From assembly GCF_009725165.1 (NCBI RefSeq), contig NZ_WNZW01000003.1:62001-126000 (forward strand): DNA of 64,000 bases, in the 5' to 3' direction. The stretch is from Paenibacillus woosongensis (GTDB taxonomy: Bacteria > Bacillota > Bacilli > Paenibacillales > Paenibacillaceae). This document shows positions 1-64,000 of this stretch, in pieces; position 1 is the stretch's first letter, and each line of letters begins with the position of its first letter. A model generated the notes under the pieces. That model made no database searches. It had not been told where the DNA came from and was given only the letters and a program-made list of their open reading frames with translations. The translations under genes were made by a program, and so were the position numbers.

Positions 1-1
1 G

Positions 2-1105
2 CGCATGCTGGGTTCATTGGTCATTGGAGCGGCAGACCGCAATGCGGTTCCCGCGGGAGGCGCCTTGGCGGTTGACAGAGACGGCTTCTCAGGCGAGATT
101 ACCAGGACGCTGCGCGAACATCCGCTGGTCGAGGTTATAAATGAAGAAATACAGGAAATCCCGGAGGACGGAATCGTAATCATCGCCACGGGGCCGCTGA
201 CTTCTCCGGCGTTATCGGAGCAGATCAAGCGTTTGACCGGCGAGGATTATTTCTACTTCTACGATGCTGCTGCACCGATCGTGGAGAAGGACTCCATCGA
301 TATGAACAAAGTTTACTTGGCATCGCGATACGATAAGGGAGAAGCGGCTTACTTGAATTGCCCGATGACGGAAGCGGAATTCGATGCGTTCTACGAGGCT
401 CTTATTCACGCGGAAGTTGCCGAATTGAAAGAGTTTGAGAAGGAAATTTATTTCGATGGCTGCATGCCGATTGAAATTATGATGCGAAAGGGAAAGCAGA
501 CGGCTTTATTTGGGCCGATGAAGCCGGTAGGACTCGTGAATCCTCATGACGGCAAGCTCCCGCACGCGGTCGTTCAACTGCGCCAGGATAATGCGGCGGG
601 AACGCTGTACAATTTGGTAGGATTTCAAACTCATTTGAAATGGGGGGAACAAAAACGGGTATTCTCGATGATTCCAGGCTTGGAGAATGCTGAATTTGTC
701 CGTTACGGCGTCATGCACCGCAATACATTTATTAACTCGCCAAAGCTGCTTGAGCCGACGTATCAGCTGAAAGAGCGGCCAAGGCTGTTCTTTGCGGGGC
801 AGATGACCGGTGTAGAGGGATATGTCGAGTCTGCGGCCTCGGGGCTGATTGCAGGAATCAATGCTGCATTGGCGGTAAATGAGCAGGACGGCATCGTGTT
901 CCCTGAGGATACAACGTTAGGAAGCATGGCCAGATACATCACGACGGCTGATTTCAAGCATTTTCAGCCGATGAATGCCAATTTCGGTTTATTCCCGAAG
1001 CTGGACACCCGTTACCGTAAAAAGGCGGAGAAGAATGAAGCCCTTGCCCACCGGGCATTGGACAGTTTAAAGACGTTCATTACTGATTCCCGCTTACAAG
1101 GCTGA
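2..1105 (+). CDS. trmFO: tRNA (uracil-54-C5)-methyltransferase TrmFO, 5' end outside window
   Basis: Folate- and FAD-dependent methyltransferase that makes ribothymidine at position 54 of tRNAs in the cytoplasm. Only the C-terminal 367 residues lie in the window; the family is about 435 residues, so roughly 70 N-terminal residues with the FAD-binding GxGxxG are upstream. Visible family hallmarks are [11 protein letters not shown] near the start, [43 protein letters not shown] and the C-terminal FAD-contact segment [18 protein letters not shown]. The reading frame is already open at base 2, so the ATG at 5 is an internal methionine and not the start. In B. subtilis the next gene is xerC/codV; here it is hslV, 76 bases downstream. 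Identification is by strong resemblance to the remembered B. subtilis protein. Confidence 0.97.
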
Positions 1106-1138
1106 TTCTTAGGAAGTATCGTCCTGTATAGCGCTTCA

Positions 1139-1144
1139 TATAAT
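1139..1144 (+). promoter_or_regulatory. Possible -10 element before hslV
   Basis: A perfect TATAAT hexamer sits 38 bases before the hslV start in the short trmFO-hslV gap. No convincing -35 hexamer is seen 16-18 bases upstream, so this is either a weak promoter or chance. hslV may simply be read through from trmFO. Confidence 0.25.
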
Positions 1145-1181
1145 GATATACGGGTACCCCTAAACAGAGGAGATGGATTGA

Positions 1182-1724
1182 ATGATTCCTACTTTTCATG
1201 CAACGACCATATGTGCTGTTCGCCACAATGGCCAAGGAGCTATTGCGGGCGACGGTCAGGTTACGTTTGGCGAAAGCGTCGTGATGAAGCAGACGGCCAA
1301 GAAGGTCCGCCGCCTGTACAGGGGTCAGGTTTTGGCCGGCTTTGCCGGCTCTGTGGCCGATGCCATTACTCTATTTGAGAAGTTTGAGGCCAAGCTGGAG
1401 GAGCATCACGGCAATCTCCAGCGTGCCGCGGTAGAGCTGGCGAAGGATTGGCGCCAGGATCGGGTGCTCCGGAAATTGGAAGCCCTGATGATCGTTATGG
1501 ACAAAACAGGCATGCTCCTGATCTCCGGCGGGGGCGAAATCATTGAACCGGATGACGATGTCCTGGCGATCGGCTCAGGCGGCAATTTTGCTTTGTCTGC
1601 TGCCCGTGCGCTAAAGCGTCATGCGGCTCAATTGGAGGCGAAGGACATTGCGCTTGAATCGCTGCTGGTCGCTTCTGAAATCTGCGTGTATACGAACAAT
1701 AATATAATCGTCGAAGAACTTTGA
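1182..1724 (+). CDS. hslV: ATP-dependent protease subunit HslV (ClpQ)
   Basis: Peptidase of the HslUV (ClpYQ) proteasome-like complex; two hexameric rings degrade proteins unfolded by HslU in the cytoplasm. The 180-residue product carries the family blocks [48 protein letters not shown] and [10 protein letters not shown], and ends in a normal IIVEEL tail. The start is ATG at 1182 with GAGGAGA eight bases upstream. The conserved TTI that begins the mature E. coli enzyme is at residues 8-10, so seven residues (Met, Ile, Pro, Thr, Phe, His, Ala) precede it. B. subtilis ClpQ instead exposes an N-terminal Ser after Met removal. Ile at position 2 makes ordinary Met removal unlikely here, so how the nucleophile is exposed is unclear. 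The next gene is its partner hslU, but a terminator-like hairpin lies between. Confidence 0.97.
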
Positions 1725-1783
1725 TGTGTGCCTGTTTCCGTGCCAAGAAGCTATGCCGGGAACAGGCTGCCATCGGCTTTCCT

Positions 1784-1806
1784 GTCCGGCCAACCGGACT
1801 TTTTTT
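1784..1806 (+). terminator. Intrinsic terminator-like hairpin between hslV and hslU
   Basis: A 6-bp GC-rich stem (GTCCGG / CCGGAC, loop CCAA) is followed directly by seven T residues. It lies 59 bases after the hslV stop and 41 bases before the hslU start. It has the architecture of a Rho-independent terminator, although the stem is short, so partial termination (attenuation) seems more likely than a full stop. Confidence 0.6.
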
Positions 1807-1847
1807 CGTGGCATAGTCAAAAAATACCCTTCAAAAGGAGGATACTC

Positions 1848-3254
1848 ATGACGAATTCTCAATTAACACCAAGACAAATCGTTTCTGAGCTGGATAAGTA
1901 TATCGTGGGACAGAAGCAAGCGAAGAAATCTGTTGCAGTCGCTTTGCGCAACCGTTACCGCCGCAGTCTTCTCAGCGAAGAGGTGCAGGATGAAATCGTG
2001 CCCAAGAACATTTTGATGATCGGACCCACGGGTGTCGGAAAGACAGAGATTGCCCGGCGGCTTGCGAAGCTGGTCGGGGCCCCTTTCATCAAAGTGGAGG
2101 CTACGAAGTTTACCGAGGTCGGTTATGTCGGAAGAGACGTAGAATCTATGGTCCGTGATTTGATTGAGACTGCGATTCGCACGGTGAAGCTGGAGCGTAC
2201 CGAAAAAGTAAAAGATAGGGCTGAGGAACTAGCCAATGAAAGGCTAGTGCAAATTCTTGTGCCTTCCAGCCATAAAGCCAAAAACAACCGAAATCCGTTT
2301 GAAATGCTGTTTGGAAACCAGCATGCGAGCGAGACTCCGTCGGCGGAAGAGGCGCAGGAAGACAGCTCGCTAGCCGAGCAGCGGCGCCAGGTTCGAGCCA
2401 AGCTGGCTGCGGGACAAATGGAAGAAGATACGGTTGAGATTGAAGTGGAAGATACGGCGCCGAACATGCTGGATATGTTTGCTGGTCAAGGCAATGACCA
2501 GATGGGAATGAATATGCAGGAGATGTTCGGAAACTTCCTTCCGAAGCGTACGAAGAAGCGTAAGCTAACGGTCAAGGAGGCGCGTAAAGTACTTACACAG
2601 GAGGAGGCGGGCAAACTCATTGATCATGATGACCTCGTACAAGAGGCGGTTGCCCGTGCCGAACAGTCCGGGATTATTTTTATTGATGAGATTGATAAAG
2701 TAGCCAGCCGCGGAGGCGGCGGCTCAGGACCGGATGTGTCTCGCGAAGGTGTGCAGAGGGATATTTTGCCGATCGTTGAAGGATCGACGGTGATGACTAA
2801 ATATGGACCTGTAAAAACCGACTATATTTTGTTTATTGCTGCCGGTGCATTTCACGTGGCTAAACCTTCGGATCTGATCCCTGAGCTTCAGGGGAGATTT
2901 CCGATTCGGGTTGAGCTGAACAGCTTGTCCCAAGAGGACTTCGTTTCGATTCTTACTGAGCCAAAAAATGCATTGACGAAGCAATACACCGAGCTGCTGC
3001 GCACGGAAGACATTGAAATAGATTTTTCCACTGAGGCGATTGCCGAAATCGCTCAAATTGCCGCCTCTGTTAATGCCAATACCGAGAATATCGGAGCAAG
3101 ACGCCTGCATACGATCCTAGAAAAGCTGCTGGAGGATTTATCATTCGAGGCGCCAGAGCTTACGCTTGAAAAAATGACGATCACTCCGGAGTATGTACGC
3201 GAGAAACTAGGCGATATTGCCCAGGATCGCGATCTCAGTCAATTTATTTTATAA
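1848..3254 (+). CDS. hslU: ATP-dependent protease ATPase subunit HslU (ClpY)
   Basis: AAA+ unfoldase of the HslUV protease; it binds substrate, unfolds it with ATP and threads it into HslV. The 468-residue product matches the usual length (about 467 in Bacillus). It shows the N-terminal [17 protein letters not shown] block, Walker A GPTGVGKT at residues 59-66, the pore region GYVGRDVES, a charged I domain of about 130 residues in the middle, Walker [12 protein letters not shown], and the sensor region [12 protein letters not shown]. The C-terminal tail DLSQFIL is the element that docks into HslV. The reading frame is open further upstream, but ATG at 1848 is chosen because AAAGGAGGAT lies just before it and the protein then begins as in homologues. 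A terminator follows the gene, and codY does not. Confidence 0.97.
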
Positions 3255-3295
3255 CTCCGGACATCTTCCTAAACCGCATAAGAAAGCCATTTGAG

Positions 3296-3340
3296 GCCGT
3301 TAGTCCCATGAAATTGGGGCTGCGGCTTTTCTTCTTTTTC
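3296..3340 (+). terminator. Intrinsic terminator after hslU
   Basis: An imperfect stem begins GCCG and pairs through GTCCC with GGGGC and CGGC around the loop ATGAAATT. It is followed by TTTTCTTCTTTTT. It separates the hslVU unit from the flagellar operon. Confidence 0.85.
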
Positions 3341-3654
3341 CGACAAGTATAATCGGCATAAGGTCATACCTAAAAATGTCGATTTTTCATAAAAATATTG
3401 AAAATTATTCAAAAAATGCATAATTAATCGTTAAAATCTGTAAAGATAGGGCTTTTTTCTTATTGTAATAATGTCGAATCTGCTTGAAACTTAGGATATA
3501 TGACATTAAGCTGTTTTTTGAGCAAATAGGACAATAGAAAGACTATCGAAACGGTTTATTGTCGAAAAAAAGAGGAATTTGCGAATATGTGTGGAATTAG
3601 TTGTGAGTCGAGAATTAGAATGAGGAAATTTAATCAATTAAGGGGGATAGGAAG
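3341..3654 (+). promoter_or_regulatory. AT-rich leader upstream of the fla/che operon
   Basis: This roughly 310-base non-coding stretch precedes flgB and must hold the main fla/che promoter, since a terminator closes hslU just upstream. It is very AT-rich. I see no -35/-10 pair with correct spacing that I would defend, and no clear sigma-D box. A TATAAT at 3348-3353 lacks a -35. A sequence at 3392-3406 matches the CodY consensus palindrome at 11 of 15 positions, but in such AT-rich DNA this may be chance. No ORF with a ribosome binding site is visible. Confidence 0.5.
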
Positions 3655-4062
3655 ATGCAGCTACTAAATGGCGTAGGCTTTCAAAGGCTCGAAAACGCGA
3701 TTCAGGCTGCCAGTACTAGGCAGCAAGTGATAGCAGATAATATAGCGAACGTGGATACCCCTTATTTCAAGCGTTCGAACGTATCTTTCGAGACCTTGTT
3801 GCAGAATGAGTTGAACGGCGGAATGCCTGCTCTCCGGGGAAATCGGACCGATTATAGGCACTTTGTCATAGGTTCCTCAGGGAATGTGCCGGAGCCCAGA
3901 ATCGTGGTCGATGACAGAACAGCAATGAACAACAACCTGAATAACGTGGACATCGACAGCGAGATGAGTTTGCTTGCGGAAAATAAACTTAGGTACGACA
4001 CGTACATAGAACAGTTGAATTATCAAGTCAAAATGAAGCGCGTGGCTACAGAAGGGAGATAA
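3655..4062 (+). CDS. flgB: Flagellar basal-body rod protein FlgB
   Basis: Proximal rod subunit exported by the flagellar type III apparatus and assembled on the MS ring. The 135-residue product has the rod/hook N-terminal motif as NIANVDTPYFKR around residues 30-41 and a helical C-terminal part (SEMSLLAENKLRYDTYIEQL) typical of the family. ATG at 3655 follows AAGGGGGAT with good spacing. It is the first gene of the fla/che operon; flgC follows six bases after the stop. Confidence 0.97.
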   Translation: MQLLNGVGFQRLENAIQAASTRQQVIADNIANVDTPYFKRSNVSFETLLQNELNGGMPALRGNRTDYRHFVIGSSGNVPEPRIVVDDRTAMNNNLNNVDIDSEMSLLAENKLRYDTYIEQLNYQVKMKRVATEGR

Positions 4063-4068
4063 TAAGCT

Positions 4069-4518
4069 TTGAAAATCAGCGACAGTTTCAGTATTAGTTC
4101 TTCAGCACTAACAGCGCAGCGCCTTCGTATGGATGTTATCTCCTCCAATATCGCCAATGCCCGAACAACACGCGCCAGCATGGAAAATGGCCAGCCGGTT
4201 CCGTATCGGCGGAAGACGGTTGTCATGGCACCCAACAAAACCGATTTTGGTACTACACTGGATTCGTTATTGGGCAAGAAACCCATTAGCCAAGGGGTAA
4301 AGATTACTCAGATTACGGAAGATCAAACGCCATTCAAGCCGGTATACGATCCGACGCATCCCGACGCTGACGGCGAAGGCTATGTCTACATGCCAAACGT
4401 AGATTTGATGAAGGAAATGGTAGACATGATTTCAGCCACACGGTCCTACGAAGCCAACATCACCGCACTGAACGCCAGTAAAGCCATGATTTCAAAGGCC
4501 CTGCAAATCGGTAAATAA
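4069..4518 (+). CDS. flgC: Flagellar basal-body rod protein FlgC
   Basis: Second proximal rod protein, partner of FlgB. The 149-residue product shows the SSNIANARTT form of the rod signature near residue 25, the conserved block YVYMPNVDLMKEMVDMISATR, and the C-terminal RSYEANITALNASKAM helix typical of FlgC. The start is TTG at 4069, supported by AAGGGAG about ten bases upstream; no ATG lies near. Length agrees with the family (about 150). Confidence 0.97.
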   Translation: MKISDSFSISSSALTAQRLRMDVISSNIANARTTRASMENGQPVPYRRKTVVMAPNKTDFGTTLDSLLGKKPISQGVKITQITEDQTPFKPVYDPTHPDADGEGYVYMPNVDLMKEMVDMISATRSYEANITALNASKAMISKALQIGK

Positions 4519-4553
4519 CCAGTCAAATTGAAGCAGTCAGGAGTTGGGAAGAA

Positions 4554-4865
4554 TTGATCCAAAACAATATTAGTCTGAATACGATTCAAAGGTTAGAGGC
4601 CGCAACAGAACCGGTCAAACCAACAGTAACATCTCCTTCAGAAGCGATTAAAAATTTCAGTTCATATTTGACTGACGCGCTGAACGGAGTAGCCGCACAA
4701 GAAAACAATGTACAACGAGTCAATGAGCAGTTTCTCCTTGGTCAAGCGAATGTTGATCAGGTCATGATCGCCTCAGAGCAAGCACTGTTAAGTTTGCAGC
4801 TCACTACGCAAGTACGGAACAAAGTGATCGAAGCTTATCAAGAGATTATGCGTACGCAAATTTAA
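4554..4865 (+). CDS. fliE: Flagellar hook-basal body complex protein FliE
   Basis: Small export substrate that joins the MS ring to the rod. The 103-residue product has the family pattern: an unstructured N-terminus, NVQRVNEQFLLGQ, DQVMIASEQALLSLQLTTQVRNKVIEAY, and a short tail ending MRTQI. The start is TTG at 4554, with CAGGAG about 11 bases upstream, which is rather long spacing. It lies in its usual place between flgC and fliF. Confidence 0.95.
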   Translation: MIQNNISLNTIQRLEAATEPVKPTVTSPSEAIKNFSSYLTDALNGVAAQENNVQRVNEQFLLGQANVDQVMIASEQALLSLQLTTQVRNKVIEAYQEIMRTQI

Positions 4866-4897
4866 TGAAACTAGCAAGCTGTGGATGAGGTGACATT

Positions 4898-6487
4898 GTG
4901 AATGAGAGAATCGCCCAATACCGGGACCGATTGACCGGATATTGGAATAATTTCAGCAGTAAGCAAAAAACGCTATTAATATCGACGATAGCGATCATTT
5001 TATTGGCAGTAATATTGTTGACGATTCAGTTTTCTAAAACGGAATATGAAGTAGCTTTTACAAATTTGGATTCTACAGATGCAGCGGGCATCATAAATCA
5101 CCTTGAAACAAGCGGTATTCCTTATAAGTTAAGCGCGGATGGAACTAGCATTTCCGTGCCTAGCAAGGAAGCGTCTCGTGTGAAAGTGGACGTAGGCTCA
5201 CAGGGTATCGTGAAAAACGGCTCTATCGGCTGGGAAGCTTTTAACGAGAGTTCTTCCCTTATCGGTATGACGGACAATGAATTCAGCGTGAAGTATAGAA
5301 GCGCACTCAATGGTGAAGTGGAGCAGCTGCTGAAGCGTATGAAGGGTGTGCAAGATGCAAAGGTTCTGATTAACTTGCCGGAGGAAAATGTATTCGCCAG
5401 TCCGGAAGAACAGCAGAAGGCATCCGCTTCGATCGTCATCGGCTTTAAACCGGGATATCGTCCTAATCAGGAAGCAGTGGATGGATACTTCAACCTTGTG
5501 AAGACATCCATACCTAACCTGCCGATCGAGAATATTTCCATCTCCTCCAGTGATGACACTGTACTTTTGCCTACGGGGCAAGGAGGCAATCTTGGTTCTC
5601 TTACGACCGCTGTGCAGGAGAATATGGCTCTACAGAAAAAGTTTGAAAGTGATGTAAGCCGAAGCGTTAAACAGTTTCTTTCCAAGTTGACGGGGCCTGA
5701 TAAAATCGAGGTTCTAGTAGCGTCAACGCTTAATTTCGATCAAATTATTGAGAAAAACAACCTTGTTACCCCCGTTGATACCGAAAATATGCGGGGAATT
5801 GAGATCAGTGCCCAAAGAATTCAGAAAAGCTATACCGGCCAAGGTCAAGGCAATCAGGATAGCGGAATTCCTGGCACCGGAACTGAAGACGTACCGGGTT
5901 ATCCTGCTGAAAGCAGCGGTACCGGTGTAAGCTCCGAAGAATCCTCTTCCACGATTAACTATGAGGTCAACCGTATAACCAAGGATATCGTAGCGAGTCC
6001 TTATGTTGTTAAAGATTTAACCATTAATGTAGCAGTTGAACCACCTGTTGGACAAGATTCTTTGGATCAAGCCACCCAGGATGCAATTGAGAACATATTA
6101 GCGAATATCGTCAGATCTTATCTTGCCGATTCAGGTACTACTTATACAGACGCTGAACTCCAGCAAAAAGTTGCTGTTTTCTCACAAACTTTTCATGGAT
6201 CTGAAGAAAAAGCTGCCGGCCTTGCCTTATCTAACCCATGGGTTTGGGGTGGGGCGATCGCAGTCCTGCTAGTGGGAGCTGGGATTGGAGCGCTTGTGTT
6301 CCGTCGTCGCAAAAAAGAGGAAGAAGAGGAAGAAGAGCTGCCGCTGCCTTTACCTCCTGAATTCCCGTCGATCAACTTGGATACTATTACGAACGAAAGT
6401 CAAGTGCGTAAACAGCTCGAAACGCTGGCGAAGAAGAAGCCGGATGAATTTGTTAACCTGCTGCGCACCTGGCTGGCAGACGAGTAG
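4898..6487 (+). CDS. fliF: Flagellar M-ring protein FliF
   Basis: Forms the MS ring in the cytoplasmic membrane, the platform for rod, switch and export gate. The 529-residue product has an N-terminal membrane helix at about residues 25-45, ring-building domains (with the EVAFTNLDS and GTSISVPSKEASRVK blocks), a large periplasmic-side region with a Gly/Ser/Glu-rich insert near 310-350, a second membrane helix near 450-470, and a cytoplasmic tail starting RRRKKEEEEEEE that ends in the FliG-binding segment. The GTG start at 4898 has GAGGTGA just upstream. Confidence 0.97.
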   Translation: MNERIAQYRDRLTGYWNNFSSKQKTLLISTIAIILLAVILLTIQFSKTEYEVAFTNLDSTDAAGIINHLETSGIPYKLSADGTSISVPSKEASRVKVDVGSQGIVKNGSIGWEAFNESSSLIGMTDNEFSVKYRSALNGEVEQLLKRMKGVQDAKVLINLPEENVFASPEEQQKASASIVIGFKPGYRPNQEAVDGYFNLVKTSIPNLPIENISISSSDDTVLLPTGQGGNLGSLTTAVQENMALQKKFESDVSRSVKQFLSKLTGPDKIEVLVASTLNFDQIIEKNNLVTPVDTENMRGIEISAQRIQKSYTGQGQGNQDSGIPGTGTEDVPGYPAESSGTGVSSEESSSTINYEVNRITKDIVASPYVVKDLTINVAVEPPVGQDSLDQATQDAIENILANIVRSYLADSGTTYTDAELQQKVAVFSQTFHGSEEKAAGLALSNPWVWGGAIAVLLVGAGIGALVFRRRKKEEEEEEELPLPLPPEFPSINLDTITNESQVRKQLETLAKKKPDEFVNLLRTWLADE

Positions 6488-6498
6488 AGGTGAACGTA

Positions 6499-7515
6499 GT
6501 GTCAAAAACGATGACTTCTGGTCTTACCGGAAAACAAAAGGCGGCTATTTTGCTAATAACGCTCGGTCCCGAAGTGTCAGCGCAAATATTCAAGCATTTA
6601 CGTGATGATGAGATAGAGCAGCTGACGCTCGAAATCGCTAACGTCCGTAAAGTGGACAGCAGCGAAAAAGATATGATTATGGCAGAATTTCATCAGATTT
6701 GCCTTGCTCAAGAATATATCACGCAAGGGGGCATTAATTATGCCAAAGAAATTCTGGAGAAAGCATTGGGTTCCACCAAAGCCTTCGAAATCATTAATCG
6801 CTTGACGGCAACGCTGCAAGTCAGACCCTTTGATTTTGCCCGCAAGGCGGACCCTAATCAAATATTGAACTTTATCCAGAATGAGAATGCTCAGACGATT
6901 GCGCTCGTATTGTCATATCTGCAGTTTGAGCAAGCAGCAGCGATTCTTTCTTCGCTGCCGCAGGAGAAACAGGCGGATGTGGCCCGGAGAATCGCTATGA
7001 TGGACAGCACTTCTCCAGAGGTTATTTCCCAAGTAGAGCGGGTGCTGGAGCAGAAGCTATCGGCTACAGTAACGCAGGACTATACAAGTGCTGGCGGTAT
7101 CGAATCGATTGTTCAAATTTTGAATGGGGTCGACCGCGGTACGGAGCGGACAATTTTGGACTCCCTTGAAATTCAGGATCCTGAGCTCGCAGAAGAGATC
7201 AAAAAGCGGATGTTCGTATTTGAGGATATCGTCAATATCGATAACCGTTCGATTCAGCGGATTATTCGCGACATCGAGAATTCCGATTTGCAGCTTGCGC
7301 TTAAAGTGGCCAGTGAAGAAGTTCGTGAAGCGGTATTCCGCAACATGTCCAAACGCATGTCGGATACTTTCAAGGAAGAAATGGAATATATGGGGCCTGT
7401 GCGGCTTCGTGATGTGGAAGAAGCTCAAACTCGTATTGTAGCAACGATCCGCAGATTGGAAGAAGCCGGAGAGATCATTATAGCCCGCGGCGGAGGAGAT
7501 GACATCATTGTCTAA
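6499..7515 (+). CDS. fliG: Flagellar motor switch protein FliG
   Basis: Rotor protein on the cytoplasmic face of the MS ring; it engages the stator and transmits CheY-dependent switching via FliM and FliY. The start is taken as GTG at 6499, preceded by AGAGGTGA at a good distance, giving 338 residues, the B. subtilis length. A GTG at 6490 is also in frame but overlaps the ribosome binding site. The sequence shows LTGKQKAAIL at the N-terminus, KPFDFARKA-like RPFDFARKADP in the middle, the EHPQ-type NENAQTIALVLSYL, and the C-terminal charged torque helix region with GPVRLRDVEEAQ. It starts 11 bases after fliF, and its end overlaps the start of fliH. Confidence 0.97.
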   Translation: MSKTMTSGLTGKQKAAILLITLGPEVSAQIFKHLRDDEIEQLTLEIANVRKVDSSEKDMIMAEFHQICLAQEYITQGGINYAKEILEKALGSTKAFEIINRLTATLQVRPFDFARKADPNQILNFIQNENAQTIALVLSYLQFEQAAAILSSLPQEKQADVARRIAMMDSTSPEVISQVERVLEQKLSATVTQDYTSAGGIESIVQILNGVDRGTERTILDSLEIQDPELAEEIKKRMFVFEDIVNIDNRSIQRIIRDIENSDLQLALKVASEEVREAVFRNMSKRMSDTFKEEMEYMGPVRLRDVEEAQTRIVATIRRLEEAGEIIIARGGGDDIIV

Positions 7516-8353
7516 TTTGATTAAGGTGTCCCAATATGTACCGGTCGACATTCTCAAACAATTGAATCTGGGGAAGGCATACGAATCCCCCCAGGATCAA
7601 CAATTAGATGATGACAACTCTGAGGCTCCGATTCAGACGGTTTCAGCTGAAGATATAGCGGCTGAAGAGGCAAGGCGGCAAATGCTCAGCGATGCTAAAG
7701 AATTCGCCGAACGGCAAATCAGGGAAGCCTCGGAACAAGCGGAGAATATGCTTGCCGAAGCCAAACTCCAGATCGAAGCATGGTGGCAGGAGCAAAGAGA
7801 GCAGGATGAACATTTGATCGAAGCCCTCAAATCGGAGGGGTTCAATCAAGGATATGAAGAAGGCAAGCAGCAGGCAGAGCAGTCGCTTCAGGCAACGATA
7901 GAGCAGATGATGAGCGAGGCGAGCGCTGTGCTTGAGCAAGCTTATTTGGAAAAAGAACGGATTATCCAGGAAGCGGAACCGTTTGTTGTGGAACTGAGCT
8001 GCTCGATTGCGGAGAAAGTGATCGATAAGCAATTAGGCCTAGAACCGGACTATGTACTGGATCTCGTCAAGAGGAGCTTGTCCAGAAAAAGAGAGCAGGG
8101 CGTAATCACGCTCTGCGTCTCGCCGGCTCAATTTGCTTTTGTTCAGGCAGCGCGTGAAGAGCTCAGCCTAGTCATCGATTCGCAAGCTGAACTTCAGATT
8201 TTACCCGATGCGACAGTTCAGGATCGAGGCTGCGTAATTCGTTCCTCTTTCGGAAGCGTCGACGCTAGAATCGATACACAGCTTGCCGAAATCAAAAAGG
8301 AACTCCTACGGATTTCACTCGATAATGAAGACTACCCGGGGACAAGCTCATGA
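7508..8353 (+). CDS. fliH: Flagellar assembly protein FliH
   Basis: Regulatory stator of the export ATPase FliI. The 281-residue product has a variable N-terminus, a long Glu/Gln/Ala-rich helical stretch (about residues 45-150), and a C-terminal domain with VELSCSIAEKVIDKQL and GCVIRSSFGSVDARIDTQLAEI, both conserved in FliH. Two starts are possible inside the end of fliG: ATG at 7499, with the Shine-Dalgarno GGAGGAG almost touching it, and TTG at 7508, nine bases from the same site. The TTG is preferred on spacing. Its stop overlaps the fliI start (ATGA). Confidence 0.93.
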   Translation: MSNLIKVSQYVPVDILKQLNLGKAYESPQDQQLDDDNSEAPIQTVSAEDIAAEEARRQMLSDAKEFAERQIREASEQAENMLAEAKLQIEAWWQEQREQDEHLIEALKSEGFNQGYEEGKQQAEQSLQATIEQMMSEASAVLEQAYLEKERIIQEAEPFVVELSCSIAEKVIDKQLGLEPDYVLDLVKRSLSRKREQGVITLCVSPAQFAFVQAAREELSLVIDSQAELQILPDATVQDRGCVIRSSFGSVDARIDTQLAEIKKELLRISLDNEDYPGTSS

Positions 8354-9669
8354 TGAAACTTGATACAGCGAAATATATTGATCATCTAAGGCATATGGAC
8401 CCGATACGAATTAATGGGAAAGTGACGCAAGTTATTGGACTGATGGTTGAATCCGAGGGACCAGATGCGAGCATCGGCGACCTTTGCTATATTTATCCGA
8501 GCAAATCCTCGGAGCCGCTTAGAGCCGAAGTCGTTGGTTTTCGGGACAATAAAGTACTGCTCATGCCTCTTGGGGAGCTGCAGTCGATCGGCCCGGGCTG
8601 TGACGTGGTTGGTACAGGGAAGCCTTTAACAGTGCAGGTCGGCTCAGAGCTGCTCGGGAAAGTGCTTGATGGACTTGGCGAACCGCTGGACGGCTCGTTG
8701 ATTCCAGCCCGAATGGGTCACTATTCCACATATAACAAGCCGATGAATCCGCTGACCCGGCCTCGCGTCGCCCAGCCGATAAGCATTGGTGTTAGAGCCA
8801 TCGACGGGTTGCTTACGATTGGCAAAGGACAGCGCGTCGGCATTTTTGCCGGCTCCGGGGTAGGTAAAAGTACGCTGATGGGCATGATCGCCCGCAACAC
8901 CTCGGCCGATGTCAATGTGATTGCGCTTATCGGCGAACGGGGTCGCGAGGTTCTAGATTTTATTGAACGCGATCTTGGCCCGGAAGGCTTGGAGCGATCC
9001 GTCGTTATCGTCGCAACCTCCGACCAGCCGGCCTTGATTCGGATGAAGGGCGCTCTGATCGCTACGACCATTGCCGAATATTTCCGTGACCGAGGTCTGA
9101 ATGTCATGCTGATGATGGATTCCGTAACCCGGTACGCCATGGCACTGCGCGAGGTTGGACTCGCCGTAGGCGAGCCGCCTGCGATGAGAGGGTATACCCC
9201 GTCGGTATTCGCAGCCTTGCCGAAGCTAATGGAGCGTGCGGGAACGGGGCCGGTCGGTTCAATTACGGCATTCTACACCGTGCTTGTCGACGGGGATGAT
9301 ATGAACGAGCCTATCGCGGATGCGGTGAGGGGGATTTTGGACGGACATATCGTGCTTAACCGGAATATCGCGAACAAGGGACACTTCCCCGCGATTGATA
9401 TTTTGGCAAGCATCAGCCGTGTCATGAAGGATATCGTGCCGGAAGAACAGACCGAGGCAGCGGAGAATCTAAAAAGATTGCTGTCCGTGTACAGAGATTC
9501 TGAGGATCTGATTAATATCGGAGCATATCAGCAGGGTTCCAACGATGAAATTGACGAAGCCCTGGAATATATCGATAGCATTTGGAGCTTTACCAAGCAG
9601 AAGGTGAACGAGAAATCCACATTGTCTGAAGTACAGGAACGTTTAATTGCTGAATTTGCGAGGAGATGA
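8350..9669 (+). CDS. fliI: Flagellum-specific ATP synthase FliI (export ATPase)
   Basis: F1-beta-like hexameric ATPase that drives the early steps of flagellar protein export. The 439-residue product shows Walker A AGSGVGKS at residues 167-174, GERGREV, the Walker B region LNVMLMMDSVTRYAMALREVGLA, and the GSITAFYTVLVDGDDMNEPI block typical of FliI. Translation is coupled to fliH through an ATGATG junction; the second ATG at 8353 is an equally plausible start. fliJ follows ten bases later. Confidence 0.98.
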   Translation: MMKLDTAKYIDHLRHMDPIRINGKVTQVIGLMVESEGPDASIGDLCYIYPSKSSEPLRAEVVGFRDNKVLLMPLGELQSIGPGCDVVGTGKPLTVQVGSELLGKVLDGLGEPLDGSLIPARMGHYSTYNKPMNPLTRPRVAQPISIGVRAIDGLLTIGKGQRVGIFAGSGVGKSTLMGMIARNTSADVNVIALIGERGREVLDFIERDLGPEGLERSVVIVATSDQPALIRMKGALIATTIAEYFRDRGLNVMLMMDSVTRYAMALREVGLAVGEPPAMRGYTPSVFAALPKLMERAGTGPVGSITAFYTVLVDGDDMNEPIADAVRGILDGHIVLNRNIANKGHFPAIDILASISRVMKDIVPEEQTEAAENLKRLLSVYRDSEDLINIGAYQQGSNDEIDEALEYIDSIWSFTKQKVNEKSTLSEVQERLIAEFARR

Positions 9670-9679
9670 CGAGTAGAGG

Positions 9680-10123
9680 ATGAAGTTCCGTTACGTCTAC
9701 CAGAAAGTTGTCGATTTGAAATCCAATCAGAAGACGCAGGCTGAATGGATGTTATCTGCTGCAGTCGGCCAGTTGCAGGCGGAGCAGCGTTCCCTCGAAT
9801 TGCTGGAGGAGGATAAGGTACGAACCTTTACGGCCATTCAGTCTGCAATGGAGAATAAAGCATCGATGATCAAACTTCAGGAATTGCAGCTTTATATGGA
9901 TTATTTGGAGAATTGCATTGAAAGCAAGCTAGGCGACATCCGGCGTGCTGAAGCAAATGTTGAGAAGAAGAAGGCCGTGTTGAACGGTAAAATGCTGGAT
10001 GAGAAAGTCTGGCTCAAAGCAAAAGAAAAAGCTAAACACAAATATCAGCACGAAATGCTTCTTCGGGAACAAAACGAACTGGACGAAATAGCTACGGTCC
10101 GGTTTGCCATGAAAGCCCGGTAA
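9680..10123 (+). CDS. fliJ: Flagellar export chaperone FliJ
   Basis: Coiled-coil stalk protein of the export ATPase that carries chaperones and helps open the export gate. The 147-residue product begins MKFRYVYQKVVDLK, as FliJ proteins do, and is predicted almost wholly helical and heptad-rich, with many Lys and Glu. ATG at 9680 follows GAGGATG-like sequence. Identification rests on this pattern and on its position after fliI. Confidence 0.93.
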   Translation: MKFRYVYQKVVDLKSNQKTQAEWMLSAAVGQLQAEQRSLELLEEDKVRTFTAIQSAMENKASMIKLQELQLYMDYLENCIESKLGDIRRAEANVEKKKAVLNGKMLDEKVWLKAKEKAKHKYQHEMLLREQNELDEIATVRFAMKAR

Positions 10124-10169
10124 GGAGTAACACGGGCATCAGCGATGGGTTTGCGAAGGAGGGAATGGA

Positions 10170-11102
10170 ATGGCGCAGGCTGATTTAGAAGAAGATTTGG
10201 AATCGGGTGGCGGGTTTGCCAGATTTTTGTTTTTCGTGACGCCGATTTTATTTACGGTTGTTCTGCTGGCTGTCCTACTGACGTTGTTTAATATGAACTT
10301 CCGGGCTACGATGATCGATTTTGGCAATAAAATACCGATTGTCCGGAATTTTGTGCCGGATCCGGAGGGTGTCGAAGCAGCGGGGGATAACGAAGAGGAT
10401 AAAGCAAAAAAACAGGCCGAGAGCACAGAAGCAACTGTTAAGGAATTAAAGGATCAGGTTGCCCAAAAGGATGCGGAACTGGAAGAAGCGAACCGCCAGG
10501 CAACAGCGCAGGAGGATAAAGTAAAGCAGCTTCAGGCTCAACTGGATGCCGCTCTAACGGAAGCGATCGAGAAGGAAGAGACCGCTAAAGATGAGGCCTA
10601 TCAGAAAGAAGTTAAGAAGCTGTCCCAGCTTTACGCGCAGATGAGTCCCAGCAAGGCGGCAGCCATTTTAGAGAAATTAACCATAGAAGAAACGCTGCAA
10701 ATGCTCAGCTTAATGAATAATGAGAGCAAAGTAGCCATTCTCGAAAAAATGGATCCTGCCAAGGCGGCGGATATCTCAATCCTGCTTAAGGATGCCAAGC
10801 CTGCTGATGACATGGCGATTGCCGCTTTGCAGTCCAGGCTGAAAAAGGATGCCGAATCCTCCGCTCAAGCGGCGGCTTCCACAGCAGGGCTGGATGATAA
10901 GCAGCTAGGTCAAACCTTTGCGGGGATGTCGGCAGACGCAGCTTCCAAGCTGATTATCCAGACACATAAAATCAGTCCGGACAAAGCGTTGAAAATTTTG
11001 AATGCCGTAGACGATGGAACAAGGTCCAAAATTCTGGCGGCCATGACGAAAGAAGATGAAGAGCTTACTGCTAAAATTTTGAATAAGCTTGTAAGCAAAT
11101 GA
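10170..11102 (+). CDS. MotE/YlxF-like membrane protein with coiled coil and MgtE-N-like repeats
   Basis: Membrane-anchored protein between fliJ and fliK, where B. subtilis carries ylxF. The 310-residue product has a short acidic N-terminus, one membrane helix (about residues 20-43), a Glu/Lys/Gln/Ala coiled coil at about 75-145, and then helical repeats such as YAQMSPSKAAAILEKL and NNESKVAILEKMDPAKAADI that resemble the MgtE N-terminal domain. A second, weaker set of the same pattern (MSADAASKLI, SPDKALKILNAV, TRSKILAAM) fills the C-terminus. Related MotE proteins are known as stator chaperones in some bacteria; a stator or rod role here is inference. AAGGAGGGA precedes the ATG. Confidence 0.8.
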   Translation: MAQADLEEDLESGGGFARFLFFVTPILFTVVLLAVLLTLFNMNFRATMIDFGNKIPIVRNFVPDPEGVEAAGDNEEDKAKKQAESTEATVKELKDQVAQKDAELEEANRQATAQEDKVKQLQAQLDAALTEAIEKEETAKDEAYQKEVKKLSQLYAQMSPSKAAAILEKLTIEETLQMLSLMNNESKVAILEKMDPAKAADISILLKDAKPADDMAIAALQSRLKKDAESSAQAAASTAGLDDKQLGQTFAGMSADAASKLIIQTHKISPDKALKILNAVDDGTRSKILAAMTKEDEELTAKILNKLVSK

Positions 11103-11154
11103 TTTATTAGGTGAAGTGACACTCGTATTCTTGGGGAAAGGAGGTGAATATAAA

Positions 11155-12561
11155 ATGAGTCAATTTATATCCAACTTATCCGCAGGAAATGCTGCCGCTG
11201 GAGTAATGGTATCTGCAAACGGCAAAGCAGGCGGAAGCCAGGCTGCTGGCCAAGCATTTGACCAGACTCTAGTAGCCATGCTGCTTGGAAATGCTGGATC
11301 CGCTGAGGGAGGAGCTCCACTGCAATCTTTAGGACTATTAGGATTAACGAATTCGGACGAGCAGCAGACGGCTGATGCCGAGCTTCTGAATCTGCAAGCG
11401 GTAATCGACGGATTGTTAGGGCAGTTGGACGAGCTGGATCAGGCCATGGAGAATGACCCTTCTTTATTGTTTGTTCTTCAGGCATGGCTGCAAGGAGTAC
11501 AGCTGATTATTGAGCCAGCACACGGCGATGCTGCAGTTGTCAATGGAGCTGACGGCGCTCAGATTTCAGTTCTAGCCCAGCATCCAGAGACAATGCGCTT
11601 TGCGATTCAAGATGCATTGGTACAGTTGATGAATACTTCCGGCCAGCTAAGTGGGGCTAACTCTTCGATTCTGCCGTACCAGCAGTTGCTGGAAGTGCTG
11701 CAGCAAGTTCTTGGTGCGCGTCAAGCAGCAAACCTAACCCTTGATCAGCCGAGCGGAGGAAATACAGCGAATGCCAATTGGGCATCCATTCTGGACAACA
11801 GCATTCAAACGATCGTTAGCAATGCTTCCAGCCAGACGGCCGGGAATAGATCGAACCAGCAGTCCGCTGATTCCCAGACAGCTCATACGATTTTGGCGAG
11901 TCATGCAACTCAGAACATAAGCAAAGGAAGCTTAGTTCAGGTGGCAGGCGCGGCTGAAACTACAGGCGTAGCTGATGCAGAAGAATTAGGGAATGTGCTT
12001 CATACAGGCAATGTCGTTACAGCAGGACAACTCGCCATGCGAGACGGCCTTGCGGCTCCTGTTAAACCGCCTGCGCCTCCGGTGCCAGTTGAACAGTTCG
12101 GCAAAGAAATGGGAGCATTTCTAGTCAATAAGTTCGAAATCATTAAGCTTCAAGGTATGTCACAGGCCAGAATATCTCTATATCCGGAGCATCTTGGCCA
12201 GGTAGATGTGAGAATCACCCTGCAAAACGGACAGTTAATAGCCCAGTTTGTTACGGAACACGCCTTTGCGAGGGAATCTCTTGAAGGCCAGATGGCGCAG
12301 TTGAGATCGGCGCTGCAAGCGCAGGGGCTGCAAGTAAACAAGCTGGAAGTGACGCAAAACTCTTCGTTGTCCTCCCATATGTATCAAGATGGTCGCCAGC
12401 AAAGCAGCGATGCGCATCAGCAGCAGAACAACAAACGTCGCGAAGTTCGCGAGGAAGATCTGTTAGCTTTGGGAGATTTGAATGACGAATGGAATGATTG
12501 GATTTCTGAAGTGAGAACTCGGGAAGAGAATTATGGAAGTTCCTTTGTCGCCAGAGTTTAA
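11155..12561 (+). CDS. fliK: Flagellar hook-length control protein FliK
   Basis: Secreted ruler that measures hook length and switches FlhB specificity. The 468-residue product is Ala/Gln/Ser/Asn-rich and low in conserved features for most of its length. It ends in the Flg_hook domain, visible as MSQARISLYPEHLGQVDV, GQLIAQFVTEHAFARE and LRSALQAQGLQVNKLEV at about residues 338-405, followed by a Gln/His-rich tail. ATG at 11155 is chosen over an upstream in-frame start because GAAAGGAGGTGA lies seven bases before it. It is followed directly by flgD. Confidence 0.93.
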   Translation: MSQFISNLSAGNAAAGVMVSANGKAGGSQAAGQAFDQTLVAMLLGNAGSAEGGAPLQSLGLLGLTNSDEQQTADAELLNLQAVIDGLLGQLDELDQAMENDPSLLFVLQAWLQGVQLIIEPAHGDAAVVNGADGAQISVLAQHPETMRFAIQDALVQLMNTSGQLSGANSSILPYQQLLEVLQQVLGARQAANLTLDQPSGGNTANANWASILDNSIQTIVSNASSQTAGNRSNQQSADSQTAHTILASHATQNISKGSLVQVAGAAETTGVADAEELGNVLHTGNVVTAGQLAMRDGLAAPVKPPAPPVPVEQFGKEMGAFLVNKFEIIKLQGMSQARISLYPEHLGQVDVRITLQNGQLIAQFVTEHAFARESLEGQMAQLRSALQAQGLQVNKLEVTQNSSLSSHMYQDGRQQSSDAHQQQNNKRREVREEDLLALGDLNDEWNDWISEVRTREENYGSSFVARV

Positions 12562-12579
12562 TGGAAAGGAGGAAAAGCC

Positions 12580-13134
12580 GTGTCTAATTTCCCAAATGTC
12601 TCTTGGCCGGGCTATTCAGCACAGAATGTTACAAGCAAAAGCCAAGAAGACAATCAGACGCTGGGCAAAGACCAGTTCCTAAAAATACTTATTACCCAGC
12701 TGCAGAATCAGGATCCGATGCAGCCGCTGCAGGACAAGGAATTCATCGCTCAGATGGCAACGTTCACTTCGGTTGAGCAATTAATGAATATTTCCAAACA
12801 GCTTGATGTTATGAACCAATCGTTAGGAACGGTATCGGGATTGATTGGCAAGCGGGTATCCTGGATCGAAACGGAATATACTGGCGAATACGATATCCAG
12901 ACGGGTAAAACTACTGTCACCTCGAATGGCAGCGGAATCGTCGAGGGAATTGTTATTCGGGATAATGTCCAGTATGCCAAAGTTGGGGACAAAGAAATTA
13001 AGCTGTCAGATATTCTGGAAATTGATGAAGCGCCAGTTCCTGGCGATAATCTTGTCGGAGAAGAATCGGATACAGAGGGATCTGCACAGTCAGAAAATCA
13101 GAACAGCTCTTTAGATGGAGCTGACTCGCCATGA
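12580..13134 (+). CDS. flgD: Flagellar hook-capping protein FlgD
   Basis: Scaffold that caps the growing hook and guides FlgE assembly. The 184-residue product has the family core LGKDQFLKILITQLQNQDPMQPLQD-like region at about 27-52, then EFIAQMATFTSVEQLMN, and ends in a Ser/Asp/Glu-rich tail. The start is GTG at 12580 with AAAGGAGGAA upstream. Its last four bases overlap the start of the next gene (ATGA). Confidence 0.96.
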   Translation: MSNFPNVSWPGYSAQNVTSKSQEDNQTLGKDQFLKILITQLQNQDPMQPLQDKEFIAQMATFTSVEQLMNISKQLDVMNQSLGTVSGLIGKRVSWIETEYTGEYDIQTGKTTVTSNGSGIVEGIVIRDNVQYAKVGDKEIKLSDILEIDEAPVPGDNLVGEESDTEGSAQSENQNSSLDGADSP

Positions 13135-13514
13135 ATGAACCAATCCGCATAGGCAGCTTGTACCCCGGAAGAATTCAACCGAATTCGCTGGCTCAAGCCA
13201 AACCTACGGGAACGGCTAAGCCGCAGGATGCAACGTTTGAGGAGATGCTGCAAAACCGGTTGCTTCATTTCAGCAATCATGCTGTTAAACGCCTTGAACA
13301 AAGGGGAATTCAACTGCATCCGGAACAGCTTCATCAGATTGAATCGGCTATCGATAATGCGGCGGCAAAAGGCGCCAAAGATTCGCTGATTTTATTAAAG
13401 GATATGGCTTTGATCGTGAACGTCCATAATCGAACCGTTGTTACTGCCATGGACGGGAATAGCATGAAAGACAATGTATTCACGCAAATCGACAGCGCCA
13501 TAATTATTTCTTAA
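13131..13514 (+). CDS. TIGR02530-type flagellar operon protein
   Basis: Small conserved protein (127 residues) found between flgD and flgE in many Firmicutes and known only as a flagellar operon protein (TIGR02530 family, named from memory). The visible family core is HFSNHAVKRLEQRGIQL at about residues 46-62, followed by IESAIDNAAAKGAKDSLIL and MALIVNVHNRTVVTAMD. No signal peptide or membrane helix is apparent. It is translationally coupled to flgD through ATGA. The biochemical role is unknown; a hook assembly function is inferred from position only. Confidence 0.85.
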   Translation: MNEPIRIGSLYPGRIQPNSLAQAKPTGTAKPQDATFEEMLQNRLLHFSNHAVKRLEQRGIQLHPEQLHQIESAIDNAAAKGAKDSLILLKDMALIVNVHNRTVVTAMDGNSMKDNVFTQIDSAIIIS

Positions 13515-13597
13515 CTGGCTGGCCCGGAAACGGAGAGCCAACAAGTCACCGACCGACTGAAGTGGCTTAATCAAAGTTCCAAGGAGGAATTGACTAA

Positions 13598-14416
13598 ATG
13601 ATAAGATCGATGTATTCGGGCGTATCAGGAATGCGCGGGTTTCAAACTAAACTTGACGTCATCGGCAACAATATCGCTAACGTGAATACGGTAGGGTTTA
13701 AGGCGGGCCGGGTCATGTTCAAGGACATTATGAGCCAGACGGTTTCCGGTGTTACCGCTCCAACCGATGACGGAATGGGCGGCATTAATGCGAAGCAAAT
13801 CGGACTTGGCGTGTCGATCGGCTCCATTGATACGCTTCACATGGCCGGTAGTGCCATGACGACGAACAATCCGCTGGACTTGCGAATTGATGGGGACGGC
13901 TTCTTCATGGTTTCCTTAGGTGAAGATCAGGAAGCGCCATTCTTGACCAGAGCAGGGGATTTCCATTTGGATGCCGCCCGTCAACTGGTAACTTCCGATG
14001 GATTGCGCGTTTGGAGTGCAGACGGCGCTCCGCTTGAGCCGCTGGACGAGGAGGTAGTAGCCTTCACGATCGCGCAGGATGGTACGATCATGATGAAGAT
14101 GGCTAATGGTGAAATTGAAGCAGGCGAGGCGATTGGGGTGGCTCGTGTGGTTAACCCTGAGGGCTTGGAGAAAATCGGCGGAAACTTGTACCGTTTGAGC
14201 CCGAACGCTAACCTCGATGACCTGGAGCCAACGACAGGAAACAACGCTGAATTAGGAACCGGTGCGATCATTTCTGGACAGCTTGAAATGTCCAACGTTG
14301 ATTTAACTGGTGAATTTACAGAAATGATCGTTGCGCAACGCGGATTCCAAGCGAACTCCCGAATCATCACGACTTCGGATGAAGTGCTGCAAGAAGTAGT
14401 AAACCTGAAGCGTTAA
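13598..14416 (+). CDS. flgE: Flagellar hook protein FlgE (FlgG-like, short form)
   Basis: Structural subunit of the hook, in the short Bacillus form formerly called FlgG. The 272-residue product begins MIRSMYSGVSGMRGFQTKLD, with the rod/hook signature GNNIANVNTVGFK at about 27-39, then DGDGFFMVS, FLTRAGDFHLDA and the C-terminal coiled helix DLTGEFTEMIVAQRGFQANSR. AAGGAGGAA precedes ATG 13598. Position after flgD supports hook protein, although on sequence alone distal-rod FlgG would be hard to exclude. Confidence 0.93.
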   Translation: MIRSMYSGVSGMRGFQTKLDVIGNNIANVNTVGFKAGRVMFKDIMSQTVSGVTAPTDDGMGGINAKQIGLGVSIGSIDTLHMAGSAMTTNNPLDLRIDGDGFFMVSLGEDQEAPFLTRAGDFHLDAARQLVTSDGLRVWSADGAPLEPLDEEVVAFTIAQDGTIMMKMANGEIEAGEAIGVARVVNPEGLEKIGGNLYRLSPNANLDDLEPTTGNNAELGTGAIISGQLEMSNVDLTGEFTEMIVAQRGFQANSRIITTSDEVLQEVVNLKR

Positions 14417-14491
14417 TTCGCTAAATAGCGGGGGAGGGTAGCCCTTCCTCCGTCTCATCATCATAATACGGTTCCCGAATGGAGGGTTTAC

Positions 14492-14710
14492 ATGATATCT
14501 GTAACACGTTTGAATGGAACACAAGCATGGTTGAACGCCATTATGATCGAAACAGTAGAAGAAACACCTGATACATACGTAACCCTCGTTACGGGTAAAC
14601 GTATGATCGTGCTGGAGAAGGCCGCCGACATTATTGCGAAGGTGAATGAATACTACACTGAGATCGGTATCCATGCAGCAACCATTAAAGTGCAACAAAC
14701 GGAGGAATAG
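14492..14710 (+). CDS. swrD: SwrD/FlbD family protein
   Basis: Small protein (72 residues) that in B. subtilis raises motor torque and is needed for swarming. It shows the family pattern ISVTRLNGT at the N-terminus, IETVEETPDTYVTLVTGKR in the middle, and IIAKVNEYY near the end. TGGAGGG precedes ATG 14492. It lies between flgE and fliL as in Bacillus (ylzI/swrD). Confidence 0.92.
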   Translation: MISVTRLNGTQAWLNAIMIETVEETPDTYVTLVTGKRMIVLEKAADIIAKVNEYYTEIGIHAATIKVQQTEE

Positions 14711-14712
14711 TC

Positions 14713-15186
14713 ATGAAGAAAATGGCGCCTTGGCTAATTACGATGCTACTCGCAATCACTTTAATCGTAATGGCAGCTTTCCTGCTTGTGAATCAAATGA
14801 CTAAGCCTAATTCAGGCAATGAAGTCAACACAGCAGTACAAAATGTAGGCCATCCAGCACAGCTGTCAGCGGATGAGCTGGTGAAAGTTACATCGTCCAT
14901 GGACGGAATCAAAACGAATTTGTCGGATCCGAATTATGTAGTCGTTATGAACTTCGCATTCCAATTGGATCGGGAATCGTCCAAGGAATCCTTTGACAAA
15001 ATTAAAGATTTCAAAATCAAACCGATTATCATCAAGACGCTTGCCGACACGAAGCCGGAAGATCTGATCGGCGCTAAGGGTAAAGATAATTTGAGCGCGA
15101 AATTGTTGAATTTGATCAATACATCACTGCCTGAAGGGAAATTGATTCAAATCGATATTACAGAATTCATTATGCAGGCTATTTAG
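14713..15186 (+). CDS. fliL: Flagellar basal body-associated protein FliL
   Basis: Single-pass membrane protein that supports stator function near the basal body. The 157-residue product has a membrane helix at about residues 5-27, a short Asn-rich linker, and an extracytoplasmic domain with NYVVVMNFAFQLDRESSKE and the C-terminal INTSLPEGKLIQIDITEFIMQ typical of FliL. ATG at 14713 follows GGAGGAATAG, two bases after swrD. Confidence 0.94.
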   Translation: MKKMAPWLITMLLAITLIVMAAFLLVNQMTKPNSGNEVNTAVQNVGHPAQLSADELVKVTSSMDGIKTNLSDPNYVVVMNFAFQLDRESSKESFDKIKDFKIKPIIIKTLADTKPEDLIGAKGKDNLSAKLLNLINTSLPEGKLIQIDITEFIMQAI

Positions 15187-15227
15187 ATCAATATCGATCG
15201 ATTAAATCCTTGAAGGGGGTGAGATGT

Positions 15228-16226
15228 TTGGTAGATGTATTATCGCAGAACGAAATCGATGCACTGCTCGCCGCGTTGTCTTCTGGTGAAATGGATGCAG
15301 AGGAACTGAAAAAGGAAGAAACGCAGAAGAAAATCCGGGCCTATGATTTTAAACGGGCGGTAAGGTTTTCCAAAGATCATATCCGCAGTTTAACCCGGAT
15401 TCACGAGAATTTTGCGAGATTTCTTACCACCTATTTTTCAGCGCAGCTCCGTACATTTGTCCAAATCAACGTCGTTCAAGTCGAACAGCTGCCTTATGAT
15501 GAATTTATACGTTCTATACCCAAAATGACGATTCTTAATATATTCGAAGCAGAGCCATTGGAAGGAAGAATGGTGCTCGAAGTTCATCCAAACGTCGCAT
15601 TTGCTATGCTGGATAGACTGCTTGGCGGGATTGGAATGGCTCCGTCCAAAATCGGGTCTTTGACTGAAATTGAGACGATTATTATGGAACGAATTTTTAG
15701 CCGGGCTTTTGAAAGCCTGCAGGAGGCTTGGAAAACCGTCATTGACATTAGTCCGCGAATGGAAGGATTGGAGACGAATCCTCAGTTTATGCAAATCGTT
15801 TCGCCTAACGAGACGATTGCCCTCATTTCGCTGAGTACTAAAATCGGTGACACGACGGGAATGATCAACTTATGTATTCCGCATGTTGTCATCGAGCCGA
15901 TCATGCCGAAGCTCTCGGTTCATCATTGGTTCGTATCCCAGAAGAAGTCGCGTGTTCCCGAAGAGGTGGATGCTCTTCGCAATCGCGTAAACAAAGCTAA
16001 ACTGCCGATCGTTGCTGAACTTGGTGAATCACAACTTACGATTCAAGAATTTTTAGGGTTGTCTGTCGGAGATGTGATTTCCCTAAACAAGCCTGTTCAT
16101 GACGGGCTCGCCATAAGAGTCGGCGACAAACTGAAATATATCGGCAGTCCGGGTACGCTTAAAGACCGAGTCGCCGTTCAAATTGACGAAATTGTCAGCG
16201 AAGGAGTTGAGGAACTTGACGAGTAA
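15228..16226 (+). CDS. fliM: Flagellar motor switch protein FliM
   Basis: C-ring protein that binds phospho-CheY and sets the direction of rotation. The start is TTG at 15228 (AAGGGGGTGA upstream), giving 332 residues, the same as B. subtilis; an upstream in-frame TTG at 15210 would have no ribosome binding site. The N-terminal VLSQNEIDALLAAL is the CheY-binding peptide. The middle domain shows YDFKRAVRFSKDHIRSLTRI and a GGIGMAPSKIGSLTEIE block, and the C-terminal SpoA domain includes PIVAELGESQLTIQEFLGL. The end overlaps the fliY start. Confidence 0.97.
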   Translation: MVDVLSQNEIDALLAALSSGEMDAEELKKEETQKKIRAYDFKRAVRFSKDHIRSLTRIHENFARFLTTYFSAQLRTFVQINVVQVEQLPYDEFIRSIPKMTILNIFEAEPLEGRMVLEVHPNVAFAMLDRLLGGIGMAPSKIGSLTEIETIIMERIFSRAFESLQEAWKTVIDISPRMEGLETNPQFMQIVSPNETIALISLSTKIGDTTGMINLCIPHVVIEPIMPKLSVHHWFVSQKKSRVPEEVDALRNRVNKAKLPIVAELGESQLTIQEFLGLSVGDVISLNKPVHDGLAIRVGDKLKYIGSPGTLKDRVAVQIDEIVSEGVEELDE

Positions 16227-17490
16227 AGATTATTTGTCCCAAGAGGAAATTGACGCTCTGCTTAAGCAGGCAAATAGCGATTCACCGTCCGAACCGACGG
16301 TAGATGATTACTTGACACCGCTCGAGCAAGATGCTTTGGGCGAAATCGGCAACATTACTTTTGGCAGTGCTGCTACGGCCTTATCAACTTTGCTTAACAA
16401 AAAAGTTGATATTACAACTCCAAAAGTTTCTATTATAACACGTTCACAATTCGAAACCGAGTTTCCTAAGCCTCATGTAGCGATTCATGTCCAATATGTC
16501 GATGGATTCGAAGGGATTAATTCTCTGATCATTAAGACAAAGGACGCACAAGTCATTGCAAATCTTATGCTTGGCGGAGACGGTAATCCGGCTGAAGAAG
16601 AATTAAACGATATTCACATTAGCGCCGTTCAAGAAGCAATGAATCAAATGATGGGTTCCTCGGCGACGTCGATGTCGACGATCTTTAATCGGTTCGTTAA
16701 TATTTCGCCGCCAGGCGTAGATATATTGAACATGTCGAATGGAACCGGGGTGGGAAGTCTGCCTCCCGATGAGACACTCATTAAAATTTCATTCAGGCTT
16801 ACAATCGGAGATTTGATTGATTCGACAATCATGCAGCTTCTTACGGTCAAGTTTTCGAAAGAAATGGTAGACAGCCTGATTAACGGTGCTGTTACAGAAT
16901 CAACCTCTAGAGAGAGTGCGGCTGCAGCAGCGCCAGCACCAGCTCAGGCACCAGTTTCTGCGCCAGCACCATCGCCAGCGCCAGCAAGCATGCCTACATC
17001 CTTTGATGAGACGCCTGCTTATACACAGCCGCCGGCACAGCATCCAACGGGACCCGCTGCTCAGCAGCCTCCAATGATGCCTCCGACGCAGGATCAAGGC
17101 TATTATCCGCCGCCGCAAGGACAGCCATATCACGAGCCGCAGCATTATGGCGGAATGCAAGGGCGCAACTTAAATGTTCAGCCGGTGCAATTCGCTAATT
17201 TCGGGGCTCCTGCCTACGGACAGGTGGATGAGAATAATTTAAATTTACTGATGGACATACCCCTTAAAGTCACCGTAGAATTAGGAAGGACCCAGAAGCA
17301 AATTAAGGATATTTTAGAGCTGTCCCAAGGTTCGATTATCGAGCTGGACAAGCTTGCCGGCGAACCGGTAGATATTCTTGTGAACAACAAACTGATTGCC
17401 AAAGGCGAAGTTGTCGTCATTGACGAGAACTTTGGCGTACGTGTGACAGATATTGTGAGCCAATGGGACCGAATTCAAAAATTACAATAG
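16216..17490 (+). CDS. fliY: Flagellar switch and CheY-P phosphatase FliY
   Basis: C-ring protein combining a CheC-type phosphatase with a FliN-type SpoA domain; it dephosphorylates CheY-P at the motor. The start is TTG at 16216 with AAGGAG nine bases upstream. Residues 5-15 (YLSQEEIDALL) resemble the FliM CheY-binding peptide. Two active-site motifs of form D/S-x3-E-x2-N are seen, DALGEIGN and SAVQEAMN. The C-terminal SpoA domain has DIPLKVTVELGRTQKQIKDIL. At 424 residues it is longer than the B. subtilis protein (378) because of a Pro/Ala/Gln-rich linker at about 235-320. Confidence 0.96.
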   Translation: MTSKDYLSQEEIDALLKQANSDSPSEPTVDDYLTPLEQDALGEIGNITFGSAATALSTLLNKKVDITTPKVSIITRSQFETEFPKPHVAIHVQYVDGFEGINSLIIKTKDAQVIANLMLGGDGNPAEEELNDIHISAVQEAMNQMMGSSATSMSTIFNRFVNISPPGVDILNMSNGTGVGSLPPDETLIKISFRLTIGDLIDSTIMQLLTVKFSKEMVDSLINGAVTESTSRESAAAAAPAPAQAPVSAPAPSPAPASMPTSFDETPAYTQPPAQHPTGPAAQQPPMMPPTQDQGYYPPPQGQPYHEPQHYGGMQGRNLNVQPVQFANFGAPAYGQVDENNLNLLMDIPLKVTVELGRTQKQIKDILELSQGSIIELDKLAGEPVDILVNNKLIAKGEVVVIDENFGVRVTDIVSQWDRIQKLQ

Positions 17491-17517
17491 TAGAAGTTTA
17501 GGGAGGATTTTAAATCA

Positions 17518-17883
17518 ATGGCAAACCGAATTTTAATCGTAGACGATGCTGCTTTTATGAGAATGATGATCCGCGACATTTTGACGAAAAACGGTTTCGA
17601 GGTTGTAGGGGAAGCACAAGACGGCGCGCAGGCTGTCGAGAAGTTTAAGGAGCTTCAGCCGGACCTTGTTACTATGGACATCACGATGCCTGAAATGGAC
17701 GGCATTGCCGCGCTCAAAGAAATCAAACAACTAGATCCGAATGCAAAAGTTATTATGTGCTCGGCTATGGGTCAACAGGCGATGGTCATCGACGCGATTC
17801 AAGCCGGTGCCAAGGACTTCATCGTTAAGCCGTTCCAATCCGACCGGGTTATTGAAGCAATCAATAAGACTTTAGGTTTGTAG
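17518..17883 (+). CDS. cheY: Chemotaxis response regulator CheY
   Basis: Single-domain receiver phosphorylated by CheA; it controls the switch. The 121-residue product shows the acidic pair D9-D10, the phosphorylation site D54 in LVTMDITMPEMDG, the switch Ser/Thr in MCSAMG, and K in FIVKPF. AGGGAGGAT precedes ATG 17518. It follows fliY, which supplies the phosphatase acting on it. Confidence 0.97.
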   Translation: MANRILIVDDAAFMRMMIRDILTKNGFEVVGEAQDGAQAVEKFKELQPDLVTMDITMPEMDGIAALKEIKQLDPNAKVIMCSAMGQQAMVIDAIQAGAKDFIVKPFQSDRVIEAINKTLGL

Positions 17884-17894
17884 GATAAATAGAG

Positions 17895-18431
17895 ATGAAC
17901 TCGAATCAGCCGGATTACCAGCCGATTGGCAGCGATATTAATATCTGGGGTAACTTGCTAACGGTTATCTTTGTGCTGGCTATTATTATTGTATTGATCG
18001 TATTATTGATTCGATTTCTTGGTAAAAGAAACCGGTATTTGTCCCAAAGCCGATCGATCCGTATTTTAGGGGCCGTCGGTCTAGGACCAAACAAATCCTT
18101 GCAGGTTATCGAAATCGGAGGAAATGTCTATCTCGTCGGTGTAGGCGAAGACATTTCCTTAGTCGATAAAATAAGCGATCCGGAAGAGGTAGTCTTACTA
18201 CACCAGGCATTTGCAGAAGAGGGGGCTGAATTTCCCGGATTGGCTTCTGTTATAGGAAATCTGGTCTCTCGTTTTCGCAAACCTTCTCCAGAGGAGGAGG
18301 AACTAGACGAGACAAGGTTCCATGAAGTATTTCAGTCACAGCTAAGAAAGATGCCTACTCGGAAACAGCAAATGGAGGAGCTCCTTCAGGACAATGAAGA
18401 ACAATCTACAGATCGGTTGAGGAATTCATGA
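17895..18431 (+). CDS. fliO: Flagellar biosynthetic protein FliO (FliZ in Bacillus naming)
   Basis: Membrane protein that helps assemble the FliP-FliQ-FliR export gate. The 178-residue product has one membrane helix at about residues 20-42 (Leu/Ile/Val-rich) followed by RFLGKRNRYLSQSRSIRILGAVGLGPNKSL and YLVGVGEDISL, which are family blocks. It has no cleavable signal. ATG 17895 is 11 bases after cheY, and the last four bases overlap fliP (ATGA). Confidence 0.92.
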   Translation: MNSNQPDYQPIGSDINIWGNLLTVIFVLAIIIVLIVLLIRFLGKRNRYLSQSRSIRILGAVGLGPNKSLQVIEIGGNVYLVGVGEDISLVDKISDPEEVVLLHQAFAEEGAEFPGLASVIGNLVSRFRKPSPEEEELDETRFHEVFQSQLRKMPTRKQQMEELLQDNEEQSTDRLRNS

Positions 18432-19189
18432 AGAAAAAGGTCTTAATTGTAGGATTAATGCTAGCGTTATGCAGTATGCTGACGGTGTCGGCCGCTTCTG
18501 CCGCGCCAGTGAATCCGATACCGGATATCGGAATACAAATAGGAAATCCGGATGGGCAGCCAGGCACGAGCTCACTCTCGATTATTTTGCTCATCACGGT
18601 ACTAAGTATCGCACCAGCGATACTTGTCCTCATGACGAGCTTTACGAGAATCGTAATTGTACTTGGATTTGTGCGTAACTCTTTGGGAACGCAGCAAATG
18701 CCTCCCAACCAGGTTCTGATCGGATTGGCGTTATTTCTGACTCTATTCGTCATGAGCCCGACATTGTCTACGATTAATGAGGTAGCTTTGCAGCCTTATA
18801 TCAAGGGTGAACTGACACAAACGGAAGCATTGGATAAAGCGGCTGTACCGATGAAGAAATTTATGTACTCGCATACGCGTCCCAAGGATCTCCAATTATT
18901 TCTCAGTTACACCAAAACGGCCAAGCCGGCCAGTTACGAGGATTTGCCGATTTCAGTATTGGTGCCAGCATATGCGATTAGCGAGCTCAAGACGGCATTC
19001 CAAATGGGCTTCATGATATTCATTCCGTTTTTGATCATCGACATCGTCGTATCGAGTGTGCTGATGGCAATGGGGATGATGATGCTGCCTCCAGTGATGA
19101 TATCGCTGCCGTTCAAAATTTTGCTATTCGTTCTAGTTGATGGTTGGTATCTCGTTGTGAAGTCGCTGTTGGCAAGCTTTAGTCCTTAG
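18428..19189 (+). CDS. fliP: Flagellar export gate protein FliP
   Basis: Core pentamer of the type III export gate. The 253-residue product begins with a signal-like segment (Lys-rich, hydrophobic at about 5-22, Ala-rich end), as many FliP proteins do. Four membrane helices follow. Signatures seen are LMTSFTRIVIVLGFVRNSLG, MKKFMYSHTRPKDLQLF, and MMMLPPVMISLPFKILLFVLVDGW. It is coupled to fliO and followed, after 77 bases, by fliQ. Confidence 0.97.
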   Translation: MKKKVLIVGLMLALCSMLTVSAASAAPVNPIPDIGIQIGNPDGQPGTSSLSIILLITVLSIAPAILVLMTSFTRIVIVLGFVRNSLGTQQMPPNQVLIGLALFLTLFVMSPTLSTINEVALQPYIKGELTQTEALDKAAVPMKKFMYSHTRPKDLQLFLSYTKTAKPASYEDLPISVLVPAYAISELKTAFQMGFMIFIPFLIIDIVVSSVLMAMGMMMLPPVMISLPFKILLFVLVDGWYLVVKSLLASFSP

Positions 19190-19266
19190 CCGGAATGCGG
19201 TGGTTTTGTTCCGGATTCCGGCGGACAGATCCGGGTGGATTACATCAAACATAGGGGGAAGACGGA

Positions 19267-19536
19267 ATGAATACGGATTTTATAGTCGGGTTGGCCGGAC
19301 AAGCGGTTTATACCGTGCTGAAGGTGAGTGCGCCAATGCTTGTTATTGGGTTGGCGGTCGGGCTGATTGTGAGTATATTCCAGGCGACGACACAAATCCA
19401 GGAACAGACGCTAGCATTCGTTCCTAAAATTATTGCCGTTTTGCTTGCCCTGCTATTGTTTGGCCCTTGGATTTTGACGACTATGGTTGATTTCACTTAT
19501 GGTATTTTAAACAATCTTTCTAATTATATCGGTTAG
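19267..19536 (+). CDS. fliQ: Flagellar export gate protein FliQ
   Basis: Small gate subunit with two membrane helices. The 89-residue product carries the family block SIFQATTQIQEQTLAFVPKI between helices at about 12-35 and 55-80. AGGGGGAAGACGG precedes ATG 19267. It is in canonical order between fliP and fliR. Confidence 0.96.
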   Translation: MNTDFIVGLAGQAVYTVLKVSAPMLVIGLAVGLIVSIFQATTQIQEQTLAFVPKIIAVLLALLLFGPWILTTMVDFTYGILNNLSNYIG

Positions 19537-19548
19537 GCGAAAAGGATT

Positions 19549-20337
19549 ATGGAGATCTTACTGCAAGGAATTTCAGTTTTTTTACTTGTTTTTTGTCGAA
19601 TGACAGCTTTTTTTGTCGTAGCTCCGATATTTTCATCACGTGGTGTTCCTAATATATTCAAAGTTGGCTTGTCGGCAATGATCGCATTGTTGATTGTCAT
19701 TATACAGGGCTTCAATCAGGCGATTCCAACCGATCTCAACTATCTATTATTGGTGATCCGCGAGCTGCTGATCGGGTTGCTGATGGGATATGTGGCCCAA
19801 TTGCTATTTACGGTTATTCAGATGGCGGGATCTTTTATCGACATCCAAATGGGATTCGGGATCGTGAACGTGATTGATCCGATGACCGGAGCTTCGGCGC
19901 CTGTACTGGGCAACTTTAAATACATTATTGCGACTTTGTTATTTCTGTCGATGAATGGTCATCATTACCTGCTGGATGCCGTCATTCGCAGCTATAACTG
20001 GATGCCTTTGTCCAATGAACTGTTTCAGAGAATATATCATGGGACTCTATCTGAATTTTTAGTTAGAACCTTTAGCCAAGCATTCTTATTATCGTTTCAA
20101 TTGGCGGCCCCGCTGGTTGTTGCACTGTTCATAACCGATGTGGCGCTTGGATTCTTGGCACGAACGGCTCCCCAGTTTAACGTCTTTGTCATTGGGATCC
20201 CGCTCAAAATTATGGTCGGACTAGCGATGCTTCTGCTGCTAATCCCCAGCTTGATTTACGCGTTCGAGAATCTGTTTCAGGTATTGTTTAAATCGCTGCA
20301 TAATTTGTTCGGTACGATCGGGCAAAGACCGACGTAG
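19549..20337 (+). CDS. fliR: Flagellar export gate protein FliR
   Basis: Polytopic gate subunit that closes the FliPQR helical assembly. The 262-residue product has about six hydrophobic segments and the family motifs RMTAFFVVAPIFSSRGVPN near the N-terminus, GSFIDIQMGFGIVNVIDPM in the middle, and DVALGFLARTAPQFNVFVIG. The ATG at 19549 has AAAAGGAT upstream. flhB follows 15 bases downstream. Confidence 0.96.
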   Translation: MEILLQGISVFLLVFCRMTAFFVVAPIFSSRGVPNIFKVGLSAMIALLIVIIQGFNQAIPTDLNYLLLVIRELLIGLLMGYVAQLLFTVIQMAGSFIDIQMGFGIVNVIDPMTGASAPVLGNFKYIIATLLFLSMNGHHYLLDAVIRSYNWMPLSNELFQRIYHGTLSEFLVRTFSQAFLLSFQLAAPLVVALFITDVALGFLARTAPQFNVFVIGIPLKIMVGLAMLLLLIPSLIYAFENLFQVLFKSLHNLFGTIGQRPT

Positions 20338-20352
20338 GATAGGGGGATCGTT

Positions 20353-21441
20353 ATGTCGTTCCGGTATACGCTGGATCTGCAGTTGTTTGCCGGTGAGAAA
20401 ACAGAGAAGGCCACGCCCAAAAAACGGCAGGACGCCCGGAAGAAAGGCCAGGTTGCGAAAAGTCAGGATTTATCAGGTTCAGTCGTGCTGTTATCCGGAT
20501 TTTTATGTCTGCTCATGTTTGGCGGATATATGAAGGAACGGCTGATGCTTCTTTTTTCTGATGTATATTTTCACCGGCTGAATATGGACGTAACGAATGA
20601 AAATGTTATGACGATGTTTGGGGACTACGCCGTTCAGATTTTAGTGCTTCTGGCGCCTCTGCTGTTGATTGTGGTCGTTATGGCTGCCGTAGCAAACTAC
20701 GCCCAGGTCGGCTTCCTCCTTACTGGGGAACCATTAAAAATGCAGTTGAAGAAACTGGACCCCATTCAGGGATTCAAAAGAATTTTCTCAATGCGTTCGT
20801 TAGTCGAATTTTTAAAATCCATTCTTAAACTAACTATAATTGGTTTTTTGGTCTATACGACGATATGGGGAGAACGGGGCAATATTGCTTCTTTAGGCCA
20901 CGTCACGATCGAGGATGCATTTTACTTTACTTCGAAGCTGACGATGAACCTAGGATTAAAGATTGGCGCCGCTTTATTTGTACTAGCGGTACTTGATTAT
21001 ATGTACCAAAAATATGATCACGAGAAAAATTTGAGAATGTCGAAGCAGGACATTAAAGATGAGTACAAGAAAATGGAAGGCGATCCGCTGATCAAAGGTA
21101 AAATACGTGAAAGACAGCGCCGTATGGCGCTCCAGCGTATGATGCAAGAAGTTCCTAAAGCGGATGTGATTATTACGAACCCGACCCATTTTGCGGTTGC
21201 CTTGAAATACGAAGGCTCGGAAATGGATGCTCCACAAGTCGTTGCCAAGGGTCAGGACTACGTTGCCCTTCGTATTCGAGAGATCGCTAAGGAACACGGC
21301 GTTATTATTATGGAAAACAAGCCGCTGGCTCGTGCATTGTTCCAAAGAGCGGAAATCGGGGATACGATTCCTGCGGATTTGTTTCAAGCCGTGGCCGAAG
21401 TGCTGGCTTACGTATATAGAATGAAAGGTAAGAGTAAATAA
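20353..21441 (+). CDS. flhB: Flagellar export switch protein FlhB
   Basis: Inner-membrane export protein whose autocleavage switches substrate from hook to filament. The 362-residue product begins LDLQLFAGEKTEKATPKKR, has four membrane helices between about 30 and 215, a linker with EYKKMEGDPLIKGKIRERQR, and the self-cleavage site NPTH at residues 276-279 (cut between N and P in the family), followed by FAVALKYE. TAGGGGGAT precedes ATG 20353. Its stop overlaps the first possible start of flhA. Confidence 0.98.
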   Translation: MSFRYTLDLQLFAGEKTEKATPKKRQDARKKGQVAKSQDLSGSVVLLSGFLCLLMFGGYMKERLMLLFSDVYFHRLNMDVTNENVMTMFGDYAVQILVLLAPLLLIVVVMAAVANYAQVGFLLTGEPLKMQLKKLDPIQGFKRIFSMRSLVEFLKSILKLTIIGFLVYTTIWGERGNIASLGHVTIEDAFYFTSKLTMNLGLKIGAALFVLAVLDYMYQKYDHEKNLRMSKQDIKDEYKKMEGDPLIKGKIRERQRRMALQRMMQEVPKADVIITNPTHFAVALKYEGSEMDAPQVVAKGQDYVALRIREIAKEHGVIIMENKPLARALFQRAEIGDTIPADLFQAVAEVLAYVYRMKGKSK

Positions 21442-21464
21442 TGGACGGGATCGGAGGCGGAGCC

Positions 21465-23501
21465 ATGAAGAAGGCTAAGGATTTATTTATACTTTTAGGA
21501 ATTATCGGCATCGTTCTACTAATGATTCTTCCGATCCCGACTTGGCTGCTGGATATTCTTCTCATTATCAACATATCGGTCGCGCTTATGATTCTGCTCG
21601 TCGCCATGAACACAAAGGAGGCATTACAATTCTCCATCTTTCCGGCGATGCTGCTCATTACCACGTTGTTCCGGCTGGCGTTGAACGTTTCGACAACGAA
21701 GCTGATTTTAGGACAAGCGAAGGCTGGGGACGTGGTTGCGACATTTGGATCGTGGGTGTCGCAGGGCCAGCCGGTCGTCGGTTTTATCGTGTTTCTGATT
21801 CTAGTTGTCGTGCAGTTCATCGTCATTACCAAGGGTTCGGAGCGCGTGGCGGAAGTAGCGGCACGCTTTACCTTGGATGCGATGCCCGGCAAGCAGATGA
21901 GTATTGACGCAGATTTAAATGCCGGCTTGATTAACGAGCAGCAGGCTAGGGATCGCCGACGCAAGATCGAAAGAGAGTCGGATTTCTACGGAGCTATGGA
22001 CGGGGCGAGCAAATTCGTCAAAGGTGACGCCATTGCCAGTATTATCATTCTCCTTATTAATCTTATCGGCGGATTTATCATCGGAATGTCGATTCATGGA
22101 ATGCCGTTTGGCGATGCGCTTTCCACTTATTCACTGCTTACGATCGGGGACGGTTTGGTTAGCCAGATTCCGGCGCTGCTTATTTCCACGGCAGCCGGTT
22201 TGATTGTTACCCGAGCATCGTCGGAAGGCAATCTTGCAGAGGATATCACAGGCCAACTGTTCTCTTATCCGAAGCTGGTTTATATTGTTGCCGGAACGAT
22301 TGCAATGCTAGGACTTTTTACTCCGATTGGGCCGATAACGACTTTGCCTTTTGCCGGAATGTTATGCTTTGCGGCTTACCGGATGCAGAAAAATCTGGAT
22401 CGCCGTCAAATCGAGCAGGAGCAGGAAGAGGAGGAGCAGGAGATCGAAGAGGTACGCAGTCCGGAGAGTGTTATCAATCTACTGCAGGTTGATCCGATTG
22501 AATTTGAATTCGGATACGGTTTGATTCCGCTTGCTGATACTGGACAAGGCGGAGATCTGCTAGACCGAATCATCATGATCAGGCGACAATGTGCCCTGGA
22601 AATGGGGCTGGTCGTACCCGTCATTCGCATTCGTGACAATATTCAACTAAAACCGAATGAATATGTCATTAAAATAAAAGGAAATATCGTTGGTCGTGGT
22701 GAATTATTACTTAATCACTATTTGGCTATGAGTCCTGGGATGGACGACGAATCGATTACAGGTATAGAGACCCAGGAGCCAGCCTTTGGATTGCCGGCGC
22801 TTTGGATTGATGAATCGACCAAGGACCGGGCTGAGTTATCAGGTTACACGGTGGTAGATCCACCATCCGTCGTGGCTACTCATTTGACGGAAATGATCAA
22901 GAAGCATGCTCATGAGCTTCTTGGCAGACAAGAGACGAAGGCGCTTGTCGATAATCTTAGAGAGAATTACGCTGTGCTTGTTGATGAGCTGATTCCTTCG
23001 GTTCTTACCATCGGAGATGTGCAGAAAGTACTAGCCAAATTGCTGCGTGAGAAAATATCGATCCGCGATATGGTAACGATATTTGAAACGTTAGCCGACT
23101 ACGGAACCTATACGAAGGATCCTGACGTATTGACCGAATATGTGCGGCAGGCGTTATCCAGACAAATTACGCAGCAGTATACGCAGCAAGGCGAGACGAT
23201 GAGGGTTATTACCGTAGGTCCATCGCTTGAGAAGAAAATTGCCGAGAGCGTACAGCAGACCGATCAGGGCAGTTATTTGGCCCTAGATCCAGCTTCTACT
23301 CAAACGGTCTACCAGAAACTGACGGAGCAAATCAACCGGCTCATTCAATCCGGACAGCAGCCGATTGTCCTCACGTCACCGACGATCCGCATGTACTTGC
23401 GGCAGGTGATTGAACGGACGATGCAGGATGTACCGGTACTGTCTTATAGCGAGCTTGAGCCGAATGTCGAAATTCAGAGTGTCGGAGTGGTGAACTTATG
23501 A
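21465..23501 (+). CDS. flhA: Flagellar export protein FlhA
   Basis: Largest export gate component; a nonameric ring whose cytoplasmic domain docks chaperone-substrate complexes. The 678-residue product (B. subtilis 677) has about eight membrane helices in the first 310 residues, the FHIPEP-type block with RFTLDAMPGKQMSIDADLNAG and DFYGAMDGASKFVKGDA, a Glu-rich linker, and the cytoplasmic domain with EFEFGYGLIPLAD and GLPALWI. ATG at 21465 is chosen because GGAGGC lies seven bases upstream; an in-frame ATG at 21441 overlaps the flhB stop and lacks a site. It overlaps flhF by four bases. Confidence 0.98.
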   Translation: MKKAKDLFILLGIIGIVLLMILPIPTWLLDILLIINISVALMILLVAMNTKEALQFSIFPAMLLITTLFRLALNVSTTKLILGQAKAGDVVATFGSWVSQGQPVVGFIVFLILVVVQFIVITKGSERVAEVAARFTLDAMPGKQMSIDADLNAGLINEQQARDRRRKIERESDFYGAMDGASKFVKGDAIASIIILLINLIGGFIIGMSIHGMPFGDALSTYSLLTIGDGLVSQIPALLISTAAGLIVTRASSEGNLAEDITGQLFSYPKLVYIVAGTIAMLGLFTPIGPITTLPFAGMLCFAAYRMQKNLDRRQIEQEQEEEEQEIEEVRSPESVINLLQVDPIEFEFGYGLIPLADTGQGGDLLDRIIMIRRQCALEMGLVVPVIRIRDNIQLKPNEYVIKIKGNIVGRGELLLNHYLAMSPGMDDESITGIETQEPAFGLPALWIDESTKDRAELSGYTVVDPPSVVATHLTEMIKKHAHELLGRQETKALVDNLRENYAVLVDELIPSVLTIGDVQKVLAKLLREKISIRDMVTIFETLADYGTYTKDPDVLTEYVRQALSRQITQQYTQQGETMRVITVGPSLEKKIAESVQQTDQGSYLALDPASTQTVYQKLTEQINRLIQSGQQPIVLTSPTIRMYLRQVIERTMQDVPVLSYSELEPNVEIQSVGVVNL

Positions 23502-24889
23502 GAGTAAAACGGTATATCGTCGACACTATGCCTGATGCGATGCAGAAAATTCGCGATGAACTTGGAAAGGATGCCGTCATACTAAGCACAAAGGAGCTGA
23601 AGCTCGGCGGATTTCTAGGAATGTTCCAGAAACGAAAAATCGAGGTCATTGCCGCATCAGAGAGCAAGGAAGCTACTGTGCCGAAAGGGAAACCCTCTCG
23701 GCCCGTCGCTTCTTCTCCTTCACTCCCGCCGATTGTGCCCCGGGCCGTACCAGAGGCTTATCGCAAATCAACGGCAATGACGTCGCAAGCTACAGATCAT
23801 AGTCAGCCTGTGGCTACAGCAGACGAGGAGAAGCTTCTATCTAAGGACAACCGCTTGTCGGCGGCCGTCATCGCAGCCGCAAAGGAGGAGGATCCTCTTT
23901 CTCCAGAAGAACTCCTGCGCTTAGCAGCGCACAAGACAAGCACAGACACCGTTATCTCTGCAAGTGCAGCTGGTTCAAAGAGCTCTGCTTCCACGTCTTT
24001 AAGCAGTTCGAAGGAAGACCGGCTATTCATTGAAATCGAACAGATGAAAATGCTGATGACGAAGCTTGCGCGTTTCCAGGAAGGTCTGCCGGAGCTCCCG
24101 GAGCCGCTGAGTCAAGTAAAGGAGCGGCTCGACGAGCAAGAAATCAGCTCGGAGCTTGCCGATGTATGGGTAGATGAAGCCTATACAGCCTGGGAAAACG
24201 ACGGGAAAACGATGAGCGATGAAGAGCTTGTCGCCATGATCAGAGCCAGTGCGGAAACATTCCTAAAGGACCGCATCGGCGAAGGGATTCAAGACGGAAC
24301 TAAAGTCGTTTATATCGTAGGCCCAACGGGTGTCGGCAAAACAACGACCATTGCCAAGCTTGCGGCGGATCAGATTTTTCGCCTTCGCAAGAAGGTCGGG
24401 TTTATTACGGCGGATACGTATCGTATATCTGCAATCGAGCAGCTGCGCACTTACGCTTCGATCTTAAACGTTCCGCTCGAAGTGGTTCAATCGCCAGGCG
24501 ATGTACAAAGGGCTATGCAGCGATTGGAGCATTGTGATTTGATCCTGATGGATACGGCAGGCAGGAACTACCTTAACGAGCTGTATGTGGCAGAGCTGCA
24601 TAGCCTGCTAAGTCCATCGGAGCGTAGCGAAACTTATTTGGTGTTGAGCTTGACCTCTAAAAGTCGCGATATGATGAAAATTACCGAGCATTTTAGCAAA
24701 TACGGCATCCAGAAGGTGATATTTACGAAGCTAGACGAAACGCAAAGCGTGGGACCCATCTATAATTTGCTGCATGAGTATCCCATGCAGGTGTCATATG
24801 TAACAAACGGTCAGAATGTCCCTGATGATTTACTGCCTGCAAATAATGACTTGTTCACGAATATGCTCCTTGGAGCGCAAAGAACATGA
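23498..24889 (+). CDS. flhF: Flagellar placement GTPase FlhF
   Basis: SRP-family GTPase that sets flagellar position and number together with FlhG. The 463-residue product has a short N-terminal B domain beginning MRVKRYIVDTMPDAMQKIRDELG, a low-complexity Ser/Ala/Lys-rich region at about 55-170, then the NG domains. Nucleotide motifs seen are [15 protein letters not shown] (G1), ADTYRISAIEQLRTYA, DTAGRN (G3) and TKLDETQSVG (G4/G5). Its ends are coupled to flhA and flhG by ATGA overlaps. Confidence 0.97.
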   Translation: MRVKRYIVDTMPDAMQKIRDELGKDAVILSTKELKLGGFLGMFQKRKIEVIAASESKEATVPKGKPSRPVASSPSLPPIVPRAVPEAYRKSTAMTSQATDHSQPVATADEEKLLSKDNRLSAAVIAAAKEEDPLSPEELLRLAAHKTSTDTVISASAAGSKSSASTSLSSSKEDRLFIEIEQMKMLMTKLARFQEGLPELPEPLSQVKERLDEQEISSELADVWVDEAYTAWENDGKTMSDEELVAMIRASAETFLKDRIGEGIQDGTKVVYIVGPTGVGKTTTIAKLAADQIFRLRKKVGFITADTYRISAIEQLRTYASILNVPLEVVQSPGDVQRAMQRLEHCDLILMDTAGRNYLNELYVAELHSLLSPSERSETYLVLSLTSKSRDMMKITEHFSKYGIQKVIFTKLDETQSVGPIYNLLHEYPMQVSYVTNGQNVPDDLLPANNDLFTNMLLGAQRT

Positions 24890-25776
24890 ATGACCAGGCC
24901 CAGGCTCTTAGACGGCTTGTATCAAAGCTGGAAGGCTCTTACGACAGGCTGGCGCCAAGATCAAATTCGGCCCGGATTTTAACCGTTAGCAGCGGCAAAG
25001 GCGGTGTCGGCAAGTCCAATTTCACCTTGAACTTCGCTCTAGCCCTCAAAACACTCGGCCGCAAGGTGCTGATTTTCGATGCGGATATCGGGATGGCGAA
25101 TATCGATGTGCTGATGGGCGTCAGGGCAAGGTACAATCTGTATCATCTGTTAAAAGGCGAAAAGAATTTGGAGGAGATCATCGAGCTTGGAACAAACGGT
25201 CTGCCTTTTATTGCAGGCGGCTCGGGAATGGCGGACCTGTTTACTTTATCGGAATCCGACTTGAACTATTTTACAGCTCAGATTGAAGAGTTTTCGGAGA
25301 AGATGGACTACATCATATTCGATACCGGCGCAGGCTTATCCAAAGAAACCGTAAAATTTATTACAGCAGCCGACGAGTGCATAGTAGTAACCACTCCGGA
25401 GCCAACGTCGATAACAGATGCTTATGCATTAATCAAAGTCGTTCACGGCATGGAACAGGAAGTGCCGTTCCGGCTTGTTGTTAACCGGGTTGCAAACCAG
25501 CAGGAGGCAAAACAGGTTACCGATAAGCTGTCGCTGGTAGCCAAACGCTTTCTCGATATGGAAATCGCCATGCTTGGACATATTCATGACGATCCGCATG
25601 TGATGCAAGCGGTCAAGAAACAAATCCCATTTTCAACCGCTTTTCCTAGCTGTGTAGCTGCGCGCGATATTCAGCGTTTAGCGATGAGATTTTTGGAAGT
25701 TCCGCAGATGGGGCAAAAGGATACCTTGACAGGAATCAAAGGATTTATGCACAGATGGCTTAAACGCACAAAATGA
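24886..25776 (+). CDS. flhG: Flagellar number regulator FlhG (YlxH), ParA/MinD-type ATPase
   Basis: MinD-like ATPase that activates FlhF GTPase and limits flagellar number. The 296-residue product has an N-terminal DQAQALRRLV segment, which matches the FlhF-activating helix, the deviant Walker A SSGKGGVGKSN at about residues 32-42, FDADIGMANIDVLMG, and DTGAGLSKETVKFI. The C-terminal part is Lys/Arg-rich, consistent with membrane contact. It is coupled to flhF by ATGA, and cheB follows 28 bases later. Confidence 0.96.
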   Translation: MNDQAQALRRLVSKLEGSYDRLAPRSNSARILTVSSGKGGVGKSNFTLNFALALKTLGRKVLIFDADIGMANIDVLMGVRARYNLYHLLKGEKNLEEIIELGTNGLPFIAGGSGMADLFTLSESDLNYFTAQIEEFSEKMDYIIFDTGAGLSKETVKFITAADECIVVTTPEPTSITDAYALIKVVHGMEQEVPFRLVVNRVANQQEAKQVTDKLSLVAKRFLDMEIAMLGHIHDDPHVMQAVKKQIPFSTAFPSCVAARDIQRLAMRFLEVPQMGQKDTLTGIKGFMHRWLKRTK

Positions 25777-25804
25777 TTCTGCATTAAGGAACAGGGGTGG
25801 GACT

Positions 25805-27244
25805 ATGCCTTACCGGATAATGGTGGTTGATGATTCGGCATTCATGAGAAAGATCGTGTCGGACTTAATTGAGCAGGATCCGGATTTTCAAGTGATCGGC
25901 ACTGCTCGGAATGGCCGAGAGGCCATTGAGCAAATCGGCCTGCTCTCGCCGGATTTGGTCACAATGGATGTGGAAATGCCGGAGCTCAACGGGCTTGATG
26001 CTTTAAAGATCATTATGGAGCGCCAGCCGCTTCCCGTAATCATGCTTTCGGGCATTAACGAGCAGGGGATGCGCGAGACAATCATGGCCCTTGAGCTTGG
26101 CGCCTTCGATTTCATTCGTAAACCCTCCGCTTCAACGAGTTCCCATGATATTAGGCAGGTGAAGCTTGAACTGCATGAACAGATCCGTACGGCCATGCAG
26201 ATGAAGGAGCGTAAAGCTGCACGGGAGTCGGGATTGCATACGCAGGCTGAGCTGCACTCTCTCCGGCCAGCATCATCCGCTAAGACAACCCATAGCGCAG
26301 ATACCGGGGCTGGACGAGCGTCAAGCAAACCTAAACCTGAACGCATGATTATCCGTGGGATGGAGCATCATGCTTCGGCTACTGCTAAAGAGCAGATTCC
26401 CAAATCAGCTGCCGCTAAGCTGGAGCGGGATGCCTGGACCGGAGCGAGAAGCGATCAAGACCGATCCCGGAAGATAGGCGCCGAGACGGTGAGCAAGCCG
26501 GGCAAGGCAAACAGAACTGATCCAGAAATTGTATCAAGAAGCAGTCCTGCAGCTCAGGACCAAGGCACGGAAAAGCTTTTGGCTCAAAAGGACAAAGCCC
26601 CAGTGCAGGGGACGGGGCCTAAAGAAGCAGCAGGCGCTAAGTACCCAGCCCAAAAGCATACCAAGACCGATTTTACGGATATTGTAGCTATCGGCACTTC
26701 AACCGGCGGACCGAAGGCTCTAAAGGCAGTGTTGGAAAAAATACCTCGGAACTTTCCGGCGCCGATTGTGATTGTGCAGCATATGCCGCCAAACTTTACT
26801 AAGTCGCTTGCACAGCGTTTGGACAGTTTAAGCCAACTTCGCGTCGTTGAGGCCGAGGAGGGAATGAAGCTGCTGCCTGGTACCGCATATATTGCTCCTG
26901 GCGGGTTTCATATGAATGTCGTTTATGGATCAGACGGATATAAGATTACCCTGAACAGCCAACAGCAGCGAAATGGCCACCGGCCATCCGTTGAGGTGTT
27001 GTACGAATCGTTGCTTCCGCTCACTACCTTGAAAAGGCATATCGTGCTGCTGACAGGAATGGGCAGTGACGGGGCCAGAGCGATGAAGAAACTGTACGAG
27101 GCTGGGGTAACCTCGACGATCGCCGAGAGCGAGGAGACATGCGTCGTTTATGGCATGCCGCGCTCTGCGATTGAACTTCATTGTGTAAGCCATGTTTTAC
27201 CGTTACAAGAAATAGGTCCTAAGCTCGTACAAGTAGTGAAATAA
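25805..27244 (+). CDS. cheB: Chemotaxis protein-glutamate methylesterase CheB
   Basis: Removes methyl groups from (or deamidates) chemoreceptors when phosphorylated. The N-terminal receiver (about 1-120) has D9-D10, phospho-site D55 in VTMDVEMPELNG, and K in FIRKPS. The C-terminal esterase domain (about 290-479) has AIGTSTGGPKAL with the catalytic Ser, IVQHMPPNFTKSLA with the His, and LLTGMGSDGARAMK with the Asp. At 479 residues it is about 120 longer than the B. subtilis enzyme. The excess is a charged, low-complexity linker at about 125-285 rich in Lys, Arg, Ala, Ser and Glu. Start ATG 25805 follows AGGGGTGGGA. Confidence 0.95.
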   Translation: MPYRIMVVDDSAFMRKIVSDLIEQDPDFQVIGTARNGREAIEQIGLLSPDLVTMDVEMPELNGLDALKIIMERQPLPVIMLSGINEQGMRETIMALELGAFDFIRKPSASTSSHDIRQVKLELHEQIRTAMQMKERKAARESGLHTQAELHSLRPASSAKTTHSADTGAGRASSKPKPERMIIRGMEHHASATAKEQIPKSAAAKLERDAWTGARSDQDRSRKIGAETVSKPGKANRTDPEIVSRSSPAAQDQGTEKLLAQKDKAPVQGTGPKEAAGAKYPAQKHTKTDFTDIVAIGTSTGGPKALKAVLEKIPRNFPAPIVIVQHMPPNFTKSLAQRLDSLSQLRVVEAEEGMKLLPGTAYIAPGGFHMNVVYGSDGYKITLNSQQQRNGHRPSVEVLYESLLPLTTLKRHIVLLTGMGSDGARAMKKLYEAGVTSTIAESEETCVVYGMPRSAIELHCVSHVLPLQEIGPKLVQVVK

Positions 27245-27271
27245 GGAATCTCTTAGAGGAGGTGCCTCACC

Positions 27272-29356
27272 ATGGACATGAATCAGTATTTATCCATGTT
27301 TATCGATGAGTCCAACGATCATTTGCAATCATTAAACGAAAATATGCTAGAACTGGAAAAAGCGCCGGATGATATCGGCATCGTACAAATTATCTTCCGC
27401 TCCGCGCATACCCTAAAAGGGATGGCTGCCACGATGGGGTTTGAGGACTTATCCTCGCTTACGCATCAAATGGAGAATGTCCTTGATCTGGTACGTAATG
27501 AAAAATTAAAAATGCAGGATTATATTTTTGACACTCTATTTAAGAGTCTCGATGCCCTGCAAATGATGGTTCAGGATATTATGCAAGGCGGCGATGGCAA
27601 AGCTGATGTTCAATCTATCGTAGCTTCGCTTCAAGCGATCGTACGCGGTGAGGTTCCTGGAGGAGCGGACAGCGCCGCCTCCTCGCAGGCAGCTCCTGCT
27701 GCCGAGACTTCCAGCACTGGCATTCAACTGGACGAGTTCCAATACTCTGTCCTAGAGCAATCGATTACAGAAGGCCACAAGGTGCTGTACATTGAGGTTG
27801 CGATCCGTGAAGACTGCCAATTAAAAGCCGCCCGTGCTTATTTAGTTTTCGACCTGCTTGAGCGCTATGGCGAAGTCGTTAAATCCCATCCTTCGGTACA
27901 AGAGATTGAGCAGGAGAGGTTTGAACGCAGCTTTTCTCTATATTACATAACACAGAAAGATGCAGCTGAGCTGCAGAGCATGATTGTCAATCTTTCAGAA
28001 ATTGATTCGGCGCAAGTAATGCCGCTTGATCATGAAACGCTGAACCAGCTCTCCTCAGGGGTTCAGGAAGCGGCAGCGGCTGGAACTCCAGAAGCACCGG
28101 CTGCCGCAGCCGCAGCGGCACCGTCCGATGCGAAGCCGGAGGCCCCGCAAACGGCTGCCAAGGCGGAGGCAAAAGCAGGTGCCCGAGCAAACGGCGGAGC
28201 AGCTCCTTCCCGTACAATCCGCGTTGATATCGAGCGTCTGGATGTGCTCATGAACTTGCTCAGCGAATTGCTGATCGACCGCTCCCGGCTGGAGCAGCTG
28301 GCTCATGAAATCAAACGTTCCGATTTGACCGAAACAGTGGAGCATATGAGCCGCGTGGGCAGCGATCTCCAGAATATTGTCCTTAAGCTGCGCATGGTTC
28401 CGATCGACACGGTATTCAGCCGTTTTCCGCGAATGGTTCGAGATGTGGCCAAATCGCTGGATAAGAAAATCGACCTGGTGATTGTTGGGGCCGAAACTGA
28501 GCTGGATCGTACAGTCATCGACGAAATCGGGGATCCTCTCGTACACTTGCTGAGAAACGCAGTGGATCATGGTATCGAGCCGACTGCACAGCGGATCGCG
28601 GCAGGCAAGCCGGAGACGGGAACCGTTCAGCTTCGTGCATTCCATAGCGGAAACCATGTGTTTATCGAAATCGAGGATGACGGCGGCGGCATTGACCGTG
28701 ATAAAATTTTGAACAAAGCGCTGAAGAATGGAGTTGTTACACAGAGTGAGGCAGCAACGATGTCAGACGAACAGGTGTACATGCTGCTGTTCGCAGCAGG
28801 CTTCAGTACGGCTGACGTCATCTCGGACATTTCCGGACGCGGCGTAGGTCTTGATGTCGTACGCTCCAAGATTGAATCGTTAAGCGGCGTTGTGTCCGTG
28901 ACCTCGACACTGGGCAAAGGAACGAAATTCTCGGTTCAGCTGCCGCTTACGCTCTCTATTATTTCCGCGATGCTGATCAAGGTTGGGTCTGAGAAGTATG
29001 CGATACCCCTTTCATCGATTGTGGAGACGGGCATCATTCAACGCAACCAGATTCGCAGCGTTCATGGCTATACGATGGTGCCATACCGGGACGCTCATAT
29101 TCCTCTAATGTCTTTGGCCAATCTGTTCGAGGTTGCCGATTTCGATGAAAATGCGGAGGAGGAAACAGAAATCGTCGTCATCCGTAAGGGCGAACGCTTG
29201 GCGGCATTGACCATTGAGGACTTCATTGGCCAAAGCGAAATCGTCATTAAGAATTTGGGCAAATATTTGCCTCCGGTACAGGGTGTCGCCGGGGCGACGA
29301 TTCTAGGTGATGGACAAGTAGCTCTGATTGTAGACCCTAACGCATTCATTAAGTAA
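27272..29356 (+). CDS. cheA: Chemotaxis histidine kinase CheA
   Basis: Sensor kinase that phosphorylates CheY and CheB in receptor arrays. The 694-residue product shows the P1 domain with the phosphorylated His at residue 46 in FRSAHTLKGMA, a P2 domain at about 150-255, an Ala/Pro-rich linker at about 265-310, the P3 dimerisation helices beginning RVDIERLDVLMNLLSELL, the ATPase domain with LLRNAVDHGIE (N box), DDGGGID (G1), FAAGFSTAD and DISGRGVGLDVV, and a CheW-like P5 domain at the end. GAGGAGGTG precedes ATG 27272. Confidence 0.98.
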   Translation: MDMNQYLSMFIDESNDHLQSLNENMLELEKAPDDIGIVQIIFRSAHTLKGMAATMGFEDLSSLTHQMENVLDLVRNEKLKMQDYIFDTLFKSLDALQMMVQDIMQGGDGKADVQSIVASLQAIVRGEVPGGADSAASSQAAPAAETSSTGIQLDEFQYSVLEQSITEGHKVLYIEVAIREDCQLKAARAYLVFDLLERYGEVVKSHPSVQEIEQERFERSFSLYYITQKDAAELQSMIVNLSEIDSAQVMPLDHETLNQLSSGVQEAAAAGTPEAPAAAAAAAPSDAKPEAPQTAAKAEAKAGARANGGAAPSRTIRVDIERLDVLMNLLSELLIDRSRLEQLAHEIKRSDLTETVEHMSRVGSDLQNIVLKLRMVPIDTVFSRFPRMVRDVAKSLDKKIDLVIVGAETELDRTVIDEIGDPLVHLLRNAVDHGIEPTAQRIAAGKPETGTVQLRAFHSGNHVFIEIEDDGGGIDRDKILNKALKNGVVTQSEAATMSDEQVYMLLFAAGFSTADVISDISGRGVGLDVVRSKIESLSGVVSVTSTLGKGTKFSVQLPLTLSIISAMLIKVGSEKYAIPLSSIVETGIIQRNQIRSVHGYTMVPYRDAHIPLMSLANLFEVADFDENAEEETEIVVIRKGERLAALTIEDFIGQSEIVIKNLGKYLPPVQGVAGATILGDGQVALIVDPNAFIK

Positions 29357-29418
29357 AGGTTATACGCAAGGGAGGCAGGGCGGACGAGTCTTGCCATAAC
29401 CATAAAGGAGGATTTTCC

Positions 29419-29880
29419 ATGGGAGAGGAATTGAAAGTCATCGTATTTAAACTGGGTGAGGAAGAATACGGCATTGAGGTAGACAAAGTTCAGACGATCG
29501 AGCGCATGATGCCGATAACCCGCGTTCCGAAGACGTACTCGTTCGTAAAGGGAGTCATCAACTTACGCGGCGTCGTCATTCCTGTCATTGATTTGCGCGG
29601 GCGCTTCGGCCTACCGGAAACGGAGTACACGGATCAGACCCGAATTATTATTGTCGCGGTAAATGAGATGGAAGTTGGCTTTATCGTTGATTCGGCGAAC
29701 GATGTCATGGATCTGAACAGCGATGTGATCGACTCCCCGCCGGATGTGGTCGGAGGAATTAAGGCGAAGTATTTGCATGGCGTGGCCCGCATTTCCGAGG
29801 ATCGCCTCCTGGTTATGCTGAACTTGTCTGAGGTGCTGAACCGCTCTGAAATCATTCAATTGGAAAGTTTAGAGGATTAA
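29419..29880 (+). CDS. cheW: Chemotaxis coupling protein CheW
   Basis: Adaptor joining CheA to chemoreceptors. The 153-residue product is a single CheW domain with VFKLGEEEYGIEVDKVQTIE, RVPKTYSFVKGVINLRGVVIPVIDLR and the C-terminal GVARISEDRLLVMLNLSEVL. AAAGGAGGAT lies just before ATG 29419. cheC begins four bases after its stop. Confidence 0.97.
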   Translation: MGEELKVIVFKLGEEEYGIEVDKVQTIERMMPITRVPKTYSFVKGVINLRGVVIPVIDLRGRFGLPETEYTDQTRIIIVAVNEMEVGFIVDSANDVMDLNSDVIDSPPDVVGGIKAKYLHGVARISEDRLLVMLNLSEVLNRSEIIQLESLED

Positions 29881-29884
29881 ACTA

Positions 29885-30511
29885 GTGGATCTGTTCAAAG
29901 GTTTTGCAGATTTTAAAATGGATGTGTTAAAGGAAGTCGGCAACATAGGCGCTGGGAATGCCGCCACCGCCTTATCCAGACTTCTTAACAAGCCAATTGA
30001 CATGGCCGTGCCGAAAGTTCAAATGCTGCCTTTTGAGGCGGTGGCCGATAAGGTTGGAGGAGCGGAGTGCATTGTTCTAGCCATCTTTTTGCGAGTGGAA
30101 GGCGATGCTCCCGGAAATCTGTTTTTTATCCTCAGTCCGGAAGGGGCGAAGAAGCTGCTTCATCGTCTTGCGGGAATTCATGTGGAGAGCGAGGAGGAAT
30201 TCTCCGAGATGGAATGGTCGGCTCTTTCGGAAATTGGTAATATTTTGGCCGGCTCCTATCTGTCTTCGCTCGCCGATTTCACCTCGCTGGCCATGACGCC
30301 GACCGTTCCCGCGCTGGCAATGGATATGGCTGGAGCAATATTGAGTTACGGGCTGCTGCAGTTCGGCGAAATGGGTGATTCCGCGCTGCTAATTGATACG
30401 ACATTCATCGAGGACCAGCAAGAAGTGGAGGGACAATTTTTCCTTATCCCGGATCCTGAATCTTTCGATAAAATATTTACCGCCTTAGGAGTACCGATGA
30501 ATGATGATTGA
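29885..30511 (+). CDS. cheC: CheY-P phosphatase CheC
   Basis: Adaptation protein that dephosphorylates CheY-P, stimulated by CheD. The 208-residue product carries both phosphatase motifs of form D/S-x3-E-x2-N: DVLKEVGN near residue 14 and SALSEIGN near residue 113, each followed by conserved NAATALSRLL-like or LAGSYLSSLADFT sequence. The start is GTG at 29885, with only a weak site in the end of cheW (translational coupling likely). It overlaps cheD. Confidence 0.95.
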   Translation: MDLFKGFADFKMDVLKEVGNIGAGNAATALSRLLNKPIDMAVPKVQMLPFEAVADKVGGAECIVLAIFLRVEGDAPGNLFFILSPEGAKKLLHRLAGIHVESEEEFSEMEWSALSEIGNILAGSYLSSLADFTSLAMTPTVPALAMDMAGAILSYGLLQFGEMGDSALLIDTTFIEDQQEVEGQFFLIPDPESFDKIFTALGVPMNDD

Positions 30512-31001
30512 GGAACAGCGAATCGTGAAGGTCGGGATGGCAGATCTCAATATTATCCAGCAAACAGGGCTTATTCGGACGACTGGGCTTGGCTCTTGTG
30601 TAGGACTTACTTTGTATGATCCGGTAGCCAAAATGGCCGGCCTTGCCCATGTCATGCTTCCGACATCCACCATCGCCCGCGAGGGCGCGCTCAATATTGC
30701 CAAGTATGCGGATACTGCCGTACCGGCATTATTAGAACAATTGCTTTCGAGCGGAGCAGACAAAAAACGTATTGTGGCCAAAATGGCAGGCGGATCTCAA
30801 ATGTTCACCTTTGCAGGAACGGGAGACTCGCTGCGGATTGGCCCGAGAAATGTAGAATCATGCAAAGAGAAACTGTCGGAGCTGGGCATCCCGCTGTTAG
30901 CTGAGGACACGGGGGGCAATTACGGAAGAACGATCGAACTTGATTGCGAAACGGGTATATTATTTATACGCAGTGTACAAAAGGGTATAAAGGAATTGTA
31001 G
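30501..31001 (+). CDS. cheD: Chemoreceptor glutamine deamidase CheD
   Basis: Deamidates receptor glutamines and regulates CheC. The 166-residue product has the catalytic block TTGLGSCVGLTLYD with Cys33, His50 in GLAHVMLP, and Thr27, which line up with the Cys-His-Thr triad known for T. maritima CheD. ATG 30501 and ATG 30504 are both possible; each overlaps the cheC end, indicating coupling. Confidence 0.96.
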   Translation: MMIEEQRIVKVGMADLNIIQQTGLIRTTGLGSCVGLTLYDPVAKMAGLAHVMLPTSTIAREGALNIAKYADTAVPALLEQLLSSGADKKRIVAKMAGGSQMFTFAGTGDSLRIGPRNVESCKEKLSELGIPLLAEDTGGNYGRTIELDCETGILFIRSVQKGIKEL

Positions 31002-31003
31002 CC

Positions 31004-31426
31004 ATGGCAGGAAAACTAAAATATTACATGTTGTTTGGACTCTTTGGATTTCTGATTACATTTGCAGTCGCATCTAGCAGCAATTTGTTTTCGACAAGCC
31101 TCATTCGGGGACTCATCGCATTCGTAGTTTGGTTTGGACTATCGTATGCGGCCAATTGGATGATCGGTTTCATGAAAGAGATGTCTCCTGTCTCAACGAA
31201 CGAGGATCTTATCACGCCTCATGATGACGAGGGTAAGGGCGGACAGCTTGACTTGACGACACCGGATGAAACGGATGAATTGAACGAATTGCTAAAGCAG
31301 CCACCGGGAAGTCAGACAGGAAATAACGATTTTACACCGTTAAACCCGCCAAGACTGGTTAAGACACCTGATGACAAAGATCCTGAAGAGCTGGCTAAAG
31401 TTGTTCGTCACCTGACAGAAAACTAA
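31004..31426 (+). CDS. Two-helix membrane protein of unknown function between cheD and sigD
   Basis: The 140-residue product is not recognised. It has two membrane helices (about residues 6-25 and 33-57) joined by a short turn, then a hydrophilic Asp/Glu/Pro/Thr-rich cytoplasmic-type tail ending DPEELAKVVRHLTEN. ATG at 31004 is chosen (AAAGGA upstream, two bases after the cheD stop); an in-frame start inside cheD is rejected. B. subtilis has no gene here (cheD is followed directly by sigD), so it is an accessory gene of this lineage. Position suggests a link to motility or to SigD control, but nothing in the sequence proves it. Confidence 0.8.
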   Translation: MAGKLKYYMLFGLFGFLITFAVASSSNLFSTSLIRGLIAFVVWFGLSYAANWMIGFMKEMSPVSTNEDLITPHDDEGKGGQLDLTTPDETDELNELLKQPPGSQTGNNDFTPLNPPRLVKTPDDKDPEELAKVVRHLTEN

Positions 31427-31441
31427 GGAGGGTGAAGGCAA

Positions 31442-32230
31442 TTGGACGAGCGGAAGACATCCACTTTGAACTACGCCGATGTGTGGGAGCGATGGAAGGA
31501 ACAAGGAGATATTGAGGCCAAAAAGGAGCTTATCGAGAAGCATTTGCACATTGTCGATTATGTTTCGGGACGTCTGGCTGTTGGCCTTCCCAAAAATGTC
31601 TCTAAAGACGACTTATCCAGTAACGGCGTAATGGGTTTGATAGACGCTGTTGAGAAATTCGATTATAAAAGAGGTTTGCAATTTGAGACCTATGCTTCAT
31701 GGAGGGTTAGAGGGGCAATTTTGGACGGTCTAAGGCAAGGGGATTGGGTGCCTCGATCCGTTCGGGAAAAAGCCAAGAAAATTGAAGAAGGATACCAGCA
31801 CCTGGAGCAGCAGTATCTTCGTTCCGTGACAGATTTAGAGATGAGTGAATATTTGAATGTCAGTGAAAGGGAATTTCAAAATATGCTGCAGGAAGTTGCC
31901 GTAATGACACTATGCTCATTGGAAGATCCGATTCGAGAGGAAGAGTCCGAGACGCGGCTCACCTTGTTGATTGACGAGAAGGCCAAGAACCCTGATTATA
32001 AAGTAAGGGAATTTTTCCTGAAGGATTCTTTAGCTAAAGGAATCGAAAAGCTGACGGAGAAGGAACGTACCGTTGTTTCCCTACTATATTATGAAGATTT
32101 ATCCTTGAGTGAAATTGCGGAGGTGATGTCGCTTTCCCCGTCACGTATTTCTCAACTCCATTCCAAGGCGATCCTTAGGCTCCGCGGAAGCTTGGAGAAG
32201 CAGAAAGACTTGTTGATGCTGGAAGATTGA
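31442..32230 (+). CDS. sigD: Flagellar sigma factor SigD (FliA family, sigma-28)
   Basis: Directs RNA polymerase to late flagellar and chemotaxis genes; held in check by FlgM in the family. The 262-residue product shows region 2 with VDYVSGRLAVGLP, DDLSSNGVMGLIDAVEKFDYKRG and FETYASWRVRGAILDGLR, region 3 with SVREKAKKIEEGYQ, and region 4 with LTEKERTVVSLLYYEDLSLSEIAEVMSLSPSRISQLHSKA. The start is TTG at 31442 with AAGGAGGGTG upstream. Its location late in the operon follows the Bacillus arrangement. Confidence 0.97.
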   Translation: MDERKTSTLNYADVWERWKEQGDIEAKKELIEKHLHIVDYVSGRLAVGLPKNVSKDDLSSNGVMGLIDAVEKFDYKRGLQFETYASWRVRGAILDGLRQGDWVPRSVREKAKKIEEGYQHLEQQYLRSVTDLEMSEYLNVSEREFQNMLQEVAVMTLCSLEDPIREEESETRLTLLIDEKAKNPDYKVREFFLKDSLAKGIEKLTEKERTVVSLLYYEDLSLSEIAEVMSLSPSRISQLHSKAILRLRGSLEKQKDLLMLED

Positions 32231-32277
32231 TGAACAATTGGCTTATTTGAATTAATGAATGGAAGGAGGAACGACTT

Positions 32278-33690
32278 ATGGATTACATGAATGATCTTGG
32301 CCAAATATTGAGCGTGACAACGAATGACGACAAAACGGTTGCATACCTGCAGTTTTTGAAGAAAGATGAAGAGTTCACCTGCACTCCGGAGGTTTTACAG
32401 CATTTTTTGCGCGGCGAAGGCATCAAATTCGGAATACAAGAAGATATTGTTACCCGATTTGCTATGAATGCGAAGGAATATTTTTTTAGCAAGACGCCGA
32501 TTGCCATTGGGATCGAGCCAGTACAAGGGCAGGACGGATCGATCCGTTATGCCGTGCCGATGGATGGTGAGGATCAGCTCCATCGACCGGCGGAAAGCGA
32601 TGACGGTACCGTGGATTTCAAGGATGTAACTCGTCTGAACAACGTTCGGAAGGGACAGCTCATCGCTGAGCTGGTTCCGCCTGTACCCGGCCATCCCGGA
32701 ACGGCAGTCACCGGAGAGTCGATTCCCTGCAAAGAAGGAAAGGCAGCACGCTTTAAGGTGGGCAAGAACGTTGTTCTTAATCCGGAACAAACGGCGATGT
32801 ATGCGGCCATCGACGGTTTGGTCACCCAGACCGAAAAAGGCAAGCTGAATGTATTTCCGGTTTACGAGGTCAATGGCGATGTGGATTACAGCATCGGGAA
32901 TATCGATTTCGTAGGCACCGTTGTCATACGCGGCAACGTTCTGACCGGATTTCGGGTATGTGCCTCCGGGGATATTCGCGTCATTGGCGGAGTAGAGGGC
33001 GCAGAATTGATCGCAGAAGGATCTATTGAAATTACGGGCGGCATAATTGGTTATAACAAGGGGCTTGTTAAAGCAGGGCAGCAAGTAAAAAGTTCCTTTA
33101 TCCAGGACGGCAATGTGAGCGCTGGCGAAGACATCGTTGTAACCCAGAGCATTATGCACTCTAATGTTCGTGCCGGCAGGGATGTGATCTGCAGCGGCAC
33201 CAAAGGTCTAATCGTCGGAGGCAACATTCAAGCCGGAGAACGGGTTATGGCGAGAGTTATCGGCAATCCGATGTCTACGGCCACGTCAATCGAGGTGGGC
33301 GTTCTTCCGGAGCTGCGCAATGAGCTGCTGGAATTGCGCCAGCAGTTGAAGGATCAAATGGCGAATGTCGACAAGACCGAGAAAGCGCTTACCCTTCTGG
33401 ATCAATTAGCTTCTATGGGCAAGCTCACGCCGGATAAGGTGGCGATGAGATCCAAGCTTAACTTGACTAAGAAATCGAGCATGCAGGAGCTTGAGGAGAT
33501 CAGGGAGCGCATGCTGCATATCGAGAAGGCCTTGGAGGAAACTGGGAACGCGCGTGTGGATGTTCTGAAGATGATCTATGGCGGCTCCAAAATTGTCATA
33601 GGCAGATACACCAAATATATTAAAGAACCGATATCCAGAATGTCTTTCTATTATACTGAGGGAGACATCGCTATGTCTGCTTACGTCTAA
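32278..33690 (+). CDS. FapA-type (DUF342) protein
   Basis: The 470-residue product resembles DUF342 proteins, named FapA (flagellar assembly protein A). It has an N-terminal region of about 170 residues with GQLIAELVPPVPGHPGTAVTGE, then a beta-helix-like core rich in short Gly/Ile/Val repeats (IGNIDFVGTVVIRGNV, VCASGDIRVIGGVEGAELI, AEGSIEITGGIIG) at about 190-340, and a C-terminal coiled coil with ELRQQLKDQMANVDKTEKAL. GAAGGAGGAACG precedes ATG 32278. FapA proteins in other bacteria act in flagellar polarity or assembly; B. subtilis has no copy between sigD and rpsB, so the role here is inferred from family and place. Confidence 0.88.
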   Translation: MDYMNDLGQILSVTTNDDKTVAYLQFLKKDEEFTCTPEVLQHFLRGEGIKFGIQEDIVTRFAMNAKEYFFSKTPIAIGIEPVQGQDGSIRYAVPMDGEDQLHRPAESDDGTVDFKDVTRLNNVRKGQLIAELVPPVPGHPGTAVTGESIPCKEGKAARFKVGKNVVLNPEQTAMYAAIDGLVTQTEKGKLNVFPVYEVNGDVDYSIGNIDFVGTVVIRGNVLTGFRVCASGDIRVIGGVEGAELIAEGSIEITGGIIGYNKGLVKAGQQVKSSFIQDGNVSAGEDIVVTQSIMHSNVRAGRDVICSGTKGLIVGGNIQAGERVMARVIGNPMSTATSIEVGVLPELRNELLELRQQLKDQMANVDKTEKALTLLDQLASMGKLTPDKVAMRSKLNLTKKSSMQELEEIRERMLHIEKALEETGNARVDVLKMIYGGSKIVIGRYTKYIKEPISRMSFYYTEGDIAMSAYV

Positions 33691-33728
33691 TCCATGCAAT
33701 TGTCCTAAAACGGCGCGAGGTGATTGTC

Positions 33729-34049
33729 ATGAATATGAAATCCGTGGAAATGCAAATCGCTCTTCCCCGTACTAACGAAGCAGGGCGCATCCAGCAGGAC
33801 CAGCAGCAAAGACCGCTTATCGACCAGACTATACTTGCCGGTCAGAACATGAAGGCGAGCGAGCTTGAGCGCGGGAAGAGCCAGGCTATGGAGCAAAGCG
33901 CGCGCAACAAGACGGTAAAGCGGGAAGAAGATACCGCTTCAGGCCAGGACAAGGAACAACGGGATGCCGAAGAGCAGCAGGAGGAGCGGGACAAGGAAAA
34001 GGCCGCAAAGCATCCTTTTAAAGGCCGGCACATCGATCTGTCGCTCTAA
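33729..34049 (+). CDS. Small, highly charged protein of unknown function
   Basis: The 106-residue product is not recognised. It is strongly hydrophilic (Gln, Lys, Glu, Arg, Asp), with no membrane helix or signal. The middle and C-terminal parts are almost all charged (for example DKEQRDAEEQQEERDKEKAA), and it ends KGRHIDLSL. A start at ATG 33729 with CGAGGTGAT upstream is preferred; GTG at 33720 is an alternative. Low complexity raises the chance of a spurious call, but the ribosome binding site, the single-gene spacing and the lack of another ORF support it. Confidence 0.65.
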   Translation: MNMKSVEMQIALPRTNEAGRIQQDQQQRPLIDQTILAGQNMKASELERGKSQAMEQSARNKTVKREEDTASGQDKEQRDAEEQQEERDKEKAAKHPFKGRHIDLSL

Positions 34050-34098
34050 ACTGTTAGACGACTAGATCATTACACACAGCAAAAAGGTGAGGATAACA

Positions 34099-34749
34099 TT
34101 GTCATTTGGTGAACCTTGGTTTTATATTGTGATACTTGGGGTTGCTTCTATATTATATGCATTCATTCTACCCGGGCGGAAAGCGGCTGGAGCGAGCGAA
34201 GCCGCCAGTGATGTGGAAGCCACCCTTGAGCAGTATATGGCGGACATTGAGAAAGAAAATGAGGAACTGATCGATTTGGTCGCAGGGATGAAGCAAGAGC
34301 TAACCTCCAAGCAAATGTCGCAACAGGAATCGATTGCAGAGCTGCGCCAGCGTCTTCTTGAGGCGGAGCAATTGAATCGGCAGCTGGAATCCCGGATGGG
34401 AGCTTTGGAAAATTTAGCGTCTTTTACCGGATTACCGGCAGCTGGGCCTTCAGCAACTCCCTCGATCAGCAACTCATCTACTCAAGTGACAGTGTCTCAT
34501 TTAGACAATGCAAGCCTTTCTACAGCCGAACCTGAAGCGGCTGACAGCTTGGGAGCGCCGGTTCCTGAAGCTGTGGGCGAGCCAGAATCAGAAATGCCGG
34601 GAGCGGAGAATTCTCTGCGGAGCAGATATCCGGAGCTGTTTGATTTGTACGAAAAAGGCAAATCCATCGATATGATCGCCAAATCTATCGGTATCCAGCG
34701 CGGCGAGGTCCAGCTTATTTTGCAATTGGCTAACAGGGAGGACGCTTAA
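34099..34749 (+). CDS. Membrane-anchored coiled-coil protein with C-terminal HTH-like segment (SwrB-like)
   Basis: The 216-residue product has one N-terminal membrane helix (about 6-22), a Glu/Gln/Leu coiled coil at about 45-110, a Ser/Pro/Ala/Glu linker, and a C-terminal segment with YPELFDLYEKGKSIDMIAKS then IGIQRGEVQLILQLA that looks like a helix-turn-helix. This layout and the position between sigD and rpsB match SwrB (YlxL) of B. subtilis, which activates flagellar export gate assembly, but sequence identity is low and I leave the symbol blank. The start is TTG at 34099 with AAAGGTGAGG eight bases upstream. Its stop overlaps the next start (TAATG). Confidence 0.75.
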   Translation: MSFGEPWFYIVILGVASILYAFILPGRKAAGASEAASDVEATLEQYMADIEKENEELIDLVAGMKQELTSKQMSQQESIAELRQRLLEAEQLNRQLESRMGALENLASFTGLPAAGPSATPSISNSSTQVTVSHLDNASLSTAEPEAADSLGAPVPEAVGEPESEMPGAENSLRSRYPELFDLYEKGKSIDMIAKSIGIQRGEVQLILQLANREDA

Positions 34750-35402
34750 TGTTTAGAAATCGCAACTTCATGTTAGGACTTGGGATTGGCCTTATCGCCG
34801 GCGCTTTTTTATTGCAATTGATGAATATTGGACAAGGGCAGCAGAATAAACCCGTTACGGTCGAGCAAATTCAGCAAGCTGCAGAGAAGCTTCGACTGAA
34901 GGTTGTGAGCGAGGATGAGCGTCTGCTGACAGAAGAAGAGTGGAAGGCCGAAATGGAGAAAAAGGCTGAGGAAGAGGCGGCTGCGGAAGAGCCGGTTCAA
35001 CCGAAGCAGCCTGACACTCCAGCCAAGCCTGCGGTGCCGCAGGAGCCGCATTCGGACGGCGGAGGCGCTTCTGGCGGATCGGCAACCAGCAAATCCGAAA
35101 CTGCCGTCCCGGCGGCACCTGAGCTGCCAGATGCCAAGGCCCCGGCAACCGCTGAATCCGCTTCGGTCAATCAACCTGAACCTGTAACGGTAAAATACAA
35201 AATTGCTTATGGCGACAGCCTAACCGCGGTCGCCGACGGCTTGCAGAAGGCTGGGGTAATCTCCAGCAGCGAAGCATTTATCAAGGAAGCATCGAAGCGC
35301 GGCATAAATACAAAAATCAGAACCGGGACGTACTCGTTTCAAATTGGCGAGAAATACAGTTCGATCATTACAAAAATAACCGCTAAGCCATCTGCCAAAT
35401 AG
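34749..35402 (+). CDS. Membrane-anchored protein with MltG-type LysM-like domain, no catalytic domain
   Basis: The 217-residue product has an N-terminal membrane helix (about 8-26), a Glu/Lys coiled stretch with LTEEEWKAEMEKKAEEEA, a Pro/Ala/Ser/Glu-rich spacer at about 75-145, and a C-terminal domain of about 65 residues with YGDSLTAVADGLQKAGVISS and then NTKIRTGTYSFQIGEKYSSI. That domain resembles the LysM-like domain before the catalytic part of endolytic transglycosylase MltG. No lytic transglycosylase domain follows. It probably binds or senses peptidoglycan outside the membrane; this is inference. Translation is coupled to the preceding gene through TAATG. It is the last gene before the rpsB promoter. 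Confidence 0.75.
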   Translation: MFRNRNFMLGLGIGLIAGAFLLQLMNIGQGQQNKPVTVEQIQQAAEKLRLKVVSEDERLLTEEEWKAEMEKKAEEEAAAEEPVQPKQPDTPAKPAVPQEPHSDGGGASGGSATSKSETAVPAAPELPDAKAPATAESASVNQPEPVTVKYKIAYGDSLTAVADGLQKAGVISSSEAFIKEASKRGINTKIRTGTYSFQIGEKYSSIITKITAKPSAK

Positions 35403-35440
35403 GATGGTTTTCCTTGTTTTAAGGTATCAAAGAACTTCAG

Positions 35441-35469
35441 TTGCATCCACGTGCCGATTATGGTATATT
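35441..35469 (+). promoter_or_regulatory. Sigma-A promoter of rpsB
   Basis: TTGCAT, a 17-base spacer and TATATT, with TG one base before the -10 (extended -10). Transcription would begin near 35476, leaving a leader of about 125 bases before the rpsB start. Confidence 0.8.
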
Positions 35470-35475
35470 AATTGA

Positions 35476-35601
35476 CGGTGTTATAACGCACGCAGGTTGA
35501 TTTTACCAAGGGTGCTTGCCATGAATATGGGAGTCTTGGTTAAAGATGAAACTTGCGGAGGAAGCATCAAACAAAAACCAAATCTTAGGAGGTGCGTGGA
35601 G
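35476..35601 (+). promoter_or_regulatory. Structured mRNA leader of rpsB
   Basis: Two helices can be drawn by eye: ACCAAG (35505-35510) with CTTGGT (35535-35540), extended by TTT/AAA after one mismatch, and ACGCAC (35486-35491) with GTGCGT (35592-35597). The second would cover the bases between the Shine-Dalgarno AGGAGG and the rpsB ATG. This architecture fits feedback control by ribosomal protein S2, which is known in other bacteria, but I have not matched it to a catalogued leader. Confidence 0.5.
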
Positions 35602-36300
35602 ATGGCAGTCATTTCCATGAAACAACTGCTTGAAGCAGGCGTACACTTCGGACACCAGACACGTCGCTGGAACCCGAAAATGGACCGTTATATCTTTACT
35701 GAAAGAAACGGTATTTACATCATCGACCTGCAAAAAACAGTCAAGAAAGTCGAAGAAGCTTATAATTTTGTAAAGAGCATCGCTGAAGAGAACGGTACTA
35801 TTCTGTTCGTAGGTACTAAGAAGCAAGCTCAAGATTCCGTGAAAGAAGAAGCTGAGCGCGCTGGTCAATTTTACATTAACCAACGCTGGCTTGGTGGTAC
35901 TCTGACCAACTTCCAAACGATTCAAAAGCGTATTGATCGTTTGAAACAATTGGAGACTTGGGAAGAGGACGGCACTTTCGAAGTGCTTCCGAAGAAGGAA
36001 GTTATCATTCTTCGCAAAGAGAAAGATCGCCTGGAGAAATTCCTTGGCGGTATCAAGAACATGAAGGGTCTGCCAAGCGCGCTGTTCGTCATCGATCCTC
36101 GCAAAGAGCGCATCGCTGTTGCGGAAGCACGCAAATTGGGTATCCCAATCGTAGGTATCGTTGATACAAACTGCGATCCGGACGAAATTGACTATGTCAT
36201 CCCAGGTAACGACGACGCGATCCGCGCGGTTAAATTGTTGACTGGTAAAATGGCAGATGCTGTGATCGAAGCAAACCAAGGGGAGCAAACGACGGCTTAA
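35602..36300 (+). CDS. rpsB: 30S ribosomal protein S2
   Basis: Ribosomal protein of the small subunit body-head junction. The 232-residue product begins [20 protein letters not shown] and has [33 protein letters not shown], and [21 protein letters not shown], all canonical. The reading frame is open for 35 more codons upstream, but ATG 35602 has TTAGGAGGTG before it and gives the family N-terminus. tsf follows after an attenuator-like hairpin. Confidence 0.98.
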
Positions 36301-36334
36301 TGCTGAGCTTCCGTTATAAGTAATAAATTAAATG

Positions 36335-36379
36335 AAAAGGGTGGTTGGTAGGTGTCAAACCTCTCACTGCCCTTTTTTT
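36335..36379 (+). terminator. Terminator or attenuator between rpsB and tsf
   Basis: AAAAGGG on the left pairs with CCCTTTTTTT on the right around an imperfect, GU-containing stem (GTGGTTGG against CTCACTGC). A run of seven T residues follows CCC. It probably reduces read-through so that tsf output differs from rpsB. Confidence 0.7.
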
Positions 36380-36393
36380 AAAGGATAAATCTC

Positions 36394-36423
36394 TGGTCAT
36401 TTTCACAGATTAGGTCCTATAAT
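36394..36423 (+). promoter_or_regulatory. Possible promoter of tsf
   Basis: TGGTCA, 18 bases and TATAAT. The start point would fall close to the GGAGGG ribosome binding site of tsf, which makes it doubtful, but it sits just behind the rpsB terminator where a promoter would be useful. Confidence 0.3.
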
Positions 36424-36444
36424 TGATTATGGAGGGAATTTAAA

Positions 36445-37095
36445 ATGGCGGTTGATGCAAAAGCGGTAAAAGAACTACGCGAAAAAACAGGTGCAGGTAT
36501 GCTCGATTGCAAAAAGGCGCTTGAAGAAGTTAACGGTGATATCGAAAAGGCGGTCGAATTTCTTCGTGAGAAAGGTTTGGCTGCATCTGCGAAAAAAGCC
36601 GGACGTATCGCTACTGAAGGTATCGTAGAATCTTACATCCATGCGAACGGTAAAATCGGCGTTCTCGTTGAAGTAAACTGCGAGACAGATTTCGTTGCGC
36701 TTACGGATCAATTTAAAGAGTTCGTTCGCGACATTGCAATTCATATCGCTGCGTCCAACCCTCGTTACGTACGCCGCGAAGACGTTCCACAAGATGAAAT
36801 CGAGAAGGAGAAAGAAATCCTTAAAGCTCAAGCGCTCAACGAAGGAAAACCTGAGAAAATCGTTGAGAAAATGGTGGAAGGACGTATTTCCAAATACTTC
36901 GAAGAGTACTGCTTGCTGGAGCAATCTTTCGTTAAAGATCCGGACAAAACAATCTCCACGCTGCTTAACGAGAAAATCGCTACAATCGGAGAGAATATCT
37001 CGATTCGTCGTTTCGTTCGTTACGAGCTAGGCGAAGGTCTGGAGAAAAAAGTGGATAACTTTGTAGAAGAAGTTATGTCCCAAGTGAATCAATAA
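36445..37095 (+). CDS. tsf: Elongation factor Ts
   Basis: Nucleotide exchange factor for EF-Tu. The 216-residue product has the N-terminal UBA-like block [18 protein letters not shown], then [21 protein letters not shown], and the EF-Tu-contacting ETDFVA (in [16 protein letters not shown]). It is shorter than the Bacillus and E. coli proteins (about 280-293); one of the duplicated core subdomains seems reduced, as in the short EF-Ts of Thermus. ATG 36445 follows GGAGGGAA. Confidence 0.97.
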
Positions 37096-37127
37096 GAGCA
37101 CCATTCAATTAAATGTTATAGAGAGAT

Positions 37128-37153
37128 GGAACACGGCGTGTTCCTTCTTTTTT
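37128..37153 (+). terminator. Intrinsic terminator after tsf
   Basis: Perfect 7-bp stem GGAACAC / GTGTTCC with loop GGC, followed by TTCTTTTTT. It closes the rpsB-tsf unit. Confidence 0.9.
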
Positions 37154-37189
37154 AACCAAACGCCCTTAATTGTGTGAGCCTGGGAAGCG

Positions 37190-37208
37190 CGGCCCCTTCG
37201 TTGGGCCG
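37190..37208 (+). other. GC hairpin in the pyrH leader
   Basis: CGGCCC and GGGCCG form a 6-bp stem around CTTCGTT. The bases after it (TTCTTCTCC) are not a clean T-run, so it is recorded as a structured leader element and not as a terminator. It lies 51 bases before the pyrH start. Confidence 0.4.
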
Positions 37209-37259
37209 TTCTTCTCCGGCAACCTCTAAGAGGGTTCATCTAAAGTGGAGGGTATACAA

Positions 37260-37988
37260 TTGGAGCAGCCAGTTTTTAAACGTATTGTATTGAAGGTCAG
37301 TGGGGAGTCGTTAGCCGGTCAAAACGGGTATGGCATCGATGCGGATACGATTTCATCGATTGCCCAGCAAGTGAAAGAAGTGGTTGAACTGGGCGTGCAG
37401 GTCGCCATCGTATGCGGCGGCGGCAACATATGGCGCGGTATTGCGGGCAGTGCGAAGGGCATTGACCGTGCTACGGCGGACTATATGGGGATGCTGGCTA
37501 CCGTCATGAATTCGCTCGCTTTGCAGGATGCTTTGGAGCAAATCGACGTGCCTACGCGGGTTCAGACTTCGATCGCCATGCAGCAAATTGCGGAGCCTTA
37601 TATACGGCGCCGTGCGATCCGGCATTTGGAGAAAGGCCGCGTCGTCATATTTGCAGCTGGAACAGGTAACCCATTCTTCTCTACGGATACGACAGCAGCA
37701 CTGCGTGCCGCTGAAATTGAAGCCGAAGTAATTCTGATGGCTAAAAATAAAGTGGACGGCGTATATTCTGCGGATCCGTTTGTGGATCCGACAGCCGAGA
37801 AATATGAAATACTTACCTACATGGAAGTGCTCAGCAAAAACCTGGGCGTTATGGATTCCACGGCATCATCGTTATGTATGGACAACGACATTCCGCTTAT
37901 CGTGTTTGCGATTACGGAACAAGGTAATATTAAACGTGTAGTCCTCGGTGAGAAAATCGGAACGACTGTGAGAGGGAGTGTAGATTAA
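37260..37988 (+). CDS. pyrH: UMP kinase PyrH
   Basis: Phosphorylates UMP to UDP; bacterial hexameric amino-acid-kinase fold. The 242-residue product begins [18 protein letters not shown] and has [43 protein letters not shown] and VDGVYSADP, all hallmarks. TTG at 37260 is preferred (GGAGGG seven bases upstream); GTG 37245 in the same frame overlaps the ribosome binding site. The stop overlaps the frr start (TAATG). Confidence 0.97.
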
Positions 37989-38542
37989 TGCCGCAATCGA
38001 TTAAGAAAAACGCTGAAGAACGTATGGATAAAGCGATTCAGGCTTTGAAAAGAGATTTGGCGACATTACGTGCCGGAAGAGCCAATCCTTCACTGCTAGA
38101 TCGCATTCAGGTGGATTATTACGGAACCCCGACGCCGGTTAATCAGCTGGCGAACATCAGCACGCCGGATTCCCGTACGTTGATGATTCAACCTTGGGAT
38201 AAATCATCGTTGGCCGAAATTGAGCGCGCGATTCAGAAGTCCGACCTGGGACTTACGCCTGCTAATGACGGTTCGATGATCCGTTTGTCGATTCCACCGC
38301 TCACGGAAGAACGCCGTGTGGATTTGGCCAAAATGACGAAAAAATTCGGTGAAGAAGCGAAGGTTGCGATCCGCAACATCCGTCGCGACGCGAACGATGA
38401 TATCAAGAAGCTTGAAAAAACGGAGATTTCGGAGGACGAATCCCGCCGTCATCAAGAGGATATCCAGAAGTCAACGGATAAATTTATCGCGGAAGTCGAT
38501 AAAGTGCTCGCTGCGAAAGAAAAAGAGATTATGGAAGTTTAA
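37988..38542 (+). CDS. frr: Ribosome recycling factor
   Basis: Splits post-termination ribosomes together with EF-G. The 184-residue product has [33 protein letters not shown], split here as family blocks [14 protein letters not shown] and [12 protein letters not shown], then [13 protein letters not shown] and [19 protein letters not shown]. Normal length (about 185). It is coupled to pyrH. Confidence 0.98.
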
Positions 38543-38556
38543 GAGACGAAAAGCGG

Positions 38557-38590
38557 CCCCTCCTTTTACGGTGGGGTTTGTCTCTTTTTC
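38557..38590 (+). terminator. Possible terminator after frr
   Basis: CCCCTCC pairs with GGTGGGG (one T-T mismatch) across the loop TTTTAC, followed by TTTGTCTCTTTTTC. The T-tract is interrupted, so the strength is uncertain. Confidence 0.5.
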
Positions 38591-38612
38591 ATCACCGGCT
38601 GGAGGAAGAGGA

Positions 38613-39380
38613 ATGATCAAGTTATTTCAATCCTGGTGGAAAAATAGGGGGAAACGTTCTGTCGAAGCGCTGCCAGCGGACAACATTCCAAAGCACGTTG
38701 CCATCATCATGGACGGAAATGGACGTTGGGCCCGCAATAAAGGGCTACCGCGGATTGTCGGACATCGCAACGGAATGAAGGCTGTGAAGCGGGCGACGAT
38801 AGCAGCGGACGAACTGGGCATCCGGATTTTGACTTTATATGCGTTCTCCACAGAAAATTGGAAACGTCCTAAGGATGAAGTGGATTTTCTGATGTCGCTG
38901 CCGCAGGAATTTTTGGCCCTTGAGCTTGAGGAACTGATCGAGAAGAACGTTCAGGTGCGCATGATGGGCCATACGGACAATCTTCCCCGGCATACGATTG
39001 AAGCGATGGAGGAAGCGGTCTCCCGAACGGAAAACAACACCGGCCTCATTTTGAATTTTGCCCTGAATTACGGCAGCCGCCGCGAGATGACGGAGAGCAT
39101 GAAGGTGATCGCACGCGAGGTTCAGACTGGACAGTTGTCCCCGGAGGACATTACGGAAGAAATGATCAATTCCCATTTATTATCGCACGGATTGAGCGAC
39201 CCGGATTTGCTCATTCGCACGGGCGGTGAACTCCGGTTGAGTAATTTCATGCTCTGGCAAGCGGCTTATAGCGAACTTTGGTTTACGGATCTATATTGGC
39301 CTGAATTCGGCCGCGAGCAGCTGGTGGAAGCGGTCGCCGAATATCAGCGGCGAACACGTCGCTATGGTGGATTATCATAG
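38613..39380 (+). CDS. uppS: Undecaprenyl diphosphate synthase (isoprenyl transferase)
   Basis: Makes the C55 lipid carrier for cell wall synthesis by adding isopentenyl units to farnesyl-PP. The 255-residue product has AIIMDGNGRWA with catalytic Asp34, LTLYAFSTENWKRP, and the C-terminal RTGGELRLSNFMLWQAAYSE block. ATG 38613 has GGAGGAAGAGG upstream; longer in-frame extension over frr is rejected. It begins the envelope-lipid part of the cluster with cdsA and dxr. Confidence 0.97.
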   Translation: MIKLFQSWWKNRGKRSVEALPADNIPKHVAIIMDGNGRWARNKGLPRIVGHRNGMKAVKRATIAADELGIRILTLYAFSTENWKRPKDEVDFLMSLPQEFLALELEELIEKNVQVRMMGHTDNLPRHTIEAMEEAVSRTENNTGLILNFALNYGSRREMTESMKVIAREVQTGQLSPEDITEEMINSHLLSHGLSDPDLLIRTGGELRLSNFMLWQAAYSELWFTDLYWPEFGREQLVEAVAEYQRRTRRYGGLS

Positions 39381-39401
39381 CAGGATAGAAGGTGTAGAAG
39401 G

Positions 39402-40205
39402 TTGAAAACACGTTTAATTACAGGACTGATTGCTGGCGTCTTTTTTTTAGGCATGTGCCTGCTCGGCGGAATAGGATATCAGATGCTCATCGTGGCTATG
39501 GCTTTGGTAGGCTACTATGAGTTTGTCCGGATGATCAAACTGCCCCCGTTCAGAGGCGCTGCGATTTTCGGTTATGTATGCATACTCTATATGACGTTCC
39601 CCTGGAGTCTGCTGGGCCTGAGCATGCCGCTGGAGGTTTTGCCCGCCCTGTGGTTAATGATGTTCCTTTTCCTGGCCATTACGGTATTTACCAAAAATGA
39701 TTTTCCAATTAGCGAGGCTGCTATCTTGTTTCTTGGAACTGCCTATATCGGTATCGGATTTTCGGCCATAGCGATGACGCGAATCACGCCGGATGGACAT
39801 GGTGTCTTCTGGACGTTTCTGATGCTGGCTGCGATCTGGAGCAGTGATGCAGGCGCTTATTTCACGGGAAGAAGGTTCGGCAAGCATAAGCTATGGCCAG
39901 CCATTAGCCCTAATAAAACTGTGGAAGGGGCCGTCGGCGGCATTGCGCTGGCTGTGGTAGCAGCGGTGATATTCTCTCTGTTCTCAGGCGGGCTCCTAAC
40001 AATTGGACGAGCACTTCTTCTCGGCGTATCAGCCGCTGTTGTGGGACAGCTTGGCGATTTAATCCAGTCTGCCTACAAGCGGGTTTACGGGATTAAGGAT
40101 ACGGGCAAGCTTCTGCCGGGTCACGGCGGTATTCTAGACCGCTGCGATAGTTGGGTTGTGGTATTTCCGTTCGTACATATTCTAATGCTGCTTCCCTACT
40201 ACTAA
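39402..40205 (+). CDS. cdsA: Phosphatidate cytidylyltransferase CdsA
   Basis: Membrane enzyme making CDP-diacylglycerol, the precursor of all phospholipid head groups. The 267-residue product has about seven membrane helices and the signature KRVYGIKDTGKLLPGHGGILDR near the C-terminus (seen as KDTGKLLPGHGG then LDRCDS). The start is TTG at 39402 after AGAAGG-type sequence; no better ATG is near. Confidence 0.96.
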   Translation: MKTRLITGLIAGVFFLGMCLLGGIGYQMLIVAMALVGYYEFVRMIKLPPFRGAAIFGYVCILYMTFPWSLLGLSMPLEVLPALWLMMFLFLAITVFTKNDFPISEAAILFLGTAYIGIGFSAIAMTRITPDGHGVFWTFLMLAAIWSSDAGAYFTGRRFGKHKLWPAISPNKTVEGAVGGIALAVVAAVIFSLFSGGLLTIGRALLLGVSAAVVGQLGDLIQSAYKRVYGIKDTGKLLPGHGGILDRCDSWVVVFPFVHILMLLPYY

Positions 40206-40276
40206 GATTCTGTCCTGAAAATATAAGGGCTCCTTATGGGCCATGGAATTAGTCATTAAATCAGGTGAGGTATGTT

Positions 40277-41416
40277 ATGAGAAAAATAGCTGTCATTGGT
40301 TCCACCGGATCGATTGGAACGCAAACGCTGGATGTTGTCAGACAGCATCCTGATCAATTTGTCGTTGAAGGCTTGGCTGCGGGTTCGAATATCGATTTAT
40401 TCGTCCAGCAGGTCAACGCTTATCGTCCGAAGAAGGCTTCCATTGGAAATAAGCAGCTTGCGGAGCAGGTAGCCCCGCTGCTTCCGCCTGGGGTTGAGCT
40501 GTATTACGGCGAGGAGGGCCTGATCGAGGTTGCTGCAGGCACCGAGGCTGATTTTGTGCTGAGCGCTATTGTTGGGAGTAGGGGCCTGCCTCCAACCTTA
40601 GCTGCGATTTCCGAAGGGAAAACGATCGGGCTGGCGAATAAAGAAACGCTGGTGACAGCAGGGCATATCGTTACAGAGCTTGCTGAGCAGAAGGGGGTTG
40701 CACTGCTTCCTGTAGACAGCGAGCACTCGGCGATTTTCCAATGCTTAAACGGGGAGAGCAGAGATGATGTCGAGCAGATAACATTGACGGCTTCGGGAGG
40801 CTCATTCCGGCATTTAACGCGGGAGCAGCTTGGAAATGTGACGCTGGAGGATGCTTTGAAGCATCCCAACTGGTCGATGGGAGCGAAACTAACGATCGAT
40901 TCGGCCACGATGGTCAACAAAGGATTGGAAGTCATTGAGGCGCATTGGCTTTTCGGTCTTCCTTACGATAAAATCAATGTGCTTTTGCATCCCGAGAGTA
41001 TTATCCACTCTTTCGTTGAATATCGTGACGGAAGCGTGATTGCCCAGCTCGGTACTCCGGATATGCGCATTCCCATTCAATACGCGATGACTTATCCTGC
41101 TAGATTCTCATCGGCATCCAAACGTTTGTCGCTGGCAGAGGTCGGCAAGCTTCATTTTCAGGAAATGGATTATGAGCGATTCCCCTGTTTAAGACTTGCC
41201 TTCGAATGTGGTAAAATAGGTGGGACGGCGACGACGGTATTTAATGCAGCCAATGAAGCTGCGGTCGCCCGTTTTATGAAGCGGGAAATTCCATTTCTGC
41301 GGATTGAAACGATCATTGAAACCGTACTCTCCAGGCATATACCTCAAAAACAAGCCGATCTTGAAACGATTCAAGCTGCGGATCGGTGGGCGAGAGAGAT
41401 GGCCGCATCGTTGTAA
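40277..41416 (+). CDS. dxr: 1-deoxy-D-xylulose-5-phosphate reductoisomerase
   Basis: Second step of the MEP isoprenoid pathway (DXP to MEP, NADPH-dependent). The 379-residue product starts RKIAVIGSTGSIGTQTL (NADPH loop) and has LANKETLVTAG, LPVDSEHSAIFQCL with metal and substrate ligands, TASGGSFR, and KLTIDSATMVNKGLEVIEAHWLF, all canonical. ATG 40277 has GGTGAGG upstream. It supplies precursors for the neighbouring uppS. Confidence 0.97.
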   Translation: MRKIAVIGSTGSIGTQTLDVVRQHPDQFVVEGLAAGSNIDLFVQQVNAYRPKKASIGNKQLAEQVAPLLPPGVELYYGEEGLIEVAAGTEADFVLSAIVGSRGLPPTLAAISEGKTIGLANKETLVTAGHIVTELAEQKGVALLPVDSEHSAIFQCLNGESRDDVEQITLTASGGSFRHLTREQLGNVTLEDALKHPNWSMGAKLTIDSATMVNKGLEVIEAHWLFGLPYDKINVLLHPESIIHSFVEYRDGSVIAQLGTPDMRIPIQYAMTYPARFSSASKRLSLAEVGKLHFQEMDYERFPCLRLAFECGKIGGTATTVFNAANEAAVARFMKREIPFLRIETIIETVLSRHIPQKQADLETIQAADRWAREMAASL

Positions 41417-41533
41417 TCACCCCGACCGCTGGGCAAAAAAGTTTCCACAATGGTATTCTCTTGTGCCTGATCGGAGAATAATGATAATCTAAATGAATTG
41501 GACGATCTGTGGCTAAAAGGAGGATGCTTTCGA

Positions 41534-42811
41534 TTGGAATTGCTGAGAATTATATTTTTGACAGTGCTCATGTTCTTCGTCATCGTTACGGTTCATGAGT
41601 GGGGACATTATTACTTTGCCAAACGGGCTGGGATACTCGTGCGTGAATTCGCGATTGGCTTCGGGCCAAAACTGTTTTCTTACCGCAGGGGAGAGACCCA
41701 GTTTACCCTTCGTTTGCTGCCATTTGGCGGTTATGCAAGAATGGCGGGAGAGGATCCGGAACTCGTTGAGATCCAGTCCGGACAAACCGTAGCCCTGCGC
41801 TTAGACGGACAAGATGTCACCAAAATTTATCTCGACCGTTTAGATAATCGAAAGAATGTCATTCGTGGCGAAGTCACTGAGATCGATTTGGAAGACCGGC
41901 TCGTTATCGTTCTGGACGTAGATGGAGAAATTCTCAATTATAAAGTGCATCCTCAGGCAATGATGGTGGCCAAAGGCAAGGAGACGCAAATTGCTCCTCG
42001 CAACCGGCAATTCGCAAGCAAGACGGTGGGCCAGCGGGCATTATCCATCTTCGCCGGACCGTTGATGAACTTCATTTTGGCCTTTGTCCTCTTCGCCCTT
42101 CATACGCAAATGGCAGGAATTCCTTTTGATAAACCTGATCATTTGGAAATCGGCGATGTCATGGACAATATGCCCGCCTCAGAGGCTGGTTTACAGCGAG
42201 GCGACATTATCGAGACGATTAACGGGGTGGCTGTAGGCACAGACGCTGAGAAATTGATTGAGACGATCGCTGCTTCCAAGGACGTACCGATGGAATGGAC
42301 GGTCCGCCGCGGGGATCAGGTGCTGCCGATTACGATTACGCCGCGAGCGATGGAGAATCAGCAGGGTGGTAAAGTAGGCACCACGATCGTAACTTATTTC
42401 GAGATGCGCAAAGCCAGTTTCGGCGAGACGTTTACTGTCGCTGGCAAAGATATGGTGAATACGACCAAAATGATCTTTATCGGCTTTCAGCAGCTGATTC
42501 AGAAATTTTCGATGGATGACCTGGGAGGACCGGTACGGACCTTTGAGGTGACAGGGCAAATTGCGAAGCAAGGCATCGTGAAATTGACTTACTGGGCGGC
42601 GATACTGAGCTTGTATCTGGGCATTTTTAATTTGCTGCCGATTCCGGCTCTCGACGGCAGCAGGCTCATCTTCCTTGCCGTTGAGGCGGTTCGCGGGAAG
42701 CCGATTGATCCGAATCGAGAGGGAATGGTTCACTTTATCGGCTTCGCCATGTTATTTCTGCTTATGATTGCTGTAACCTATAATGATATTTTGCGATTAA
42801 TTAACGGATAA
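41534..42811 (+). CDS. rseP: Site-2 protease RseP/RasP
   Basis: Intramembrane zinc metalloprotease that cuts anti-sigma factors and leftover signal peptides. The 425-residue product has HEWGH (residues 21-25, HExxH) in the first membrane helix, FAIGFGPKLFSYRRGET, RLLPFGGYARMAGEDPE, a PDZ domain with ASEAGLQRGDIIETINGV, and the third catalytic motif NLLPIPALDGSRL near the end. TTG at 41534 is chosen (AAGGAGG ten bases upstream, protein starts at the membrane helix); a longer frame exists upstream. Confidence 0.95.
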   Translation: MELLRIIFLTVLMFFVIVTVHEWGHYYFAKRAGILVREFAIGFGPKLFSYRRGETQFTLRLLPFGGYARMAGEDPELVEIQSGQTVALRLDGQDVTKIYLDRLDNRKNVIRGEVTEIDLEDRLVIVLDVDGEILNYKVHPQAMMVAKGKETQIAPRNRQFASKTVGQRALSIFAGPLMNFILAFVLFALHTQMAGIPFDKPDHLEIGDVMDNMPASEAGLQRGDIIETINGVAVGTDAEKLIETIAASKDVPMEWTVRRGDQVLPITITPRAMENQQGGKVGTTIVTYFEMRKASFGETFTVAGKDMVNTTKMIFIGFQQLIQKFSMDDLGGPVRTFEVTGQIAKQGIVKLTYWAAILSLYLGIFNLLPIPALDGSRLIFLAVEAVRGKPIDPNREGMVHFIGFAMLFLLMIAVTYNDILRLING

Positions 42812-42838
42812 TATTGTGTTTATTATGGGAGGACTAGG

Positions 42839-44296
42839 TTGGATATGGCTAATGAGGAGAAACAATTCGTAACTGAAATTACCCCGCAAAGCGAGGATTT
42901 CTCGCGCTGGTACATCGACGTCATCAAGAAGGCGGACTTGATGGATTACTCGCCGGTACGCGGCTGCATCGTCTTTAAACCGGACGGTTACGAAATCTGG
43001 GAGCACATTCAGGAAGAATTGGATCGGCGCTTTAAAGAGACAGGACACCGCAACGCTTATTTTCCTCTCTTTATTCCGGAGAGCTTCTTTCAGAAGGAGA
43101 AGGAGCACGTCGAAGGATTTAACCCTGAGCTCCCATGGGTTACGGAAGCGGCGGGCGAGAAATTGGAGGAGCGCCTGGCCATTCGTCCGACCTCTGAGAC
43201 GATGATCGGCCACATGTACGAGAAGTGGATACAATCTTATCGCGATCTGCCGGTACTGATCAATCAGTGGGCTAACGTCGTTCGCTGGGAGAAGCGTACA
43301 TTGCCATTTTTGCGGACGAGCGAGTTTTTGTGGCAGGAAGGCCACACGGCGCATGAGAATGAGCAGGAAGCTCGTGAAGAAACAATGCAGATGCTGGAAA
43401 TCTATCGCGATTTCGTTGAGAACTATCTCGCCATTCCAGTCATCGTTGGACAGAAAACACCTTCGGAGAAATTCGCCGGGGCAGTGGACACCTATTCCAT
43501 TGAAGCGATGATGAAGGACGGGCGAGCCGTTCAGGCCGGAACATCGCATTACCTGGGCACGAATTTTGCTGTAGCCTTCAATATTCAATATTTGAATAGG
43601 GATAATGTTCAGGAATACGTGCATACGACCTCTTGGGGCGTCAGCACGCGCCTGATCGGCTCCCTCATCATGGTTCATGGCGATGACCGCGGTCTTGCTT
43701 TGCCGCCGAAAGTGGCGCCGAAGCAGGTTATGATCATTCCAATCGGTCCTCCTAAGACGCGCGACGCCGTAGTAGGACGGGCGGATGAATTGTTCGCTCA
43801 GTTGAAGAAGGCAGGCATCCGTGTCGGAATGGATGATCGTGCAGATGTGCGGCCAGGCTGGAAATTCAATGAATATGAAATGCGCGGTGTGCCTGTGCGC
43901 CTTGAAATTGGTCCGCGTGATATGGAAAATGGCGTCTGCGTGCTCGTCTCCCGGATTTCCGGAGAGAAGAAGGTTGTACAGCAGGATAACCTTGTAGAAG
44001 AGGTTCAGGCGATGCTGGAGCAGGTTCACAACGAAATGTACGAACGTGCTAAAACTTTCCGCGACGAGCATTTCAACAGCGTGGATACACTGGATGAAAT
44101 GAAAGCGAGCATTGAGGAGAAGCGCGGCTTTACACTGGCCGGCTGGTGCGGTTCCGAGGCTTGCGAGCGTCACGTCAAAGATGAGACAGGTGCGACAAGC
44201 CGCAATATTCCTTTTGATCCGGCGACGAAGAAATCGAACTGTCTCGTATGCGGCGAAGAAGCTAAACATACGGTTGTTTTTGCAAGAGCCTATTAA
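42839..44296 (+). CDS. proS: Proline-tRNA ligase, archaeal/eukaryotic-type (ProS type 3)
   Basis: Charges tRNA-Pro. At 485 residues it is shorter than the bacterial-type enzyme (about 565) and lacks the editing insertion. It has VRGCIVFKPDGYEIWEHI, RPTSETMIGHMY, RWEKRTLPFLRTSEFLWQEGHTAH, and the C-terminal zinc-type domain with CLVCGEEAKHTVVFARAY ending in Tyr, all marks of the archaeal/eukaryotic class. TTG at 42839 (GGGAGGA seven bases upstream) is the likely start; ATG 42845 is an alternative. The position between rseP and polC is the usual Bacillus proS location. Confidence 0.96.
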   Translation: MDMANEEKQFVTEITPQSEDFSRWYIDVIKKADLMDYSPVRGCIVFKPDGYEIWEHIQEELDRRFKETGHRNAYFPLFIPESFFQKEKEHVEGFNPELPWVTEAAGEKLEERLAIRPTSETMIGHMYEKWIQSYRDLPVLINQWANVVRWEKRTLPFLRTSEFLWQEGHTAHENEQEAREETMQMLEIYRDFVENYLAIPVIVGQKTPSEKFAGAVDTYSIEAMMKDGRAVQAGTSHYLGTNFAVAFNIQYLNRDNVQEYVHTTSWGVSTRLIGSLIMVHGDDRGLALPPKVAPKQVMIIPIGPPKTRDAVVGRADELFAQLKKAGIRVGMDDRADVRPGWKFNEYEMRGVPVRLEIGPRDMENGVCVLVSRISGEKKVVQQDNLVEEVQAMLEQVHNEMYERAKTFRDEHFNSVDTLDEMKASIEEKRGFTLAGWCGSEACERHVKDETGATSRNIPFDPATKKSNCLVCGEEAKHTVVFARAY

Positions 44297-44321
44297 TGAT
44301 GAAGTAAGAATTCAAATAGGA

Positions 44322-44390
44322 GGGCTTCCGGCAGTGAGCTGTCGGGTAGGCAGCAGCCTGCTCGGACCTCGTGAACGGAAGCTCTCTTTT
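44322..44390 (+). terminator. Long hairpin between proS and polC, possible terminator
   Basis: GGCTTCCG (44323-44330) pairs with CGGAAGCT (44376-44383) around a 45-base loop that can itself fold, followed by CTCTTTT. It could terminate proS or form part of the polC leader. The T-run is short. Confidence 0.45.
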
Positions 44391-44447
44391 AAACTGTCCG
44401 CACGTACCTTAACCTCATATTGAGGAATGTATCAGGGGGAGGATATC

Positions 44448-47400
44448 ATGACCGCAGTTGGGGAGAAGAGACAACGGCTGGAGTTGTTAATGCAGCAAGC
44501 GGAAATGCCTGCTGGTTTGACCGATCCATACTTTCTAGACGGATGGATTGAGCAGGTGGAAGTAAGCCGGAGCAACCGGGAGTGGAAGATTGCCATCGGC
44601 AAAGAATCACTCGTGCCTGCGCAGGCTTATCGTACTTTTTGTTTGCGTGTGAAAGAACGGCTGGAGCATATCGCGCAAATTTCATTCGAGTTCCGATATG
44701 GGAAGGATGTATCGGCAGCCGATATCGTGTCGGAGTACTGGAAGCTGTTTATCGAGTGGGTACAGCGGGAAGTGCCGTCCGCCAATGGCTGGATGGCCCG
44801 GGCGATTTGCGAGACTGAGGGTGATCTGGCGACGATTACGTTCAGCGATGCGATGGCCCTCGAACTGGCCAAGAAGAAAAATATCGATCGGTATATTGTA
44901 TCTTTCTACGAAACGTATTTTACCTTGAATCTTCGCGTGAAGCTGCAGACTGGGGAGAATAGTGCCGAAGCATTTGAAGAATTCCAGCAGCGTATCGTTG
45001 AGGAAGAGCGCGAAGTGATTCAGCAAATGATGGAGAGTATGGCGACGGAAGCTCCTCCGGAAGAGGACGAAGGCGAAGTCGTCAAGCTGCAGATCGGATA
45101 CGATATTAAAGAGCAGCCGGTTCCGCTTCAAGAAATACAGGACGAGGAGAAGAAGATTACGATTCAGGGCGTGATTTTTGGATTGGATCGTAAGGAGCTG
45201 CGCAACGGGAACACATTGTTTATTTTCAATTTGACGGATTATACGGATTCATTGCAAATGAAGCTGTTCGCCAAAAATAAGGAAGATCTGAAAATCATGA
45301 ACCAGCTGGCCAACGGCAAGTGGATCAGGGCCCGCGGCCGGGTGGAAATGGATCGCTTCATGCCTGTGCCGGAGCTGGTCATGATTCCTTCTGACGTGAA
45401 TGAAGTGACTGCTCCGCCAAGCCGGAAGGACAACGCGCCAGAGAAACGCGTCGAGTTCCACCTGCATTCGACCATGAGCACGATGGATGCGGTAACTCCA
45501 ATTGGCGAATATATCAAAACAGCGGCCAAATGGGGCCATAAGGCGATTGCCGTTACTGATCATGGCGGCATTCAAAGTTATCCGGAGGCCGTTAAAGCAG
45601 CAAGCAAGCATGGAATTAAAATGATTTACGGGCTAGAGGCGAACGTGGTCAATGATAATGTTGCCGTCGTCCTTCATCCGCGCCCGGATGACTTGAAGAG
45701 CGCTACATATATCGTATTCGATATCGAGACGACGGGTTTGTCGGTAACGCAGAACAAAATCATCGAAATTGCTGCGGTCAAAATGGTGGAAGGCAAGGAA
45801 GTCGACCGTTATGCTACGTTCGTAAATCCCCATGTGCGCATCCCATACAATATTCAGCAATTGACGAATATTAACGATGACATGGTTAGGGATGCTCCGG
45901 ACGTGGAACCTGTCCTCAAGAAATTTGTCGAATTTGTGGGCGATGCCATTCTGGTGGCCCATAACGCCAGATTCGATATCGATTTCGTGAATGCCAAGCT
46001 CAAGGAGCTTGGGCTGCCGCCGCTGAACAATCCGGTGCTCGATACGCTCGAGATGGCCCGGATGCTGTTTCCGACGATGAAGAATCACCGTCTCAACACG
46101 CTTGCCGCCAAATATAAGGTATCGCTCGAGAACCATCACCGAGCGATTGACGATACCTTAGCTCTGGGCGAAATCCTGAACGGTCTCTTGGACGATGCGG
46201 TCAAGATTGAGGGATATAAAACGCTGGATCAGCTTAACGCAAAGGTAGGCAAGGATTTGTCCAATGCGCGGCCGTTCCACTGCAGCATCTATGCGCTCAA
46301 TATGATTGGGAAGAAGAATTTGTACAAATTGGTCTCCATGTCCCACACGCAGTATTTCAAACGAGTTGCATGTATTCCGAAATCGAAGCTTGCCGAGATG
46401 AGGGAAGGTCTGCTGATTTTATCCGGCTGTGAGAAAGGCGAGTTCTTTGAGACAGTTCTGAATAAATCAGTAGAGGAAGCCGAGCAAGTGGCGGAATTTT
46501 ATGATGTGCTGGAAATTCAGCCGCTCACGATGTACATGCATCTTGTTGAGAAGGGGCTGGTAGGAAGTGTTCAGGAGCTGGAGACGGCGCTGCGCAAAAT
46601 TTGCGAAATCGGCTTCAAGCTTGGCAAGCCGGTTGTGGCTACCGGCAACGTGCACTACTTAGATCCTCGCGACAAAATATACAGGGATATTACAATCCAC
46701 GGCATTACGGGGTTCAGTCCGCTTAAGGATATCCGCAAGCCGGATGCTCATTTTCGGACGACTGAAGAAATGCTGGAGGAATTCCAATTTCTTGGAGAAG
46801 AGAAGGCATATGAGGTCGTGGTGAAAAACACGTCGGAGTTGGCCGATTCTTTTGAAGACCTGGAGCTGTTCCCGGATAAGCTGTTCACTCCGATTCTTGA
46901 AGGAGCCGATGAGGAAATTCGCAATACTTGCTACGAGACCGCTAGATCGATTTATGGCGAGGATTTGCCGGAGGTTGTCGTTCAGCGTCTAGAAAAGGAA
47001 CTGGAGCCGATCATTAAATACGGCTTCTCGGCCAACTACCTGATTTCCGAGCGGCTCGTTAAAAAATCGAACAGAGACGGTTACCTGGTTGGCTCCCGGG
47101 GTTCAGTCGGGTCCTCCGTAGTGGCAACGTTCCTCGGGATATCGGAGGTTAATCCGCTTCCAGCGCATTATATCTGTCTGAACCCAGAGTGTAAGTATAG
47201 CGAATGGTTCTTGGACGGAAGTGTGCCGAGCGGGTTCGATCTTCCGGACAAGCCGTGTCCAAAATGCGGCGAAAAGCTAAAGGGCGAAGGCCAGGATATC
47301 CCTTTCGAGACGTTTCTCGGGTTTAAGGGCGACAAGGTTCCCGATATTGACTTGAACTTCTCGGGGGAGTATCAGCCCCATGCTCATAACTACACGAAAG

Positions 47401-48764
47401 AGCTGTTCGGCGAGAAAAGCGTGTTCCGGGCTGGAACGATCGGCACGGTCGCTGAGAAAACGGCGTTTGGCTTCGCAAAAAAATACGAAGAAGAACACCA
47501 TAAGCAGTGGCGCGGCGCCGAGCTGAACCGGCTTGCAGCCGGATGTACAGGCGTGAAGCGCAGCACAGGCCAGCATCCGGGCGGAATTGTCGTCGTACCC
47601 GATTATATCGAGGTTGAGGACATTACGCCGGTACAGTATCCTGCGGATGATGTCAATGCCGAATGGAAGACGACGCATTTTGATTATCACGCCTTCGACG
47701 CGAACCTGCTGAAGCTCGATATTCTCGGACACGATGATCCGACGATGATGAGGATGCTCCAGGATTTAACAGGCGTCGATCCGACGACGATTCCGATGAA
47801 TGATCCAAAGGTCATGAGCATGTTTAACTCCACCGAGGCCCTCGGGGTTACTCCGGAGCAAATCCGTACCCCTGTAGCGACGTATGGCGTTCCCGAGATG
47901 GGGACGAAGTTCGTGCGTCAGATGCTGATTGAATCGCAGCCAACTTCGTTTGCCGACCTTCTACAAATTTCGGGATTGTCCCATGGTACGGGAGTGTGGC
48001 TGGGCAATGCCCAGGAATTGATCAAGAATGGGACATGCAACATTAAGACGGTTATTGGTTGTCGGGACGATATTATGCTGTATCTGATCTACAAAGCTGG
48101 TATGGATGCTGGCTTGGCGTTTAAAATTACGGAGAGCGTACGTAAAGGGAAGGGGCTGACCCAAGAGTGGATTGATGAGATGAAGAGATGCAAAGTGCCG
48201 CAGTGGTATATAGACTCTTGTCTTAAAATCCAATACATGTTCCCGAAGGCGCACGCTGCCGCATATGTTATTTCGGCGGTGAGAACCGCATACTTCAAGC
48301 TGTATCATCCGATTGAATACTATGCAACGTATTTCTCAGTGCGTGGTGAAGACTTCGACATTGAGCTATTCTGCCAAGGGTATGAAGCGATCTATCGCAA
48401 AATTGAAGAAATCGAGCAAAAGGGCTTCCAGGCGCTGCCAAAGGAACGGAACATGCTGCCGATCCTGGAAATGGCGCTGGAGATGACGGCCCGCGGTTTC
48501 CGCTTCAAGAGCATCGATCTCTACCGCTCCGACGCAACGCGCTTTATCGTTGACGGCGATGCCTTGATCCCTCCGTTTTCTGCGCTTGCGGGAATCGGCG
48601 ATAATGCGGCGAAAAATATCGCCGCTGCGAAGGAGCAGGGGGAATTCCTGTCGATCGAAGATTTCCAGCAGAAATCCAAAGCATCAAAGACGGTGGTGGA
48701 GCTGCTCGGTTCGATGGGTTGCTTCCGGGGGCTTCCCGAAAGCAACCAGCTTTCCCTGTTTTAA
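44448..48764 (+). CDS. polC: DNA polymerase III PolC-type alpha subunit
   Basis: Gram-positive replicative polymerase. The 1438-residue product (Bacillus 1437) shows an N-terminal OB region with the ITIQGVIFGLDRKEL block, the PHP domain with FHLHSTMSTMDA split by an inserted DEDDh exonuclease domain starting YIVFDIETTGLS, HNARFDIDF and HHRAIDDTLALG, then the polymerase core with SRGSVGSSVVATF, a Cys zinc site (CLNPECKYSE and CPKCGEK), PDIDLNFSGEYQ and the HHH-type C-terminus. ATG 44448 has GGGGGAGGA upstream; a slightly longer frame is rejected. Confidence 0.98.
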   Translation: MTAVGEKRQRLELLMQQAEMPAGLTDPYFLDGWIEQVEVSRSNREWKIAIGKESLVPAQAYRTFCLRVKERLEHIAQISFEFRYGKDVSAADIVSEYWKLFIEWVQREVPSANGWMARAICETEGDLATITFSDAMALELAKKKNIDRYIVSFYETYFTLNLRVKLQTGENSAEAFEEFQQRIVEEEREVIQQMMESMATEAPPEEDEGEVVKLQIGYDIKEQPVPLQEIQDEEKKITIQGVIFGLDRKELRNGNTLFIFNLTDYTDSLQMKLFAKNKEDLKIMNQLANGKWIRARGRVEMDRFMPVPELVMIPSDVNEVTAPPSRKDNAPEKRVEFHLHSTMSTMDAVTPIGEYIKTAAKWGHKAIAVTDHGGIQSYPEAVKAASKHGIKMIYGLEANVVNDNVAVVLHPRPDDLKSATYIVFDIETTGLSVTQNKIIEIAAVKMVEGKEVDRYATFVNPHVRIPYNIQQLTNINDDMVRDAPDVEPVLKKFVEFVGDAILVAHNARFDIDFVNAKLKELGLPPLNNPVLDTLEMARMLFPTMKNHRLNTLAAKYKVSLENHHRAIDDTLALGEILNGLLDDAVKIEGYKTLDQLNAKVGKDLSNARPFHCSIYALNMIGKKNLYKLVSMSHTQYFKRVACIPKSKLAEMREGLLILSGCEKGEFFETVLNKSVEEAEQVAEFYDVLEIQPLTMYMHLVEKGLVGSVQELETALRKICEIGFKLGKPVVATGNVHYLDPRDKIYRDITIHGITGFSPLKDIRKPDAHFRTTEEMLEEFQFLGEEKAYEVVVKNTSELADSFEDLELFPDKLFTPILEGADEEIRNTCYETARSIYGEDLPEVVVQRLEKELEPIIKYGFSANYLISERLVKKSNRDGYLVGSRGSVGSSVVATFLGISEVNPLPAHYICLNPECKYSEWFLDGSVPSGFDLPDKPCPKCGEKLKGEGQDIPFETFLGFKGDKVPDIDLNFSGEYQPHAHNYTKELFGEKSVFRAGTIGTVAEKTAFGFAKKYEEEHHKQWRGAELNRLAAGCTGVKRSTGQHPGGIVVVPDYIEVEDITPVQYPADDVNAEWKTTHFDYHAFDANLLKLDILGHDDPTMMRMLQDLTGVDPTTIPMNDPKVMSMFNSTEALGVTPEQIRTPVATYGVPEMGTKFVRQMLIESQPTSFADLLQISGLSHGTGVWLGNAQELIKNGTCNIKTVIGCRDDIMLYLIYKAGMDAGLAFKITESVRKGKGLTQEWIDEMKRCKVPQWYIDSCLKIQYMFPKAHAAAYVISAVRTAYFKLYHPIEYYATYFSVRGEDFDIELFCQGYEAIYRKIEEIEQKGFQALPKERNMLPILEMALEMTARGFRFKSIDLYRSDATRFIVDGDALIPPFSALAGIGDNAAKNIAAAKEQGEFLSIEDFQQKSKASKTVVELLGSMGCFRGLPESNQLSLF

Positions 48765-48814
48765 AATCGAGTCGCACGGCCTAGCTTCAAGTCACTGAAG
48801 TAAAGGTGATTTAC

Positions 48815-48843
48815 TTGTCACTCATGCCGGACTATGTTATAAT
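48815..48843 (+). promoter_or_regulatory. Sigma-A promoter of the rimP-nusA operon
   Basis: TTGTCA, a 17-base spacer and a perfect TATAAT with TG one base before the -10. Transcription would start near 48850. Confidence 0.85.
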
Positions 48844-48877
48844 TTTTTTGGTAATCATGGAGATAGAGCCGTTGTTT

Positions 48878-48901
48878 AAAGAGTGGGGAAACCCACTCTT
48901 T
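48878..48901 (+). promoter_or_regulatory. Perfect hairpin with GAAA tetraloop in the rimP leader
   Basis: AAAGAGTGGG and CCCACTCTTT form a perfect 10-bp stem closed by GAAA. It starts about 30 bases into the predicted transcript and is followed by ACTCTTTGG, too poor in T to be an ordinary terminator. It may be an attenuator, an RNA-stabilising stem or a protein-binding site. Confidence 0.6.
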
Positions 48902-48944
48902 ACTCTTTGGTATATAGGAATGAAAATTATGGAGGTATGTACGC

Positions 48945-49406
48945 TTGAGCACACCGAAGATCAAAGCGACCGTGGAAGAGATGGTTCTGCCCTTTTTGCA
49001 GGAGAACGGCTTTGAACTGGTAGACGTGGAATATGTGAAGGAAGGAAGCAATTGGTTTCTGCGCGTCTTCGTTGACAAGGATGGCGGTATCGATATCGAT
49101 GACTGCGGCCGGATCAGCGAATATTTGAGCGAGAAGCTGGATGCTGACGATCCAATTCCGTCCGCTTATTTTCTGGAAGTTTCTTCACCTGGGGCGGAGC
49201 GTCCGCTCAAAAAGGCAGAGGATGTAGCCAAAGCCGTAGGGAAGGATGTATTCGTAACTACATATGAACCGGTAGAAGGTCTGAAGGAATTTGAAGGCCG
49301 GCTTTTTTCTTTTGACAATGATGAACTGGTCATTGCCGTAGGAAAGAAGAATTATGCCATTCCATATAACAAAGTTGCCAGCGCAAGGTTGGCCATCATT
49401 TTTTAA
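48945..49406 (+). CDS. rimP: Ribosome maturation factor RimP
   Basis: Helps assemble the 30S subunit. The 153-residue product shows [28 protein letters not shown] (seen in blocks), [21 protein letters not shown], and [15 protein letters not shown], all typical. The start is TTG at 48945, eight bases after GGAGGT. First gene of the operon that continues to ribF. Confidence 0.96.
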
Positions 49407-49445
49407 TGACCTGAACGGGAAGATGAAAGGGGGAACTTGAGGCAG

Positions 49446-50543
49446 ATGAGTATGGATTTTATTGAAGCCTTAAATGAGTTGGAAAGGGAGAAAGGAATCA
49501 GCAAGGACATTTTGTTCGAAGCGATCGAAGCAGCTCTGATTTCCAGCTACAAACGCAATTTTAACACGGCACAGAACGTTCGCGTCGATATGAATCGCCA
49601 CACCGGGGCAATTAAAGTATTTGCCCGCAAGCTGGTTGTGGAAGAAGTGCTTGATCCCCGGACGGAAATTTCACTGTCGGCCGCCCGTGAGATTAATCCA
49701 AGCTTTCAATTGGACGATATTTCCGAGATCGAGGTAACGCCTCGCGATTTCGGGCGCATCGCTGCACAGACGGCTAAGCAAGTTGTGACCCAGCGTATCC
49801 GCGAAGCAGAGCGGGGGCTGATTTACAACGCATTTATCGAGAAGGAAGAGGATATCGTTACGGGGATCGTACAGCGTCAGGATCAACGCAACGTGTATGT
49901 GGATCTGGGTAAAATCGAGGCCCATCTTCCGCTGAATGAACTCATGCCTAACGAGAAGTTCAAGCATGGCGACCGGATCAAGGCGTACATCACGAAAGTA
50001 GAGAATACGACCAAGGGGCCGCAAATTCTGCTATCCCGCACGCATCCGGGGCTGCTAAAGCGTCTGTTCGAACTTGAAGTGCCGGAGATATTTGACGGCG
50101 TCGTTGAGATTCGCTCCGTGGCGCGTGAAGCCGGATTCCGTTCCAAAATCGCAGTTTACTCCCGCAATAGCGAAGTGGATCCGGTAGGCTCTTGCGTAGG
50201 CCCTAAGGGGACTCGCGTCCAAACAATCGTGAACGAGCTTCGCGGTGAGAAAATTGATATCGTGCGTTATTCCGAGAATGTTGAGGAATATGTAGCTAAC
50301 GCGCTTAGCCCTTCGAAGGTGCTTGAAGTTCAGGTATTCGAAGAGGAGAAGATGGCCCGGGTGATCGTTCCTGATTACCAGCTTTCGCTCGCTATCGGTA
50401 TTAAAGGACAGAATGCGCGTCTTGCAGCGAAGCTGACGGGATGGAAGATCGACATTAAGAGCGAGAGTCAAGCGGAAGAGGAGTTTGGAAGAGAGAAGAC
50501 CGATTCTGGCGAAATGCCGCAGGATTCCGTCTCCGTCGATTAA
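49446..50543 (+). CDS. nusA: Transcription termination/antitermination factor NusA
   Basis: Binds RNA polymerase and modulates pausing, termination and antitermination. The 365-residue product has an N-terminal polymerase-binding domain ([25 protein letters not shown] split in blocks), an S1 domain with [21 protein letters not shown], and two KH domains with [21 protein letters not shown] and [22 protein letters not shown], then a short acidic tail. ATG 49446 is preferred over TTG 49437; ATG 49452 is also possible. Confidence 0.96.
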
Positions 50544-50583
50544 CTTCAACCTCTAATGCAAGTATGTAAGGGGGGCGATGGAA

Positions 50584-50898
50584 ATGAAGCCTAGAAAGAT
50601 TCCGCTGCGCAAATGCGTGGCTTGCAACGAAATGAAGCCCAAGAAATCGCTGATTCGCGTCGTTCGTTCTCCAGAGGGTGACGTATCGATTGATATGACC
50701 GGCAAAAAATCTGGCCGCGGCGCGTATCTGTGCGGCCAAGCGTCCTGCTTCAAACTGGCTCATAAGAACCGGGCTTTGGACAGGGCGCTGAAATCTCCGG
50801 TGGGCGCGGAGGTTTATGAGCAATTGGCACGGGACTTCCTTGCCGTCGAGGATGAGTTCATTGCTGAACGCGACCGGGAAGAGGATGCAGATGAGTAA
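50584..50898 (+). CDS. ylxR: YlxR family protein (RNase P modulator RnpM)
   Basis: Small RNA-binding protein of the nusA-infB operon; the B. subtilis homologue has been reported as a modulator of RNase P (RnpM). The 104-residue product has the motif PLRKCVACNEMKPKKSLIRVVR, split here as PLRKCVACNEMKPKK and LIRVVR, then GRGAYLCG. ATG 50584 has GGGGGG eight bases upstream; ATG 50578 is too close to it. It overlaps ylxQ by eight bases. Confidence 0.92.
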   Translation: MKPRKIPLRKCVACNEMKPKKSLIRVVRSPEGDVSIDMTGKKSGRGAYLCGQASCFKLAHKNRALDRALKSPVGAEVYEQLARDFLAVEDEFIAERDREEDADE

Positions 50899-51214
50899 GG
50901 TGCTGTCCGGGCTTGGCCTAGCGATGCGGGCAGGCAAAGTAGTTACCGGGGACGAGAGCGTTCTTAAGGCAGTTCGCTCCGGGGAGGCTAGGCTTGTAAT
51001 CGTTGCAGAGGATGCGTCGGAGAATGCCCGCAAGAAATTTCGCGACAAGTGCGCAACCTATAAAATTCCACTGATCATCGGATTCGACCGTGAAGAGCTT
51101 GGCTCTAGCGTCGGCAAGCCGGAACGGGTCGTTCTGGCTCTGATCGATCAGGGATTTGCCGATATGATTCGGAAAACGATCGTGAAAACGTCGGAGGTGG
51201 AGTATATTGAGTAA
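50891..51214 (+). CDS. ylxQ: L7Ae-family ribosomal-like protein YlxQ
   Basis: Member of the L7Ae/L30e kink-turn-binding family, found with nusA and infB across Firmicutes. The 107-residue product has [39 protein letters not shown] (in blocks) and [30 protein letters not shown] 50891, inside the ylxR end, is chosen because the family begins here; upstream frame is rejected. Its end overlaps the infB start. Confidence 0.92.
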
Positions 51215-53756
51215 ACAAGAGAACAAAGATAAGCTCAGGGTATATGAATATGCGAAATCGCTCAATATGAGCAGTAAGGAAATTATTACAATTCTTAAGC
51301 GGTTGAATATTCCGGTCAATAACCACATGAGTGTGATGGAGAATGATGCCGTAACACGGGTAGAGCAGTTTTTCAAAGATATTAAGAGCAATGCCGCCGC
51401 CAAAAGGGAAGGTTCCGAGCCTGTGAAATCTTCTGCCAAATCGTCGGCTCCCGCTTCCGCAGGAGGAAGTCAATCGCCGAAAACCGGGACCGGGACGAAC
51501 GCCGGTCAGCGTGAAGATCAAGGGCAGAGCCTTAGAACCAGCAGCAGCGGATCAAGCAATACCAAAAATCAACAAGAAAAGCAGGTAAGTATGAATAATA
51601 GAACAAATAACGCAAATACATCCTCCTCGGGAGGAGCACAAGCAACTCAGGAAAGAAATAACCGTCCAAGCGGCGGACATCAGCAGGGGAATCGCAACAA
51701 TTCCCAGGGTAACCGGGGTTCTCAGCAAGCTGGCGGACAACGTTCAAACGCCGGTTCAAGCGGCCCGCGGGCGGGACAGGGCACAGGCCATACATCGTCC
51801 CAAGGGAACCGCAATCAAGCTTCGGCGCCACGCCAGGAGAATTCTAACAAGGATAATGCCCGCAAAGGGAATAATAATAACAGACCAGGTCAAAGACGTT
51901 TTGACGATAACAGACCGGGGAATTTCAAGAATAACCGCGGCGGTAAAGGCGGCAGAGGTGGTAAAGGTGCTTCGCAGCCGCCTCGCGAGAAAATTGACAA
52001 CACACCGAAGAAAATTATTGTTCGCGGCAACATGACTGTTGGCGAAGCAGCCAAGCTTCTGCATAAGGACGCTTCCGAAGTGATCAAGAAGCTCATTATG
52101 CTCGGCGTCATGGCGACGATCAACCAAGAGCTGGACATTGATACGATTCTTCTGCTCGCCGGCGACTTCGGCGTAGAGGTTGAAGTGAAAATTCCAGTTG
52201 AGGAAGATCGTTTCGAGACCGTCGAAGAGAACGATGATGAAGCGGATTTGAGAGAACGTCCCCCGGTTGTAACGATTATGGGACACGTTGACCATGGTAA
52301 GACGACACTTCTCGACGCCATTCGTTCGACAAATGTCAGCAGCGGTGAGGCTGGAGGCATTACCCAGCATATTGGTGCATACCAGGTAGAGATTAATAAT
52401 AAAAAAATAACGTTCCTGGATACTCCGGGCCACGAAGCGTTTACGGCGATGCGTGCCCGCGGCGCCCAATTAACGGATATTACCATTATTGTGGTCGCGG
52501 CAGACGACGGCGTTATGCCGCAAACGGTAGAAGCGGTCAACCACGCCAAAGCTGCTGGCCTGCCAATCATCGTGGCTGTCAACAAGATCGACAAGCCGAC
52601 GGCCAATGCAGATAAGGTGAAGCAGGAGTTGACGGAGTATGGCCTTGTTCCAGAGGAATGGGGCGGAGATACGATCTTCGTCAACGTTTCCGCGAAGCAG
52701 AGAATGGGACTGGAAGATTTGCTGGAAATGATTCTGCTCGTAGCGGAAGTTAATGAATATAGAGCGAATCCAGAAAAACGCGCGCGCGGTGCGGTCATCG
52801 AGGCCGAGCTGGACAAGAGCCGCGGACCGGTTGCCCGCGTGCTCGTGCAGCACGGTACGCTGAAAGTCGGCGATGCGTTCGTAGCTGGAAACTGCTTCGG
52901 CCGTATCCGGGCTATGGTTAATGATAAAGGCCGCCGCATCAAAGAAGCCGGGCCGTCCACACCGGTTGAAATTACGGGCTTAACGGAAGTGCCGCTGGCT
53001 GGCGATCCGTTCATGGTATTCGAGGACGAGCGCAAAGCCCGTTCCATTGCCGAGAAGCGCGCCATTACCCATCGCCAATCCGAGCTGGGCGGCAATACGC
53101 GCGTTACGCTCGATGATTTGTTCCGCCATATCAAGGAAGGCGAGATCAAAGATCTTAACGTCATCATTAAGGCAGACGTGCAAGGCTCTGTAGAGGCGCT
53201 TAAAGGCTCCTTGGAGAAAATCGAAGTGGAAGGCGTACGCGTGAAAATCATTCACAGCGGTGCAGGCGCCATCACGGAATCTGACATCATCCTCGCGGCT
53301 GCTTCCAATGCGATCGTAATCGGCTTCAACGTTCGTCCGGATAACCAGACCAAGGCGACGGCCGAGCAGGAGAAGGTGGATATTCGTCTCCACCGCGTCA
53401 TCTATAAAGCGATCGAGGAAATTGAGCAAGCGATGAAAGGGATGCTTGATCCCGAATATAAAGAAGTTGTCATTGGTCATGCCGAAATTCGCGATACGTT
53501 CAAGCTTAGCCGTGTAGGTACGATTGCGGGCTGTATGGTAACTTCCGGTAAAATTACGCGCAATGCCGAAACCCGCCTCATTCGCGACGGAATCGTCGTA
53601 TATGAAGGCAAAATCGACTCGCTCAAACGCTTCAAGGACGATGCGAAGGAAGTCGCTCAAGGCTACGAGTGCGGTATTACCCTTGACAACTTTAATGACA
53701 TTAAAGAGGGCGACGTTATCGAAGCATTTATTATGGAGGCCGTCGAACGGAAGTAA
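51207..53756 (+). CDS. infB: Translation initiation factor IF-2
   Basis: GTPase that places initiator tRNA on the ribosome. The 849-residue product begins with an N-terminal domain ([20 protein letters not shown]), then a Ser/Asn/Gly/Gln-rich disordered region (about 65-265), the GTPase with GHVDHGKTT at residues 359-367, DTPGHE and NKID, and C-terminal domains with [20 protein letters not shown] and IIGFNVRP-like VIGFNVRPD. The start is TTG at 51207 with GGAGGTGG seven bases upstream. Confidence 0.98.
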
Positions 53757-53771
53757 GGTGAGGTGACAACA

Positions 53772-54125
53772 ATGGCTAAAAATCGTACTGGCCGCGTAGG
53801 CGAACAGATAAAGAAAGAGCTCAGCCTGCTCATTCAGAATGAGGTCAAGGATCCTCGGATCGGATTTGTCACGGTGACTGGTGTCGAGGTGACAAGCGAT
53901 CTTTCGCAGGCGAAGGTATACATCAGTGTTTTCGGCGACGAGGAGAAGAAGTCGGAATCGCTGAAAGGGCTGGAGAAAGCAATCGGTTTTCTGCGGACCG
54001 AGCTTGGCAAACGGATGCGTTTGCGTCACACACCAGAATTGATCTTTAAAGTCGATGAGTCGATTGAGTATGGCAGCCGTATTGAAAAGCTGCTGGGCGA
54101 GATTACGCAAGACGAGGATAAATGA
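53772..54125 (+). CDS. rbfA: 30S ribosome-binding factor RbfA
   Basis: Late 30S assembly factor acting on 16S rRNA helix 1. The 117-residue product shows [47 protein letters not shown] in blocks, and [21 protein letters not shown] 53772 has AAGGTGAGGTGA upstream; GTG 53763 in frame overlaps that site. B. subtilis has ylxP between infB and rbfA; it is absent here. It overlaps the first possible start of the next gene. Confidence 0.96.
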
Positions 54126-54142
54126 ATTTAAAGGAGACGGCA

Positions 54143-55120
54143 ATGCAGACCAATGAACAGGAGTTCCTACAGGTAGAGCACTTTCTGAAGGATCATGATG
54201 ATTTCCTGGTAGTGTCGCATGTACAGCCGGACGGAGATGCAGTCAGTTCCACCCTTGTGGTGGGCTGGCTTCTCTCATGTCTGGGTAAGAATTACGTTAT
54301 GGTCAACGAAGGGCCGATTCCTCAGCGTATGTCGTACCTGCTGCATTCGGATCGCATCATGGATCTGTCAGTGACCCCTTTAGGCAAAACTTATAAACAT
54401 ATTATCTGCGTCGATTGCGCTGATTTCCGCAGAGTCGGAAAAGCCAGCGAATATTTTGCGCCGGACGCAGAAATTTTGAACATTGATCATCATCCGACCA
54501 ATGATGGCTTCGGTGGCATTAACCTTATCGTACCTGAAGCCGCAGCCACGGTTCAGGTGCTGTATGAGCTACTGAAACGGCTGAAATTCGGGCTCGATCG
54601 GGACGTGGCTACAGCGCTGTATACCGGTCTTTTAACTGATACAGGAGGGTTCCGTTATTCCAGCACTTCCCCCAAAGTGATGGCTATCGCATCTGATCTA
54701 TTGACGTATGGGGTAGATGGCCCGGGATTGTCGCAACTGCTGCTGGAAGAAATGACTTTGGCGCAAATTCGGCTGCTGACTAGAGCCTTGAATGGACTTC
54801 AGATGACAGAGGACGGCAAGATCAGCTGGGTTACGATCGATGACGAGGACATGAAGTCGTGCGGCGCCATTCATGAGGATCTGGAGGGTATTGTGAATTA
54901 TCCCCGCAATATTCAAGGCGTTGAGGTTGGCTTGCTGTTCAAGGTGATTGATGACAATGCCGTGAAGGTGAGTATGAGGTCGGCTGGCAAGGTTGACGTA
55001 GCTGCTGTTGCTCAAAGCTTTGGTGGAGGCGGTCATGTTCGTGCCGCAGGGGTACGGATGCAAGGGAGTCTAGACGAGATTGTCTCGCAGATTGTAGAGC
55101 AGGTGAAGACCCGATTATGA
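54143..55120 (+). CDS. nrnA: DHH/DHHA1 phosphoesterase, NrnA-like (oligoribonuclease/pAp phosphatase)
   Basis: Enzyme of the RecJ-like DHH family; NrnA proteins degrade nanoRNA and 3'-phosphoadenosine phosphate. The 325-residue product shows SHVQPDGDAVSST (metal ligands), VDCADFRRVG, the DHH motif NIDHHPTNDGFG, LLTDTGGFRYSST, and the DHHA1 motif FGGGGHVRAAG. ATG 54143 has AAAGGAG six bases upstream; an ATG at 54122 overlaps the rbfA stop. In B. subtilis the nrnA gene lies elsewhere, but rbfA-nrnA-truB is a common order in other Firmicutes. It overlaps truB (ATGA). Confidence 0.93.
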   Translation: MQTNEQEFLQVEHFLKDHDDFLVVSHVQPDGDAVSSTLVVGWLLSCLGKNYVMVNEGPIPQRMSYLLHSDRIMDLSVTPLGKTYKHIICVDCADFRRVGKASEYFAPDAEILNIDHHPTNDGFGGINLIVPEAAATVQVLYELLKRLKFGLDRDVATALYTGLLTDTGGFRYSSTSPKVMAIASDLLTYGVDGPGLSQLLLEEMTLAQIRLLTRALNGLQMTEDGKISWVTIDDEDMKSCGAIHEDLEGIVNYPRNIQGVEVGLLFKVIDDNAVKVSMRSAGKVDVAAVAQSFGGGGHVRAAGVRMQGSLDEIVSQIVEQVKTRL

Positions 55121-56040
55121 AGCAGAATTCTTATGAAGGAATACTTGCCGTCCATAAGCCGGCAGGATTCACCTCTCACGATGTTGTGGCCAAAACCCGC
55201 GGCATATTAAGAATGAAAAGGATCGGCCATACCGGAACGCTCGATCCGGCGGTTACCGGGGTGCTTCCGCTTTGCCTCGGACGGGCGACCCGAATGGTGG
55301 AGTACCTCCAGGAGCTGCCCAAGGAATACGAAGCTACGCTGTATCTCGGTATCGCAACCGATACGGAGGACATGTCAGGCTCAATTATTGAACGCAAGGA
55401 AGGGATCAGCCTTACGGAGGAAGAGGTTAGAGCGGCTTTAGGCCAGTTTGTCGGAACGATATCCCAAGTACCGCCGATGTATTCCGCCTTAAAACAGGAC
55501 GGGAAACGTCTTTACGAATTAGCACGGGAAGGTAAGACGGTTGAGCGCAAAGCGAGGGAAGTTACGATTGAGGAGCTAGAGCTAATCTCTTATGAGCCAG
55601 GCGGTGAATATCCGTCCATTTCTTTTCGCGTGCTGTGCTCCAAAGGGACGTATATCCGTACGCTTTGCGTCGATATCGGCCGTACGCTAGGCGTACCAGC
55701 TGCAATGGCCGAACTGAAAAGGACGGTCTCGGCAGGGATTACGGAAGATCAGTGCTTGACGCTTGAAGAAATAACGGCTCTGGCGGCAGATGGGATACTG
55801 GAAGAACGGCTTATTCCTGTAGACAGGGCCGTGAGTCATCTTCCGGCACATCGCATCCCAGAAGAGAAGGTCAAGCAGGCTTTGCAGGGACAAAGACTAT
55901 CTTCTCGGCTGCTTGATCCCCCTGTGCGCTGGGGAGAGAATATTCGATTGTACGGTGCAGAGGGACAGTTTTTAGGCATTTTTCGCGGGGAACCGTCTAC
56001 CGGAGCGATTACGCCAGTCAAAGTTTTCCCGCCAGAGTGA
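55117..56040 (+). CDS. truB: tRNA pseudouridine(55) synthase TruB
   Basis: Makes pseudouridine 55 in the T-loop of tRNAs. The 307-residue product has the N-terminal GILAVHKPAGFTSHDVV, the catalytic HTGTLDPAVTGVLPLCLGRATR with Asp43, the PPMYSALKQDGKRLYELAREG block, GTYIRTLCVDIGR and a C-terminal PUA-like region. It is coupled to the DHH gene by ATGA. Confidence 0.97.
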   Translation: MKQNSYEGILAVHKPAGFTSHDVVAKTRGILRMKRIGHTGTLDPAVTGVLPLCLGRATRMVEYLQELPKEYEATLYLGIATDTEDMSGSIIERKEGISLTEEEVRAALGQFVGTISQVPPMYSALKQDGKRLYELAREGKTVERKAREVTIEELELISYEPGGEYPSISFRVLCSKGTYIRTLCVDIGRTLGVPAAMAELKRTVSAGITEDQCLTLEEITALAADGILEERLIPVDRAVSHLPAHRIPEEKVKQALQGQRLSSRLLDPPVRWGENIRLYGAEGQFLGIFRGEPSTGAITPVKVFPPE

Positions 56041-56075
56041 AATAGCGTGCTAATCCGAGTGAAATTGCAGGTGAA

Positions 56076-57029
56076 ATGACAGTGGAAATAATGAATCTGA
56101 CTTATCCTCTTACCAAAGAGATTATAGACGATAACGCCAGACCCCAAGTGTTGGCCATCGGCCAGTTTGACGGCTTGCACCTTGGACATGCGAGCGTAAT
56201 CGAATCAGCGGTGAGGATGGCGGCATCCTTAAACTTGCCGGCTGCGGTAATGACTTTTCATCCCCATCCAAAAGAAGTTATGAAAAAAGGCGATTATGAC
56301 GGCTATTTGACACCCCCCCGGGAAAAGGAACGAATTCTAGAGAGCTTGGGCGTGGACTACGTATATATCGTGGAATTTAATGATGCTTTTTCGCGGGTGA
56401 GCCCGCAAAATTTCGTGGCGGGAGTGCTCGTTCCGCTCCAGATCCATACAGCAGTTGTCGGCTTTGATTTCCGTTACGGGTATCGCGGAGAAGGCGACGC
56501 CGGGATGCTGCGCGAGCTTAGCGACAACACCCTGGAGGTTCATACGGTTCCTCCGTTTCTCATAGAAGGAGAGAAGGTGAGCAGCTCCGGGATTCGCCGG
56601 GCGCTGGCGGAGGGAAAAGTTCAGCTTGCTGCGCGCTGGCTGGGCCGAAGATATTCGATTCATGGGACAGTGATGCACGGCGAGAAGCGCGGACGGCAAA
56701 TCGGCTTCCCTACAGCGAATCTCAAGCCAGACGAACATTTCGTACTCCCCGCCAAGGGTGTATACGCTGTGCGGGTAAGCTATGAAGGACAGCGACTGGA
56801 GGGCGTCATGAACGTCGGGGTCAAGCCGACCTTCCATAACGATAAGTCAGCGCCTTCCTTGGAAATCCATCTCTTCGATTTTACCGGGGACTTATATGGC
56901 AAATCCCTGTCCGTAGAATTGGTTGAATTCATTCGCGAGGAGCGAAGATTCGGCTCGATCGACGAACTTGTAGCCCAGATCGGCAAAGATGCGGACACAG
57001 CTAAAAACATGCTCCTTGCCGCCGAGTAG
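56076..57029 (+). CDS. ribF: Bifunctional riboflavin kinase / FAD synthetase RibF
   Basis: Converts riboflavin to FMN and FAD. The 317-residue product has an N-terminal adenylyltransferase domain with AIGQFDGLHLGH and MTFHPHP, and SSSGIRRALAEGKV, followed by a kinase domain with VMHGEKRGRQIGFPTANL and GVMNVGVKPTFHN. Starts at 56076 (ATG), 56082 (GTG) or 56091 (ATG) are all possible; the upstream region has only AGGTGA close to 56076. Position after truB matches B. subtilis ribC. Confidence 0.95.
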   Translation: MTVEIMNLTYPLTKEIIDDNARPQVLAIGQFDGLHLGHASVIESAVRMAASLNLPAAVMTFHPHPKEVMKKGDYDGYLTPPREKERILESLGVDYVYIVEFNDAFSRVSPQNFVAGVLVPLQIHTAVVGFDFRYGYRGEGDAGMLRELSDNTLEVHTVPPFLIEGEKVSSSGIRRALAEGKVQLAARWLGRRYSIHGTVMHGEKRGRQIGFPTANLKPDEHFVLPAKGVYAVRVSYEGQRLEGVMNVGVKPTFHNDKSAPSLEIHLFDFTGDLYGKSLSVELVEFIREERRFGSIDELVAQIGKDADTAKNMLLAAE

Positions 57030-57081
57030 AAGGGTCAACGAATTTATAACGAATTTATGGGCGAACGGGTGTTTAATAGCA

Positions 57082-57111
57082 TTTACATTTGTCCATCATT
57101 TATGGTATACT
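57082..57111 (+). promoter_or_regulatory. Sigma-A promoter of rpsO
   Basis: TTTACA, 18 bases and TATACT with TG one base before the -10 (extended). The predicted start is about 57118, giving a leader of about 120 bases. Confidence 0.75.
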
Positions 57112-57117
57112 GATCTA

Positions 57118-57236
57118 CGTTGTTCGTGGTGAAGTTTGGTATTTTTCACATGACAACTATAACCTTAGCTTGGTTGACCGGACCTCACCGCCCGGCGACG
57201 AGGCTAACGGCGATTTAGATAAAGGAGGTGAACAGG
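57118..57236 (+). promoter_or_regulatory. Structured rpsO leader, candidate S15 autoregulatory site
   Basis: Helix 1: GTTGT (57119-57123) with ACAAC (57153-57157), continued by GTGAA (57129-57133) with TTCAC (57145-57149). Helix 2: CCTTAGC (57163-57169) with GCTAACGG (57203-57210, one bulged C), containing an inner CCGG (57178-57181) with CCGG (57192-57195). The Shine-Dalgarno AAAGGAGGTGAA follows directly. S15 leaders of Firmicutes fold near the ribosome binding site in this way, so autoregulation by S15 is likely but not matched to a model here. Confidence 0.55.
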
Positions 57237-57506
57237 ATGGCATTGACTCAAGAACGCAAACAACAACTGATCGAAGAGCACAAAACTCATGAATCCGATA
57301 CAGGATCCCCAGAGGTGCAAATTGCTATCCTTACGGAGAACATTGTTAATTTGACCGAACACTTGCGCTCGCACAAGAAAGATCATCATTCCCGTCGCGG
57401 TCTATTGAAAATGGTCGGCCAACGCCGTAAGTTGTTGGCATACCTGAAGAACAAAGACGTAAGACGTTACTCCGCTTTGATTGAGAAGCTTGGATTGCGT
57501 CGTTAA
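57237..57506 (+). CDS. rpsO: 30S ribosomal protein S15
   Basis: Primary binding protein of the 16S central domain. The 89-residue product has [31 protein letters not shown] in blocks, then [30 protein letters not shown], and ends [25 protein letters not shown] is five bases before ATG 57237. Confidence 0.98.
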
Positions 57507-57522
57507 TTTTTCGTGGTTAACT

Positions 57523-57585
57523 AAAGCAGCCTGGTTGCCGCCGGATGCGCTATTATAGCGAACGGTGGCGGCCGGGTTGCTTTTT
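57523..57585 (+). terminator. Intrinsic terminator after rpsO
   Basis: AAAGCAGCCTGG pairs with CCGGGTTGCTTT, and inside it GCCGCC pairs with GGCGG. Five T residues follow the stem. It ends the rpsO unit. Confidence 0.9.
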
Positions 57586-57627
57586 AACAGTTACTAAATT
57601 GTATAGCTTCGCTTTTTACGCATCTAT

Positions 57628-57646
57628 AGCTCCTTCAGGAGCTTTT
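57628..57646 (+). other. Small hairpin in the pnp leader
   Basis: AGCTCC and GGAGCT form a 6-bp stem around TTCA with four T residues (TTTT) after. It is too weakly T-tailed to call a terminator with confidence. Confidence 0.35.
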
Positions 57647-57703
57647 GTTGTGAAAGGGGACGGACTTCAACTTCTTTTATGATTTGTGCAAAAGGAGGAA
57701 ATA

Positions 57704-57928
57704 ATGAAGTCTATAACGAATTTCTATCTGAACAAGGAGGGATTTCATGGAGAAACATGTGAAAATGCAGTTGGGAGGAAGACCTCTTATACTGGAAACC
57801 GGCCGTTTGGCAAAACAAGCAAATGCAGCCGTTATGGTCCGTTACGGCGATACAGCCGTATTGTGTACGGTAACAGCATCCTCCGAGCCGAAGGATCTCG
57901 ATTTCTTTCCGCTCACTGTAAACTATGA
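57704..57928 (+). other. Upstream overlapping ORF with strong ribosome binding site before pnp
   Basis: AAAGGAGGAA at 57691-57700 is followed four bases later by ATG 57704, opening a 74-codon frame that runs past the pnp start (57747) in another frame and ends at 57928. Its codon content looks like chance (no family match), so it may not make a functional protein. The strong site is unusual and could tune pnp translation or be a remnant of the pnp leader. Confidence 0.4.
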
Positions 57929-59852
57929 GGAGAAGCTCTACGCCGTAGGTAAAATTCCGGGAGGCTTTATTAAACGCGAAGGCCGTCCCAGTGAGAAAGC
58001 GATTTTGGCGAGCCGTTTGACTGACCGTCCGATTCGTCCGCTGTTCCCAGAGGGATTCCGCAACGATGTGCAAATCGTAAACCTCGTTATGAGCGTTGAT
58101 CAAGACTGCGAACCAGAAATTGCGGCGATGATCGGTACTTCGGCAGCGCTGAGTATTTCGGATGTTCCGTTTAATGGACCGATTGGCGGCGTAGCTGTCG
58201 GCCGCGTTGACGGACAGTTTATAATTAATCCGGATGTTGCCCAGCAGGAAGCAAGCGATATTTATGTCGTGGTGGCGGGTACGAAGGATGCCATTATGAT
58301 GGTGGAAGCCGAAGCAAATGAAGTGCCGGAAGAAGTCATGCTTGAGGCGATCATGTTCGGCCATGAGGAAATTAAGAATATCGTGGCGGTTATTGAAGAA
58401 CTCGTTGCCATTGCCGGCAAAGAGAAGATGGAAGTTAAGCTTCATTCCGTAGATGAAGAAGTCAATCGCGAGGTTCGTGAATTTGCGGCAGGCCGTCTAA
58501 TCGAAGCGGTTAGAATTGCCGAGAAGCACGCTCGTCAGGATGCGATCGATGCTATCAACGAGGAGACTGTGGCTCATTTTGAGGAGAAGTACATAGAGTC
58601 TCCAGAGCTTCTTAAAGACGTAATGGAGGTACTTCACGATATCGTTAAGGAAGAAGTACGCCGTCTGATTACCCATGATAAAATCCGTCCGGATGGCCGG
58701 AAGCTGGAAGAAATCCGTCCGATCGAGTGCGACATCAACCTACTGCCGCGCACGCATGGATCAGGCCTGTTTACGCGTGGCCAAACGCAAGCACTCAGCG
58801 TATGTACGCTTGGTGCACTAGGCGACGTGCAAATTCTTGACGGAATCGATCTGGAAGAATCCAAGCGCTTTATGCATCACTACAACTTCCCGCCGTTTAG
58901 CGTGGGCGAAGCTCGTCCGCTGCGTGCGCCGGGACGCCGTGAAGTGGGGCACGGAGCTCTTGGCGAAAGAGCATTGTCCAAAGTCATTCCGCCAGAATCG
59001 GAGTTCCCGTACACCATTCGTCTTGTCTCCGAGGTATTGGAATCGAACGGTTCTACCTCACAAGCCAGCATTTGCGCAAGTACGCTTGCGATGATGGACG
59101 CTGGCGTACCGATTAAGGCGCCTGTAGCGGGTGTCGCGATGGGTCTGATCAAGGATGGCGATCAAGTATCGATTCTGAGTGATATTCAAGGCATGGAAGA
59201 CCACTTGGGTGACATGGACTTTAAAGTAGCCGGAACTCCGGAAGGCGTAACTGCAATCCAGATGGATATTAAAATCGATGGCATCGACCGCCAAATTCTT
59301 ACGGACGCGTTGACCCAGGCGAGAGAAGGCCGTATGCACATCCTCTCCAAAATGATGGAGCGCATCCAGAAGCCGAAGGAAAGCTTGTCTCCATATGCGC
59401 CTAAGATTCTCATCATGAACATCAACCCTGACAAAATTCGCGATGTGATCGGCGCAGGCGGCAAAATCATCAATAAGATTATTGAAGAAACCGGCGTGAA
59501 AATCGACATCGAGCAGGATGGCCGCGTATTCATTGCTTCTGCTAACGAAGAGATGAACAATAAGGCGCGTTCGATCATTGAAGGCATCGTAAAAGAAGTT
59601 GTCGTCGGTGAGATTTATGTGGGTATGGTAAAACGGATTGAGAAATTCGGTGCTTTCGTGGAGATTCTACCAGGCAAAGACGGTCTGGTTCATATTTCGC
59701 AGCTTTCTACAGAGCGTGTTGCTAAGGTGGAAGACGTTGTTGCTATCGGTGATACGATAACCGTCAAGGTTACGGAAATCGACCAGCAAGGTCGCGTGAA
59801 TCTTTCCCGCAAAGCAGTGTTAACTGCAGAGGCAGCCAAATCAACAACCTAA
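57747..59852 (+). CDS. pnp: Polyribonucleotide nucleotidyltransferase (PNPase)
   Basis: Phosphorolytic 3'-5' exoribonuclease of the degradosome. The 701-residue product contains two RNase PH-like domains ([26 protein letters not shown] and [36 protein letters not shown] in blocks), a KH domain with [15 protein letters not shown], and an S1 domain with [32 protein letters not shown] in blocks. ATG 57747 has AAGGAGG six bases upstream. Confidence 0.98.
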
Positions 59853-59885
59853 GTTAACCCCATATTTCATTACAAAATGTGCGGG

Positions 59886-59920
59886 AAAAGAGACAGAATA
59901 CAATATTCTGGCTCTTTTTT
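59886..59920 (+). terminator. Intrinsic terminator after pnp
   Basis: AGAGACAGAAT and ATTCTGGCTCT pair (one A-G mismatch) across ACAAT, flanked by AAAAG and TTTTTT. It ends pnp transcription. Confidence 0.9.
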
Positions 59921-60028
59921 AATTTGTCCGTTTTTTCAGGGTTTCTCGCCCGGCCACCGGTTTGTTGCATATTACAGTACTTGTCTTCATATGATGAGGA
60001 CAAAACCGGGGTGAAGGGATGAGCTATC

Positions 60029-61012
60029 ATGTATCGGAATAAACTCATCGCGATATTGCTTGGCTTCGTCGTCGTGATTGTATTTTGGCAGTGGGGAGGA
60101 ATAAGGGCATTCGTGGAAGAAAGCTCGGTTAGGCAAAGCGGTGATTTTGCATTCCGATTAATTGCAGAGGCGAGCGACGATGAACTGATGAAGATCATTC
60201 GGGAGGAAGCCGCGAAACGGCGTGAGGAGCCTGTAGATGCGGTTATAGACCGTGTATGGAAGGCGATCCCAGGCTATAACGGAATTGAAGTGGACATTGA
60301 GAAGACATTTCAAAAAGCCAAAGAGCTCCCGCGGGGGGCCGATATTCCCTACCAGTACCGTGAAGTGAAGCCGCATGTCAATTTGGAGGATTTGGCGCCG
60401 GAGCCGATTTACCGCGGAAATCCAAGCAAACCGATGGTGGCCTTAATGATTAATGTCGCCTGGGGGAACGAGTATATTGTCCCGATGCTGGATACGCTGG
60501 ACGAAGCCAAAGTCAAAGCTACCTTTTTTCTGGATGGGAGCTGGCTGAAGAAAAACGTGGAAATCGCCAAGGAAATCCAGAAGAGGGGACATCAGCTGGA
60601 GAATCATGCCTATTCTCATCCGAACATGAGCCAGTTGGATGATTACCGGGCGAGATTGGAAATTTCCAAAACGAAGGATTTGCTCAAAAGCGAGCTGAAC
60701 GTGGACAATCGCTGGTTTGCGCCGCCGTCCGGAGATTTTGATGCGCGTACCGTACGGCAGGCTGCCGATTATGGATTGAAAACAGTGCTGTGGACGCTGG
60801 ATACCGTTGATTGGAAAAAACCGCTTCCGTCCAGCATCGTTCAGAAAATATCGGCAAAGGTAGCTCCCGGAACGCTTATTTTGATGCATCCGACCGAATC
60901 ATCCAGCCGGGCGTTAAAGGATATGATTGCTGTAATTCGTGAGAAAGGATTAATACTTGGAACCGTAGAGGAGACGTTGTCAAGCGACCGCGTATTGAAA
61001 CCGGGGAGTTGA
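60029..61012 (+). CDS. ylxY: YlxY-like polysaccharide deacetylase family protein, first catalytic motif degenerate
   Basis: Membrane-anchored NodB-fold protein; in B. subtilis ylxY also lies between pnpA and mlpA. The 327-residue product has an N-terminal membrane helix (about 5-22), a spacer to about 130, and a NodB-type domain. Motif 2 is intact in form (ENHAYSHPNM, with His-x3-His), motif 3 is FAPPSGDFD, then LWTLDTVDW, and LILMHPT. Motif 1, normally TFDDG, reads MINVAWGN, so the metal and catalytic Asp pair is absent. It may have lost activity or act differently. AAGGGA precedes ATG 60029. Confidence 0.88.
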   Translation: MYRNKLIAILLGFVVVIVFWQWGGIRAFVEESSVRQSGDFAFRLIAEASDDELMKIIREEAAKRREEPVDAVIDRVWKAIPGYNGIEVDIEKTFQKAKELPRGADIPYQYREVKPHVNLEDLAPEPIYRGNPSKPMVALMINVAWGNEYIVPMLDTLDEAKVKATFFLDGSWLKKNVEIAKEIQKRGHQLENHAYSHPNMSQLDDYRARLEISKTKDLLKSELNVDNRWFAPPSGDFDARTVRQAADYGLKTVLWTLDTVDWKKPLPSSIVQKISAKVAPGTLILMHPTESSSRALKDMIAVIREKGLILGTVEETLSSDRVLKPGS

Positions 61013-61027
61013 GCAAACTTGCTTTTT
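61012..61027 (+). terminator. Weak terminator-like hairpin after ylxY
   Basis: AGCA and TGCT form a 4-bp stem around AACT at the ylxY stop, followed by TTTTTT overlapping the stem end. Short stem; low confidence. Confidence 0.3.
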
Positions 61028-61073
61028 TTGATAGGATAATGTTGGCTTTATGAAGTATGAGGGAATTAAAGTG

Positions 61074-61172
61074 TATGCTTACGAAGTAAGTTTTACTTCG
61101 TAAAACTAAGCTTATGCTTTCGAAGCGAGTTTTACTGCGTAGAATTTCATTGAAGCATAGCTTCGTAAAACT
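61074..61172 (+). repeat. Clustered palindromic repeats upstream of mlpA
   Basis: Two direct copies of a 33-base unit start at 61074 and 61113 (39-base period, 27 of 33 positions identical by eye). Copy 1 contains the 10-bp palindrome TACGAAGTAA-GTT-TTACTTCGTA. A third part, CTTCGTAAAACT at 61161-61172, repeats 12 bases of copy 1 exactly (61096-61107) next to the small hairpin GAAGC-ATA-GCTTC. The mlpA ribosome binding site follows immediately. It looks like a dispersed intergenic palindromic element; copies elsewhere in the genome would confirm that. Confidence 0.75.
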
Positions 61173-61188
61173 TTTAGGAGGGCCTTTC

Positions 61189-62442
61189 GTGCACAAAACA
61201 CAACTTAAAAACGGCCTGCGGGTAGTTATGGAGAAAATTCCAACCTTCCGTTCAGTATCGTTTGGCATATGGGTGAAAACTGGATCACGGAACGAAAGTC
61301 CTGATTTAGGCGGTATTTCTCATTTTATAGAACACATGCTGTTCAAAGGGACCGAGCGGTATGATGCTAAAGAGATCGCCGAGCAGTTTGACGCAATTGG
61401 CGGCAACGTAAATGCTTTTACGTCAAAAGAATATACGTGTTATTATGCTAAAGTGCTGGATGAGCATTTGCCTATTGCGGTGGATGTGTTGTCCGATATG
61501 TTCTTTAGATCGTTGTTCGATGAGGAAGAACTGCGCAAAGAGAAAAACGTCATTTTGGAAGAAATCGCGATGTATGAAGATACGCCGGATGACATGGTCC
61601 ATGACCTAATTTCCGAGGCGGCCTATGGAACTCATCCTCTTGCCCTGCCTATTCTGGGGACGGAGAAGCAGCTGCAGGCAATGGACTCCTCCCATTTGAA
61701 GGCGTTTATGAGGGAAAAATATACGGTCGACAATACGGTCATAAGCATTGCCGGGAACTATGACGATAACATTCTTGAGCTGCTAGAGAAGCACTTTGGC
61801 GATTTTGGCGCTAGGGGAGCGGAGAGCGCTTTGGCTGCGCCCGATTTTCTCGGGGGAATGAAGTTCCATCGTAAGAAGACAGAGCAAAACCATATTTGCT
61901 TATCTTTTCCAGGGTTGCAAATCGGCGATAAAAACCAGTATGCCATGGTGCTGTTGAACAATGCCCTGGGCGGCGGGATGAGCTCGAGGTTGTTCCAGGA
62001 AATCCGCGAGAAGCGGGGACTCGCCTATTCCGTATATTCTTACCACAGCTCACATGCGGATAGCGGTCTTTTTACCGTATATGCGGGGACAGCGCCTAAG
62101 CAAACCAAGGACGTTCTGGAGCTGACCAAGGAAATACTGCATGATGTCTCGCTCAAAGGGCTTACCGAGAGCGAACTAAGCAAAGGGAAAGAGCAGCTGA
62201 AAGGGAGCCTTATCCTAAGCTTGGAGAGTACGAGCAGCCGGATGAACCGGCTTGGCAAGAACGAGCTGATGCTCGGACGCCATTACACGCTGGATGAAAT
62301 TATATCTCGAATCGAAGCAGTAACGATGGAGGATATCGGTGATGTGCTGCAAGGGATGTTTAAACAGCCCTATGCGCTGGCTATGGTCGGTTCCTCTGAT
62401 CGCGTCTTATCAGGAATAAGGAGAGATGAACTTGTCGTATGA
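61189..62442 (+). CDS. mlpA: M16 family zinc peptidase (MlpA, YmxG)
   Basis: Mitochondrial-processing-peptidase-like protease of the pitrilysin family. The 417-residue product has the inverted zinc motif HFIEH (residues 45-49) followed by [46 protein letters not shown] with the distal Glu, and [25 protein letters not shown] in blocks. The start is GTG at 61189 with AGGAGGG upstream; a longer frame runs into the repeats and is rejected. B. subtilis carries mlpA at the same place. It overlaps dut by 11 bases. Confidence 0.94.
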
Positions 62443-62881
62443 AGTAGAAATTAAACGTTTAGCAGGAACTGAAGATCTTGAGCTGCCGCAGAAGATGTCT
62501 TTGCAGGCTTCAGGATTCGATCTCTATGCCGCAATTACCGATGAAGTTGTGCTGCATCCAGGACAGCGCACCTTGATTCCGACCGGCTTTGCCCTCGCCA
62601 TGCCGGCTGGCCTGGAAGCCCAAATCCGACCGCGCAGCGGACTAGCGTTCAAGCATGGCATTACCTGCCTCAATAGTCCTGGCACAATTGATGCCGACTA
62701 CCGGGGAGAGGTACAAGTGCTGTTGATCAACCACGGGGACGAGCCCTTTACCTTCCGGAGGGGAGAGCGCATTGCGCAAATGGTATTCCAAATCGTTCCT
62801 GAGGTCAACCTCGTCCAGGTTGAGGAATTGTCTGAAACTGTGCGCGGCGCCGGAGGATTCGGTCATACCGGAAGAAATTGA
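62432..62881 (+). CDS. dut: Deoxyuridine 5'-triphosphate nucleotidohydrolase (dUTPase)
   Basis: Hydrolyses dUTP to dUMP to keep uracil out of DNA. The 149-residue trimeric-type product has the five dUTPase motifs, seen as [41 protein letters not shown] and the C-terminal [13 protein letters not shown] 62432 has AAGGAG eight bases upstream; ATG 62426 in frame is very close to that site. B. subtilis has ymxH here, so dut is a lineage difference in this cluster. Confidence 0.95.
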
Positions 62882-62885
62882 AATT

Positions 62886-62900
62886 ACGCTAAACTAGCGT
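62886..62900 (+). other. Small palindrome after dut
   Basis: ACGCTA and TAGCGT pair across AAC. No T-run follows; the true terminator lies about 20 bases further on. Confidence 0.3.
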
Positions 62901-62920
62901 ACCCACAATGCTAGAACATG

Positions 62921-62967
62921 AAGGCTGCTGGCCTGTACTTATCGGTACAGGATCGGAGGCCTTTTTT
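62921..62967 (+). terminator. Intrinsic terminator after dut
   Basis: Inner stem CCTGTAC / GTACAGG (loop TTATCG) inside an outer AAGGC / GCCTT helix, ending in TTTTTT. It separates the pnp-mlpA-dut block from the sporulation genes. Confidence 0.85.
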
Positions 62968-62998
62968 GTTTGCGGCAAAAGCCTATGAACCGGGTATC

Positions 62999-63026
62999 AC
63001 CACTTAATAGGCGTCGGCATAAGATG
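62999..63026 (+). promoter_or_regulatory. Possible sigma-K promoter of dpaA
   Basis: CATAAGATG at 63018-63026 matches the sigma-K -10 consensus CATAnnnTA at all but one fixed base, with AC at 62999-63000 about 17 bases upstream, the expected -35. Mother-cell sigma-K control is the known mode for dipicolinate synthase. A TATAAT at 63030-63035 lies just after without a -35. Confidence 0.35.
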
Positions 63027-63063
63027 TTCTATAATGTGCTAGCTTGGAAGGAGGACGTCCACG

Positions 63064-63963
63064 ATGCTTACCGGACTAACAATTGTATTTATTGGCGGAG
63101 ATGCTCGGCAGATTCAAATTATTAACAAGTGTACGGAGCTTGACGCTACAGTGAAGGTAGTCGGCTTCGAACAATGGGAGCCTCCTCTATCCGGAGTATC
63201 GCATGAGAAGCTGTCTCCCGGCTTGTTGATGAGGGCCGACGCTATCGTGTTTCCAGTGATCGGCTGCAATGACCAAGGCGTTGTCGACTCGCCGTTTGCG
63301 AACGACGAGGTGGTGCTGACTAAAGATATGTTCGAGGAAATCCGGGAAGAGACAGTGGTTTATACAGGCATGGCCAAAAGTTTATTGAAACGCATGGCCG
63401 CCGAATTCAGTTTCAAGTTAATCGAGCTGCTTGAGCGGGATGATGTGGCGATATTCAACTCGATACCAACGGCTGAAGGAGCCATCATGATGGCGATTCA
63501 GCATACCGACATTACGATTCACGGTTCGACCTGTATCGTGCTGGGCATAGGAAGGACCGGGTTTACCTTGGCGCAAACCTTGCAGGGCCTAGGAGCAACC
63601 GTGAAGGTAGGGGTTCGCCGGGAAGATCAGGCAGCCAGAGCTGTCCAAATGGGATGGAAGCCTTTCGTAGCAACGGATTTGAAGGCTTATACGGGGGAAA
63701 TCGACTTGATTTTTAACACGATTCCGACTATGATAGTCACAGCACAAATCATCTCGAAATTGCCCCGGAACGTCGTCATTATTGATCTTGCTTCGGCTCC
63801 AGGAGGAACTGATTTTCGCTTTGCGGAGAAGCGGGGAATCAAGGCGCTTCTGGCCCCTGGTTTGCCTGGAATTGTCGCTCCTAAGACAGCAGGGATCATA
63901 ATGGCGAATACGATCTGTCAGTCGATATCGGAAGAGTTCCATTTACGGGGGGATGAAATGTGA
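63064..63963 (+). CDS. dpaA: Dipicolinate synthase subunit A
   Basis: With DpaB makes dipicolinic acid, the calcium chelate of the spore core, in the mother cell during sporulation. The 299-residue product has an N-terminal domain beginning LTGLTIVFIGGDARQIQII, then a Rossmann NAD(P)-type domain with VLGIGRTGFTLAQTLQGLGA and GVRREDQ, and IIDLASAPGGTDFRFAEKRGIKALLAPGLPG (in blocks) conserved in SpoVFA. AAGGAGGAC precedes ATG 63064. Its end overlaps the dpaB start. Confidence 0.95.
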   Translation: MLTGLTIVFIGGDARQIQIINKCTELDATVKVVGFEQWEPPLSGVSHEKLSPGLLMRADAIVFPVIGCNDQGVVDSPFANDEVVLTKDMFEEIREETVVYTGMAKSLLKRMAAEFSFKLIELLERDDVAIFNSIPTAEGAIMMAIQHTDITIHGSTCIVLGIGRTGFTLAQTLQGLGATVKVGVRREDQAARAVQMGWKPFVATDLKAYTGEIDLIFNTIPTMIVTAQIISKLPRNVVIIDLASAPGGTDFRFAEKRGIKALLAPGLPGIVAPKTAGIIMANTICQSISEEFHLRGDEM

Positions 63964-64000
63964 ATTGGCAGGGTAAAACGGTAGGCTATGCGATAACAGG
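63960..64000 (+). CDS. dpaB: Dipicolinate synthase subunit B, 5' end only
   Basis: The last 41 bases open a GTG-start frame overlapping the dpaA stop by four bases (GTGA). The 13 visible codons read MNWQGKTVGYAIT and match the start of flavoprotein-like DpaB (SpoVFB), whose N-terminus is GKxxGxxxTG. The rest is outside the window. Confidence 0.8.
   Translation, partial: MNWQGKTVGYAIT

Follow-up and report, generated by a model that had tools for sequence, protein, structure and literature searches.

Short hairpin units in the mlpA leader of Paenibacillus woosongensis belong to a dispersed family that is often found directly 5' of Shine-Dalgarno sequences

Small palindromic repeats are already known from many bacteria. 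REPs of the GTAG and CGTC super-families are, in the portions of the account drawn on here, palindromic sequences of 20-40 bp that occur in many copies, are often clustered and in many cases are plausibly transcribed; they bear a GTAG or CGTC tag and lie mostly downstream of coding regions, and those of the GTAG type are tied to RAYTs (PMC3733652). The repeats described here resemble REPs in being short and palindromic, in their many copies and in their close spacing, but, as far as that partial account allows a comparison, they differ in carrying no tag, in standing flush against the 5' side of Shine-Dalgarno sequences (52 of 83 array ends) and in having no demonstrated link with RAYTs. BOX elements of Streptococcus pneumoniae consist of boxA and boxC around boxB, and in the excerpted text of their description they are, like our units, variable-number tandem modules with predicted stem-loops that lie between genes and show no enrichment for gene function; the Shine-Dalgarno sequence comes up once in that text, in connection with ORFs that BOX creates and not as a target (PMC3049150). 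By description only, our family differs in consisting of one kind of unit, repeated, whose 3' end lies at the Shine-Dalgarno sequence; in the arrays that we read we noticed no distinct end modules. Like our units, MITEs, of which PMC3733652 names bcr1 and RUP, and Correia elements (named in PMC3049150) are non-autonomous, dispersed and hairpin-forming. MITEs are marked by terminal inverted repeats shared with an IS and by a target-site duplication; the unit found here is a single short hairpin with an 11-nt anchor, and a comparison of bare and filled copies by eye did not fix a duplication. Elhai et al. reportedly described in 2008 very small mobile repeats of cyanobacteria that are said also to insert into other repeats, a likeness to our units in size and, if these are mobile, in mobility. 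Among the titles and abstract openings listed in literature searches, chiefly of freely available papers, none described our family, and an earlier description is possible; searches with unit sequences gave only work on juniper and on chondrogenesis. As judged from the partial descriptions of REPs and BOX, the position flush against the Shine-Dalgarno sequence is the feature that distinguishes the family from both.

The window (the whole stretch of DNA that was analysed, 64,000 nucleotides) contains a cluster of repeats ahead of a gene for which we keep the name mlpA from the preliminary description. The features of this locus are as follows.

61009..61037 (+): promoter-like stretch TTGAGC-17-TAGGAT, overlapping the ylxY stop codon
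61069..61107 (+): unit 1, short form (covariance model R1, 48.4 bits, E 1.9e-11), with anchor AAGTGTATGCTTACGAAG, a stem of 61089-61096 with 61100-61107 and loop TTC; alternative 11-bp hairpin of 61079-61089 with 61093-61103
61108..61175 (+): unit 2, long-loop form (R1, 50.5 bits, E 5.1e-12), with anchor 61108-61125, 5' arm 61128-61135, loop 61136-61164, 3' arm 61165-61172 and T run 61173-61175
61176..61181 (+): Shine-Dalgarno sequence AGGAGG of mlpA, assigned from the sequence, 3 nt past the hairpin
61189..62442 (+): mlpA-like gene with GTG start at 61189, 16 nt from the hairpin to the start codon

The repeats first noticed here are real. The two direct copies at a spacing of 39 were recovered as 37-nt copies (61069-61105 and 61108-61144) that are 81% identical, and the exact 12-base piece CTTCGTAAAACT stands at both 61096 and 61161. 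The palindrome is perfect, as had been claimed, but spans 11 bp and not 10 (TTACGAAGTAA-gtt-TTACTTCGTAA, 61079-61103), and it also pairs in the computed fold of the mlpA leader (folding z of -1.37). What had been taken for a third piece exists, but not as a separate one, since in the covariance model it forms the 3' arm of unit 2. The cluster as a whole (61069-61175) thus consists of two tandem hairpin units, one short and one long-loop, the latter being one of 45 long entries in the family-wide list of long units, some of which are two short units read as one. With up to three mismatches, AGTTTTACTTCGTAAAACT matches the window three times, each time inside the cluster (61089-61107 on both strands, and 61128-61146), and the number of matches expected from 100 shuffles is 0; these repeats are therefore not due to chance. 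Elsewhere in the window the covariance model gave only matches with E >= 0.37, and a weaker third match, within the cluster, comes from its palindrome read on the opposite strand.

The promoter-like stretch recurs by eye, with variants, in the leaders of relatives. A mechanical promoter scan gave no site at 61009-61037, so it is conservation that argues for this element. The sequence supports a position of the array between this conserved stretch and the Shine-Dalgarno sequence, that is, in the leader, and the array is presumably transcribed and might, as first suggested, shape mlpA expression. The longest ORF for mlpA opens at an ATG at 61114, within unit 2; this is not the likely start, and we prefer the GTG at 61189, although automatic annotation could mis-start the gene at the ATG. 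The protein read from 61189 has matches in all 98 genomes searched, its own included, and its NCBIfam matches (YfmF, YfmH, PqqF and pitrilysin types) are every one below cut-off.

The mlpA repeat is a member of a large family of hairpin units that occur singly or in tandem in Paenibacillus-type bacteria. A pattern search of the genome itself with at most one mismatch gave 16 matches, against one for a control pattern, and the exact 29-mer was found in eight stretches of the genome_contigs collection, all from Paenibacillus, although records near our genome may be absent from that collection. The unit pattern is present in 27 of 98 genomes (our own and 97 relatives), belonging to two families of the order, and the control pattern in none. 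A covariance model built from 91 units (consensus AAGCnTATGCTTACGAAGnnAGTTTTGCTTCGCAAAACTTTn) detected the family in 72 of these 98 genomes at E <= 0.05, with 25 matches in our own; these counts come from a model trained on units from some of the same genomes, with at most 66 candidates scored per genome, and one palindrome may match on both strands, as happens in the window. Beyond the family of P. woosongensis, model matches number 21 in G059 (family f2), 17 in G074 (f10) and 63 in G089 (f6), the last being the maximum among several f6 genomes that are rich in matches. In a class-wide draw of 299 genomes, 30 had a match at E <= 0.001; 26 of these are from the family of P. woosongensis, and the other four have one match each.

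The short form of the unit measures about 39 nt and the long-loop form, with a true loop of roughly 25-33 nt, about 70 nt. Stems covary. We compared the 8-pair stem of 101 distinct units, taken by exact anchor, with 500 shuffles; most of the loci had been fetched by a pattern that fixes much of the stem, and relatedness remains in the shuffles. Stem cells were paired in 84.1% of cases (78.6% in shuffles), 50 cells were changed on both sides (17.6 in shuffles) and the covariation score was 0.250 (0.162 in shuffles), with none of the 500 shuffles as high on any of these three measures. Two further measures were weaker, namely the pairs with double changes (7; 6 of 500 shuffles) and the further pair types (19; 21 of 500). 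Slid versions of the stem drop to 28-54% paired with covariation scores of at most 0.090, but a slide by -1 is slightly above the true structure in double-change cells (53) and pair types (23). The stem pair that the fetch pattern leaves free occurs as GC, AU, CG and UA. We also considered a pseudoknot or attenuator in the long-loop units, and gene-specific pairing of loop and anchor was unsupported: the complementarity of long loop and anchor was -11.6 kcal/mol, compared with -7.3 for shuffled loops and -10.7 for the loops of other genes, which are thus nearly as complementary.

The placement of unit copies is not random. Our first sample consisted of 80 regions fetched for unit-pattern matches, leaving aside the matches in our own genome and four further ones (one in G026, three in G046), and held 83 array ends. 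These are not independent, since orthologous loci and copies of a single larger repeat account for many of them. An AGG-type motif begins at most 6 nt downstream of 79 of these array ends, compared with 10% of positions picked at random in these loci, and a stricter motif follows 72, compared with 2.3%. On the 5' side, read on the other strand, the strict motif was found at none of the 83 ends and the lax one at 20. The 3-nt offset between hairpin and motif seen at mlpA is the commonest (54/79). At 52 array ends the motif is the Shine-Dalgarno sequence of an ORF of at least 35 aa in the same direction, and in 50 of these the hairpin ends 14-19 nt from the start codon. Grouped by eye, the 52 cases represent about 19 gene families, with rpmJ, mlpA and one ABC permease recurring across species; the gene upstream, in a crude and noisy open-frame test, has the same direction in 30, the opposite one in 8 and is undecided in 14. 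A further 25 of the 83 array ends precede AGGAGGAGCGGAG or a close variant of it within a larger dispersed repeat, with no ORF behind, and therefore the motif, and not a gene, is what the sites share. Two loci (L086 and L136) likewise have the motif and no ORF, and four array ends have no motif (L123, L151, L152 and one of the two arrays in L134).

A second sample was drawn from 40 further places among the model matches listed, mostly in genomes absent from the first set; six proved to be interior to arrays, leaving 34 array ends. The motif was found by script at 30 of these and was missing at four, and 23 array ends adjoin the Shine-Dalgarno sequence of an ORF, this being the script count of 26 minus L313, L326 and L327, which are second-repeat or 5S sites. 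In L318, L320 and L323 the unit is followed by AGGGGG or GGGGTG and then by a less certain start; these are probably Shine-Dalgarno cases. In L302, L303, L326 and L327 the hairpin ends 5-6 nt ahead of the 5S rRNA start given by Rfam. These units lie between 23S rRNA (a long stretch of it in three of the four, a short piece in L303) and 5S rRNA and come from two families of the order; two of the sites have GAGG and the other two no AGG. They might possibly affect 5S processing. In L296, L298, L299 and L313 units stand in a second dispersed repeat and are followed by CAGGCG or CGGGCG. This second repeat reads, with variants, CGCTGTTGTCTCCAGAT ... ATCCGGAGACAGC, with the unit followed by TTTCAGGCG or TTTCGGGCG, and L012 and L013 of our own genome possibly belong to it as well.

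Genes named above NCBIfam cut-offs encode ribosomal protein L10, 6-phosphofructokinase, HslV, DapF, PrsW and oligoendopeptidase F, with partial genes for glutamate and leucine tRNA ligases below cut-off; no common function is evident among the genes named by NCBIfam. In our own genome we read units flush to the Shine-Dalgarno sequence at nine genes, namely mlpA, a zinc-type and a sugar-type ABC permease (both names from below-cut-off NCBIfam matches), pfkA, four genes that we take from their sequence to be sdhA, serA, atpG and rpmJ, and an unnamed gene on contig C13.

The larger dispersed repeat is about 200 bp long, with inverted ends TTCAAAAAGTCGC ... GATCTTTTTGAAC and the core AGGTTGCACGAACCC-AGGAGGAGCGGAG-TGTAGGAGAAGCCTACATGAGCACC. 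It was seen in L033 (approximately 1430-1700), L048 and L049 (both approximately 1400-1680), L099, L103 and L107, in part in L135-L146, and in L154-L164. It has seven matches in our own genome, where three copies hold units and those in L048 and L049 are bare. Units occupy it in several slots and in both orientations; those of L033 are followed by AGG and AGGAGG on one strand and by GG and AGG on the other, and one slot in L010 does not fit, the unit being followed by GCAGC.

Comparison of related genomes indicates that arrays change at their loci. Among 50 mlpA leaders, mostly those with the closest proteins, a full unit was found in 10 and the hairpin only in 4 (two of the latter at E 0.37); the leader of G009 lay outside the stretch read by eye, and the covariance-model search spanned its whole locus. 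Units are missing in G005, G010, G036 and G053, whose leaders do carry the Shine-Dalgarno sequence and a similar promoter-like stretch. On a tree of 30 mlpA proteins, several of whose forks are weak, unit presence requires four changes. The number of copies differs from species to species, and one and the same stem pair is A-U in some species and G-C in others. At sdhA, serA and atpG all six close genomes carry units or remnants, with gene-specific unit sequences and differing copy number, which indicates that these arrays are old and change locally. Since the same genes (mlpA, rpmJ, serA, atpG and an ABC permease) are occupied in several species and the units at sdhA, serA and atpG have gene-specific sequences, the evidence speaks for old vertical inheritance with rare new insertion. 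The dispersed, mobile-like character suggested in the preliminary description is thus supported by copies in our genome and in relatives and by presence or absence at mlpA. That description had set against it the case of a sequence with no further copies, conserved in all relatives as a leader; whole-genome searches found further copies, and the leaders of relatives differ.

We consider that these observations are best explained by a non-autonomous hairpin element that inserts 5' of AGG(AGG), expands locally and is kept in transcribed leaders, a reading to which we give a probability of roughly 0.48. The mlpA cluster would then be two copies of an element that inserts immediately upstream of AGG or AGGAGG-like sequences and keeps a single orientation towards them, so that most surviving copies would lie flush against Shine-Dalgarno sequences and would disturb neither the ribosome site nor its spacing. 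After entry the array would grow and shrink by local tandem duplication and loss and be carried vertically within the leader; the copies were presumably moved by an enzyme acting in trans. Directed insertion is favoured by the flush position, the single orientation, the AGG-like sequence shared by genes and non-coding repeats and the existence of unit-free leaders, and these suggest that copies arose by insertion at AGG-like sites. We count against it the array ends that are motif-free by script (4/83 and 4/34), the two 5S sites that have no AGG and the misfitting slot in L010, and also the signs of old vertical inheritance and the search for a mobilising enzyme, which turned up no PF01797 in our genome and no unit next to the 30 Y1 loci that were read. 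Carriage by phages was also considered, and a scan of viral contigs, a weak test limited to exact matches of the unit pattern, gave none.

A more specific proposal, which we regard as tentative, is that the element is mobile and targets the Shine-Dalgarno sequence itself (AGGAGG, its near variants and some AGG-like sites), moved by an enzyme new for such repeats. If so, it would equip many genes with a preformed, structured leader whose distance from the start codon hardly varies. A family whose end stands near-fixed from the translation starts of many unrelated genes would link the choice of insertion site to the ribosome-binding signal, and would show one element rewriting many leaders while leaving genes unbroken. 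Leaders with and without units form natural pairs in which the effect of a hairpin bordering the ribosome site can be tested.

The alternative that survives best is that the hairpin at the 5' edge of the Shine-Dalgarno sequence is a selected cis-acting RNA, a functional leader or intercistronic module spread by duplication, which may act on RNA stability or on Shine-Dalgarno exposure, or may present the UGCUUNCGAAG anchor to an RNA-binding factor that recognises it. The near-constant distance from hairpin to start codon (50/52), the presence of units at the same genes in several species, atpG stems that by eye are kept while loops vary, and the A-U to G-C swap in the mlpA stem all agree with selection on the RNA. 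Predicted openness of the Shine-Dalgarno sequence is 0.415, compared with 0.334 when the upstream sequence is shuffled, and is higher in 38 of the 52 cases; the sequence is still more open (0.616) with no upstream sequence at all, and the predicted effect of the hairpin on exposure is small. The named genes, however, have no evident common function, units also occur in the larger repeats, which are non-coding, and immediately ahead of 5S rRNA, related species keep the mlpA Shine-Dalgarno sequence and a similar promoter-like stretch without units, and the complementarity of anchor and long loop is hardly gene-specific. We hold a selected cis-acting RNA to be possible, though distinctly short of an even chance.

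It is improbable, in our judgement, that the units are palindromes moved by a RAYT or an IS200/IS605-type Y1 transposase, perhaps since lost from our genome, even though short tandem palindromes in many copies and a stem with a conserved unpaired 5' stretch would suit such an enzyme. Y1 genes were found in 28 of the 72 genomes with model matches and in 3 of the 26 without (Fisher p 0.013, with kinship not removed), and because of this association we raised our estimate for such an origin slightly and lowered those for directed insertion (from 0.5 to 0.48) and, slightly, for targeting of the Shine-Dalgarno sequence itself. Kinship may account for the association: all 39 genomes of the genus are model-positive and 20 of them have Y1, outside the genus the counts are 8/33 model-positive and 3/26 model-negative, and by unit pattern they are 12/27 positive and 19/71 negative (p 0.14). 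Moreover, the Y1 transposase family PF01797 has no match in our own genome, the unit-rich genomes G004, G013, G018 and G046 all have no Y1, no unit was seen beside the 30 Y1 loci read (a subset of all Y1 matches in the 98 genomes), and the consensus carries no GTAG or CGTC tag. Given the missing tag, the upstream position at the Shine-Dalgarno sequence, the lack of Y1 in our genome and the Y1 loci read, the comparison with REP elements first proposed for this cluster is not supported in the strict sense. A duplication of the mlpA leader alone, by ordinary local tandem events and with chance resemblance elsewhere, would account for two tandem copies whose number varies between species, and is refuted by the 25 model matches in our genome, by the 72 matched genomes and by the same placement of units at other genes.

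No Rfam 15 family matched at the units over its gathering score in 17 loci, nor at E values up to 1 in 7 loci. A T-box near serA and a c-di-AMP riboswitch lie elsewhere in their loci, and the T-box leader (L006, 1137-1363) is situated 5' of the serA array of our own genome.
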